46,051 nucleotides of DNA from Gammaproteobacteria bacterium (GTDB taxonomy: Bacteria; Pseudomonadota; Gammaproteobacteria; S012-40): the NCBI GenBank assembly GCA_029884425.1, contig JAOUHV010000018.1, forward strand, positions 1 to 46,051, written 5' to 3'. Below are positions 1 to 46,051 of the stretch, in pieces (the first letter of the stretch is position 1; every line of letters begins with the position of its first letter). Made by a program: the position numbers and the translations under genes. The notes under the pieces are model-generated. The model was not told the DNA's origin, searched no databases, and saw nothing but the letters and a program-made list of their open reading frames with translations.

Positions 1-3000
1 GGACCGCATTTACTGGTCGGCATGATGAACAACAATTGCAGGCCCAGCGACTCTGTCAAATAGTTGATCACCTCGCGTGAGCGGGTTTCATCCATTTTGG
101 AGAACGCCTCGTCGACCAGCACCATACGCAAATGACTGTTGCCTTCGGAGAAGCGGAACGCCGAAGTAATCGCCGCTGCACGAATGATGTACGCGGGCGT
201 TTCCAACTGGCCGCCGCTGCCGGTGCCGTATTCGCTGAGTGCGATCGGTGGTTTGCCGTCCACTTCTTTGTAAATTTCATACCTGCGATAGTTGCGATAA
301 TCGGCAATGCGCTCGAGTTCGCCCAGGGCTTTTTGCTCGTCGTCGGACAACAGCATGGCCATCAGCTCATCGCGCACTTTCTGTGATGCCTTGCTGAGTT
401 CCGCATTGAACAGTGTCACCTCATCGCCCAGGGTCGGGTTTTTAATAACATCCTCAAAAAACTTGGCGTAGGTGCGATATTCAGGAATCCATTCGCTATC
501 AAAGCGGAAGGTTTCGCGATCAGCTCCAAAGCGGTGATGCTGCAGTTCCTTGTTGAGCATTTCAATTTGCCGCTGGCCATCGCTGATGGACTGGTAAATG
601 GAATGGCACAAGTTGGTGACGAAGGCGTTGTTGAAGCTGTCCTTGAGTTCTTTCAGCTTGTGGTGCTTTTCAACCAGAATGTTGTTGCGCAGCATGTTGT
701 AGACGCGGTCGATGTCTTTTTGCAAATCGCAAATGCGGCTGAACAACTGGCTGTCGTAGTTGGCGTCCAGACCCTGATAGAAAATCCGGTCGACCGGGCG
801 GCAGTGTTCATTGTGCTGTTGCAGCAGATCGTTCATGCGACGTTCGCTGCTGCGCAGTTGTTTGCTGATGTCTTCGCGCTGTTTTTCGGCAATGCTTGCG
901 TTGATCGAATCGATTTCCAGCTCGGCCTGATCCAGATGATGTTGTACATCAAAATCGGTCCAGACCTTGGCGATGGCGCGCAGGTTTTCAGCGCACTTTT
1001 CAACCGCCTGTTCGGTGCTGTCCTGCAGTTGCGAAAGTTGCTTGCAGGTGTCCGTCAGTTTTTTCAGATCGGACTGAAGTTCGCCTTCATGGATGTTGAG
1101 CTGATTTTCCTGGGCGCGGAAGGCTTTTTCAGTATCACGCAGCAAGTCCAGTTGGCGTTCCATGTCGGAAAACTCAGTCAAGTCCAGATGGCTTAACCGC
1201 GTTTCCAGTTGCTGAGTTTGTTTGTGAACGCCGAGCATGTCGCTGATCAAATCGCTAAAGCGCAGCTCGCGCAGGGATTGCACGGATTTGAGCAAGTCGC
1301 TGCTTTGTTGTGCTTCGGCGCTGGTCAGTTGGAACTGACGGTTCAGGTTGGCCAGTTCGGTTTGTTTGGCGAGCAATGCGCGTTGACGTGCGGCGGCACC
1401 GAATACCAGTTCGCTGTCGTCAATGTCGCAGCGCCACATGCTGTAGTTGCCCGAACCCACGCCATCGGCGGTGATGCCTCGGCGGGTCTGGCGCAGTTCT
1501 TCGGTGTTGTCGACACGTTGCACGCTGCCATAGCTGGCGGTCAAATAATGGCGCGCAGTGGCGTGGCTGAACTCCATGATGTGAATGATGGAATTGCTGT
1601 CGAGTTTGATGCGTTGCGCGTCGCTTTGCGCAGTTTGTCCCTGAATGATGCGCGCCCGATTATCGCGGCCACTCATGTTGCGCACGATGCGGGTGGCTTC
1701 GGCTTCGTATTCGGCGGCGACGATAATGGAAAAACGCGCATTGCCAAGATAGCCTTCGATGGCGGCCTGCCAGTGGGGTTCGCTGATTTCCACGTGATCG
1801 CACAACACGCGAGGATCAGCCTTGGGGCATTGCTGGCGTATCGCGGTTATGGCGCGCTCGACGTAGGCCGGATAACTTACCTTGTGATCCTGCAGGCGTT
1901 CGACTTCGTGTTGTTTGCGCGCCAGTTGTGGTTTGAGCTGTTCCAGTTGCTGTTCATTGCGCTGGGCAACGCGCTGCAGTTGCGCCAGCACGCTGTCAGT
2001 CCACAACGATGACCACTGGTGATGCAATTGTTGAAGCTGTTGTGCCTGAATGTGCAGTTGATCCAGCGCGCGCAAATCGCCGGTCCAGTCGCGATTGACC
2101 AGCGAACGAAAATCCAGTGATTGCCGGGCATCCTGTAAAAGTTGTTTGGACAGTGAGCGGGTTTTGCCGGCATCCAGCGAAGTCAGTTCTGTCAGCAGGT
2201 CGCTGTTGTTGAGGGCGTTGTCGGTGCTGCGAACCAGTTGTAATTGTTGTTGCCAGGTATTGTCTTCCTGCAACAATTGTTGCGCCAGACTGATTAATTG
2301 TTTTTGCAAATCCTGTTGCTGTTTTTCCAGTTGATCTTTTTCCTGCAGCACACGCACGCCCAGGCGTTTGGCCTCCAGTTCAACCAGTTGCTGGCGCGCC
2401 AGTTCGCGCTGTTCGCCGATATGCTGCAACTGTTGCTTGTTTTCCTGCATGGCGCGCATCAGGTCGCGCTGTGCCTGTTTGCTGGTGGTGTATTGCTGCT
2501 GGCGCTGACGATGCTGGTGTTGCGCCAGCGTGTAGTCCAGCGTGTTTTGCGCAATCCATTGCTCGATGTAGGTTTGCGAGTGGTGTCGCGTTTGCTGCAG
2601 CAAATCGATGGAACCCACCAGACGCGCAGCATCGCGTTCCATGGCATGAATGGTTTTTAACTGGCTGGAAATGGAGTGAATCACTTCATCCAGATTTTTG
2701 CGTTCTAGAATTTCTTCGGCGACGAAGTTGTTAATGCTTTGCACCGGCTTGTAGGCCATGAAACGGGAAAACGCCCGGGCCGCCGCCACCGCTTCGTTTT
2801 CGCTGACGGCATCGTCGCGGCCACGCAGCATGGCGTACAGGCGACGCAGGTAGGCCTTTTTGGTGTCGTATTTTTCCACATGCGCATTGCCATACTGTTT
2901 GATCAGCAGTTTGGGCAGGCGATCAATCGGGGTGACGTATTTGCCGCCAATGTCTTCGCGAACAAAATCGGCCAGACTCAATTGTTCTTCGGGCAGGATC

Positions 3001-3419
3001 AGGAAAAATAATTCGTCCTGGCGCGCCATGTTCAGGCCGCCGGCCTGATCCAGCCAGGCGCGAATGCAAATGACCGCGGTGAAGGGCGAGGCGCTTTCGC
3101 CTTCGGTCGGATGGAATACGCCGGCGAGATAACCGTCGGTGGTGTCGACACGGGCAAAGCTGCCGTCATCACAACCTAAAACGTAGGACGACAAGGTGCG
3201 AACTTTTTTGCCGCCGCGACCGCGCTGGGTGGTTTCGTCCTGGCCGGGATTGAACTGAAATAAATTTTCATGCGCGGCGGTCATGATGGTTTGGATCGCA
3301 TCGGCAGCGGTGGTTTTGCCTGAACCGTTGCCGCCGGACAGCAGGTTCACCGGCCCCATGTCAAATTCCATGTTGGGAATGTTGCCCCAGTTCACATAGA
3401 TGAATTTTTTAAGAAACAT
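1..3419 (-). CDS. mksB: MukB-like SMC ATPase of an MksBEF/Wadjet condensin (MksB/JetC), 3' end outside window
   Basis: The first 1139 codons of a large SMC-type ATPase are read on the minus strand from ATG at 3419; the gene runs off base 1. Translation shows a Walker A motif GGNGSGKTT at residues 29-37, a long Gln/Leu-rich coiled-coil middle, the ABC signature YGTGSGGQLE at about 1064-1073, and Walker B/D-loop LVDEAFSKMDE at about 1101-1111. The last visible residues (LLFIMPTSKCG) are typical of the C-terminal head, so only a few tens of residues are probably missing. The frame was spot-checked at both ends and in the middle, not codon by codon. The start overlaps the end of the MukE-like gene by 11 bases, indicating translational coupling. 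Known role of the family: chromosome organisation and, with the JetD nuclease, cleavage of circular plasmids. Whether this is a housekeeping Mks or a defence Wadjet cannot be decided without the gene left of base 1. Confidence 0.9.
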   Translation of the reverse strand, partial: MFLKKFIYVNWGNIPNMEFDMGPVNLLSGGNGSGKTTAADAIQTIMTAAHENLFQFNPGQDETTQRGRGGKKVRTLSSYVLGCDDGSFARVDTTDGYLAGVFHPTEGESASPFTAVICIRAWLDQAGGLNMARQDELFFLILPEEQLSLADFVREDIGGKYVTPIDRLPKLLIKQYGNAHVEKYDTKKAYLRRLYAMLRGRDDAVSENEAVAAARAFSRFMAYKPVQSINNFVAEEILERKNLDEVIHSISSQLKTIHAMERDAARLVGSIDLLQQTRHHSQTYIEQWIAQNTLDYTLAQHQHRQRQQQYTTSKQAQRDLMRAMQENKQQLQHIGEQRELARQQLVELEAKRLGVRVLQEKDQLEKQQQDLQKQLISLAQQLLQEDNTWQQQLQLVRSTDNALNNSDLLTELTSLDAGKTRSLSKQLLQDARQSLDFRSLVNRDWTGDLRALDQLHIQAQQLQQLHHQWSSLWTDSVLAQLQRVAQRNEQQLEQLKPQLARKQHEVERLQDHKVSYPAYVERAITAIRQQCPKADPRVLCDHVEISEPHWQAAIEGYLGNARFSIIVAAEYEAEATRIVRNMSGRDNRARIIQGQTAQSDAQRIKLDSNSIIHIMEFSHATARHYLTASYGSVQRVDNTEELRQTRRGITADGVGSGNYSMWRCDIDDSELVFGAAARQRALLAKQTELANLNRQFQLTSAEAQQSSDLLKSVQSLRELRFSDLISDMLGVHKQTQQLETRLSHLDLTEFSDMERQLDLLRDTEKAFRAQENQLNIHEGELQSDLKKLTDTCKQLSQLQDSTEQAVEKCAENLRAIAKVWTDFDVQHHLDQAELEIDSINASIAEKQREDISKQLRSSERRMNDLLQQHNEHCRPVDRIFYQGLDANYDSQLFSRICDLQKDIDRVYNMLRNNILVEKHHKLKELKDSFNNAFVTNLCHSIYQSISDGQRQIEMLNKELQHHRFGADRETFRFDSEWIPEYRTYAKFFEDVIKNPTLGDEVTLFNAELSKASQKVRDELMAMLLSDDEQKALGELERIADYRNYRRYEIYKEVDGKPPIALSEYGTGSGGQLETPAYIIRAAAITSAFRFSEGNSHLRMVLVDEAFSKMDETRSREVINYLTESLGLQLLFIMPTSKCG

Positions 3420-4074
3420 AGTCGCTGTCCAGTTCTTGTTCGGGCAGAGGTTGGTCACTGCTGTGCAGTTGTTGCAGTGCCGCATCGGTGACAAAGCTGA
3501 CGATCATGGGATGAATTTTTATCCAGGCATCGTGATTGTCGAATTCCATTTCCTGACGATATTCAATCAGACGCAGCCGGCGTAAACGATGGAACAGTTT
3601 TTTGCGTTCAGTGACTTTTTCCGGCAGGTTGCGGCCCAGCAGATTTTTCATGGCGATGCTGATGGCTTCCAGCGGTTCGAGCACATAGCCATGATCGTCG
3701 ACCTGGCCTTCGCGCAGGGCTTTGTCGTACTGGGCGCGCAGCACCAGGATCAATGCCACTTCGTGACCGGCCAAGCGCTGGCGCAAATTGGTGTTGAGGC
3801 TGTTGTCGCTGTCTTCGCCGGGCAGCAGCGAGCCGGGTGGATAAACGCGAACAAATTCAAATCGACTGTCGTGGTACAGCTTGATGTCGATGATGGACAG
3901 ATAGTCGTTGACCAGCGGCGCAATGCGCAGGAAACGATCGTACAGTTGTTGCTCGATTTGATTTTCGTTGCGCACCAGCACGCCGTAGTTGAGCAGGCGA
4001 ATGATCAGTTCCTTGAACTCGCCAAGGCTTAGATTGGCTTTTTCCAGTGCGATTTGCAGTTGTTCGGTAATCAT
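3409..4074 (-). CDS. mksE: MukE-like condensin subunit (MksE/JetB, DUF4194-type)
   Basis: A 221-residue protein placed between the kleisin and SMC genes, starting at ATG 4074 eight bases after the kleisin stop. It is charged and mostly helical, as expected for the winged-helix MukE-like subunit that binds the kleisin (LGEFKELIIRLLNYGVLV near the N-terminus, KKLFHRLRRLRLIEYRQEM near residues 165-183). In this family the protein modulates DNA capture by the SMC-kleisin ring. It has no catalytic motif of its own. Assignment rests on length, position and overall character in the kleisin-E-SMC order. The stop overlaps the SMC start (ACTATGTTTCTTAA on the minus strand). Confidence 0.85.
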   Translation of the reverse strand: MITEQLQIALEKANLSLGEFKELIIRLLNYGVLVRNENQIEQQLYDRFLRIAPLVNDYLSIIDIKLYHDSRFEFVRVYPPGSLLPGEDSDNSLNTNLRQRLAGHEVALILVLRAQYDKALREGQVDDHGYVLEPLEAISIAMKNLLGRNLPEKVTERKKLFHRLRRLRLIEYRQEMEFDNHDAWIKIHPMIVSFVTDAALQQLHSSDQPLPEQELDSDYVS

Positions 4075-4082
4075 GCTCGGGC

Positions 4083-5522
4083 TCAGGTTGGGCTGTGTTG
4101 CAGCTCGATGGTGAAATCATCCATGCGGCTGAAAAATTCATTGCTGACTTGTTCGCCAGTGAATTGCAGTTTGAAACGGAATTCACTCGACAGGTGATTG
4201 CTGGCGGCGACTTCGATGGCATGCGCCAGCATCAGCAATTCGTTGGCATTGTTGATCGGCAATTGGCTGCTGCGAATGACCTGCTGGTTTTGCAGCGCCT
4301 GGAAAATGTAATTTCGCAGTTGCTGCGAGTTAAAGCTGAACGCCTGATCGATGACTTGCTGCAAATACAGATTGCGTCGCGCATCCTGATCAATCTGGCC
4401 GTGATCTTCGCTGTCGGTATTGAGTCGGCGTTCCATTTTTCGATCGGGCAGACGCAGGCTGTCGGGATCGACAAAACCCAATTGGAATTCGGCCAGCAAG
4501 TCGCCCACCTGTTGCAGGCGCTGATCCTGTTCGGTTTCGCTGAGTTGCGCCAGTTGCTGGCACAGCGGCAGCAATTCGCTTTGCGCACCGCCGCTGTTGA
4601 AACTGAGTTGGCGAATGATGATGTCGGCGCGGCGGGTGAAACCATGCAGCGCATGGCGCAGTGCCGGCAACATGATTTCGGCGGCGCGATGCAGGCGCTG
4701 GTCGATGTTGTCGAGAATTTTCAGATAAATCGACTGGCGCGGATCATCCAGTAATTCGGGGGCCAGTTTGCGCAGCTCGCGTTCGGCGTCGGCTTTGAAT
4801 TCGCTGCGTTTGCGTCGCGCCTTGTTGGTCAGGTCGGTGATCTGGTCGCGATATTTTTCGACGCTGTCGGCGGATAAACGCACCGCCAAATCCGGCATGA
4901 AGCGATTTTCCATGAACTGGAAAAATTCATCGCTGGCACTTTGGATCAGTTGCTGGGCTTCGACTTCTTTGACCAGTTGGCGTTTGCGTTCGTCGAGTTC
5001 GGCAATAACGTCAGTGAAGTCGCTGATGATGCGTTCGGAATATTCAAACGCGTCGAGTAAATCGTAGGCTTCGCCCTTGTCGAGAAAACTTTGCAGCGAA
5101 TTGCGCGTATTGCGGGTGTTGCGATGCCGGGTGCGAAAGCGTGCGCCGCTGGTTTCCAGCATGGGCTGGGTGAACAGGCGACCGAAGCGGCTGAAGGCGT
5201 AACTGCTGCTCAGGCTGGCTTCGTCGATCTGGCGTTCCAGCCAGCCGTATTCCAGCAACAGGTTGAGTATCCAGCCGGAGTGTTCGCGCGGGGTGCGGGC
5301 GGGGCTGGCGTCTTCGCCGTCGTCGTCCAGGATGGGGCTGCGGGCGATGGCTTCCTGAAACAGTTCGATGATCTGGTCGCGGTCAAAGCTGCGGCTGTAT
5401 TCGGCCAGCGAGCTGTAGCAACGGGCGTAGAGCAGCTTCAGGCAGTCCATGACCTGCTCGCGGTATTTGCCGTTGAGGGGGCGGAAAAAGTGATTACGCT
5501 GCTGCTGGAAGAAACTGCTCAT
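4083..5522 (-). CDS. mksF: MukF-like kleisin of an MksBEF/Wadjet condensin (MksF/JetA)
   Basis: First gene of the condensin operon, 479 residues from ATG at 5522 (MSSFFQQQRNHFF). A TTG three codons upstream at 5531 is also in frame, but ATG is more likely; neither has a strong Shine-Dalgarno sequence. The N-terminal part has the winged-helix look of JetA/MksF kleisins (REQVMDCLKLLYARCY near residues 20-35). The middle is helical and charged (ELDERKRQLVKEVEAQQL), fitting a coiled coil that contacts the SMC neck. The C-terminus would bind the SMC head. Kleisins close the SMC ring and recruit the E subunit. The gene is divergent from the YagE-type gene, with about 170 bases between starts where both promoters should lie. 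Confidence 0.85.
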   Translation of the reverse strand: MSSFFQQQRNHFFRPLNGKYREQVMDCLKLLYARCYSSLAEYSRSFDRDQIIELFQEAIARSPILDDDGEDASPARTPREHSGWILNLLLEYGWLERQIDEASLSSSYAFSRFGRLFTQPMLETSGARFRTRHRNTRNTRNSLQSFLDKGEAYDLLDAFEYSERIISDFTDVIAELDERKRQLVKEVEAQQLIQSASDEFFQFMENRFMPDLAVRLSADSVEKYRDQITDLTNKARRKRSEFKADAERELRKLAPELLDDPRQSIYLKILDNIDQRLHRAAEIMLPALRHALHGFTRRADIIIRQLSFNSGGAQSELLPLCQQLAQLSETEQDQRLQQVGDLLAEFQLGFVDPDSLRLPDRKMERRLNTDSEDHGQIDQDARRNLYLQQVIDQAFSFNSQQLRNYIFQALQNQQVIRSSQLPINNANELLMLAHAIEVAASNHLSSEFRFKLQFTGEQVSNEFFSRMDDFTIELQHSPT

Positions 5523-5693
5523 GGGGCGCAATGATAGCCCGTTTGGCGGTCGGAGGCATCAGTCTTTATGGGTGTGAGTGAGTACTTGCAATCGTTTGCT
5601 TGAAAAATGATCGCTGCTGGCGGTGTGGGCGTCGGCTCGCATTTTGCTGTGCTGTTGTTAGACCTACAACCTGGCCACAATAAAGCTAACTAT

Positions 5694-6485
5694 ATGGATA
5701 ACAGAGAAGTTTTTGTCGTTTGTCTGGGCAAGCAGTTCGCCTTTGCGCAGATGCAGCAGCAGTTGCTCTCCCAATACCGCTCGGCCCTGTATCGCAACGT
5801 GCTGTACCTGGAATGGCGCGATGGCGAAGTGTTTGTCTTCGATTACGGCGTGGCGGTGTTCTGGGGACTGAGTTACGACGAGCGTGCCGCAGTGCAGGAT
5901 AAGCTGCTGGATTATGCCCAGGAGCCGTTGTCGCAGCCGGTAGAGGACTCGTTTGAGTACGAGCTGGGCTGTGGCGATACCAGTCTGCGCAATGACCTGA
6001 TCAGGGTGGAAGACGACGAGCTGATGAGTCGACTGGCGATTTCCCACGGCCTGGCGCAGTCGGTCAAGCTGGGCCAGTTTGAGTCCGAAGTGCAGCAAAC
6101 CATTCAGCAGACCGAGCACATTCCGGCCAACATTGCCCGGGTGGGGGACACGCAGATGAATCGCGGCGATATCGCCAAGATGCGTGGCCGGCTGTTTATG
6201 ACCAAGAGCAATATTGTGCTGCAGTACGATTTGCTGGACGTGCCCGACTTCTTTTGGGAATACCCCGAGTTGCAACACCTCTATGACAAAGTGGTGCTCT
6301 ATCTGGAGCTGAGACAGCGGCTGGATGTGCTCAACAAGCGACTGGAAACTATCCACGAGCTGTTCGAGATGATGGCCGATGAGCAGAAGCACAAGCACTC
6401 GGCGATGCTGGAATGGATCATCATCTGGTTGATCGCCATCGACATCGTATTGATCATGCTGCACGACATCTTCAAGCTGTTTTAA
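5694..6485 (+). CDS. RMND1/YagE family (DUF155) membrane protein
   Basis: A 263-residue protein from ATG 5694 (MDNREVFVVCLG). An in-frame upstream start at 5607 would add 29 residues not expected for the family. The body matches the DUF155/RMD1 pattern: an N-terminal beta-rich part (NVLYLEWRDGEVFVFDYGVAVFWG), the conserved stretch QVKLGQFE-type around residue 125 (here SVKLGQFE), and an alpha-helical C-terminal half ending in one transmembrane helix (WIIIWLIAIDIVLIMLHDIF). Homologues include yeast Rmd1/Rmd8/Sif2 and human RMND1, the latter linked to mitochondrial translation; the bacterial role is unknown. A link to the divergent condensin operon is not implied. Confidence 0.8.
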   Translation: MDNREVFVVCLGKQFAFAQMQQQLLSQYRSALYRNVLYLEWRDGEVFVFDYGVAVFWGLSYDERAAVQDKLLDYAQEPLSQPVEDSFEYELGCGDTSLRNDLIRVEDDELMSRLAISHGLAQSVKLGQFESEVQQTIQQTEHIPANIARVGDTQMNRGDIAKMRGRLFMTKSNIVLQYDLLDVPDFFWEYPELQHLYDKVVLYLELRQRLDVLNKRLETIHELFEMMADEQKHKHSAMLEWIIIWLIAIDIVLIMLHDIFKLF

Positions 6486-6585
6486 CGGCGGGCTTGCCCC
6501 AGCGGCCAATAATCAGGATAATGGCGCCCTCTTGTCGGAATGTCGCCGCTGTCTTGTTCACACGCGGTTACGCGATTCCAACATG

Positions 6586-6605
6586 CTGAAATCATTGAAT
6601 TTCAG
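6586..6605. repeat. Inverted repeat upstream of SRP RNA
   Basis: A perfect 7-base inverted repeat, CTGAAAT-CATTGA-ATTTCAG, ends ten bases before the predicted 5' end of the SRP RNA. It could be part of the promoter region of ffs or a weak hairpin ending the upstream transcript. No T-tract follows it. Confidence 0.4.
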
Positions 6606-6615
6606 TGAAATTTAT

Positions 6616-6727
6616 GGTGACCCGTGCCGGTCCCCTCGCGACGATATATTGTGAACCCGGTCAGGTCCGGAAGGAAGCAGCCGCAGCAGTAGATTCGTGC
6701 GCCGAGGTAGGGCGGGTACGGGCCGCC
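6616..6727 (+). ncRNA. ffs: 4.5S signal recognition particle RNA (small bacterial SRP RNA)
   Basis: The hallmark apical domain GGTCAGGTCCGGAAGGAAGC lies at about 6659-6678 and carries the GGAA-type tetraloop and the Ffh-binding internal loop. The flanks pair: GGTG-CCCGTGCC at 6616-6628 with GGGTACGGGCCGCC at 6714-6727, giving the long closing helix. The ends are inferred from this pairing and are uncertain by a few bases. The RNA forms the SRP with Ffh and delivers nascent inner-membrane proteins to FtsY. It sits immediately upstream of dnaX, an arrangement known from several Gammaproteobacteria. Confidence 0.92.
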
Positions 6728-6755
6728 GCCCAATTCAGTCAGATACCAGGGCCAT

Positions 6756-8690
6756 ATGAGTTACCAAGTACTGGCACGCAAATGGCGGCCCCGCATATTT
6801 TCTGAGGTGGTGGGACAGGAGCACGTACTGCGTGCACTGATCAATGCCCTGGACAACAACCGCCTGCATCACGCTTATTTGTTCACCGGTACCCGCGGCG
6901 TGGGCAAAACCACGCTGGGGCGCATTCTTGCCAAATCCCTGAACTGCGATAAGGGCGTTAGCGCCAGTCCTTGTGGCGTCTGCTCGGCCTGTCAGGAAAT
7001 CGATCAGGGTCGCTTCGTTGATCTGCTGGAAGTGGATGCCGCGTCGCGCACCAAAGTGGAAGACACCCGCGAACTGCTGGAAAACGTCCAGTACGCCCCG
7101 ACCCGTGGCCGCTACAAGGTGTACCTCATCGACGAGGTGCACATGCTGTCCAATCACAGCTTTAATGCGCTGCTCAAAACCCTGGAAGAGCCGCCGCCCC
7201 ACGTAAAATTCATTCTCGCGACCACTGATCCGCAGAAACTGCCGGTGACGATTTTGTCGCGTTGTCTCAAATTCAATCTCAAGGTAATACCGCTGGCCCA
7301 GATCGTGGGCCACCTGTCCAATGTGTTGGGACAGGAAGGCGTCGAATTCGATTCTGCCGCCATCCGTTTGGTGGCGCGTGCCGCTGCCGGCAGTATGCGT
7401 GATGCGCTGAGTCTGACCGACCAGGCCATTTCCCACGGTGCCGGTGCAGTGCGCGAGGCCGAAGTGCGGGCGATGCTGGGTACCATGGATCGCAATGATG
7501 TCTCCGGCTTGTTGCAGGCACTGGTGACCAAAGACGGTCGAGCCCTGTTGGCGCGGGTGGACGAATTGGCGCAGATGGGCAGCGATTTCATGGCGGTGCT
7601 GGAAGAATTGCTGTCGGTGCTGCATGCCGTGGCGCTCAAACAAGTGGTGCCCGAGCATCCGCTGGAAGAGGCGGGCAACGAAATCCTGGCGCAGCAGTTG
7701 TCGCCGGCAGATGTGCAGTTGTACTACCAGATCGCGCTGACCGGGCGTCGTGATTTGCCGTTGGCACTGGATGCCCGTGCCGGTTTTGAGATGACCCTGA
7801 TTCGCATGCTGGCGTTCGATCCGGAAATGTTTGCCGCGACTTCCGCCAAGGCACCCAGCAGTGGCAAGCACGCTCCGGCGGTGATGCCAGCGGCCGAGCC
7901 GGTGTCAGCGCCGGCCGTGCGGGCGACTGAGGTGGCGGCCGAGCCTGCGCCTTTGCCGACAACGCCCGCTGCCGCACCGCAAGCCACGGCTGCGCGCGGC
8001 GAGAAATCCGATTTGCCCAGTCCGCTGGCGGCGGCGCGTGCGGCCCTGGCCAAAAATAATTCGGGCAAGTCCGCGCCACGTGCCATGCCTGCTGCCAGTG
8101 CGCAACGGGTGGCTCAACCTGCGCGCCCTGCGCCGATGGCTGCGCCCGTTGACGAGGAACCTCCTCCCTACGTGAGCGATGTGCCGCCCATGATGGACGC
8201 GCTGGAACCGCCGATGATGGATGAGCCGCCACCCTGGGGTGAGGCGATGCATGCCACTGCGCCGGTCAATACCCCGCCCGTCACGCCAAGTGTGACTTCT
8301 GCGGAACCCGCCTGGAGTCAGGTGGTGGCCGCGTTGCAGGTCGGGGGCGTGATTCGCCAGTTGGCGTTGAATTCCACCCTGGTTCGTCGCGATGGTGCGC
8401 TGTTGACGCTGGGAATTGCGCCGTCACACGAACAATTGGCGAGCAAGGACAAACTGGAGCGTTTACAGGACGCGCTGAGCGAGTATTATCAGCAACCCAT
8501 GCGGGTTGAGATCGTGTTGCAAAGTGGTTCGGGCGAAACTCCGGCGATGCAGGCGCAGCGCGAGCGCCAGGAGCGTCTGGCCCAGGCCGCGACAGCGATA
8601 GAAAATGATCCCGCCGTGCAGGCGATGAAACAGGCTTTTGGTGCGCAACTGGACCGGACGTCGATCCAGTTGCCCGAAGACAAACACTAG
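6756..8690 (+). CDS. dnaX: DNA polymerase III subunits gamma/tau
   Basis: A 644-residue clamp-loader subunit, almost the length of E. coli tau (643). Seen in order: conserved N-terminus (SYQVLARKWRP), Walker A GTRGVGKT at residues 45-52, zinc-binding cysteines (C64 and CGVCSAC at 73-79), Walker B LIDEVHMLS, sensor region ILSRC, the clamp-loader collar, a long Ala/Pro-rich linker (about 370-520), and a C-terminal tau domain that would bind the polymerase alpha subunit and DnaB. Start is ATG 6756 with a short AGGG upstream. The -1 frame meets TAA at 8057-8059 directly after an A5 run (8052-8056), which would give a gamma-like product of about 434 residues if frameshifting occurs. The site is not a classical A-AAA-AAG heptamer. 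ybaB and recR follow as in many Gammaproteobacteria. Confidence 0.96.
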   Translation: MSYQVLARKWRPRIFSEVVGQEHVLRALINALDNNRLHHAYLFTGTRGVGKTTLGRILAKSLNCDKGVSASPCGVCSACQEIDQGRFVDLLEVDAASRTKVEDTRELLENVQYAPTRGRYKVYLIDEVHMLSNHSFNALLKTLEEPPPHVKFILATTDPQKLPVTILSRCLKFNLKVIPLAQIVGHLSNVLGQEGVEFDSAAIRLVARAAAGSMRDALSLTDQAISHGAGAVREAEVRAMLGTMDRNDVSGLLQALVTKDGRALLARVDELAQMGSDFMAVLEELLSVLHAVALKQVVPEHPLEEAGNEILAQQLSPADVQLYYQIALTGRRDLPLALDARAGFEMTLIRMLAFDPEMFAATSAKAPSSGKHAPAVMPAAEPVSAPAVRATEVAAEPAPLPTTPAAAPQATAARGEKSDLPSPLAAARAALAKNNSGKSAPRAMPAASAQRVAQPARPAPMAAPVDEEPPPYVSDVPPMMDALEPPMMDEPPPWGEAMHATAPVNTPPVTPSVTSAEPAWSQVVAALQVGGVIRQLALNSTLVRRDGALLTLGIAPSHEQLASKDKLERLQDALSEYYQQPMRVEIVLQSGSGETPAMQAQRERQERLAQAATAIENDPAVQAMKQAFGAQLDRTSIQLPEDKH

Positions 8691-8714
8691 TCACTGATTA
8701 TTGAGGAGAGAACC

Positions 8715-9041
8715 GTGTTCAAAGGTGGAATTGGTAACCTGATGAAGCAGGCCCAGCAGATGCAGGCCAACATGCAAAAGGCACAGGAAGAACTGGCGGC
8801 GCTGGAAGTCACCGGCAAGGCGGGTGGCGGCATGGTGACGGTGGTGATGACCGGTCGTCATGATCTGCGTCGCGTTTCTATCGATGACAGCCTGATGAAA
8901 GAAGACAAGGAAATGCTGGAAGACCTGCTGGCGGCGGCGGTGAATGACGCAGTGCGCACCCTGGAAGAAGCCACCAAGCAGAAAATGGCGGCAGTTACCG
9001 GTGGGATGGAATTGCCTCCTGGCATGAAGATGCCTTTCTAA
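8715..9041 (+). CDS. ybaB: Nucleoid-associated protein YbaB/EbfC
   Basis: A 108-residue protein starting at GTG 8715 with a good ribosome site (GAGGAGAG) about eight bases upstream. The sequence has the YbaB/EbfC pattern: [15 protein letters not shown] at the N-terminus forming the first helix, the central V-x-V-x-M-x-G beta strand ([19 protein letters not shown]), and the helical [11 protein letters not shown] region. The protein is a dimeric DNA-binding factor of the nucleoid, generally encoded between dnaX and recR, as here. It is probably cotranscribed with both neighbours (24 bases after dnaX, 12 bases before the recR ATG). Confidence 0.94.
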
Positions 9042-9053
9042 GTCTTTTTGACC

Positions 9054-9662
9054 ATGTCGTATCACACTGCCGATGGCTCGTTGCTGTCCCGCCTGATGGA
9101 AAGTCTGCGCTGTTTGCCTGGGGTTGGTCCCAAGAGCGCGCAGCGCATGGCTTATCATCTGCTGGAACGGGACCGCGAAGGTGCGCTGGCGTTGTCGCAC
9201 GCACTGGCCGAGGCGATGGAGCACATCGGCCGCTGTGCATCGTGCCGGACGTTTACCGAGCACGAGCTGTGCTCGATTTGCCGCAACAGCAGCCGCGATG
9301 CGTCCCTGCTTTGCGTGGTCGAATCGCCGGCGGATTTGTCGGCCATTGAGCAGTCCACCGGATTTCGCGGGCGCTATTTTGTCCTCATGGGGCGCCTGTC
9401 ACCCATTGATGGAATAGGCCCGAATGAGCTGGGACTGGATCAGTTGGAAAAACACCTGGACAGTGGCGATATCCGCGAAGTGATTCTGGCGACCTCTGCC
9501 ACGCTGGAGGGGGAAACCACCGCGCATTTCATCAAGGAAATGGTGATGCGTCGCGGCATCGCTGTCACCCGCATTGCCCATGGCGTACCCATGGGCGGTG
9601 AGCTGGAATTCGTCGACGGCAACACCTTGTCGCGAGCATTTGCAGGGCGACAAACGCTCTAG
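9054..9662 (+). CDS. recR: Recombination mediator RecR
   Basis: A 202-residue protein from ATG 9054; a TTG two codons earlier (9048) is also in frame. It shows the helix-hairpin-helix region ([17 protein letters not shown], about 21-37), the C4 zinc finger (C61, C64, C73, C76) and a Toprim domain ([16 protein letters not shown] and later [19 protein letters not shown]). RecR works with RecO and RecF to load RecA on SSB-coated gapped DNA. Length is normal for the family. There is no good Shine-Dalgarno sequence, so translation may be coupled to ybaB. The stop faces the convergent SH3-domain gene 22 bases away. Confidence 0.95.
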
Positions 9663-9684
9663 GTTTTAAGCCGGTGGATTGTGA

Positions 9685-10314
9685 TTACAGTCCGCCCCAG
9701 TTTTTCTTGCGCTGGCTCAGGCGTGGACCGAACATGCCCAGCAGTACCCCACCCAAACACAGTCCGGCACCCAGCAAGAACCAGCGTTGACTGGATTGAT
9801 CGGACAACTTGATGTTCTCCTGTTTCAGACCGTTCATTTCCCGCTGCAATGCCAGTGTCTGCGCTTTGAGTTTGGTGGTTTCGTCATTGGGGTCAACAAT
9901 GACGTCGGTAGTGGCTTGGGTTGGCGTGAATTGCACTTGCTCATGCTGTTGCTGCAGTGCCACGAGCTGATCATTGAGTGTCTGCGATTTTAGTTTTTCT
10001 TCTTCCAGCAATTTTTCCATGCGCTTGAGGCGACCGCTGAGTTGATCTTTGCCGGCGACGGCTTGCTCGGACAGGTAGCGACGAACAACCCAGCCTTCCT
10101 CGCCGCTTTCGGTGCGCACATGAATCATGCCGTTATTGGCGCTGTCATCCACGGTTTCCAGACGGGTGCCTATGCTTATATTTTTAACCACGCTGCTGTC
10201 AGCGGTGGGGCCGGCACGCAGTGCGATGTCCAAATTGTCGGAAACGTACAGGGTGGTTTGGGCGAAGCTGGCGCTGGATAACAGCAAAAACAGTGGCGCG
10301 ACTATCGTTTTCAT
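9685..10314 (-). CDS. SH3-domain envelope protein, YgiM/TIGR04211-like
   Basis: A 209-residue protein read from ATG 10314 (MKTIVAPLFLLLSSASFAQ, a clear signal peptide); an in-frame start 11 codons upstream is less likely. After cleavage comes a bacterial SH3 (SH3b) domain (LYVSDNLDIALRAGP...GWVVRRYLSE, about 23-85), then a coiled coil (RLKRMEKLLEEEKLKSQTL and a second helical stretch), and a C-terminal transmembrane helix (WFLLGAGLCLGGVLLGMFG) with a short basic tail. This matches the YgiM/TIGR04211 architecture: periplasmic SH3b and coiled coil anchored in the inner membrane. The exact role is unknown; SH3b domains often bind peptidoglycan or peptides. Confidence 0.82.
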   Translation of the reverse strand: MKTIVAPLFLLLSSASFAQTTLYVSDNLDIALRAGPTADSSVVKNISIGTRLETVDDSANNGMIHVRTESGEEGWVVRRYLSEQAVAGKDQLSGRLKRMEKLLEEEKLKSQTLNDQLVALQQQHEQVQFTPTQATTDVIVDPNDETTKLKAQTLALQREMNGLKQENIKLSDQSSQRWFLLGAGLCLGGVLLGMFGPRLSQRKKNWGGL

Positions 10315-10385
10315 TCTTGGCCTTTGCGCGGAGTGGCATGTATGCACATTGTTGTTTTTTTGACGGAATATTGCAACTGTAAGAA

Positions 10386-10428
10386 AACGACGACAGCCGG
10401 CAGCATTGTGCTGTCGACTGCAGTCGTT
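10386..10428 (-). terminator. Probable terminator of the PilZ gene
   Basis: On the minus strand, just after the PilZ stop, an interrupted stem forms from AACGA/TCGTT (outer) and CGACAGC/GCTGTCG (inner), followed by TTTTCTT. The T-tract is short, so strength is uncertain. Confidence 0.45.
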
Positions 10429-10436
10429 TGGTTGGG

Positions 10437-10757
10437 TTAATGATATGCGGGAATTAACAAATGACTTTCTGTGAAAGCCAAAGCATCGAATTTGAAGTTT
10501 TCAAACAGTAAGCCGATTCCATCCTCTTTGGTGTGACGCACCGTGGCCCGTGCATTAATAATGCGGCGGTTTTCTCCCAAGGGATAGGCAAAGGAGACAG
10601 AAACTATGTCGTTACGATATACCAACACCCGGCCGGTTTGCACAAACATACCGTCGGCGGAAATATCGCGGGTTTTGCCCATGATGAGACCCAGTGGACC
10701 GTATTGCAGTGCGACACCAAATTTGATGGCTGCGCGCTCACTCCAACGATTGTCCAT
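10437..10757 (-). CDS. PilZ domain protein
   Basis: A 106-residue protein starting at ATG 10757 (MDNRWSERAAIKFGVAL) behind a strong ribosome site (GGAGGA). The longer in-frame version at 10829 would place this site inside the gene. It looks like a stand-alone PilZ domain: the N-terminal R-S-E-R stretch takes the place of the RxxxR c-di-GMP motif (here RWSER) and DISADGMFV corresponds to the D/NxSxxG motif. It probably senses c-di-GMP or acts as a PilZ adaptor. The RxxxR motif is present as R4-W-S-E-R8, so binding is plausible. It is monocistronic or leads to the SH3b gene. Confidence 0.8.
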   Translation of the reverse strand: MDNRWSERAAIKFGVALQYGPLGLIMGKTRDISADGMFVQTGRVLVYRNDIVSVSFAYPLGENRRIINARATVRHTKEDGIGLLFENFKFDALAFTESHLLIPAYH

Positions 10758-10890
10758 AGATTGTCCTCCAACAACTAAAAAAGTGAGTCGGAGACCGCTC
10801 CACAGGTTTTGCAGAGGCAAGATTCCCAACGCACTCTTTCATTTTTAGACCTTGATTGATCGTTTTTCAAGCACTCAGAAAATCATGAAA

Positions 10891-10942
10891 TGCGGGGCCC
10901 TGGTTGTGGGCGTGGGAACTGAAAGCACGTGCAGGCCCCGCA
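10891..10942. repeat. Long-loop inverted repeat between PilZ and tesA genes
   Basis: TGCGGGGCC at 10891-10899 is perfectly complementary to GGCCCCGCA at 10934-10942, separated by 34 bases. It lies 48 bases past the tesA stop and upstream of the PilZ gene. It may be a tesA transcript end structure, although the T-tract is poor (ATTTC on the minus strand). Confidence 0.45.
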
Positions 10943-10989
10943 GAATTCAAGTGACGTTAGTCATTAGGCTGTAAAAACAGATGGTTGGA

Positions 10990-11610
10990 TCAGCTTTGAG
11001 GTGGCAGCATCGGCAGTAACGCAGGCCAGACATTATTTAGCATTTGCGGCTGGCCCTGTGCGTTGGGGTGGATCATGTCGGCCAGAAACAGCTCGCGTCT
11101 GGTTTCCAGTCCGGCGAGAAAAAAGGGAACCAGCGAGGTTCGGGTTTGCTTTGCCAGTTTGGTATAGGTCAGGGCAAAGCCCTGGGTGTATTGCGGGCCG
11201 TAATTGGGCGGAATTTGCATGCCCAGCAGTAGAACCTTGGCGCCGATGCGCTGTCCTTGTTCTATGATGCGACGCAAATTGGTTTCCATGGCATTGAGCG
11301 GCAGCCCGCGCAGGCCATCGTTGCCGCCCAGTTCGACAATAAGAATGGCAGGGCGATGGCTCAAGGCTTGTTCCAGGCGCGCCAGGGCCGAGCCGGTGGT
11401 GTCGCCACTGATGCTGGCATTGATCACGCGGTGCGGGTAGTCTTGCTGTTTGAGCCTTTGCTGCAGCAGGTCCACCCAGCCTTCACCGCGTTGCAGGCCA
11501 AAGCCGGCGCTGAGGCTGTCGCCCAGTACCACGATTACCGGCGGGGATGCGCTCCAGCCCGCTTGACTGAACATCCACAAACTGACAACGAGAAGTAACC
11601 GTCTTACCAT
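10990..11610 (-). CDS. tesA: SGNH-family esterase/lysophospholipase TesA
   Basis: A 206-residue periplasmic esterase from ATG 11610 (MVRRLLLVVSLWMFSQAGWSA, signal peptide). The SGNH blocks are all present: GDSLSAG with the nucleophile Ser in block I, the block II Gly (NASISGDTTGSA), GGND in block III, and DMIHPNAQG with the catalytic Asp/His in block V. The family hydrolyses acyl-CoA thioesters, aryl esters and lysophospholipids. It is head to head with ybbA: the two ATG codons overlap in a CATG, the arrangement known from E. coli tesA/ybbA. Longer in-frame starts reach into ybbA and are rejected. Confidence 0.93.
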   Translation of the reverse strand: MVRRLLLVVSLWMFSQAGWSASPPVIVVLGDSLSAGFGLQRGEGWVDLLQQRLKQQDYPHRVINASISGDTTGSALARLEQALSHRPAILIVELGGNDGLRGLPLNAMETNLRRIIEQGQRIGAKVLLLGMQIPPNYGPQYTQGFALTYTKLAKQTRTSLVPFFLAGLETRRELFLADMIHPNAQGQPQMLNNVWPALLPMLPPQS

Positions 11611-12298
11611 GACTGACTCACCTGATAACCTCATCCTGAAAGTAGAGCAACTGACCAAGTGGGTGGAAAGCCCGGAAGGTCGGCTGGATATTCTTCGTGA
11701 CGTGAATCTTACCATTATGGCCGGGCAAACGCTGGCCGTACTGGGGGCCTCGGGGGCGGGAAAATCCACCTTGCTGGGTATTTTGGCCGGTCTGGACGTG
11801 CCCAGCAGTGGCAAAGTCTGGCTAAAATCGCACGACTTTTTTCAGCTTAATGAAGATGGACGCGCACGCTTGCGCGGCGAGTTGATGGGCTTTGTGTTCC
11901 AGTCGTTTCAGCTCTTGCCCAGTCTGACCGCGCTGGAAAATGTCATGTTGCCGCTGGAATTGTCGGGGCATCGGGATGCCCGCGAGGCGGCGATGGCGAC
12001 ATTGCAGCGTGTCGGCTTGCAGCCGCGAGCGCTGCATTACCCACGACAATTGTCCGGTGGTGAACAGCAGCGCGTGGCGATTGCGCGAGCGTTTGCCGGA
12101 CGGCCGGCGATTCTGCTGGCCGATGAGCCGACCGGCAATCTGGATGGTCACACCGGCGAGCGCGTTATCGATTTGCTGTTTGAACTCAATCGCGAACAGC
12201 ACACCACTCTGGTGCTGGTGACGCACGATCTGGACTTGGCGCAGCGCTGTCAGCGGCGCGCGCGTTTGGCCGACGGCAGTTTGCACGAGGAAGCATAA
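11609..12298 (+). CDS. ybbA: ABC transporter ATP-binding protein YbbA
   Basis: A 229-residue ATPase of the MacB/LolD-like class: Walker A GASGAGKST at residues 46-54, Q-loop FVFQSFQLLPSL, signature LSGGEQQRVAIARA, Walker B ILLADEPTGNLD and the H-loop VTHD. It pairs with the YbbP permease, whose ATG overlaps its stop (TAATG). The YbbAP transporter family moves or extracts substrates at the inner membrane without a known fixed substrate; divergent tesA suggests a link to lipids or acyl compounds. The start ATG 11609 overlaps the tesA start on the other strand, so the two genes have practically no untranslated leader between them. Confidence 0.94.
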   Translation: MTDSPDNLILKVEQLTKWVESPEGRLDILRDVNLTIMAGQTLAVLGASGAGKSTLLGILAGLDVPSSGKVWLKSHDFFQLNEDGRARLRGELMGFVFQSFQLLPSLTALENVMLPLELSGHRDAREAAMATLQRVGLQPRALHYPRQLSGGEQQRVAIARAFAGRPAILLADEPTGNLDGHTGERVIDLLFELNREQHTTLVLVTHDLDLAQRCQRRARLADGSLHEEA

Positions 12299-14784
12299 TG
12301 ACATCTCCTTTGCGCATGGCATGGCGCTTGTTGCGCCGCGAGTGGCGGTCTGGCGAGCTACGGGTGTTGGCTTTGGCGCTGTTGATAGCGGTGGCGGCGG
12401 TGACCTCGGTAAGCTTTTTTACCGATCGCGTCGAACGGGCATTGTCGCAGCAGGCGAACGATTTGCTGGGCGCAGATTTGTTGCTCAGTGCCGGTAATGA
12501 ATTTGCGCCGGCGTACGTGCAGCAGGCGGCCAAGCTGAATTTGCAGACCTCGGCGTCGATCAGTTTTCCCAGCATGGTGATGACGGATCAGGCCAGTCAT
12601 CTGGGCATGATCAAGGCGATTGACGATCACTTTCCGTTGCGTGGCCATGTGCGGGTGGCGGACAAATTGTTTGCACCGGATTATGAGCTCGATCGTGTGC
12701 CTCATGCCGGCGAGATCTGGATGGAAGGTCAGATCATGAGCGCGCTGGGGTTGCAGGTGGGCGACCGGGTGGCGTTGGGGATGCGCGAATTTACTGTGGG
12801 TGCGGTGTTGACCACCGAGCCCGGCGTGGGCGGGATGTTTACCCTGGCACCGCGGATATTGTTCAACATGAGCGATTTGGCGGCCACGGAGCTGGTTCAG
12901 CCGGCGAGCCGGGTGAAGCATTATCTGCAAGTGGCGGGTGAACGCTCTGCGGTTGCCGAGTTCCGCGCCTGGGTTGCGCAGCGCAATGACGTGGGTGTGG
13001 CGGCGCAGGGTGTGGAGGATGCCCGTCCGGAAATGCGTCAGGCGCTGGATCGTTCCCGCCAGTTTTTGGGCCTAGCGGCGCTGACCTCGGTATTGCTGGC
13101 AGGTGTGGCGATTGCGTTGGCGGCGCGACGCTTTGCCCAGCGGCATCTGGATCATTGCGCGATATTGCGCTGTTTGGGTGCGGTTCAGGGATATGTGCTG
13201 AAAATCTATTTGTGGCAACTGGTGCTGCTCGGCCTGATTGCCAGCCTTTTGGGGTGTGCGCTGGGATTTGTTGCCCATTTGCTGCTGGTGGATTTGTTGG
13301 GCGGCTTACTGGACATTGCCTTGCCAGCGGCGTCATGGACCTTGTTGTGGGTGGCGATGGTGACCGGCGTGATGACCTTGCTGGGGTTTGCCTTGCCGCC
13401 ACTGTTGCAGTTGCAGTCGGTGCCGGCGCTGCGGGTATTGCGCCGCGATTTGGGCCAACTGGGGGCGCCAGGCTGGATCAGTTATTCGTTGGGTTTGCTG
13501 GTGCTGGCGGGGTTGATGGTCTACCAGGCTGGTGAACTGCGGATGGGCTTGCTGCTGGTGGCCGGGACGCTGGTGGCGCTGCTGGTGTTGTGGTTGGTGG
13601 CGCAGTTGCTGGTGGCGCTACTGGGTCCACTGCGCGCACGCACCGGCGGTGCTTGGCGCTTTGGTCTGGTGAATATTGTGCGGCGGCGTCAGGCCAGCGT
13701 GGTGCAAGTGGTGGCCTTCGGTTTGGGTTTGATGGCGCTGTTGCTGCTGGCGGTGATTCGCGGTGATTTGTTGGCGCAGTGGCAGAACAGTATTCCGGAT
13801 GGCGCGCCCAATCGTTTCATCATCAATCTTCAGCCGGAACAAGTACCGGCGATGCGGATTTTCTTTGCCGAAAATGGCCGTGATGCACCGCTGTTGTGGC
13901 CGATGGTGCGTGGACGTCTGGTGGCCATTGGCGATAAGCCGGTGGTGGCACAAAGCTACGCCGATGATCGTGCCCGGCAGTTGGCGACGCGGGAGTTCAA
14001 TTTGTCGTGGACCGATACGCTGCCCAAGGCAAACAAGCTGCTTGCGGGCCATTGGTGGTCGGGGCAGGGGCATGAGTTTTCAGTGGAAAGTGGTGTTGCC
14101 AAAGCTCTGGGAATCCAGCTGGGCGACGAACTGCATTTTGAAGTGGCGGGGCAACGCTTTTCGGCGCGGGTTAGCAGTCTGCGTGAGGTGAGTTGGGATT
14201 CGTTTGAGCCGAACTTCTTCGTGCTGGGATCTCCGGGTAGCATGGATGGACTGCCAGCAACGTATATGACGGCGCTGTATCTGGGGAGCGAGGATTATAC
14301 CCTCCTCAATCAAATGCTTCAGGCTTTCTCAAATGTGTCGGTGATTGACGTGGCGGCGATCATGACCCATGTGCGCAACGTCATTACGCGGGTATCCAAT
14401 GCGGTGGAATACGTATTTGGTTTTACCTTGTTGGCGGGATTGATGGTGCTGTATGCCGGCATACAGTCGACTCATGACGAGCGCCTGCAGGAGAGTGCCA
14501 TTGTTCGGACCCTGGGGGGGCAGAAAAAACAGGTGCTGCAGGCGTTGTTGATGGAGTTTGTGCTGCTAGGTGTGCTGGCCGGGACACTGGCGGCAGCGCT
14601 GGCGAGTGCGTTGGCCTGGGGGTTGGCCACCTGGGTGCTGAAAATTGACTACCATTTCAATGCGCTGGTCTGGCTGCTAGGTGTGGGCGGCGGTGCGCTG
14701 GCGGTGGGATTGGCGGGTGTGCTGGGCAGTTATCAAGTGGTACGCCAACCGCCGCTGACGACGTTGCGGAAACTGTCGCTTTGA
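12298..14784 (+). CDS. ybbP: FtsX-like ABC permease YbbP
   Basis: An 828-residue inner-membrane permease. After a cytoplasmic start (MAWRLLRREWRSGELRVLALAL) comes a first helix and a large periplasmic domain (about 50-240). A block of three to four FtsX-like helices follows (LGLAALTSVLLAGVAIALAARRF, LVLLGLIASLLGCALGFV), then a further helix pair (LLVLAGLMVYQAG, LLLVAGTLVALLVLWLVAQ), a second periplasmic domain, and a C-terminal FtsX block (FGFTLLAGLMVLYAGIQS ... GVLAGTLAAALASALAWG). This is the ten-helix layout of YbbP. It works with YbbA, with which it overlaps by one base. The stop is followed by the convergent tautomerase gene after 44 bases. Confidence 0.93.
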   Translation: MTSPLRMAWRLLRREWRSGELRVLALALLIAVAAVTSVSFFTDRVERALSQQANDLLGADLLLSAGNEFAPAYVQQAAKLNLQTSASISFPSMVMTDQASHLGMIKAIDDHFPLRGHVRVADKLFAPDYELDRVPHAGEIWMEGQIMSALGLQVGDRVALGMREFTVGAVLTTEPGVGGMFTLAPRILFNMSDLAATELVQPASRVKHYLQVAGERSAVAEFRAWVAQRNDVGVAAQGVEDARPEMRQALDRSRQFLGLAALTSVLLAGVAIALAARRFAQRHLDHCAILRCLGAVQGYVLKIYLWQLVLLGLIASLLGCALGFVAHLLLVDLLGGLLDIALPAASWTLLWVAMVTGVMTLLGFALPPLLQLQSVPALRVLRRDLGQLGAPGWISYSLGLLVLAGLMVYQAGELRMGLLLVAGTLVALLVLWLVAQLLVALLGPLRARTGGAWRFGLVNIVRRRQASVVQVVAFGLGLMALLLLAVIRGDLLAQWQNSIPDGAPNRFIINLQPEQVPAMRIFFAENGRDAPLLWPMVRGRLVAIGDKPVVAQSYADDRARQLATREFNLSWTDTLPKANKLLAGHWWSGQGHEFSVESGVAKALGIQLGDELHFEVAGQRFSARVSSLREVSWDSFEPNFFVLGSPGSMDGLPATYMTALYLGSEDYTLLNQMLQAFSNVSVIDVAAIMTHVRNVITRVSNAVEYVFGFTLLAGLMVLYAGIQSTHDERLQESAIVRTLGGQKKQVLQALLMEFVLLGVLAGTLAAALASALAWGLATWVLKIDYHFNALVWLLGVGGGALAVGLAGVLGSYQVVRQPPLTTLRKLSL

Positions 14785-14828
14785 CGGCCACGGGCGATGC
14801 GCGTGACCGCAAAGGCGTTGCGCTGCTG

Positions 14829-15191
14829 TCAGGCGCTTTTCTTGACCGCAAAGGTATTGTTATTCCAGCCCCACATGTGACGGTGTGGGCTGCTGAACTC
14901 AATGTAGCAGCGCTCGGGGAGTATGCCCATGGACTGATACATAAACAGGCAAATGCGGCGGGAGAAATCGTCAGTGCGGTTTTCGTCCAGTCCCAGGCAT
15001 TTGATTTCCAGATAGGCGGCAGGGTTATCGTCACCAGCGAGACTGAGAGTCTGGTTGCACTCAACCAGTGCCATGACGTAGTGCTCAGGTTTTCCTAATA
15101 TTTCCGACGCCAGTCGGCTTGCCTGCTGGCAAATCGACTGGATTTCCTGGTGATTGTGGTGCGTGTTGGTGCGGATGTGAATTACCGGCAT
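14829..15191 (-). CDS. MIF-type tautomerase
   Basis: A 120-residue protein from ATG 15191 with a good ribosome site (AAGGAAGGGG). The mature N-terminus would begin with the conserved Pro2 (MPVIHIRTN), the catalytic base of the tautomerase/MIF superfamily. Further MIF-like features are the central LVECNQTLSLAGDDNPAAYLEIKCLG and the C-terminal CYIEFSSPHRHMWGWNNNTF, which matches the trimer-interface end of macrophage migration inhibitory factor homologues. The likely activity is keto-enol tautomerisation of phenylpyruvate-like compounds; the physiological substrate in bacteria is unknown. Confidence 0.82.
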   Translation of the reverse strand: MPVIHIRTNTHHNHQEIQSICQQASRLASEILGKPEHYVMALVECNQTLSLAGDDNPAAYLEIKCLGLDENRTDDFSRRICLFMYQSMGILPERCYIEFSSPHRHMWGWNNNTFAVKKSA

Positions 15192-15307
15192 AAACCCCTT
15201 CCTTATTCCGAGTAATGTTTTTGCTTTACTACTAGCACATTATTTGTGCGGTTTCATCTGCTAAATCTGACAGTTGTGTAGCAAGCTGTAATCCGCAATT
15301 ACGCCAG

Positions 15308-16042
15308 TTATTTGAGGGAAACTGATTTGGTGGTGGCGATGAAGCGCGACAGTTGCTCCAGCGCAGCAGGATCCTGGGTGCAAAATTGAAACGCCGCCAG
15401 CATGGTGCGTTTGTCATTGGCTTCGGGGTCGCGCTCGGCACGTACCAGCACGCCTTGCAAGGGGATTGGGCCGAGGTTGTCGTCGTTGACGGTGATGTCG
15501 GCGATGTCATAAATGCAGCCACCCTGACTGAATACCTGACTGCGCAGCAGGCATCCGCCCAGCGAGATGTCGATGATGGTGGCGTGGTATGGGTGGGTAT
15601 CGAATTTTAAAGTGGTTGAAGTGGTTTCAAACAGCGAAACCCGCTCACTGGAGCGTAGTTGCAAATGTACCAGCTTGCGCAATTTAATGGTGAGGGTGTT
15701 GCCGTTGAATGGTTTGAGCAGATAATCGGAAACCCCTGCGGCTGCCGCGCGCATCAGTGCGTCGCGATCCCGGCGCGACGTCATGACCATAAATGAAGCA
15801 TCTTTGGCGCTGGCGATTTGTTTCGCGGCCAGGATGAATTCGACACCGGCGCCGTCGTTGAGATCCAGTTCGGACAAAATCGCGTTTACTTTGCTGGTTT
15901 CGCGCAGCAGGCTGAGAGCGTGCTGGCTGGATGAGGATTCAATGAGTTGGGCGTTGGGAAGTTCTTGGCGAATGGTTTTGATGATGGATTTTCTGCTGGA
16001 GGAAGTGTGGTCAACGACCATCACGGTGCAGTTGTCATTCAT
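15308..16042 (-). CDS. Receiver-PilZ protein with Glu in the phospho-acceptor site
   Basis: A 244-residue two-domain protein. Residues 1-125 fold as a response-regulator receiver: VMVVDH at the acidic pocket, AILSELDLNDGAGVEF at the acceptor loop, VMTS with the conserved Thr, and DYLLKPF with the conserved Lys. Aligned to CheY-like receivers without gaps, the acceptor Asp is Glu58 and the second acidic-pocket residue is His12. Residues 130-240 form a PilZ-type domain (RSSERVSLFETTSTTLKF, then IIDISLGGCLL equivalent to D/NxSxxG). The RxxxR motif is only partly recognisable. The protein probably transmits a c-di-GMP or constitutive signal rather than a normal phosphorelay signal. No histidine kinase gene is next to it. 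Confidence 0.8.
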   Translation of the reverse strand: MNDNCTVMVVDHTSSSRKSIIKTIRQELPNAQLIESSSSQHALSLLRETSKVNAILSELDLNDGAGVEFILAAKQIASAKDASFMVMTSRRDRDALMRAAAAGVSDYLLKPFNGNTLTIKLRKLVHLQLRSSERVSLFETTSTTLKFDTHPYHATIIDISLGGCLLRSQVFSQGGCIYDIADITVNDDNLGPIPLQGVLVRAERDPEANDKRTMLAAFQFCTQDPAALEQLSRFIATTKSVSLK

Positions 16043-16238
16043 GAAGTGACTTCCCAGGGTTAGTTGTTATTAATGCTCCTGTAGTGGTCGGCAGGTGGGT
16101 GTGGTTGTTTTAGCAGGAAATAGCAAAATTGAGTTACATTTCGCGTTTGGTGCCAGGCTGTGGGGCGGATTGGGCTAGACTCCAAGAAGTGGTAAAGTAG
16201 CGCCCCTTGGATATGATAGACGAAGAAATCAACGGTTT

Positions 16239-16862
16239 ATGAAGCATAAGCATGCCCAAACATTGGTGCCTGTACACGAATTGATCGCGCAGCGCTGGAG
16301 TTCGCGCTCGTTTGATTTGCAAATGCCGGTTGCGCTGGATATTCAACTGGCGCTGATGGAAGCTGCCCGCTGGGCGCCCACCTGTTTTGACGAGGAGCCC
16401 TGGCGGTTTGTGGTGTTTGACCGCCATAGCGACCAGGTCAGTTGGGAAATGGCTCAGCAGTGTCTATCGATCTGGAATCGTCCCTGGGCTGAACGGGCGC
16501 CGGTGTTGGTGCTGGTAGCGTGCGCGACCAATTTTACCCTGAATGCCGAGATCCAGGGGCAGGCCAATCGCTGGGCGGCTTACGATACTGGCGCGGCGGT
16601 GGAAAACATGGTGTTGCAGGCAACGGCGATGGGCTTGATGAGTCGGCAGATTGGCGGGTTTGATGTCGAGCTGACCCGCGAGCGGTTTCAGGTACCCCAA
16701 GAGTTTGAGCTGTTGGCGTTCGTGGCATTTGGCTATCCAGCCGCCGATGCCGGACATTTATACACCAAGCACCAGCTGGCAGAGGCTTCGCCGCGCCGCC
16801 GGGTGCCGCTGGCGGACAACGTGTTTGCCGCGCAATGGGGTGGCAAGTTCAACGCCGACTAG
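16239..16862 (+). CDS. Nitroreductase family FMN-dependent oxidoreductase
   Basis: A 207-residue protein with the nitroreductase fold pattern: IAQRWSSRSFD near residue 15-25 (FMN-contacting RxSxR region), EAARWAPTCFDEEPWRFVV (the APSxxNxQPW motif, here with altered residues), AYDTGAAVENMVLQATAMGL (the conserved G-x-A-x-x-N-M-x-L helix) and VAFGYPA near the C-terminus. Such enzymes are FMN dimers reducing nitro, quinone or other substrates with NAD(P)H. The specific substrate cannot be predicted. The stop overlaps that of the convergent DUF3579 gene by four bases. The start region has only a weak ribosome site. Confidence 0.85.
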   Translation: MKHKHAQTLVPVHELIAQRWSSRSFDLQMPVALDIQLALMEAARWAPTCFDEEPWRFVVFDRHSDQVSWEMAQQCLSIWNRPWAERAPVLVLVACATNFTLNAEIQGQANRWAAYDTGAAVENMVLQATAMGLMSRQIGGFDVELTRERFQVPQEFELLAFVAFGYPAADAGHLYTKHQLAEASPRRRVPLADNVFAAQWGGKFNAD

Positions 16863-17158
16863 GCGTTGTTGGTTTCTTCTTCCAGTTGCTCAACAATGTT
16901 CAGGTTGTTGCGCTTGGCAAAATCCATCACTAGCGCGAAAACATCCGGGTTGGTTTGTGCCAGATCCGGGGTGATGGCAATGCATTTAACGCCCTTGACG
17001 CTGATGGGGCGCAGTCTGGGTGAATAGTGGATGCGGTGATCGCGGCCGAAGGTGGACAACATGCCACTCATGCGCTCAGCCCAGTCGCTGGGGCGGAATT
17101 TGCGACCGTCCTGGGTGACGCCTTCGATGATGATGGATTTGACGGTGGGTTTGGACAT
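16859..17158 (-). CDS. DUF3579 family protein
   Basis: A 99-residue cytoplasmic protein with the DUF3579 consensus: IIIEGVTQDGRKFRPSDWAERM, then the central DHRIHYSPRLRPISVKGVKCI and the C-terminal FALVMDFAKRNNL. The family is small, common in Beta- and some Gammaproteobacteria, and has no assigned function. It overlaps the end of the nitroreductase gene on the other strand and diverges from ilvI. Confidence 0.82.
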   Translation of the reverse strand: MSKPTVKSIIIEGVTQDGRKFRPSDWAERMSGMLSTFGRDHRIHYSPRLRPISVKGVKCIAITPDLAQTNPDVFALVMDFAKRNNLNIVEQLEEETNNA

Positions 17159-17404
17159 GATGTTCTGCCGGAGGGCTCCCTAACTCTAAAACAAGGCTCG
17201 AATTGTACTGCGTAGCGATGAAAGGTCATTGTTGACCGCTGTTGGCTTGATGATGTTGCTCGCCAATCTGCGCGGTAATAGACCCGCCCCATAGTTTACA
17301 ACAAACTTAACCCGGACGCATTCCAGGTTTTTGAACTTATTGATGAATTATTTTCCATGGCGACTGCAGGGCTGTTGTCGGGCAATGACAAATGGGCGTG
17401 CTTG

Positions 17405-17426
17405 GGGCAAAGAAATACGGTATCAT
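17405..17426 (+). promoter_or_regulatory. Possible ilvI promoter in the 308-base gap 17159-17466
   Basis: The gap between the DUF3579 and ilvI starts must hold two divergent promoters. For ilvI the best visible candidate is TATCAT (17421-17426) with a poor -35 box 16 bases upstream. A short reading frame at 17343-17450 has no run of Ile, Val or Leu codons, so no attenuator peptide is evident. An A-rich GAAAAAAGGC lies just before the start codon. Confidence 0.3.
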
Positions 17427-17466
17427 CCCCGGTTTTCCCGACATTGTTGAAAAAAGGCTTTGAATT

Positions 17467-19200
17467 GTGGGTAAAAGCGTGGAATTAAGTGGGGCTGAGA
17501 TACTGGTTCAGTTCCTAAAAGACGAAGGGGTCGAGTTCGTTTTTGGTTACCCTGGCGGCTCCGTGTTGCACATCTATGATGCGTTGTATGGCCAGACCGA
17601 TGTAGAACATATTCTGGTACGGCACGAACAGGCAGCAACTCATGCTGCTGACGGTTATGCCCGTGCTACCGGCAAGCCCGGTGTGGTGCTGGTGACCTCT
17701 GGCCCCGGTGCGACCAATGCGGTCACCGGTATTGCGACCGCGTACATGGACTCCATTCCTATGGTGGTCATTACCGGCCAGGTTCCGACTCCGGTCATCG
17801 GTAGCGATGCCTTCCAGGAAGTGGACGCAGTAGGTGTTACCCGTCCCTGCGTAAAGCACAATTTCCTGGTCAAGCGCGTTGAAGATCTGGCGATCACCCT
17901 GAAAAAAGCCTTTTACATTGCCACGACCGGTCGCCCCGGTCCGGTGGTGGTTGACGTGCCCAAAGACGTGACCGATCCGCGCATCAAGATTCCTTACGAG
18001 CATCCCAAGTCTGTAACCATGCGCTCGTACAATCCGACCATGAAAGGTCATGCCGGACAAACCAAGCGCGCGGTCGAGATGGTCCTGAGCGCCAAGCGCC
18101 CCATGATCTACAGTGGCGGTGGCGTGGTGCTGTCCGATGCAGCGGCGGAGTTGACTGAATTCACTCGCATTCTGAATTATCCGATTACCAATACCCTGAT
18201 GGGGCTGGGTGCCTACCCGGCCACAGACGAGCAGTTCGTCGGCATGTTGGGCATGCACGGCACTTACGAAGCCAACATGGCCATGCACGAATGTGACGTG
18301 CTGATCGCCATTGGCGCGCGTTTTGATGACCGCGTGACCATGAAGTTGGCAGAATTCTGTCCGCTGGCCAAAGTGGTTCATATCGATATTGACCCAGCGT
18401 CCATTTCCAAAAACGTGAAAGTGGATGTGCCCATCGTTGGTGATGTCAAAGCCGTATTGGTGGACATGATCAAGCTGCTCAAGGACGGCGCCGGCAAGCC
18501 GGATCAGATCGCGCTGACCAAATGGTGGAAGCAGATCAACGAATGGCGTGGTCGTCAGTGCCTGGAATACGATCGTGGTAGTGAGCTGATCAAGCCGCAG
18601 TACGTTATCGAAAAACTGTGGGAAGTGACGCGCGGTGAAGCGTTTGTGACTTCCGATGTCGGCCAGCACCAGATGTTTGCTGCGCAATATTACAAATTCG
18701 ACAAACCACGGCGCTGGATTAATTCCGGTGGTTTGGGAACGATGGGCTTTGGTTTGCCCGCCGCCATGGGTGTGAAGTTGGCGCATCGCGATGCGGACGT
18801 GGCCTGTGTGACGGGCGAAGGCAGTATCCAGATGTGTATTCAGGAACTGTCGACCTGTCTGCAATATCACCTGCCCATCAAGGTGATCAACTTGAACAAT
18901 CGCTACCTGGGTATGGTGCGTCAGTGGCAGGAATTCAGCTACGAAGGCCGTTACTCCATGTCTTACATGGATGCGCTGCCGGACTTCATGAAGCTGGCCG
19001 AAGCCTATGGTCATGTGGGCATGTGCATTGAAAAGCCCGGCGATGTTGAAGGCGCGCTCAAAGAAGCGTTTGCCATGAAAGATCGTCTGGTGTTTATGGA
19101 CTTCATTACCGATCGCTCCGAGAACGTGTATCCGATGGTTGAAGCAGGTAAGGCGCATCACGAAATGCGTATGCGTGTGACGGAAACGGAGTTGGCGTAA
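17467..19200 (+). CDS. ilvI: Acetolactate synthase large (catalytic) subunit
   Basis: A 577-residue ThDP enzyme, first step of valine/leucine/isoleucine synthesis (two pyruvate to acetolactate, or pyruvate plus 2-ketobutyrate). Start GTG 17467 follows AAAAGGC; a GTG at 17479 is an alternative. Conserved parts: [12 protein letters not shown] and FGYPGGSVL at the N-terminus, the ThDP-activating Glu in [19 protein letters not shown], the FAD-binding middle domain ([23 protein letters not shown]), and the C-terminal ThDP motif [15 protein letters not shown] ending in NLNN. The motif begins GEG rather than GDG; Asp/Glu both bind magnesium. The catalytic subunit is coupled to ilvH by a one-base overlap. 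Confidence 0.96.
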
Positions 19201-19694
19201 TGAGAGCGATTATTTCTATCCTGATGGAAAACGAATCAGGTGCGCTGTCACGTGTGGCAGGATTGTTTTCTGCGCGTGGCTATAACATCGAATCACTGAC
19301 TGTTGCGCCCACCGAAGATAATTCACTGTCGCGCATGACAATTGTGACGACGGGTTCGAAAGAAATCATTGAGCAGATCACCAAGCAGCTGAACAAGCTG
19401 ATTGATGTGATCAAGCTGATTGAGTTGACCGATGGTCAGCACATTGAGCGTGAATTGATGATGGTGAAAGTAAAAACCACCAGCGCCGATTTGCGCGAAG
19501 AAGTGAAGCGTATTTCCGATATTTTCCGTGGTCGCGTGATTGACGTGACTCCGGGCAGCTACATCGTCGAACTGACGGGCACCAGCGAAAAGCTTGATGC
19601 ATTTCTTGCTGCGCTCGGCAGCGAGCTGATTCTGGAAGTGGTGCGCACCGGTGTGTCCGGTATTGCCCGCGGCGATCGCAGTTTGACAGTTTAA
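19200..19694 (+). CDS. ilvH: Acetolactate synthase small (regulatory) subunit
   Basis: A 164-residue protein with an N-terminal ACT domain (ISILMENESGALSRVAGLFSARGYNIESLTV, binds valine for feedback inhibition) and the C-terminal ALS_ss_C domain (ELMMVKVKTTSADLREEVKRI ... SYIVELTGTSEKLDAFLAAL). Its ATG overlaps the last base of the ilvI stop, so translation is coupled. The length is normal for the family (about 163). It activates the large subunit and confers valine sensitivity. Confidence 0.96.
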   Translation: MRAIISILMENESGALSRVAGLFSARGYNIESLTVAPTEDNSLSRMTIVTTGSKEIIEQITKQLNKLIDVIKLIELTDGQHIERELMMVKVKTTSADLREEVKRISDIFRGRVIDVTPGSYIVELTGTSEKLDAFLAALGSELILEVVRTGVSGIARGDRSLTV

Positions 19695-19725
19695 TTTTTC
19701 AAATTCAAAACGAGACTTGAGGTAA

Positions 19726-20748
<1,023 letters not shown>

Positions 20749-20767
20749 TCGCCATTGTGTTGTTCAA

Positions 20768-20796
20768 ATGAGGCTCGTCAGAGCCTCATTTTTTTT
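20768..20796 (+). terminator. Rho-independent terminator after ilvC
   Basis: A perfect stem ATGAGGCTC/GAGCCTCAT with a GTCA tetraloop is followed by eight T residues. It ends the ilvIHC transcript 11 bases before the next start codon, so the downstream gene must rely on read-through or a promoter inside this region. Confidence 0.92.
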
Positions 20797-20807
20797 GTGA
20801 GCTCATC

Positions 20808-21464
20808 ATGCTGCTCAAAAAATTCCCATTGATTGCCCGCGAAGGTTGGCCGGTTTTATTTGTTGTGGTGTTGTTGGCCGCAGGGTTGATCTATGCCGAG
20901 CAGTACGTGTGGGCGATCGCATTGTCGTTGCTGTTGTTGCTGTTGCTGTTTTTGCTTCGCGATCCGGCACGCAATGTGCCAGCGCTGCCGTTGGCGGTGG
21001 TCAGTCCAGTGGATGGCGTGGTGCGTCGGGTGGCCTCGACGGTCGATCCATTTTTGTCGACTTCGACCACGCTGATAGAGTTGCAGATGAATCCGCTGAC
21101 TGATGTGTATTCGCTGCGCAGCCCCATTGAAGGCCGACTACAGCAACAATGGCATGGCGCAAGCGCGTCTACGGATGTAAAGTACGCACAATGCGTGCAA
21201 ACGGATGAGAAAGATCGAATTGTGTGGGGTGTGGCGGCAGGTTCCTGGATGCGGCCACGCTGTTATGCCTATCCCGGCGATCGTTTAGGTCAAGGGCAAC
21301 GTTGTGGCTATTTGCCGCTGGGTGGGAGAGTGTTGGTGTGGATTCCCGCCGACAGTCGCGTCAAAATCAAACAAGGCGACAAGGTGCTTGCCGGGGAAAC
21401 AGAACTCGCCACCCTGGTGCATCAAAGCGCGGTGAGTAGTATTACTGAAGAAGGAAGTCTTTGA
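20808..21464 (+). CDS. Phosphatidylserine decarboxylase-like protein lacking the catalytic Ser (probable pseudoenzyme)
   Basis: A 218-residue protein with the layout of short (type II/archaeal-type) phosphatidylserine decarboxylases: two N-terminal membrane segments (VLFVVVLLAAGLIYA and AIALSLLLLLLLFLL), then RDPARNVP, SPVDGVV at residues 66-72, and a C-terminal GQRCGYLPLGGRVLVWIP ending in GETELATL. In active homologues the last segment reads FGSRVDVYLP, and the Ser becomes the pyruvoyl group after self-cleavage. Here that position is Gly173. The family's DVHxNR stretch reads DVYSLRSP, so the His is also lost (Tyr101). The protein should not be self-processed or decarboxylate PS. It sits directly before pssA with overlapping ends, so a role in phospholipid synthesis, perhaps scaffolding PssA, is inferred. 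Confidence 0.75.
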   Translation: MLLKKFPLIAREGWPVLFVVVLLAAGLIYAEQYVWAIALSLLLLLLLFLLRDPARNVPALPLAVVSPVDGVVRRVASTVDPFLSTSTTLIELQMNPLTDVYSLRSPIEGRLQQQWHGASASTDVKYAQCVQTDEKDRIVWGVAAGSWMRPRCYAYPGDRLGQGQRCGYLPLGGRVLVWIPADSRVKIKQGDKVLAGETELATLVHQSAVSSITEEGSL

Positions 21465-21469
21465 GTCAT

Positions 21470-22249
21470 ATGTCCGAACCCATCGTTAAAAAGCCCCGTC
21501 GCGGCATTTATTTGCTACCGAATTTATTCACGACCGCGTGTCTGTTTTCCGGTTTTTACGCCGTCATTTCGGCGACCAATGGTATGTACGAAAATGCCGC
21601 TCTGGCAATTTTCGTCGCCATGGTGATGGACGGTCTGGATGGTCGCGTGGCTCGCATGACCAACACCAGCACCGAGTTTGGCGTGCAATACGACAGCCTG
21701 GCCGACATGGTGTCGTTTGGTGTGGCGCCCGGTTTGGTGATGTGGTTGTGGGCATTGCAGACCATGGGCAAGCTGGGCTGGCTGGTGGCCTTCATCTACA
21801 CGGCGGGTGCCGCGTTGCGTCTGGCGCGCTTCAATACCCAGGTCAAGGTTCAGGACAAGCGCTTTTTCCAGGGCTTGCCCAGTCCGGCGGCGGCTGCCCT
21901 GGTGGCTGGCGCGGTGGGATTGGGAACCCAATATGATGTGTTGGGCACCGACTACCGTGCGCCGCTGGCGTTTTTGACTGCGGCGGCGGGCCTGTTGATG
22001 GTGAGCAATTTCCGTTTCTACAGCTTCAAAGAGCTGGATATTAAAGGCAAGGTGCCGTTTGTGGTGCTGCTGGCGGCGATTCTGGTGTTTGTGTTTATCT
22101 CGATCGAGCCAGCTACCGTGCTGTTCTCTATCTTCCTGATTTACGCGGCCTCTGGTCCAATTGTGACCATCGCGGGCTTGCGCAAGCGCCGTGCGGAACG
22201 CCGCTCCACGCATGAAACTGATGGCCCGGGCCTTGGCAAGGGCGACTAA
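21470..22249 (+). CDS. pssA: CDP-diacylglycerol-serine O-phosphatidyltransferase
   Basis: A 259-residue membrane enzyme that makes phosphatidylserine from CDP-diacylglycerol and serine. The CDP-alcohol phosphotransferase motif D-G-x-x-A-R-x8-G-x3-D-x3-D is complete (MDGLDGRVAR ... EFGVQYDSLAD, about residues 57-82), inside a set of seven to eight membrane helices. Start ATG 21470 is preferred over an in-frame TTG at 21461 that overlaps the previous stop; GAAGGAAG lies upstream. The usual companion psd product is the odd PSD-like protein just upstream, so an active decarboxylase must be encoded elsewhere if the cell makes phosphatidylethanolamine. Confidence 0.92.
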   Translation: MSEPIVKKPRRGIYLLPNLFTTACLFSGFYAVISATNGMYENAALAIFVAMVMDGLDGRVARMTNTSTEFGVQYDSLADMVSFGVAPGLVMWLWALQTMGKLGWLVAFIYTAGAALRLARFNTQVKVQDKRFFQGLPSPAAAALVAGAVGLGTQYDVLGTDYRAPLAFLTAAAGLLMVSNFRFYSFKELDIKGKVPFVVLLAAILVFVFISIEPATVLFSIFLIYAASGPIVTIAGLRKRRAERRSTHETDGPGLGKGD

Positions 22250-22283
22250 ACTGGCTAAGATGAGACGACTTTTTCACGTTTAA

Positions 22284-22439
22284 CGGCAGTGATGACTAAG
22301 ACAGTGACTCCATCGTCGGCTCATTTTTCAGTTCTTGCGACTGCCGTTGTCGCTCGTCCCCTATCTCTAGCGCTACTCGGTCTGCGACTGCCCTAGCGGG
22401 CAGCTAATGAACTCCCGCCCCGGGGGATTACCGGGCAGT
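22284..22439 (+). promoter_or_regulatory. Attenuator-like leader of leuA with alternative hairpins
   Basis: The 237-base gap between pssA and leuA holds five mutually complementary short segments: CGGCAGT (22284-22290), ACTGCCG (22340-22346), ACTGCCC (22387-22393), GGGCAG (22398-22403) and GGGCAGT (22433-22439). Segment 3 can pair with either segment 4 (TAGC loop) or segment 5, and segment 1 with segment 2. Segment 3 is part of the last codons of a leucine-rich leader peptide, so a stalled ribosome would decide the pairing. There is no long T-tract after the last hairpin (only TTT), so the output may be Rho-dependent termination or translation control rather than classical attenuation. Confidence 0.6.
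22292..22396 (+). CDS. Leucine-rich leader peptide of leuA (LeuL-like)
   Basis: A 34-codon reading frame, too short for routine gene calling, begins at ATG 22292 and ends at TAG 22394-22396. Seven of its codons are Leu: CTT at codon 15, then CTA, CTA, CTA, CTC, CTG, CTG at codons 24-33, close before the stop (peptide end PLSLALLGLRLP). Three are CTA, usually a rare codon. Clustering of the regulatory amino acid next to the stop, overlap with alternative hairpins and location before leuA are the three marks of an attenuation leader. The ribosome site is weak. It would sense charged tRNA-Leu. Confidence 0.65.
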   Translation: MTKTVTPSSAHFSVLATAVVARPLSLALLGLRLP

Positions 22440-22486
22440 TTGAACGCAGATCAGTACAACCCATTTTTGAAATATTTGGTGTAGCC

Positions 22487-24028
22487 ATGACAGACAGATT
22501 GATTATCTTTGACACCACCTTGCGTGATGGTGAGCAAAGCCCTGGCGCGTCGATGACGCGTGAAGAGAAAGTACGTATCGCCAAGGCGTTGGAGCGCATG
22601 CGCGTCGACGTGATCGAAGCCGGTTTCCCGATTGCCAGTCCCGGTGACTTTGAGGCAGTGAAGGCCGTGGCCGAGGCGGTGAAAGATTCCACCGTATGCG
22701 GCTTGGCCCGTGCGCTGGACGCCGACATAGATCGCGCCGGAGACGCCCTCAAGGGGGCCAACAGTGCGCGGATTCACACCTTTATCGCTACCTCGCCGAT
22801 TCACATGCAGATGAAACTGCGCATGTCGCCGGATCAGGTGGTGGAGCAGGCGGTCAAGGCGGTGAAGCGCGCCCGCCAATACACCGACAACGTCGAATTT
22901 TCTGCCGAAGACGCCGGTCGTTCCGAACTGGATTTCCTCTGCCGCATTTTCGAGGCGGTGATCAAGGCCGGCGCGACCACGCTGAACGTGCCCGACACGG
23001 TGGGCTATGCCATGCCGCATCAGTTTGGCGAAACCATTCGCCAGTTGATCGAGCGCATCCCCAATGCCGACAAGGCGGTTTTCTCGGTGCATTGTCACAA
23101 CGACCTAGGCCTGGCGGTGGCAAACTCGCTGGCTGCGGTGCAGAACGGCGCGCGCCAGGTGGAATGTACCATCAACGGTTTGGGCGAGCGTGCGGGCAAT
23201 GCATCACTGGAAGAAGTGGTCATGGCGGTGCGTACCCGCAGCGATATTTTTGCCTGCGAAACGCACATTGACACCACTCACATCGTGCCGACTTCGCGGC
23301 TGGTTTCCACCATCACCGGTTTTGCGGTGCAGCCCAACAAGGCGATTGTCGGTGCCAATGCGTTTGCGCACGAGTCCGGCATTCACCAGGACGGCGTACT
23401 GAAAAATCGCGAAACCTACGAAATCATGCGCGCCGAAGATGTGGGCTGGAGTGCCAACCGCATGGTGCTGGGCAAGCACTCGGGCCGCAATGCGTTCCGC
23501 ACCCGCATGACGGAACTGGGCATTGAGTTTGATTCCGAAGACGCATTGAACCAAGCGTTCAAAGCCTTCAAAGTGTTGGCAGACAAGAAACACGATATTT
23601 TCGACGAAGACCTGCAAGCCCTGGTGACGGACGTCGGCATAGAGGCGGAGAACGAGCACATCAAACTGGTGTCGCTGAGCGTCTGTTCGCAGACCGGTGA
23701 AACGCCCAACGCCAGCGTTGTCATTTCAATGAATGGCGAAGAGCGTCAGGCCCAGGCCATCGGTGGCGGTCCGGTCGATGCCTCGTTCAAGGCGATCGAA
23801 TCCATGGTGAAAAGCGAAACCGAATTGCAGTTGTATTCGGTCAACGCCATCACCAGCGGCACTGATGCCCAGGGCGAAGTGAATGTGCGTCTGGAAAAAG
23901 CCGGACGCATCGTCAATGGCCAGGGTGCAGACACGGACATCGTGATTGCTTCAGCCAAAGCCTACATCAATGCGTTAAACAAAATCGTCAAACCGGCTGC
24001 ACCTCATCCGCAACTGGGTGATGTCTAA
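22487..24028 (+). CDS. leuA: 2-isopropylmalate synthase
   Basis: A 513-residue enzyme condensing acetyl-CoA and 2-ketoisovalerate, first committed step of leucine synthesis. Seen: the DRE-TIM start [21 protein letters not shown] (catalytic Arg and metal Asp), EAGFPIAS, the metal-binding histidines in [17 protein letters not shown], the [15 protein letters not shown] loop, and GKHSGRNAF in the linker. The C-terminal LeuA allosteric domain (about 390-505, [18 protein letters not shown]) carries the leucine feedback site. The long form (about 515 residues) fits E. coli-type LeuA. It follows the leader peptide and precedes the glycosylase gene by five bases. leuBCD are not in the window. Confidence 0.97.
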
Positions 24029-24033
24029 GTCGT

Positions 24034-24756
24034 ATGACGGCTGATGACCAGCGCAAGGCCTATTTGCAGGCCATGGGCATCAGTCTGTGGCAGGCGCGCG
24101 AGGGCATGTTGCCCGAGCCGCCTGCTGCTCCCCTCGCTTCTGCAAAAACCGCTATCGCAACAGCGGATTCGTTACCTGTTTCATCACCGCTAGTTTCATG
24201 GTCATCGCTGCGTGAACAAGTGCTCGGCTGCACCGCGTGTGCATTGTCGCAATCGCGCACTCAGGCTGTGTTTGGCGTGGGCGATACGCAAGCCCAGTGG
24301 ATGATCATTGGCGAGGCCCCAGGGCGGGACGAAGATCTGCAGGGTGAGCCGTTTGTCGGTGCTGCCGGCCAGTTGCTCAACGAAATGTTGTTTGCGCTGG
24401 GATTGCAGCGCGAACAGGTTTACATCGCCAATATTCTCAAATGTCGTCCACCCAATAATCGTGATCCGCAACCGGATGAAGTGCTGCGTTGTCAGGGCTA
24501 TTTGCAGCAGCAGATTCAATTGCTCAAGCCTCGAGTAATTTTGTCGGTGGGCCGAATTTCCGCGCAGCATCTGCTGCAAACCGATACGCCGGTGGGCAAA
24601 TTGCGCGGACGCGTTCACCGTGTTGGTGAACAATCCATTCCGCTGATAGTGACTTATCATCCGGCCTATCTTTTGCGTAGTCCGCTGGAGAAACGCCGGG
24701 CATGGGAAGACTTGTGTCTGGCTAAATCCGTAGCGCAGGAGAACTCGATCGCGTGA
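24034..24756 (+). CDS. Iron-sulfur uracil-DNA glycosylase, family 4-like
   Basis: A 240-residue protein whose C-terminal 180 residues match the family 4 (UDGa) class. Four cysteines suited to a [4Fe-4S] cluster are C66, C69, C137 and C153. Motif 1 is GEAPGRDEDLQGEPFVG (93-109) and motif 2 HPAYLLR starts at H209. The first 60 residues are a variable Ala/Ser/Pro-rich extension. The enzyme removes uracil from DNA. It lies between leuA and rimI (stop overlapping the rimI start by four bases), a common gammaproteobacterial neighbourhood for rimI. The older name is phage SPO1 DNA polymerase-related protein. Confidence 0.9.
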   Translation: MTADDQRKAYLQAMGISLWQAREGMLPEPPAAPLASAKTAIATADSLPVSSPLVSWSSLREQVLGCTACALSQSRTQAVFGVGDTQAQWMIIGEAPGRDEDLQGEPFVGAAGQLLNEMLFALGLQREQVYIANILKCRPPNNRDPQPDEVLRCQGYLQQQIQLLKPRVILSVGRISAQHLLQTDTPVGKLRGRVHRVGEQSIPLIVTYHPAYLLRSPLEKRRAWEDLCLAKSVAQENSIA

Positions 24757-25211
24757 CCTCCGATTTACATTTTCGGTTTATGACTTCCGGTGATGTGCCG
24801 GAAGTGATGGCAATAGAAAACGATGTGCACTTGGCGCCGTGGACCGAGGGCATTTTTCAAGACTGCATTCGTGTTGCCTATCACTGCGAAGTGGCAGAGC
24901 AGGACGGCAAAGTGCTGGGCTACATCGTTTTGTCGGTGTCTGCCGGTGAGGCGCATTTGTTCAATGTCTGTGTGCGTCGCGATCAGCAGGGCAAAGGGCT
25001 GGGGCGGGCATTGGTGGCGCGTGCGGTTGAGGTTGCACGGATTCGCGAGGCGGATTCGATGTTTCTGGAAGTGCGCCCTTCCAACAAAGTTGCGCTGGCG
25101 CTGTACGATTCCATGGGCTTTAACGAAGTCGGTGTGCGCAAAAATTATTACCCTGCCAAAAATGGTCGCGAAGACGCGCTGATTCTGGCGTTGCCGCTGC
25201 CACCGCAATAA
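24753..25211 (+). CDS. rimI: Ribosomal protein bS18 alanine N-acetyltransferase
   Basis: A 152-residue GNAT acetyltransferase starting with GTG at 24753 inside the previous stop (GTGA overlap). The RimI pattern is clear: AIENDVHLAPWTEGIF near residues 20-35, the acetyl-CoA loop RRDQQGKGLGRALV, LEVRPSNKVALALYDSMGF, and the diagnostic end KNYYPAKNGREDALIL. It acetylates the N-terminal alanine of ribosomal protein S18. Probably translated with the glycosylase. Confidence 0.93.
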   Translation: MTSDLHFRFMTSGDVPEVMAIENDVHLAPWTEGIFQDCIRVAYHCEVAEQDGKVLGYIVLSVSAGEAHLFNVCVRRDQQGKGLGRALVARAVEVARIREADSMFLEVRPSNKVALALYDSMGFNEVGVRKNYYPAKNGREDALILALPLPPQ

Positions 25212-25248
25212 TTTTCCCGTTATTCGTTTTCGTGTTGCTGCTGCGCAG

Positions 25249-25277
25249 TTGAGCCCGGCGCGGTTTTCTGCTTTATT
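25249..25277 (+). promoter_or_regulatory. Possible promoter of the paralogous envelope gene pair
   Basis: TTGAGC (25249-25254) and TTTATT (25272-25277) are 17 bases apart, ending 27 bases before ATG 25305. Both boxes are imperfect. Only the spacing and position speak for it. Confidence 0.3.
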
Positions 25278-25304
25278 GCCATATTGGCAGTAGAGGAATT
25301 CCGC

Positions 25305-26744
25305 ATGGCAATCAGACTACGCACCAGCATGCTCGTGTTGTTATTGTGGCACGGCAGCCCGACATGGGCGGACCAGCCGCCTGCGGCACCCAACACCGTG
25401 TCTGCCGTTATCCCCATCACCATGGCCAATTTACGCGGCCAGAAAGCCCTCTACAAAGAAGGCTGGTTCATTGTCAGCTCCACCGAAAACACCTTGCGCT
25501 ACGCCCGCGAAAAATCGCTGCGTTCCAGCGGACAGGCGCTGCAACAAATGCGCGCTCATCTGGCGCGCCACAGTGGTGAACTGGGCACCAATCTGGTCGA
25601 CGACGTGACAGCGGCAGGCCGCAGCGGACGAACGATTTTATCCACCGGCACCGAATTCAGTGGCGATATTTTGCAGGGCACGCATCAACTGGCGAAATGG
25701 CAGCTGGAGGCGGCGCAAAGCGGTTTCGTCAGTGCCTGGGACAGTTTTGTGCTGGGCAATCTGTCGTTGGTAGCGCGCACCGAAGATGACCGACAGGCGC
25801 TGCGCGCCATCCCCGGCGATTTTTTCACTAACGTCAAAGCCGACTTCAGCAATGTCTACGAACTGACTGACCGGACGGTCGCTGCCGTAACGCCGACGGT
25901 GGAGGTCAAATGGTCCGACGCCATGAGCGAAGCAGCCAAGGCATTTGATGACGAATATCAGGCATCGGGCGAGGCGGGCAACAGTCTGGCTGGTCTGGGC
26001 AACATCGTCAGTGGTTACGCCAAGGCGCTGTACTTCGGCGTGGCCAAGCCCGGCAGCAAGGCGGTGGTGAAAGGCGCGACTGCAACGGCCAGTCTGGGGG
26101 GCAAATTGATTTTCCTGCCAACCGCCGGGGTGCTGATCGTCAGTGGTCGCACGGTGCAGTCGGCGGGAATGACGCTGTATTACACCACCAGTGCGGGCGT
26201 CAAACTGGTGTCGCCCACGGTTGAAGGCGGCCTGTTGGCCGGGGTGTCGCTGTTGGCGGCGACCACGGTGCCGGTGACCTACGCTGCCGGGGCCAGCGCC
26301 GGACTGGTAAATCAGGTGGCGGTAACGACGATGGCCCCCGTGGCCGCAACCGCCCAGGCGGCGGGAACCGTGGCGCTGGACACGGCGGCGTATGCCGGGC
26401 AGGTCAGTTATGACCTGATCAAAGGCGGCGGCACGGTGGTGTTCAACCAGGCATCCAGCGGCGTGGCGCTGGGCTACAACGCGCTGACCGCCTTGCCGGT
26501 GCAGGCGCTGCTGGGAACCGCCAACGCGACGTTCTTTCTGGTGTACGACGGCCCGCGATTGCTGGTGGCCAAGGTCAGTGGCGAACTTGATGGCGCGCAT
26601 CCCTTGTCCGAACTGCCGGTGGGCAGCGTGGTGGACATGACACGTCTGCAGCAACAGCCTGGGGTGACACTGGAAGTCATCAGCGATGATCCTGCAGTGG
26701 TTGAACAGGTACTGCAACGGCTGCCGGAGGATTTGCGCCCATGA
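25305..26744 (+). CDS. Secreted Ala/Gly/Val-rich protein of unknown family, first of a paralogous pair
   Basis: A 479-residue protein from ATG 25305 with AGAGGA seven bases upstream (an in-frame TTG at 25284 is rejected). The N-terminus is a signal peptide (IRLRTSMLVLLLWHGSPTWA). Residues about 35-230 are mixed, with helix-forming stretches (SSGQALQQMRAHLARHS; LAKWQLEAAQSGFVSAWDSF). Residues about 240-400 are a long run of small, hydrophobic residues (LIFLPTAGVLIVSGRTV, LLAGVSLLAATTVPVTYAAG), resembling glycine-zipper-type membrane segments. The last 70 residues form a compact domain (ATFFLVYDGPRLLVAKVSG; LPVGSVVDMTRLQQQ) shared with the next gene. I do not recognise the family. The stop overlaps the next ATG (ATGA), so the pair is translationally coupled. 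Location is periplasm or outer envelope. Confidence 0.75.
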   Translation: MAIRLRTSMLVLLLWHGSPTWADQPPAAPNTVSAVIPITMANLRGQKALYKEGWFIVSSTENTLRYAREKSLRSSGQALQQMRAHLARHSGELGTNLVDDVTAAGRSGRTILSTGTEFSGDILQGTHQLAKWQLEAAQSGFVSAWDSFVLGNLSLVARTEDDRQALRAIPGDFFTNVKADFSNVYELTDRTVAAVTPTVEVKWSDAMSEAAKAFDDEYQASGEAGNSLAGLGNIVSGYAKALYFGVAKPGSKAVVKGATATASLGGKLIFLPTAGVLIVSGRTVQSAGMTLYYTTSAGVKLVSPTVEGGLLAGVSLLAATTVPVTYAAGASAGLVNQVAVTTMAPVAATAQAAGTVALDTAAYAGQVSYDLIKGGGTVVFNQASSGVALGYNALTALPVQALLGTANATFFLVYDGPRLLVAKVSGELDGAHPLSELPVGSVVDMTRLQQQPGVTLEVISDDPAVVEQVLQRLPEDLRP

Positions 26745-28582
26745 AGCGTTCGATACTGAGTGTTGCTCTGGGAGTTGTACTGCTCGGCTGCGCCACGCAA
26801 CCGACGGCGGATGACCCGTTGAAAAATACCAAACGACTGGTCAGCGAAGGCCATGCGGATTTGTACCGCAATGGTGCGTTTCATGTGCCCAATACTCAGG
26901 TGGCACTGATACCTCCCGGTCCTTCGGCGGTGGAGTTGGGCACGGAGCTGATGGGCTGGCGTGCGCGCCAGTCGTTTGTGACGGCGGTGATCAACGCCAA
27001 GGACTCGGTGTATCTGGTGGCCGATGGCACCAAAAAAAGTTATCAGCTGGCTAAGGGAATACACGAAGGTACCGACGAGGTGGCGCAGTACATCACCGAT
27101 CACAGTCGTGCCGGCAGTCGACTGCTGATCTACAAAGCCTATCCAAAAACCAAGCACATCATCGGCAGCTCCTGGGAACTGGCGGGCGACAGCGCGCGGG
27201 TGTTGAGTGAATTCGGCGATAACCTGGCGGATACCAGTCTGACGGCCGCGGCGGAAATCAGTCGTGACAGCGCCAGCGTCGGGCGACGACTGGTCGGCGG
27301 TTCCTGGCGCATGGCGGGCGACGTTCATCGCATCACCCTGCACGGCGCAAAAAGCTCGGCGGGTTATGCCTGGGACGAATTCGTTGAAGGCTATGCGGCC
27401 TTGCCGCAACGTCTGGGGGACCGGGCGGGTGCAGTGGCCGAGTCGGTGACCCTGAGCGGCTATGCGCGCGCCCTGGATAAATCGTTGGAATACCGGGCGA
27501 AGCGTTCGCAGTTTTACACCGACATCGTGGTCGACGGTACCGGTCACTACGTGGAAGGCGTCCAGCAATCGTTCCGTCATGCCGGCGAAGCGTTTGACGA
27601 GGTCGACGAAACCGGCATCAGTCTGGCGACGCTCAAGGCCACCCGCTGGGTGCTGCAGGGATTGTTCTGGGATGGCATGATCAAGCCGGTCGGTGCCACT
27701 GCCGTGGGTGCGGTGGGCTACGTGACGGTAAATGCCGTGACCTTCCCCACCATGCTGGTGGTGCGCAGCACTGTGCCCACCGCCGAAATCGCCGTGCAAG
27801 TGACCTGGAACACCGCCGGCGCGTTTTACGACGTGGTGGCCCCCACGGCAATTGCTGCTACAGCGTCGATTTTCAGCGTGACCCAATTGGCGGTGGGTGA
27901 AACTGCCGCTGCAGCGTCGGCGGTTGGCGGTACCGCGGTGGGTGGCAGCGTTGCGGCCCTGGGCCAGGGCGGGGCGGCGGTGGTGGCGGTGAGTGGTTTT
28001 GGCGCGGGCAAAACCGTGAAATACGTCGGCGTGCCGATGGCTGCGGCGGGGATTGCTGTGACCGGCACCGCCACTGGCGTGGTGGTGGGCACCGGCGCAG
28101 CAGCCACCGGCGCGACGGTGGCTGTGGCGGGCGAAACCACCGCCGTTGGCACCCAGGTGATGGGCAACGTACTGGCTGCCAGCACCTTGGTGGTGGGCAC
28201 GACGGCTACGGTGGTGGGCAGCACCGGTGTGGGCGTGTATGAACTGAGCAAGGCGGTGATGGTTCCAACCAGCTATGCCCTGGGCGGTGGAATTGTGCTG
28301 GGCTATGGCAGCACCTCGCAGCTCGCGGCGCATTCCATTTTGGCGGTCGCCGATGCATCGTATCTGGTGCTATCGCTGGAAGGCCCGCGCTGGGTGATTT
28401 ACGCCGTCAAAGGCAAAACCGGCGATGGCCGTGAACTCGCCCCCGGCACGGTGTTGAATCTGGAAAAGATGCAGCAACAAGGCGAAGAATTTTATTACCT
28501 GCCCGTGTCCGAACAAGAAACCCGCGCCGTGCTGGATTCCCTGCCGGCGGACTTGCCGACGGTGAGGGCGGGGGAGGAATAA
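26741..28582 (+). CDS. Ala/Gly/Val-rich lipoprotein of unknown family, second of a paralogous pair
   Basis: A 613-residue lipoprotein: lipobox VVLLGC with the acylated Cys17, and Ala at +2, pointing to the outer membrane. Residues about 40-320 resemble the corresponding part of the upstream protein (AWDEFVEGYAALP against AWDSFVLGNLSLV). Residues about 325-520 are extremely rich in Ala, Val, Gly and Thr (VGGTAVGGSVAALGQGGAAV; GTATGVVVGTGAAATGATVA), with regular small-residue spacing. The C-terminal domain ends like its partner (DASYLVLSLEGPRWVIYAVKG; LAPGTVLNLEKMQQQ; LDSLPADLPT). No enzyme motif is visible. One inferred possibility is an envelope channel or scaffold with the upstream protein. 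Confidence 0.78.
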   Translation: MKRSILSVALGVVLLGCATQPTADDPLKNTKRLVSEGHADLYRNGAFHVPNTQVALIPPGPSAVELGTELMGWRARQSFVTAVINAKDSVYLVADGTKKSYQLAKGIHEGTDEVAQYITDHSRAGSRLLIYKAYPKTKHIIGSSWELAGDSARVLSEFGDNLADTSLTAAAEISRDSASVGRRLVGGSWRMAGDVHRITLHGAKSSAGYAWDEFVEGYAALPQRLGDRAGAVAESVTLSGYARALDKSLEYRAKRSQFYTDIVVDGTGHYVEGVQQSFRHAGEAFDEVDETGISLATLKATRWVLQGLFWDGMIKPVGATAVGAVGYVTVNAVTFPTMLVVRSTVPTAEIAVQVTWNTAGAFYDVVAPTAIAATASIFSVTQLAVGETAAAASAVGGTAVGGSVAALGQGGAAVVAVSGFGAGKTVKYVGVPMAAAGIAVTGTATGVVVGTGAAATGATVAVAGETTAVGTQVMGNVLAASTLVVGTTATVVGSTGVGVYELSKAVMVPTSYALGGGIVLGYGSTSQLAAHSILAVADASYLVLSLEGPRWVIYAVKGKTGDGRELAPGTVLNLEKMQQQGEEFYYLPVSEQETRAVLDSLPADLPTVRAGEE

Positions 28583-28642
28583 TTTTTTGGGGTAGCGAGG
28601 ATCGCTGCCCGTTGTGTTTGTCATTAAACGGAGGTTGCAAAA

Positions 28643-29383
28643 ATGTTTCATTTTCAGCGAGTGGTCCTGTTGGGTGTTGCGGTCATGGTCTCTGCATGTA
28701 TGGAGTCGGACAAAAAAAATGATTCGCTAACAGGGCTATGGTATCTCGAGGCGACGCCCTCTTTTTTGGATTTCACCTACCGGCTTCCCATCGTACTGGT
28801 TGATCACGGGAGCACAATGGAGATGACAGGTTGTTCTGGAAGGACTAAGGGCTCTCTAAGTCGAATGGAGGACAAGTTTTATGATGGTAAAACTCAGGCT
28901 CTCACTGTGCTGTCGGACACGAAACTCTCGGTGGACTCATTCACTGTGGGAGGCGCGCCCTTTACTGCAATAAAGGTTAACAGTGATCCATCATTTAAAA
29001 TGGGTAATGTCTCGATAAGTTCTGCTGCTATATCCGAGCTTAATGTAACTCAGACAGGTGATGTTTGCGCCTATCGATCAGGAGCGAGCAATGGAATGGC
29101 GATCAATTTTTCAATTCCGGTAGGAGACACAGCGATTGCCACACATCTGAGGATTGATGGTGTGGCGGCAGGGGATTATGTGATATTGCAAAACTCGACG
29201 GTAACTTTCGAGTCAGATCTATTTGTTTCTGCTTTTGGCGATAGTATGGCAGATGCTACAGCCGGAACGGTGACAATTTCACATATAAGGGATAACTATA
29301 TCCAAGGTGTCTTGAGTGTAACCGCGATAAACGGCAATAGTTTGTACACAATCAATCAGAATTTCAGTGTTAGCTATTATTGA
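28643..29383 (+). CDS. Lipoprotein of unknown function
   Basis: A 246-residue protein from ATG 28643 with a GGAGG ribosome site. Signal and lipobox are MFHFQRVVLLGVAVMVSAC, with Cys19 acylated. The mature part is predicted beta-rich (TYRLPIVLVDHGSTMEMTG; GTVTISHIRDNYIQGVLSV) and has two further cysteines (in EMTGCSGR and DVCAYRS) that could form a disulfide. No family recognised. The gene is clearly AT-richer than those upstream, with codons such as ATA and AAT used freely, suggesting later acquisition. Confidence 0.7.
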   Translation: MFHFQRVVLLGVAVMVSACMESDKKNDSLTGLWYLEATPSFLDFTYRLPIVLVDHGSTMEMTGCSGRTKGSLSRMEDKFYDGKTQALTVLSDTKLSVDSFTVGGAPFTAIKVNSDPSFKMGNVSISSAAISELNVTQTGDVCAYRSGASNGMAINFSIPVGDTAIATHLRIDGVAAGDYVILQNSTVTFESDLFVSAFGDSMADATAGTVTISHIRDNYIQGVLSVTAINGNSLYTINQNFSVSYY

Positions 29384-29388
29384 TCGGC

Positions 29389-29472
29389 GTAGCCGAGTAG
29401 CTCCGATTGGCGTAGCGCAATCGGAGGCATGGGGGTATCCGTTCGTACGAATACGCTGGCGCTATTCGTACC
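29389..29472. repeat. Palindromic intergenic repeat, copy 1
   Basis: An 84-base unit with two hairpins: CTCCGATT...AATCGGAG (8-base arms, separated by GGCGTAGCGC) and GTACGAATA...TATTCGTAC (9-base arms). The GCGYAGCGYAAT core resembles REP-like intergenic repeats found in many Proteobacteria. A second copy follows about 20 bases later. Confidence 0.7.
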
Positions 29473-29475
29473 CTC

Positions 29476-29511
29476 AGCCGAGTAGCTCCGATTAGCCGAG
29501 TAGCTCCGATT
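29476..29511. repeat. Tandem 18-base duplication at the start of repeat copy 2
   Basis: AGCCGAGTAGCTCCGATT occurs twice in a row (29476-29493 and 29494-29511), so the left arm of copy 2 is duplicated. This looks like a recent slippage or partial repeat insertion. Confidence 0.75.
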
Positions 29512-29578
29512 AGCGCAGCGTAATCGGAGGCATGGAGATCCATTTCATTCGTACGAATACGCTGGCGCTATTCGTACC
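29494..29578. repeat. Palindromic intergenic repeat, copy 2
   Basis: The second unit carries the same two hairpins as copy 1: CTCCGATT/AATCGGAG and GTACGAATA/TATTCGTAC. Its middle part is slightly longer (GAGATCCATTTCA in place of GGGTATCC). It ends 23 bases before the stop of the convergent PAN-domain gene and could serve as a terminator for both genes. Confidence 0.7.
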
Positions 29579-29601
29579 AACTGTTCTGCGTTATGAGATC
29601 A

Positions 29602-30165
29602 CTACACGTCCGGCTTAGCCCCAGATATGCAACACGAATCGGTAACCGGACGTGCTACTCGTTTCTTAAGCCAGCAATGAGGGTCGGCTCCCTGTGTTGT
29701 ATTCGGTTTAACATAAGTCCATGACTTGCACTGGCGATCTTCATAGCAAGCATTTTCACACAGGCGAGGATTTGGGCTTTCTAGCTTAAAATTCCGATAA
29801 TCTTCGCCAGGACGATCTACTCTGACTTCCATTTTTCCAGTGGGAGGCTTCACTCCTGATATGCAGCAACGATCCGAAGCTGCCGTTGGTGCCCCGCTTT
29901 TCAACCAGCATATACCACTCGGGGTTTGAGCGCGCGGGCGGCTCCATGTCCAAGCGAGACAGCGACGATCTGCTTTACAGGAATCTGCGCACTGTACGGG
30001 ATTGCCCGCACTAAAGTTTCTTATGTCCCAACCCGGGAAGTTAGTATTTTGTGAAGCACCTTGTGGTGTAGGTAAAAGAGATGCGTGAGTCAGGTGAGCG
30101 GAAGAAAATGTAATCACTGCTACCAAATAACGTAGATATTTACGAATAACTATTTTGCTATCCAT
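29602..30165 (-). CDS. Secreted protein with two PAN/Apple-like domains
   Basis: A 187-residue protein from ATG 30165 with GGAG upstream. An N-terminal signal sequence (YLRYLVAVITFSSAHLTHAS) is followed by two tandem, clearly homologous cysteine-rich domains. The first runs WDIRNFSAGNPVQCADSCKA ... CLAWTW ... CWLKSGAP ... CCISGVKP; the second YRNFKLESPNPRLCENACYE ... CKSWTY ... CWLKKRVA ... CCISGAKP. The C-x3-C, C-x-x-W-T, CWLK and CCISG elements fit the PAN_4/Apple pattern. PAN domains bind proteins or carbohydrates, so an extracellular adhesion or recognition role is possible. No partner gene is evident. Confidence 0.78.
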   Translation of the reverse strand: MDSKIVIRKYLRYLVAVITFSSAHLTHASLLPTPQGASQNTNFPGWDIRNFSAGNPVQCADSCKADRRCLAWTWSRPRAQTPSGICWLKSGAPTAASDRCCISGVKPPTGKMEVRVDRPGEDYRNFKLESPNPRLCENACYEDRQCKSWTYVKPNTTQGADPHCWLKKRVARPVTDSCCISGAKPDV

Positions 30166-30315
30166 GGGTGTTCTCCGGGGGATGTTCGTTGTCCAAAATT
30201 AGGGAGGTAGGGGGGCAGCAAGCGCAACGTATTGCCGCACGAATATTGCAGCTGGCCGAATGCGCGCTGGTTGTTGCGCCTACAAAATCGACAGTGCCTT
30301 CTTCTATTCCTGTCA

Positions 30316-30918
30316 TCAGGTCTTGCGAGGAGTAAGTTTTGCTGCCACTAGCTGAGTATCACCGATTTCATCGAACACCTTCACTCCAACTTGGAAAATG
30401 TTGGAAAAATCATTGAATTGGTTTACAGCGCGAGGGTCTCGGCTAGGGTCAAAGGTAATTGGGGAGTTGTCTATAGTTGTATGTGCGTCTGAGTAAACGT
30501 TCTTCCAGTCGGCATTACGGAACCACAGTTGAACTTGCTTATCACCCGCACCTTGAAAGGTAAATTCCAGATTGTATTTGGACAGATCAAGTCCCTCACC
30601 CTGTTTGCTGCGTAGCTTGGGTAGATACAGAGATCGAACATCCAATGACCATTCATCGCTACTCTTTTTGAATGAAGATGTACTCAAAGTAATGACAGCT
30701 TGCTCAGGCTTAGTTGGAGCTTGAGATTTTGGGAGGCTTGAGGTTGATGATGAGGACGTTGGCGGAGCTGACGGAGAGGATGAAACCGCTGCTACTGCGT
30801 TTTTGGGTTGATCATCGCTGGAGTTGTCTTTGATGACCTGGTTTATTACCCCAACGAGCCCCCCTATCGCAACAATGATACCTGCTAAGTATGGCCAGAT
30901 TGATTTTTCTGAACTCAT
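30316..30918 (-). CDS. Single-pass membrane protein of unknown function
   Basis: A 200-residue protein from ATG 30918 with a strong AAGGAGGAAT ribosome site. Layout: short cytoplasmic start, one membrane helix (WPYLAGIIVAIGGLVGVI, about residues 8-25), a Ser/Pro-rich linker (SSSPSAPPTSSSSTSSLPKS), and a C-terminal domain of about 125 residues (WSLDVRSLYLPKLRSKQG; VQLWFRNADWKNVYSD). It resembles a membrane-tethered periplasmic domain. No family recognised. Codon use is AT-rich like the two preceding accessory genes. Confidence 0.7.
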   Translation of the reverse strand: MSSEKSIWPYLAGIIVAIGGLVGVINQVIKDNSSDDQPKNAVAAVSSSPSAPPTSSSSTSSLPKSQAPTKPEQAVITLSTSSFKKSSDEWSLDVRSLYLPKLRSKQGEGLDLSKYNLEFTFQGAGDKQVQLWFRNADWKNVYSDAHTTIDNSPITFDPSRDPRAVNQFNDFSNIFQVGVKVFDEIGDTQLVAAKLTPRKT

Positions 30919-31288
30919 ATATTCCTCCTTGATGTGGTAACAAATGAATGCTTATTACTCGATGCGATGCCGAACATGTCATTGTCCTGCTCGTTTGATA
31001 CGCACGGAATGCTGGTAATTTAAATAGATGTGCTTGCTATACACAAGGTGGTGGGAAGGGGGCGTGATGGTGAAAAAAATAATTATTGGAAAGAATGTTA
31101 GCCGACTGCCACCTGTCTCAGCTCATTTTCAATCGTGCGGCGCTACAGCCAGTGGGCGCTTGCTGCAATATGGCCCCCTCGGCTCTGACTAGCTGAAATT
31201 TTGTTCAATCGGCTCCCTCGGGCGATGGCCGAAGATGTCGGGGGCTGGTTCTGGTCGTTTTGGGGCTGGCGGCGCGGTATTTGGGGTG

Positions 31289-31316
31289 TTTTGTCAAATT
31301 ATCGGCGGGGTATAAT
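31289..31316 (+). promoter_or_regulatory. Probable prfC promoter in the 508-base gap 30919-31426
   Basis: A consensus TATAAT (31311-31316) has a TTTTGT-like -35 box 16 bases upstream (31289-31294). It lies about 110 bases before the prfC start. The left part of the gap is AT-rich and must contain the promoter of the minus-strand membrane-protein gene. The rest holds no convincing gene; a 70-codon frame at 31201-31413 overlaps the promoter and is rejected. Confidence 0.5.
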
Positions 31317-31426
31317 GCCGAGCAACGAAATTAACCCCCCGGCGAGCGGTCGAAACTGCCATTTTAGGTCGGGAGTCGTAGTAAAATTGCGCGCGTCGAT
31401 AAGCGCACACTGAAGGAATTGAGAAA

Positions 31427-33013
31427 ATGACAACTGGCCCCCTGGCTGAGCAGATCAAGCGTCGGCGCACGTTTGCGATTATTTCGCATCCTGACGCCGG
31501 TAAGACCACCATCACTGAAAAGCTGCTGCTGTTCGGGGGCGCGATTCAGTTGGCCGGTACGGTCAAGGGGCGTAAGGCTGCGCGTCATGCCACCTCTGAC
31601 TGGATGGAGCTGGAGAAACAGCGCGGTATTTCGGTGAGCTCGTCAGTGATGCAGTTCCCCTACGGCGACAGCATTATCAATCTGCTGGACACCCCGGGCC
31701 ACGAAGACTTTTCCGAAGACACCTACCGCACGCTGACGGCAGTGGATTCGTGCCTGATGGTGATCGACGGTGCCAAGGGCGTTGAGGAGCGCACCATCAA
31801 ACTGATGGACGTGTGTCGCCTGCGCGATACGCCGATCATCACCTTCATCAACAAGTTTGACCGCGAATCGCGCAGCCCGATCGAGTTGCTCGACGAAGTC
31901 GAAACCGTACTCAAGATCAAATGCGCGCCGATGACCTGGCCGATTGGTATGGGCAAGTTGTTTAAGGGCGTGTTCCACCTCTACAACGACACCATTCATC
32001 TGTTCAGTGCGACCCATGGCGGCAAGATTCAGCAAGGCGAAGTGATACAGGGATTGCAGAACCCACGGCTGGATGAATTGTTTGGCATGCTGGCGCAGGA
32101 GTTTCGTGACGAAATTGAGCTGGTGCGCGGCGCCAGTCACGAGTTCGATCAGGAGGCGATGTTGGCGGGCAAGTTGACGCCGGTGTACTTCGGTTCGGCG
32201 ATTAACAATTTTGGTGTGCGCGAACTGCTGGACGCGCTGGTGGAATACGCGCCGGCACCGCTAATGCGCCAGACCGATGTTCGTCGCGTTGATCCCAGCG
32301 AAGAAAAGTTTTCCGGTTTCGTGTTCAAGATTCAGGCGAACATGGACCCGGCACATCGTGACCGCATTGCGTTTTTGCGGGTGTGCTCAGGTCAGTACGA
32401 GAAGGGCAAAAAAATTAAGCATGTGCGTTTGGGCAAAACAGTTCAGATCGCCAATGCGACAACGTTTATGGCACAAGATCGTTCACATGTCGATGAAGCA
32501 TTTCCAGGTGACATTATCGGTTTGCACAACCATGGTACAATCCAGATCGGTGACACCTTCACCGAAGGTGAAGATTTGAAATTCACCGGCATTCCGCATT
32601 TCGCGCCAGAAATTTTTCGCCGTGCGCGTCTGCGTGATCCGCTCAAAAGCAAACAACTGCAAAAAGGTTTGGAGCAGTTGAGTGAAGAGGGCGCGACGCA
32701 GTTGTTCAAACCGCTCACCAGTAATGATTTGATTCTGGGCGCGGTGGGCATGCTGCAGTTTGACGTGGTTGCACATCGTCTGGCGTCAGAATACAAAGTG
32801 GAGTGCTCGTTTGAACCGGTGAACGTGGCGACCGCGCGTTGGGTGTTCTGCAACGACAAGCGCATGCTGGAAGATTTCCGCAAAAAAAATGAAGCTAATT
32901 TGGCTATAGACGGCGGCGGTGATCTCACCTATATTGCACCGACCAGGGTGAATCTTGATTTGACTCGGGAGCGTTGGCCGGACATCGAGTTCCGCGCGAC
33001 GCGTGAACACTGA
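31427..33013 (+). CDS. prfC: Peptide chain release factor 3
   Basis: A 528-residue translational GTPase that recycles RF1/RF2 from the ribosome. G motifs: G1 SHPDAGKTT (about 23-31), switch I region with [13 protein letters not shown]3 DTPGHEDF, and G4 NKFDRESR. The length and the inserted helix [20 protein letters not shown] are typical of RF3 rather than EF-G. The C-terminal domain III ([20 protein letters not shown]) is also family-typical. AAGGAATTGAG lies before ATG 31427. Apparently monocistronic, with a terminator 130 bases downstream. Confidence 0.96.
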
Positions 33014-33146
33014 GAAAAATAAAACAAGATATGCTCATCATGAAACTACAAGGATGTATCGACGATGACAAAAACGAATCAGACGAATTTAGTGCGGCTT
33101 TACGCTGACCAGTCTGCTTCAATCATTTGCGAATACGTCCCACATT

Positions 33147-33178
33147 AAAAAGGCTGCCCGCTGCGGGCAGCCTTTTTT
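33147..33178. terminator. Bidirectional-type terminator after prfC
   Basis: A GGCTGCCCG/CGGGCAGCC stem with a CTG loop is flanked by AAAAA on the left and TTTTTT on the right, so it can act on both strands. It is followed after 36 bases by the GMC oxidoreductase start. Confidence 0.92.
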
Positions 33179-33214
33179 GTTTGCTATTCAGAAAATTTAT
33201 TAGAGAGGCGAGTG

Positions 33215-35479
33215 ATGGAAAATACGTTGGGCTTGACGTTTAAAGAAACAATGTCGGGGCATTTTGCGCTAGGTGCCACTGATCCACGCGCAGGTGCGGC
33301 TGCAGGCAGCAGTGCAGACCAGACGCTGGCGATGCATGCCGAAGTTATTATCGGCAACTTGGATGAGTTCATCGCCAATCCGATGCATTTGGGCAAGCTG
33401 CAAGGCTCGATTGATTTTGCTCCTTTGGGCGAAAATCTGGCGTCGCACTCCGGCGTGTTTAATTTGTTCAAGCCTACCGACGATGTCGACACCACTCGCA
33501 TGATTTATGAGTTGGGCTTTAGCGCCAATGGCCAAGACTATTATCTGGCCGGCTACAAAGAAGTGCGCGATGACGTGGGCTTTGATTTGTGGAGCGACAC
33601 CACTACGCTGTTCACCACCTTGCACAAAGGCAAAGACAAAACCGGTGAAGTGGTTGGCGCGGGCGTGCTGACCCTGGGCGTGACCGATCTGGCCAAACTG
33701 TTGTCGACCATGCGCGTGCTGAACGCCGAGAATACCGCACAGAAAACCCAGGCGCTGAGTCGCTTTGGTCAGTTCTTTATGGGCGAGCTGTGGGACAGCT
33801 ATGCCGTTTCCAAATTCAGCGGTGCCCGCGAAGATGGCAACAACAATGAGGCTGAAGAGTTTGACGCAGTTGTTATCGGCAGCGGCTTCGGTGGCGCGGT
33901 TATGGCGGCACGTCTGGCCGAAAAAGGTATGTCCGTGTGCGTGCTGGAACGTGGCCGCGAGTGGACGCCAGAAACTTACCCGCGTAATCCTGGCGACGCC
34001 TGGTGGTGGGATGAAGACAAACCTGCCAAGAAAAACGGCTGGATTGATCTGCGCTTCTTCGACGACATGGCGACTGCTGCGGGCTGTGGTGTAGGTGGCG
34101 GTTCGCTGATTTACGCTAACATTTTTGTCGAAGCCGAGCCGTTCTCGTTTGAAGAAGGTTGGCCGAAGGAAATCAGCTACGATGGTTTGACTCCCTACTA
34201 TCAGCGCACCGGCGAAATGCTCAACGTACAGCCGATTCCTGACAACCAGATGACCGCGCGTGGCAAACTGATGAAGGAAGCGGCAGATAAAATCGGTGAA
34301 GGTCATCGTTACCGCAAGTTGCCTCTGGCGGTGACGTTCAACAAGGACTGGAACTACGATCTGCCCGATCCGTTCAACGAGTCGCACAGCGTGACCCACA
34401 CCAACGCGCAAGGCATGCAGCAGGGAACCTGCGTGCACTGCGGTAACTGTGACATCGGCTGTACGGTGCAGGCAAAGAACACTCTGGACCTGAATTATCT
34501 GCCGGTTGCCAAACGTAACGGCGCGCAGATTCGTCCGCTGCACTGGGTGCGTCGCATTACGCCAGAAGATAATGGTTATGAGATCGATTTTGATCGCATC
34601 GATGTGAAAAATGAAAAGCTGATCTCTGGCCATGTGCGGGCGAAAAAAGTATTCGTTGCCGCCGGCTCGGTGGGTTCAACCGAACTGCTGCTGCGTTGCC
34701 GCGATGAATACGGCAGCCTGCCCAATATCAGCGATCGCCTGGGTTATGGCTGGAGCTCCAACGGAGACTTCCTGACGCCTGCGTTCTATGAAGGTCGCGA
34801 CATGGCACCCACCCGTGGACCAACGATTTCTTCGGCGATTGATTTCCTGGACGGCAGTTTCAAAAACGAGCGCTTCTTCGTTGAAGATGGCGGTTTCCCC
34901 GATGTGTTGGGCAATGCCATTCAGGATATGGGTGATGACATTGTGCGTTACGGCACTTTGGCGGCAGCGCTGGGACAAATGGTGCGTGATCGCAATCCGC
35001 TGTCGTGCGTGATGCCGTGGTTTGGTCAGGGCGTGGACGCGCCAGATGGCCGCTTTAGCCTGAAGCGCAGCTGGTTGCCGCCGTTCAAAAAGAAACTGGA
35101 TCTGGATTGGGACGTGACGCGTTCAGAAGGCGCGGTGCAAGCCCTGATTGATATGCACAAGAAACTGTCTGCGGCGACAGGCGGTGAACCCATGGTACCT
35201 GCCACCTGGACTGTGCTGAAAAATCTGGTGACTCCGCATCCATTGGGCGGTTGCTGCATGGGCAACAATGCTGGCGATGGAGTGGTGGATCACAAGGGTG
35301 AAGTGTTTGGTTACCCTGGATTGTACGTGGTCGACGGCGCGATTTTCCCCAAGCCAGTAGGTTTGAATCCGTCACGGACGATTGCCGCACTGGCGGAACG
35401 CATTGCGGATTTTGTTGAGGTGCCACGCGGGGGAAAGCAGTCCGCAGCACAGCCTCGCGTTGAAGAGGTTGGTGCTTGA
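33215..35479 (+). CDS. GMC (cholesterol-oxidase-like) oxidoreductase with an extra N-terminal domain
   Basis: A 754-residue protein from ATG 33215 (a GTG lies directly before it; GAGAGG seven bases upstream). Residues about 1-200 are an extra domain also found at the C-terminus of the patatin-like protein of this operon (GFDLWSDTTTLF; RFGQFFMGELWDSY). From about residue 218 an FAD-binding GMC oxidoreductase follows: DAVVIGSGFGGAVMAARLAE with GxGxxG, a Cys-rich insert (CVHCGNCDIGCTVQAKNTLD) seen in bacterial cholesterol-oxidase-like enzymes, and the C-terminal HPLGGCCMGNN and GLNPSRTIAALAERIA. The substrate is probably a sterol, long-chain alcohol or related lipid. The stop is separated by two bases from the next ATG. 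Confidence 0.85.
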   Translation: MENTLGLTFKETMSGHFALGATDPRAGAAAGSSADQTLAMHAEVIIGNLDEFIANPMHLGKLQGSIDFAPLGENLASHSGVFNLFKPTDDVDTTRMIYELGFSANGQDYYLAGYKEVRDDVGFDLWSDTTTLFTTLHKGKDKTGEVVGAGVLTLGVTDLAKLLSTMRVLNAENTAQKTQALSRFGQFFMGELWDSYAVSKFSGAREDGNNNEAEEFDAVVIGSGFGGAVMAARLAEKGMSVCVLERGREWTPETYPRNPGDAWWWDEDKPAKKNGWIDLRFFDDMATAAGCGVGGGSLIYANIFVEAEPFSFEEGWPKEISYDGLTPYYQRTGEMLNVQPIPDNQMTARGKLMKEAADKIGEGHRYRKLPLAVTFNKDWNYDLPDPFNESHSVTHTNAQGMQQGTCVHCGNCDIGCTVQAKNTLDLNYLPVAKRNGAQIRPLHWVRRITPEDNGYEIDFDRIDVKNEKLISGHVRAKKVFVAAGSVGSTELLLRCRDEYGSLPNISDRLGYGWSSNGDFLTPAFYEGRDMAPTRGPTISSAIDFLDGSFKNERFFVEDGGFPDVLGNAIQDMGDDIVRYGTLAAALGQMVRDRNPLSCVMPWFGQGVDAPDGRFSLKRSWLPPFKKKLDLDWDVTRSEGAVQALIDMHKKLSAATGGEPMVPATWTVLKNLVTPHPLGGCCMGNNAGDGVVDHKGEVFGYPGLYVVDGAIFPKPVGLNPSRTIAALAERIADFVEVPRGGKQSAAQPRVEEVGA

Positions 35480-35481
35480 GC

Positions 35482-36510
35482 ATGAACCTCATCGAAAGAG
35501 TTGTGCCGTTCACCGCCGGTGACGGCATGGCTCTGAACTTGATTCATGTGCGTTCGGCAGATCGCGCCGCGACCAAAGGTCCGGTGTTGCTGGTGCATGG
35601 TGCGGGGGTGCGCGCGAATATTTTTCGCGCACCCACCCAGCAAAACATTGTTGAAGCGCTGGTGGCTGAAGGCTACGACGTGTGGCTGGAAAACTGGCGC
35701 GCCAGCATTGATGTGCCGCGCAATCCGTGGACGCTGGATCAGGCGGCGCTGTTCGATCATCCGCAAGCAGTGCGCAAGGTGTTGCAGGAAACCGGGGCAA
35801 GCAGTCTCAAGGCGCTGATTCACTGTCAGGGCTCAACCAGTTTCATGATGTCGCTGGTGGCCGGTTTGTTACCGCAGGTGTCGGTGGTGGTCAGCAATGC
35901 GGTGTCACTGCATCCGGTGATTCCTGCGGTTTCCAAGTGGAAAATCACCTTGGCGACGCCGCTAGTTGGTTTGTTCACCAAGTATCTGAATCCGTATTGG
36001 GGCATTGAGCCGGAAGGTTTGTTTTCGCGCCTGTTGGTGTCGACCATCAAACTGACACACCACGAGTGCGACAACATTGTCTGTCGTGGTTCCAGCTTTG
36101 CCTACGGTGTTGGTTTTCCGGTGATGTGGTCGCATGAAAATCTGGGTGAGCGGGTACACGAGTGGCTGAAGGATGAGTTCAAAAATGTCCCCATCCGCTT
36201 TTTTCGGCAGATGACCTGTTGTGTGCACAAAGGCCATCTGGTGGCCGCCGAATCCTTGCCGGGTTTGCCGCAGGACTTTGTGGCACTGCCGCCAAAAACC
36301 GATGCAGCTATTCACTTTTTCGCCGGCGAAGACAACATTTGTTTTTTGCCGCAGAGTCAAATTAACACCTACAACTATTTTTTAACGCACTCATCGAACA
36401 AGCATTCGCTGACCCTGATTCCAGGCTACGGCCATCTGGATGTGTTTATGGGCATGAATGCTTCTCGGGATGTGTTTCCAAAAATGTTGCAGGCGTTGGC
36501 ATCCAATTAA
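35482..36510 (+). CDS. Alpha/beta-fold hydrolase with Cys in the nucleophile position
   Basis: A 342-residue protein from ATG 35482 (a TTG two codons earlier overlaps the GMC stop). Signs of the alpha/beta hydrolase fold are the oxyanion strand PVLLVHGAGVRANIF, the nucleophile elbow LIHCQGSTSF with Cys115 where most members have Ser (GxSxG), the acid region around FFAGEDNICF, and the final His in GYGHLDVFMG. Cys nucleophiles are known in dienelactone hydrolase. This type of hydrolase is encoded next to, or fused with, cholesterol-oxidase-like GMC enzymes in several bacteria (family knowledge from memory). A lipid ester or thioester substrate is inferred. Confidence 0.8.
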   Translation: MNLIERVVPFTAGDGMALNLIHVRSADRAATKGPVLLVHGAGVRANIFRAPTQQNIVEALVAEGYDVWLENWRASIDVPRNPWTLDQAALFDHPQAVRKVLQETGASSLKALIHCQGSTSFMMSLVAGLLPQVSVVVSNAVSLHPVIPAVSKWKITLATPLVGLFTKYLNPYWGIEPEGLFSRLLVSTIKLTHHECDNIVCRGSSFAYGVGFPVMWSHENLGERVHEWLKDEFKNVPIRFFRQMTCCVHKGHLVAAESLPGLPQDFVALPPKTDAAIHFFAGEDNICFLPQSQINTYNYFLTHSSNKHSLTLIPGYGHLDVFMGMNASRDVFPKMLQALASN

Positions 36511-36527
36511 CGCAAAGGAGAAAGGCG

Positions 36528-37463
36528 ATGGGAATTCCCAAGCGCATAAGAAATCTGACGGGAAATTATTCGTTGGTCGACGGCATTCCATTTCAATTGC
36601 CAGTGGCGTGCGCGCCTTCGCCAGTGATCATGGCGGGATTCAGCATTGACGCCAATCGCGCCAAACAATTGCTGCCCAATGAAATTCATCCGCTGCGGTT
36701 GTGGAATGGCCGTGGCGTGTTGCTGGTGACGGTGATTAATTATTTGCAAACCAACATCGGCAAATACATCGAATACAGTATCGCCATTGCCTGTACGCAC
36801 GGCGCGAAGCCGGCGATGCCGATGCTGCCCGCACTGTTGATGAAGCCGTTTGGTACAGGTCAATACGTGCTGGATTTGCCGGTGTCCACTGACGTGTCGG
36901 TTAAGGGCGGCAAGGGAATCTGGGGCATGCCCAAACACCGTGCGCCGCTGGATTTTCATGTGGGCGAAAATATTTTGTCCAGCCAGTACGATCTGGATGA
37001 CAAGCTGGTGACTTATCTGGAAGTCGAGCGTCCCACCGGCAGGGCGTTGCCACTGAATGTTGGCGCGGCTAACTATTGTTCGTTTCGTGGCATGTTGATG
37101 AAGTCGTACATCTACTTCAAAGGTAATGTTCACTTCTGCATGGGTAAAAACGCCAAGGCGAGATTTGTGGTCGGTGAACACGAGCGTTCCGGTCCGCTGC
37201 GCTATCTGGATATTGATGACAAGCCATTGATGACTGCGTTTATTCCCAACGCAGTGGGCACGCTGGATGATCACATGGAATGCTGGTTCTTGCATGATGA
37301 AGAGGAAATCATTTATCAGCCGGAAGGATTTGAAAGCGTCATCAATCTGGGACGCGATGAAATTTGGCCGCCAGCGCCTACCGCACCGATTCGCAGTTGG
37401 GATCAGGCTTCTGAAACCAGTGACAAGGAGCGTTCATGGCCGCAGACCGAAACCGAAGTTTAA
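36528..37463 (+). CDS. Acetoacetate decarboxylase-like (ADC family) protein
   Basis: A 311-residue protein with the ADC fold pattern: the N-terminal LPNEIHPLRLWNGRGVLLV, the EYSIAIAC strand with a conserved Glu, the G-x-W-G-M-P-K-H segment (GKGIWGMPKHRAPLDF) carrying the Lys that forms a Schiff base in true acetoacetate decarboxylase, and a C-terminal barrel part. Many ADC-family members act on other substrates or as synthases. It follows the hydrolase with GAGAAAGGCG before ATG 36528 and overlaps the patatin-like gene by 28 bases, so all four genes are probably one operon. A role in trimming a keto-lipid product is plausible but inferred. Confidence 0.8.
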   Translation: MGIPKRIRNLTGNYSLVDGIPFQLPVACAPSPVIMAGFSIDANRAKQLLPNEIHPLRLWNGRGVLLVTVINYLQTNIGKYIEYSIAIACTHGAKPAMPMLPALLMKPFGTGQYVLDLPVSTDVSVKGGKGIWGMPKHRAPLDFHVGENILSSQYDLDDKLVTYLEVERPTGRALPLNVGAANYCSFRGMLMKSYIYFKGNVHFCMGKNAKARFVVGEHERSGPLRYLDIDDKPLMTAFIPNAVGTLDDHMECWFLHDEEEIIYQPEGFESVINLGRDEIWPPAPTAPIRSWDQASETSDKERSWPQTETEV

Positions 37464-38938
37464 CCAGCGCCAGCAGCGCTGACGGCATCAAGCGGTCGTT
37501 GGTGTTGCCCGGTGGCGGGATGCGCTTGTCGTATCAGGCGGGCGCGATGCTGGCGATGCAAGAGGCCGGCATTAGCTTTCAGCACATGGATGCTACTTCT
37601 GGCGGCAGTTTGAATTTGTCGATGCTGTTGTCCGGTTTGTCGCCGCTGCAAATGTGTCAGCGTTGGCGCAGCCTGAACATGGCCGATTCGATTGCGTTTT
37701 TGCCTCTGGAAAATTATCTGGACATTGCCGAGCTGGAAGCCTCTGGTTCGGGCGATGGTTTTGTCGAATCGGTGTATCCGCACCTGGGCATTGATTGCCA
37801 GCGCATTCGCCAGTTCGACGACATTCCCTGTACCTACAACGTGCTGGATTTTGGCGAAAAACAGGTGCGTGTGCTCAGTAATCATGAAATGGATGAGCAG
37901 TTGTTGCTGGCGGGCATGTCCTTGCCGGGGGTGTTTCCGCCGCTGCGCCGTGACGGCGACATTTTGCTGGATACCGGTTTTCTGCAAGACGCCAACGTTG
38001 CGGCGGCGGTGCGTCAGGGCGCAGAAGAAATCTGGTTGATCTGGGGTTTGGGCAACAGTCCCGAATATCGCGGCGGCGCGTTGCGGCTCTACGTGCAAAT
38101 GCTGGAAATGGCGGCCAACGGCGCACTCAATCGTGACATGCAATGGATTGATGAAATCAATCAGGGCATCGCGCACGGCTACAGTCCGTATGGTCAGCAG
38201 CGCGCGATTCGGGTTCATGTGATCAAGCCGTTTTATCCATTGCCGCTGGACCCGGATTTGTATCTGGGCAAGGTGGATCATGCAACGCTGGTGGAAATGG
38301 GTTATGCCGATGCCAAGCAGTATTTGCAGCGACGTGATGAATTTGGTGCGGATTTGCGCAGCAATGTGACAGCGATGAAGGTGCTCCGCCCTGGCGTGCG
38401 TTTTCAGGAACAGCTTGCGGGCAATCTGAGTCTGGACGGCGATGCGGCGGCGGTTGAATTGAACCTGACGGTGCATGTCGAAGATCTGGATCAGTTTTGC
38501 GCTGATGCCATTCCGCAGGCGCGGGTCACTGGTCGGTTAACGTCTGCGGCGCTGGGTGGCGAGATGCTGGTGGCACATGGCGTGTTTCAGTTGTTGCGCG
38601 ACTCGGACGCAGGCGCGCAACGGCGGTTGGTGTATGAACTGCAACTGGAAGACGGTGAGCATCGTTTGCAGTTGTTTGCCCAGCGGATTTTGCACGATGA
38701 CGCTGGGTTTGATATGTGGAGCGATATTTCGCGCTTGCAAATGGAATTGTTCAGCCTCGATGGTCAATCGAGGCAATCGCTGGCCAAAGGTGAATTGCAG
38801 CAGGGGCTGAAAACCTTTGGCAAAGTGCTGACCTCCGTGCGTGCCACGGGTGGCGGTGGTGTGGTGGACGATGCCTTGCAGGTGGCGCGCTTTGGTCGCT
38901 TCCTGATGGGAGAGATTTACGACAGTTACCACAGTTAA
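37436..38938 (+). CDS. Patatin-like phospholipase with the cluster-specific C-terminal domain
   Basis: A 500-residue protein starting at ATG 37436 (AAGGAG upstream) inside the end of the ADC gene. Residues about 20-300 are a patatin domain: oxyanion loop LVLPGGGMRLSYQAG, nucleophile Ser55 in ATSGGSLN, and the catalytic Asp in DTGFLQDAN (about 179). Residues about 310-500 are the domain shared with the N-terminus of the GMC protein (GFDMWSDISRLQ; RFGRFLMGEIYDSY). The patatin part should hydrolyse acyl chains from phospholipids or sterol esters. There is no signal peptide, so it acts on the cytoplasmic side. Confidence 0.85.
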   Translation: MAADRNRSLTSASSADGIKRSLVLPGGGMRLSYQAGAMLAMQEAGISFQHMDATSGGSLNLSMLLSGLSPLQMCQRWRSLNMADSIAFLPLENYLDIAELEASGSGDGFVESVYPHLGIDCQRIRQFDDIPCTYNVLDFGEKQVRVLSNHEMDEQLLLAGMSLPGVFPPLRRDGDILLDTGFLQDANVAAAVRQGAEEIWLIWGLGNSPEYRGGALRLYVQMLEMAANGALNRDMQWIDEINQGIAHGYSPYGQQRAIRVHVIKPFYPLPLDPDLYLGKVDHATLVEMGYADAKQYLQRRDEFGADLRSNVTAMKVLRPGVRFQEQLAGNLSLDGDAAAVELNLTVHVEDLDQFCADAIPQARVTGRLTSAALGGEMLVAHGVFQLLRDSDAGAQRRLVYELQLEDGEHRLQLFAQRILHDDAGFDMWSDISRLQMELFSLDGQSRQSLAKGELQQGLKTFGKVLTSVRATGGGGVVDDALQVARFGRFLMGEIYDSYHS

Positions 38939-38962
38939 TCGTCGGTTCCGTGTTGCGCTGTG

Positions 38963-39002
38963 AGCGTGTTAACCTGACTCAAAGGGGTTAACACGCTTTT
39001 TT
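38963..39002 (+). terminator. Hairpin-T-tract directly before tatD
   Basis: AGCGTGTTAACC pairs with GGTTAACACGCT over 12 bases, with a loop of ten, followed by TTTTTT that runs into the tatD ATG. It fits a terminator for the lipid operon, yet leaves tatD with no visible ribosome site. Confidence 0.85.
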
Positions 39003-39761
39003 ATGTTTGATTCTCACTGTCATCTGGATTTTGCCGAATTTGATGCCGACCGCGAGGCGGTGCTGGCCGACTGTCGTCGGCTGGGTGTCGAGGGCATGCT
39101 TGTTCCCGGTGTGACGGCGGCAACCTGGCCGCGACTGCTGGCGTTGACGGACGCGCATCCTGATGTGTTTCCTGCCTTGGGGTTGCATCCGATGTTTATT
39201 GACGAACATCGCGATGCGCATTTGGCCGAGCTTGAGAATTTATTGCAGGCGGGCCGCGCGGTGGCGGTAGGTGAAATCGGTCTGGATTTTTTCCTGCCGC
39301 AACTGGACCGGCAGCGGCAGCAGTATTTTTTTGTCGAACAACTCAAACTCGCCCAACACTATCACTTGCCGCTGATCCTGCATGTGCGCAAAGCGCATGA
39401 TCAGGTGCTGGCGCAGTTGCGGCGCATGACACTGGTGGGCGGCATCGTACACGCCTTCGGTGGCAGTGAACAACAGGCATACCAATATATAGAGTTGGGT
39501 TTCAAGCTGGGTTTTGGTGGTGCCATGACCTGGCCACGCGCCAAAAAACTCCAACACCTTGTCGCAACCTTACCACTGGAATCCTTGCTGCTGGAAACCG
39601 ATGCGCCGGACATGCCACCGGTCTGGGCGGCAGGTCAACGCAGCAGTCCGCAGTATTTGCCGCAGTACGCCCGATTCATTGCCCAGTTGCGTGGTGTGGA
39701 TGAATCCTTGATTCGACGCCAAACAACGGAAACCGCACGCCGGGCGCTTGGATTGGCATAA
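39003..39761 (+). CDS. TatD family metal-dependent hydrolase (DNase)
   Basis: A 252-residue TIM-barrel hydrolase beginning FDSHCHLDF, with the first metal ligands His5 and His7 directly at the N-terminus, so the ATG at 39003 is fixed. Other ligands are the Glu in GEIGLDFF, the His in LHVRKAH, the His in VHAFGGS and the Asp in LLETDAPDM. The family includes TatD/YcfH/YjjV exonucleases involved in DNA repair or quality control. It has no Shine-Dalgarno sequence and starts at the end of a terminator hairpin. Confidence 0.92.
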   Translation: MFDSHCHLDFAEFDADREAVLADCRRLGVEGMLVPGVTAATWPRLLALTDAHPDVFPALGLHPMFIDEHRDAHLAELENLLQAGRAVAVGEIGLDFFLPQLDRQRQQYFFVEQLKLAQHYHLPLILHVRKAHDQVLAQLRRMTLVGGIVHAFGGSEQQAYQYIELGFKLGFGGAMTWPRAKKLQHLVATLPLESLLLETDAPDMPPVWAAGQRSSPQYLPQYARFIAQLRGVDESLIRRQTTETARRALGLA

Positions 39762-40105
39762 TTTGCGTGTTCTTTTTCGCCGGCCTCTGGCCTCGTTTTG
39801 CTGCATTTTTTCTCCAAAATCAACGCCGTTAAAATTCCCTGCAAAATTTTATGAAAACTAAAAATATCTTTATCTCATTGTATTTAAGGGATTTTGATAT
39901 CAACGCGGTCTGCCTGTCGCCGATAGGGTCGCTATGAACGAATCGGCGCGAAGTCATGCCGATGTTCAGCGTAGAGGTTCAGGCGGTAATCACGCGCGAA
40001 AAACAGCGATGACAGAAGGCAAGTAAGGGACTATTGCACGCGTAATTGCCAAGGGTTGTTTGCCTTGAACCTCATTTGCACTTGAGGATATCCAAGGAGA
40101 AATCT
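39762..40105 (+). other. 344-base intergenic region before the giant lipoprotein gene
   Basis: No gene seen. It starts with an AT-rich stretch (39830-39895) likely to hold a promoter, contains a perfect 10-base palindrome TTGATATCAA (39894-39903), and a CGCCGAT/ATCGGCG inverted repeat at about 39919-39949. A small CCTCA/TGAGG hairpin precedes the ribosome site. No known riboswitch was recognised. Confidence 0.5.
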
Positions 40106-43100
40106 ATGTCATTTATAGGCCAACGTTGGCTGGCCGCTAGCATTGTGAGTTCACTGCTGGCGCTAGCCGGTTGTTCGGGCGGGGGAGATACCGCCACAGA
40201 AGACAGCAGTACCGCAGTCATCAGCGGACGGGTGAGTTTATCAAATGTAGTGGGAGATGATACCGCTGCGACCAAACCGCTGATGGCCAAGGCGATGGCC
40301 AAGGCCGCCGCCAGTGGCAAGCTGCTGAAGTCCACCGACAAAATACAGGCGGTGGAAATGTACGCCACCACCTCTACCCCATACAGCAAAGTCCTGCAGG
40401 AAGCGGGCTTGTTACCGCAGGAAGCGGCGGTGTTGGGTGGGGCGACCATCGAATTGTATGACGCCAACCAGCCCGAGTTGCTCGATCCCATCGCGCGGAC
40501 ATTGGCCGATGCCAACGGCGACTATATTTTTGACAAAACCCTGGATGGTTCCCCCATCCCTGCGGGTAACTACACGCTGATCGCCAGCAAATATGATCTG
40601 AACACCGGAACGCTCTATGTTGCGGTCCAGACCATCGTTGAGTCGTTTGCCGGGAATGTCGGTGGCAACGATCTGGTTGCGCAAGACAGCGACGCAGTGG
40701 CCAGCGTGATTTCTGTATTGGGTCAGGGGCAATCTGCAGCCGGCGGTTATGCTGACTCGACAATGCCGCAGGACGCGGGCTTGCCCGTGACCTTTAGCAT
40801 GGCAATGGCACGGGGCACGATTCCCAATATCAAGGTGACCAATGCCACAGGTACGGTTGTGGCCGGAACCTGGAAAATTTCGCCTGACTTGCTGTCAGCG
40901 ATGTTTTTCCCAACGGCAGATTTGACGCTGAATGAGTTGTACACCATCACTATTCCAGGTGGAAAAATCCTCAACACGGTCAACAACGTTTACGGCAAGG
41001 CAATCCCTGCAACTATAACTGCCAAGTTTACTGCGGTGGCGTCGGATACCACTTCACCCACTGCATCGGCGCTGGAGCCAGTAGGTCCAAATATTCCGGT
41101 AATTAACCCCATCCGGTTCGGTGTGAACGAACCTATTGATACTACGACGATTAATGTTGCGGTCACCAGGGGGCCAAGCCTGGGGGCCAAGCCTGCCATT
41201 CAATTCATTGGTAAGGACAGCGCAGCACCGATTTACAAGTTCGTCTATCAGATCATGCCGTCTGAAGGTTTGAAGCTGAATACTGACTACACCATTAAGG
41301 TGACTGACGGTATGGATTTGGCCGGCAATCCGATGGATCCGCTGAGCTTCTCGTTCAAGACCGAAGCGACCTCGGCCGGTATTTCTGCCTCTGACTCGGT
41401 TACCGTGGCGTCAGAAAAAGTGGCGGTCAAGGACGTATTTGGTAAGTGGCTGATGGCCATGCAAAAACGCGATACTTCACTGTTCAGCAGTTACATGAGC
41501 GGCGACTTCTTCTGGATTTCTCAGCCAGGCGACAAGGCGGACGTGAACCGTGACGGTCGTTTGTCGGTGAATGAGTTTACCGGCATGCTGTCCAAGGAAC
41601 TGTTCCCGATGATCGAAATGTGTAGCGTTACCCTGGGCGGTGATGTGACCAGCGACATCGTGATCAATCCTGAGTTGACCAAGGCGATCATGTCATTCAA
41701 TTTGACATTTACCCCCGGCAACACGCTGAACAGCCAGTGTGGTCAGATGGCCAGCGATGGTCCTGGCATATTGTCCATCGAGTTGCGCAAGCGTAACGGC
41801 ATGTGGTTGATGACCAAAGGTGTTGATGGTGCTGACACTACCAAACTGAGCGGATTGAAGCCATACAAGCTGTTGGAGCTGGATACCCCTGCGGATGCGG
41901 CGGTATTGCCAGACCCTGGTGCGCAAAAACTGACACCTTCTCTGAAATGGGTTGCCGGCACTTACGATCATGATAATGACAAAGGTGTTGCAACGCCGGA
42001 AATCAAAATTCCAACCTATGCGGTTGTGTTGCTGGATGAAAGAAATCAGCGCACAGGTTGGGTGGCGCTGTATGACGCCTCTACTGCTGCGGCGGGCGAT
42101 GTGCTAGGGGCGAAATTCAACCCCATGGCAGGTACCTATGGCAATACGATGGTTCTGCCAAATGGTCAGACCTTCGGTATGGAGCGCAGCATCAGTGAAC
42201 TGGTGGCTGGCGGTAAATACCGTTGGGCGGTGCTGGGTCTGAGTTCAACTCTTGCGCAGTTGACACAAGATACCTCAACGTACACCAATAACGTCGTGGG
42301 CTCATCCATGGCGCGTAAGTTCTCCGTTGGTGGTAATTTTGCGGAGTTGGCGTTGAGTGTGTCTTCCGTGGCAGGTGTTCATACCTACAATCCATCGTTC
42401 GATGGCTATGACGTTGGTGGGGCGGACACGGTGGATATTACCGTGACGACGCCAAATCCCAATGTGATGCAGGCTCGCCTCGAACTGTTTGGTTATAAGC
42501 CGCAGATGTTGTTTGCAATGTTCACCAATGGTGTGGCGACATTTACGGGTGTGCCGCTATCCAAGGGCATGAATCATGTGACGGTTTGTGAGGATGTCTA
42601 CGATCCAAACAACATGAACGGTGGTATGGGATGCTACAGCTCCCTGGGCTTGACCAAGGAGTTTAATGCTCAAACCTCCGGTGGTTTGCTGCCACAAATC
42701 AATTTCGGCACTGTGTATGAAATTGATGCGACTGGTGCGGAAAGTGCTGTCACCTTGAATTCATGGAGTGACTTTGATAGCACAACCGCAACTTCGGTCC
42801 GTGTTACTGGTACAGTTGCTGCGGGTATCACTGGTTTGAACTGGCAGGTACACGGTGAGAATGGTGAGCGCGCCCAAGGTAGTGCAGCATTATCCGGTGG
42901 CGGCTTTGACGTGATAATTCCGGTGTATCCAGGCTGGAATGGTATCGAGTTCATGGATGACATGTGGATGAACTTCAACCGCATTGGTGTTCGTACCTCA
43001 GCGGGTTCCGTCTACGTGCCTGACACCAAGATCAATAGTATCTCTGATGCAGGTATGGCAGCGATTGCGGTGCAAACCGAGGACTTCTACCAGTTGCGTG

Positions 43101-44782
43101 CGGATGCCGGAAACACTGACAGCGTGACACTCACCGGTACGTTCAACAACTGGGACAGCATGAACGGCTCAGCCAATTGGAATCACTGCATGGGTGAGAA
43201 CTGTATGTCCTTTATCACCGGCGGTCCGCTGACGGTTACGCCTGATGTCAATGATGCCACGAAAGGCAATTTCACTCTGACAGTGACTGGTTTGGTCGAT
43301 GGCTGGAACCAAATCGACGTTAACTGGTGCTGTGGTATGAATGGCGGTGCCTGGTACCGTGTACTGGTGTTCACCACCAACGGTAACGTGTTTGTGTTGC
43401 CACACTCACTGGTATCCTACGACGTGGGCGCAGGTGTAGTACCGTTCACCGGTTCTAGTAACTGGCGGTCAATTGACGTTGGTGCGGCTTGTTCGATCAA
43501 GGTCAATGGTTCAACCAACATGCAAGGTATGGTGTGGTCTGATGTGAACTACTATGATCCTGTTAAGGCTCTGGGTAGCTATCAGCGGGTGGAAACCCAA
43601 ACCTCGCCAGTGCCAGATGGCAATGGAAACTACCCCTACAATCTGACTGCAAACATTTATGGTGGCGTGAACGATTTGGGTATCTACGATCCAAACGGCA
43701 TGTGGCAGGGGCTTAATGTTACTACTACCTGTGCCAACAAGCCGGTGATTATGGAAGTAACCGGCATTACTGACGGTGCAGGCACTGCGTTGGCCAACAA
43801 CTACGGTATGGTTGACGCGGGTATGGCAACGACGGTGCGTTTGACCGGTACAGCCAAGGCGGGTGCAACCCTGACGGCCAACATCTCTGGTCAGTACATG
43901 GAGACAGTGACAGCAGTTGCAGGTGCAGGAAATACCTTCACCATGGATCTGCCGATCTACAATGGTTACAACTACATCAACCTGACCGATGGCAGTAACT
44001 GGTTCTACTTGACGGTTGTTTCCAACGGCACACGTGTATATGTAGCACCGTTCTCCAGCATCTTTGTGGATGGAGGTGTCGGTGGTGCGTATTTCATGGG
44101 CGGTTGGGGCACTGGCGAAAGCTGGAACAACAGCCTGAATTCGACAGTAAACCTGTCGGGTTTGGTGGCGGCAGGATCGGGTAATGTTACCTGGTATCAG
44201 CGTAGCAATACTACGACGCAGTCTGGCACGGTTACGCCGGATGTTAACGGCATCTTCCAGATTCCAGTAACGCTGTTCCAAGGCTACAACGGCTTTGACC
44301 TGTACGATGGTAGTGGCCGTTACTACTACGTGGAGATCAGCTCAGCGGTTGGTATCGTACCACCTAAATTGGTGAGTGTGGTTTCACACGCGGATGGTGC
44401 GATGGCCTCTGGCCCGACCACTATCACCGTTGAGGTGGATCCAGGCTACGCCTATGCCAATGTTAACGTCTACGTGCGTAACTGGGGCAGTGCGGACCCA
44501 TACGGTACTGAACAGCGTTTCACTACTGATCCCAACTTGGCAATGCCGGGCAGTGGCTGGACGTTGTTGAACGCTTCGGGTCTGCAGTTCTCTGCAACGG
44601 CGGATCTGACGGGTACCGACGTGGAAATTTACGTTGAAGCCCTAAGCGCTGATTACATGCAGTGGCACGGCCAGGTTGTGTACGTCAACAGCACCTGGAC
44701 GGGTTACAGCTGGAAGCCAACCAAGGGACTGAAAGGCCCCGTGGCATCAAGACAGCATGTGATCCATCAATACCACAAATAA
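40106..44782 (+). CDS. Giant lipoprotein with Ig-like repeats and an EF-hand loop
   Basis: A 1558-residue protein from ATG 40106 with AAGGAGA upstream (an in-frame TTG at 40046 is rejected). The lipobox LLALAGC gives an acylated Cys23, with Ser at +2. Order: a low-complexity Ala/Lys segment; a carboxypeptidase-regulatory-like part (ATIELYDANQ ... ADANGDYIF); a bacterial Ig-like domain (about 235-430, DLAGNPMDPLSFSF); an NTF2/SnoaL-like part (VAVKDVFGKWLMAMQKRDTS) interrupted by a canonical EF-hand loop DVNRDGRLSVNE near 478-489; then at least five or six repeats rich in Gly, Asn, Tyr and Trp, each with a GxNxxxxxD-like turn (YPGWNGIEFMDD; YNGYNYINLTDG; FQGYNGFDLYDG). It is a surface or periplasmic protein, possibly adhesive or carbohydrate-binding. 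Confidence 0.8.
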   Translation: MSFIGQRWLAASIVSSLLALAGCSGGGDTATEDSSTAVISGRVSLSNVVGDDTAATKPLMAKAMAKAAASGKLLKSTDKIQAVEMYATTSTPYSKVLQEAGLLPQEAAVLGGATIELYDANQPELLDPIARTLADANGDYIFDKTLDGSPIPAGNYTLIASKYDLNTGTLYVAVQTIVESFAGNVGGNDLVAQDSDAVASVISVLGQGQSAAGGYADSTMPQDAGLPVTFSMAMARGTIPNIKVTNATGTVVAGTWKISPDLLSAMFFPTADLTLNELYTITIPGGKILNTVNNVYGKAIPATITAKFTAVASDTTSPTASALEPVGPNIPVINPIRFGVNEPIDTTTINVAVTRGPSLGAKPAIQFIGKDSAAPIYKFVYQIMPSEGLKLNTDYTIKVTDGMDLAGNPMDPLSFSFKTEATSAGISASDSVTVASEKVAVKDVFGKWLMAMQKRDTSLFSSYMSGDFFWISQPGDKADVNRDGRLSVNEFTGMLSKELFPMIEMCSVTLGGDVTSDIVINPELTKAIMSFNLTFTPGNTLNSQCGQMASDGPGILSIELRKRNGMWLMTKGVDGADTTKLSGLKPYKLLELDTPADAAVLPDPGAQKLTPSLKWVAGTYDHDNDKGVATPEIKIPTYAVVLLDERNQRTGWVALYDASTAAAGDVLGAKFNPMAGTYGNTMVLPNGQTFGMERSISELVAGGKYRWAVLGLSSTLAQLTQDTSTYTNNVVGSSMARKFSVGGNFAELALSVSSVAGVHTYNPSFDGYDVGGADTVDITVTTPNPNVMQARLELFGYKPQMLFAMFTNGVATFTGVPLSKGMNHVTVCEDVYDPNNMNGGMGCYSSLGLTKEFNAQTSGGLLPQINFGTVYEIDATGAESAVTLNSWSDFDSTTATSVRVTGTVAAGITGLNWQVHGENGERAQGSAALSGGGFDVIIPVYPGWNGIEFMDDMWMNFNRIGVRTSAGSVYVPDTKINSISDAGMAAIAVQTEDFYQLRADAGNTDSVTLTGTFNNWDSMNGSANWNHCMGENCMSFITGGPLTVTPDVNDATKGNFTLTVTGLVDGWNQIDVNWCCGMNGGAWYRVLVFTTNGNVFVLPHSLVSYDVGAGVVPFTGSSNWRSIDVGAACSIKVNGSTNMQGMVWSDVNYYDPVKALGSYQRVETQTSPVPDGNGNYPYNLTANIYGGVNDLGIYDPNGMWQGLNVTTTCANKPVIMEVTGITDGAGTALANNYGMVDAGMATTVRLTGTAKAGATLTANISGQYMETVTAVAGAGNTFTMDLPIYNGYNYINLTDGSNWFYLTVVSNGTRVYVAPFSSIFVDGGVGGAYFMGGWGTGESWNNSLNSTVNLSGLVAAGSGNVTWYQRSNTTTQSGTVTPDVNGIFQIPVTLFQGYNGFDLYDGSGRYYYVEISSAVGIVPPKLVSVVSHADGAMASGPTTITVEVDPGYAYANVNVYVRNWGSADPYGTEQRFTTDPNLAMPGSGWTLLNASGLQFSATADLTGTDVEIYVEALSADYMQWHGQVVYVNSTWTGYSWKPTKGLKGPVASRQHVIHQYHK

Positions 44783-44784
44783 GT

Positions 44785-44839
44785 TTGTCAGACCTCGGTC
44801 TGACAACTGGAAAGCCCCGCTTCGGCGGGGCTTTTTTTT
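44785..44839 (+). terminator. Tandem hairpins ending the giant lipoprotein transcript
   Basis: The first hairpin pairs TTGTCAGACC with GGTCTGACAA (44785-44806). The second is a classical terminator, AAAGCCCCGC-TTCG-GCGGGGCTTT followed by a T-tract (44811-44839). Together they insulate the two lipoprotein genes. Confidence 0.92.
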
Positions 44840-45078
44840 GCCGACGGGTAGTGGCAGTGATGCTGTGGGTTGAATAAATGATTGGGCGCTCTACTGCGGT
44901 CTGTACAAATTGGTAGGTGCACACGGGATATTCCCCTGGTTTTTGCTAGAAAATGACTGAAGTTCCCAAGTTCAGAGCCCGATAGGAAGTGTTGAGCACG
45001 TAATGAGGCAGTTCCGACCCACGTAGGTTGGGGAACGTGCATCAGTCAACATTTCCGTAAAATTCGCAGGAGCTAATG

Positions 45079-46051
45079 ATGGGAAAGAAACGAAATTTAT
45101 TCATGGTAGGCGCACTTAGCGCTGCCATGTTCTTAGGGGGTTGCTCCAGCAGCAACAATGATGAGAAAGCCAATACAGGCACTGTCAGTTTGTCCGGTGT
45201 GGTGAAGCAAAAGGCTGACGGAGCGGCGTTTGCCAAACCTGCCATGAAGGGCTCGGTGGACGGGGAGGCTTTGCCTTCTTTTGCTGTGACGCCTAGTGCA
45301 TTTAACAGTGCACCGGCGATCCCTTCCTCGGTTAGCAAGGCGATTGCCTTTGGTATCAATGGCTTTGCCGAAACCAACGTTAACAGCGAAGGTGCATTTA
45401 CCTTTACCGGACTGCAACAAGGTCAATACGCGGTAACATTCTACAGCGTTGATCGCACAACCGGCAAAACCACGCTGGTCGCCAGCCTGTCCATGGCGGC
45501 ATCACCCACGACGGATGGCAATCTGAGTATCGGTGCTGATACCGATCTGGGCTTGATCCTGATCGACAGCACTGGACGTGCGATTTCTGAGGCGGATGTC
45601 AACGGCACGTTGACAACCACGCAGGATACAATCGTTGATGCCAATGGCGATGGTGTCATCTCCTCGGCAGAAGCTGCTGCCGCAGAAGAGACCCTGGCAA
45701 CAGCCGCCACAACGCAAACAGTCTCCATCATGTCCTTCATGGGTGAGGCTAATACCTGGGCCATCGCCCAAGAGACGATGAAAGGCGGGGAAGAACCCTA
45801 CGGTTGGGACAACGGGAATGGCGACTATGAACAGTACACCCGTTCAGACCGTCGTGCATTGAATGTGCGTCGTATGGTGTCGGTTGCCGGTCCACAAGGT
45901 ACCAATGTCGACGTGGTGAAAGACGCCAGCATTGAATACTACGGCAAGGTTAAAAAAGAAGTATTCACTGGCGGTATCGGCGGCCCGCTTGACAATGCTC
46001 AAAGCGGTACAGCTGTTGGTTATTACGATTACAGTGCGGTGCTTAATTGCA
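45079..46051 (+). CDS. EF-hand lipoprotein, 3' end outside window
   Basis: The first 324 codons of a lipoprotein from ATG 45079 (ATG 45076 just before it; AGGAG about seven bases upstream). The lipobox FLGGC gives an acylated Cys22 with Ser at +2. It begins like the preceding giant protein (a Ser-rich tether, then TGTVSLSGVV against TAVISGRVSLSNVV; EGAFTFTGLQQGQYAVTFYS resembling a carboxypeptidase-regulatory fold). An EF-hand loop DANGDGVISSAE lies near residues 194-205. The rest (EEPYGWDNGNGDYEQYTRSD) is of unknown family. The two lipoproteins are thus probably related in design, with their own transcripts. Confidence 0.8.
   Translation, partial: MGKKRNLFMVGALSAAMFLGGCSSSNNDEKANTGTVSLSGVVKQKADGAAFAKPAMKGSVDGEALPSFAVTPSAFNSAPAIPSSVSKAIAFGINGFAETNVNSEGAFTFTGLQQGQYAVTFYSVDRTTGKTTLVASLSMAASPTTDGNLSIGADTDLGLILIDSTGRAISEADVNGTLTTTQDTIVDANGDGVISSAEAAAAEETLATAATTQTVSIMSFMGEANTWAIAQETMKGGEEPYGWDNGNGDYEQYTRSDRRALNVRRMVSVAGPQGTNVDVVKDASIEYYGKVKKEVFTGGIGGPLDNAQSGTAVGYYDYSAVLNC

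Follow-up and report, generated by a model that had tools for sequence, protein, structure and literature searches.

A predicted barrel domain shared within a four-gene cluster and its candidate role in a bacterial lipid pathway

Why is one and the same domain carried by both the first and the last protein of a compact gene cluster? This question is raised by a locus of a Gammaproteobacteria bacterium (assembly GCA_029884425.1, contig JAOUHV010000018.1; the whole stretch of 46,051 nucleotides that was analysed is called the window), in which four genes lie on the + strand at positions 33215-38938, flanked by an RF3 gene before and a TatD gene after them. A sequence-only reading had delineated these four genes with spacings of 2, 17 and -28 bases, in agreement with the coordinates of the open reading frames, and had proposed that a shared docking or lipid-binding domain could hold oxidase and lipase together. 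In the following, DOM denotes the shared domain of ~190 residues and DOM' its divergent copy type on the patatin; GMC, HYD, ADC and PAT stand for the oxidoreductase, the hydrolase, the PF06314 protein and the patatin, respectively, and L-numbers designate the fetched DOM loci. The locus is composed of these features:

33147..33177, + strand: terminator-like hairpin separating the RF3 gene from the cluster (14-pair stem plus T run; -24.2 kcal/mol, z -4.7)
33215-35479, + strand: DOM-GMC, an N-terminal DOM followed by an FAD-dependent GMC oxidoreductase (754 aa)
33215..33829, + strand: DOM copy 1, canonical type (residues 1-205 of the GMC protein)
34430..34462, + strand: putative Fe-S ligand segment C406-x2-C409-x2-C412-x3-C416 of the GMC protein
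35482-36510, + strand: HYD, an alpha/beta-hydrolase akin to gastric and lysosomal acid lipases, with Cys115 replacing the nucleophile Ser (342 aa)
36528-37463, + strand: ADC-like protein (PF06314) with invariant Lys136-His137 in GMPKH (311 aa)
37436-38938, + strand: PAT-DOM', a patatin-like lipase (Ser55, Asp179) with C-terminal DOM' (500 aa)
38360..38935, + strand: DOM' copy 2, divergent type (patatin from residue ~309)
38962..39000, + strand: terminator-like hairpin closing the cluster (14-pair stem, then a T run; z -2.6)

Because hairpins bound both sides within the RF3/TatD interval, the four genes are read as one unit. Pfam matches in the four open reading frames are GMC_oxred_N/C, a weak Abhydrolase_1, ADC, and Patatin. 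No signal peptide was recognised by eye in the four proteins of the window, and a simple hydropathy scan of them returned a single weak segment, in HYD, and no clear membrane helix.

The presence of a domain of about 190 residues at the N-terminus of the GMC protein and at the C-terminus of the patatin, as claimed from the sequence alone, is firmly established. Aligned over 191 columns, residues 6-196 of the former and 320-498 of the latter are 29% identical (E 1e-26 with BLASTP, 2.6e-24 with phmmer). The local score is 220, whereas 2000 shuffles averaged 32 (sd 5), with none above 60. A profile built from 21 relatives recovers both copies with E-values of 3e-85 and 6e-58, both copies being themselves rows of that profile; the 2.9 Mb source genome contains two copies, both of them in the cluster. 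For copy 1 alone, AlphaFold2 predicts eight strands arranged as a meander barrel and followed by a C-terminal helix (pLDDT 88, pTM 0.83), and DOM' within the whole patatin is predicted to contain these elements in identical order (pLDDT mostly 70-90); since the alignment used for copy 2 included copy-1 rows, the two fold predictions are not fully independent. Profile search and structure prediction, both suggested beforehand as checks, agree with each other, and what was found is a long, continuous similarity with one predicted fold instead of two short motifs on different folds. Seventeen residues, among them E11, Y98, D120, D124, W126 and D128, are identical in 16/16 aligned domains, DOM' included, so both copies in the window look functional. 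That conserved charged residues of DOM could signal catalysis counts against regarding it as a binding unit.

In the family libraries searched, DOM does not fall into a described family. None of the Pfam/NCBIfam families gave a match above cut-off when 21 members were scanned (isolated matches only, best E 0.06); the PDB sequence search with the DOM profile returned nothing useful, and no PDB sequence family covers the domain. Likewise, Foldseek gave no E below 1e-3, the best match (E 0.06) not being a lipocalin and the best lipocalin having an E of 0.08. The weak fold matches are generic barrels, among them ligand-binding ones such as lipocalin-type PGDS, AbyU, and streptavidin, with Z-scores of up to 9.7 (copy 1) and 10.4 (copy 2); such matches are common to unrelated barrels, and this weakness, too, counts against the binding-unit reading. 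The enzymes of the cluster belong to known superfamilies. The open-licence (CC-licensed) literature searched yielded no account of the domain, of the cluster or of its recombination, in keeping with the earlier remark that no function is known to be described for this domain.

Relatives of DOM were obtained as 14 loci from a genome-contig scan, four more from plasmid records, and many from whole-genome searches. The domain is present in 4/56 relatives and in 9/398 genomes from an even draw of the source organism's phylum (own genome included in both counts), in 52/146 genomes of the Myxococcus phylum with up to five copies, in 4/247 genomes of the phylum of a Pedobacter MAG, and in 10/246 genomes of the phylum of L017, which is labelled Bifidobacterium; counting Leptospira and an Acidobacteriota MAG, it occurs in at least six phyla. 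Among 59 fetched loci, DOM is fused or adjacent to GMC, HYD, ADC or PAT in 58, the exception being L053, which was counted under free-standing DOM and proved to encode DOM-DUF362. The partners are GMC (51 loci), HYD (39), PAT (20), ADC (15) and a metallophosphoesterase of ~600 aa (13); for the latter, a search of the genome to which the window belongs, run without a positive control, gave no relative. In the Myxococcus loci L013, L015 and L016, only GMC-DOM is found nearby. That ADC, PAT and HYD are not found in every DOM locus counts against the reading as a pathway.

The architectures are correspondingly varied, comprising PAT-DOM (16), GMC-DOM (16), DOM alone (10), GMC-DOM-HYD (10), ADC-DOM (3), DOM-HYD (2), DOM-GMC (2), and HYD-PAT-DOM (1, in a truncated gene), and in nine loci a GMC gene adjoins the free-standing DOM gene. 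A tree of 58 domains requires 18 changes of partner, compared with a minimum of 7. Copy 1 groups with the PAT-borne domains of Alteromonadaceae (support 82/86; wider group 95/86), whose typical gene order is HYD, ADC, PAT-DOM, GMC, as against DOM-GMC, HYD, ADC, PAT-DOM' in the window. Since it works on one partner, on another, or alone, DOM is best regarded as a pathway unit in its own right with opportunistic fusions.

Co-occurrence of the genes, which had also been put forward as a check, points to conserved linkage. The ADC subfamily (E below 1e-100) was found in 4/398 genomes, all of them within the nine that bear DOM (hypergeometric 1e-7; 5e-6 without the own genome), with the effective number being smaller as two of the four belong to the same genus. 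Additionally, a small membrane protein recurs: L009, L014 and L061 encode it separately, and in myxobacteria it forms the N-terminal part of a fusion with the patatin (E about 1e-28 to 1e-22).

The GMC protein is a member of its superfamily by both Pfam halves (GMC_oxred_N 37.9 bits, gathering 23; GMC_oxred_C 63.1 bits, gathering 24.6) and contains the catalytic His/Asn pair, with His675 in 53/53 and Asn718 in 49/53 aligned sequences. Its cysteines C406, C412 and C416 are present in 56/56 aligned GMC sequences and C409 in 50/56. Because the spacing of the invariant cysteines is that of the [3Fe-4S] ligands in FAD glucose dehydrogenase, a dehydrogenase is likelier than an oxidase; the label "oxidase" given initially is, thus, probably wrong, and the protein probably acts as a dehydrogenase that exports electrons through a predicted Fe-S exit.

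In HYD, the residue aligned with the Ser of gastric lipase is C115, Cys in 39/40 aligned sequences, so that the designation as a Cys-hydrolase was right; His318 is present in 38/38 and Asn285, near the expected position of the triad acid, in 39/40. Abhydrolase_1 scores 23.0 bits, below the gathering threshold of 25.8, and the Ser nucleophile of that family is lacking. Despite the Cys nucleophile, assignment as PHA synthase (TIGR01836) was rejected at 21 bits versus a curated cut-off of 365. The ADC-like protein scores 50.3 bits with PF06314 (gathering 29.8). Its invariant K136 is followed by H137 in 16/16 sequences; in acetoacetate decarboxylase, the Schiff-base Lys is followed by a second Lys (PKK). 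A PDB search with the ADC profile returned nothing useful, with no relative to align. The patatin is clearly assigned to PF01734 (63.1 bits, gathering 27.7), including its dyad of S55 (20/20) and D179 (21/21).

What could these enzymes do together? Our preferred reading, held tentatively and with rather less than even confidence, is that the four genes are one transcription unit for a cytoplasmic lipid-processing pathway found again in several bacterial phyla, in which DOM is the hydrophobic-ligand binding, possibly also catalytic, unit and the fusions are opportunistic. The cluster, the domain, its recurrent linkage and fusion, and the conserved catalytic residues are directly seen. The likeness of GMC to cholesterol oxidase, of HYD to acid lipases and of PAT to PlpD makes for a consistent ester-of-alcohol theme, and we infer a neutral-lipid or sterol-like substrate. 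DOM, as a beta-barrel with a hydrophobic cavity, would bind a sterol-like or other neutral-lipid intermediate and present it to the enzymes, the two copies of the window possibly serving one at each of two steps. The patatin and the Cys-hydrolase would release or transfer an acyl group, upon which the liberated secondary alcohol would be oxidised by GMC, yielding a ketone, with electrons passing via the [3Fe-4S] cluster to a carrier and not to oxygen; the ADC-like enzyme may then act on the keto product via a Schiff base in decarboxylation or aldol chemistry.

Alternatively, DOM may itself be an enzyme, namely a small isomerase, cyclase or hydratase of barrel fold that catalyses a separate step on the product of GMC and is fused to its neighbours, as is frequent among pathway enzymes. 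In favour of this, a single DOM per cluster suffices and its position is free. The six invariant polar or aromatic residues named above, identical across the 16 aligned copies, make this a serious rival, and the barrel enzymes AbyU and PloI4 are among the weak fold matches; moreover, cholesterol oxidases couple oxidation to isomerisation. However, there is no significant structural match to any enzyme, and on balance we consider a catalytic DOM unlikely. Slightly less likely still is that DOM serves for docking or as a scaffold on which the enzymes assemble, e.g., by DOM-DOM' pairing of GMC with the patatin. Such pairing is suggested by the window and L066: in both, GMC bears DOM and PAT bears a divergent DOM', and the two DOM' group together (support 84/97, long branches). 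For three further PAT C-termini, in L009, L014 and L061, a first test did not show a DOM and a second suggested DOM' (hhalign probability of 73%); these clusters may hold a much diverged second copy. Nevertheless, two DOM-bearing genes in one cluster are clear only in the window and L066, the other loci having one DOM on GMC, PAT, ADC or HYD, or free-standing. Docking of the two end proteins can, thus, not be its general role; in addition, single-polypeptide GMC-DOM-HYD proteins exist without a second local copy, and the free-standing domain persists. Of the original suggestion, the lipid-type partners are supported and the lipid-binding part stands as the best guess, while the holding together of oxidase and lipase does not stand as a general role.

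GMC proteins, patatins and alpha/beta-hydrolases are each common families, and one might, therefore, suspect that unrelated lipid genes have come together by chance and that the domain is promiscuous and devoid of pathway meaning. This is scarcely credible, given that adjacency and fusion recur across at least six phyla; that the ADC subfamily was sampled only in DOM genomes already contradicts it. We give an even chance to a broader view, in which DOM is a new family, repeatedly re-fused to different pathway enzymes in at least six phyla, and either carries the ligand or acts catalytically as the shared unit of a hitherto undescribed multi-enzyme lipid pathway comprising an Fe-S GMC dehydrogenase, a Cys acid-lipase homologue, an ADC-like Schiff-base enzyme, a patatin, and a metallophosphoesterase. 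By the "Rosetta stone" argument, one domain fused to most enzymes of a cluster across species is a strong sign of an unrecognised pathway, for which DOM would be a single handle in any genome. If true, this would provide a function for many proteins annotated as "GMC oxidoreductase", "alpha/beta fold hydrolase" or "hypothetical", myxobacterial ones among them, and would offer a GMC dehydrogenase that is predicted to contain an Fe-S relay and whose substrate is probably a lipid.

Among known systems, the best-matching GMC family is cholesterol oxidase (Streptomyces ChoA, NF058674; 258 bits, E 1.5e-76; PDB E 7e-39), which has the His/Asn catalytic pair in common with the GMC protein of the window. 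The latter differs by the presence of DOM, and the Streptomyces alignment starts only after the four-Cys segment. With 258 bits versus a curated cut-off of 850, assignment as ChoxAB cholesterol oxidase (NF058674) was rejected.

The direct-electron-transfer FAD glucose dehydrogenase of B. cepacia (BcGDH, alpha subunit) is matched in its GMC scaffold (PDB 6a2u, E 5e-15). Its [3Fe-4S] ligands Cys212, Cys218 and Cys222 have the C-x5-C-x3-C spacing that is also present in the window protein (PMC6719666), and the Fe-S reading draws on this spacing, on invariance and on approximate position relative to BcGDH, not on a residue-level alignment. In contrast to BcGDH, the substrate is presumably a lipid, and the adjacent genes are RF3, HYD, ADC, PAT and TatD instead of those for a gamma (hitchhiker) or multihaem c subunit.

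The HYD profile matches gastric lipase and lysosomal acid lipase/cholesteryl ester hydrolase (PDB 1hlg, 1k8q, 6v7n; E 9e-10 to 4e-8), from which HYD differs by the Ser to Cys exchange of the nucleophile and by Asn285 near the expected acid of the triad. The patatin domain resembles PlpD (Z 24 over 248 residues); PlpD has an outer-membrane barrel, whereas the window protein has a C-terminal DOM', no signal peptide, and no barrel of that kind. Comparable in composition are the GMC-DOM-HYD fusions of ~1150 aa from Leptospira, Azospirillum and Bernardetia, already in databases as "alpha/beta fold hydrolase" or "GMC oxidoreductase", which unite the same three units in a single polypeptide, while in the window DOM is located at the N-terminus of GMC, HYD is separate, and ADC and PAT-DOM' are added.

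Among the fetched loci carrying the predicted barrel domain, small membrane proteins are also encoded within the gene cluster:

13410-14747 (locus L061), small membrane proteins
14324-15271 (locus L009), small membrane proteins

These comprise a DUF4345 protein, an anthrone-oxygenase-like protein and one unnamed protein, the last of which recurs as an N-terminal fusion on the myxobacterial patatins of L042 and L045.

The sole barrel domain seen without a cluster partner forms the N-terminal part of a protein of 924 aa that also contains a DUF362 domain (L053, 7592-10366). On a Paraglaciecola arctica contig (L004, 8144-9226), the first ~55 residues of the hydrolase are joined in frame to the last part of the patatin domain, followed by its barrel domain. 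The remainder of the hydrolase, the acetoacetate-decarboxylase-like protein and most of the patatin domain are missing: either the locus has lost an internal segment or the contig is misassembled. The record of a further locus, L017, is titled Bifidobacterium breve; its genome, counted at 5 Mb, is inconsistent with that species, and this MAG label is probably wrong.

Elsewhere in the window, the following genes are present:

20808-22249, genes for a phosphatidylserine decarboxylase and a CDP-alcohol phosphatidyltransferase, flanked by ilvC and leuA
25284-28582, two neighbouring long ORFs of 486 and 613 aa
40046-44782, lipoprotein-like protein of 1578 aa containing Big_5 repeats, directly after the TatD gene

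Neither the 486-aa nor the 613-aa ORF had a Pfam match; the 613-aa ORF, the second of the pair, starts with a lipoprotein-like signal.

Finally, at L031 (11209-13140), a membrane protein with a RoxA-like cytochrome c at its end adjoins the fusion of GMC oxidoreductase, barrel domain and hydrolase, and could serve the GMC enzyme as electron acceptor.
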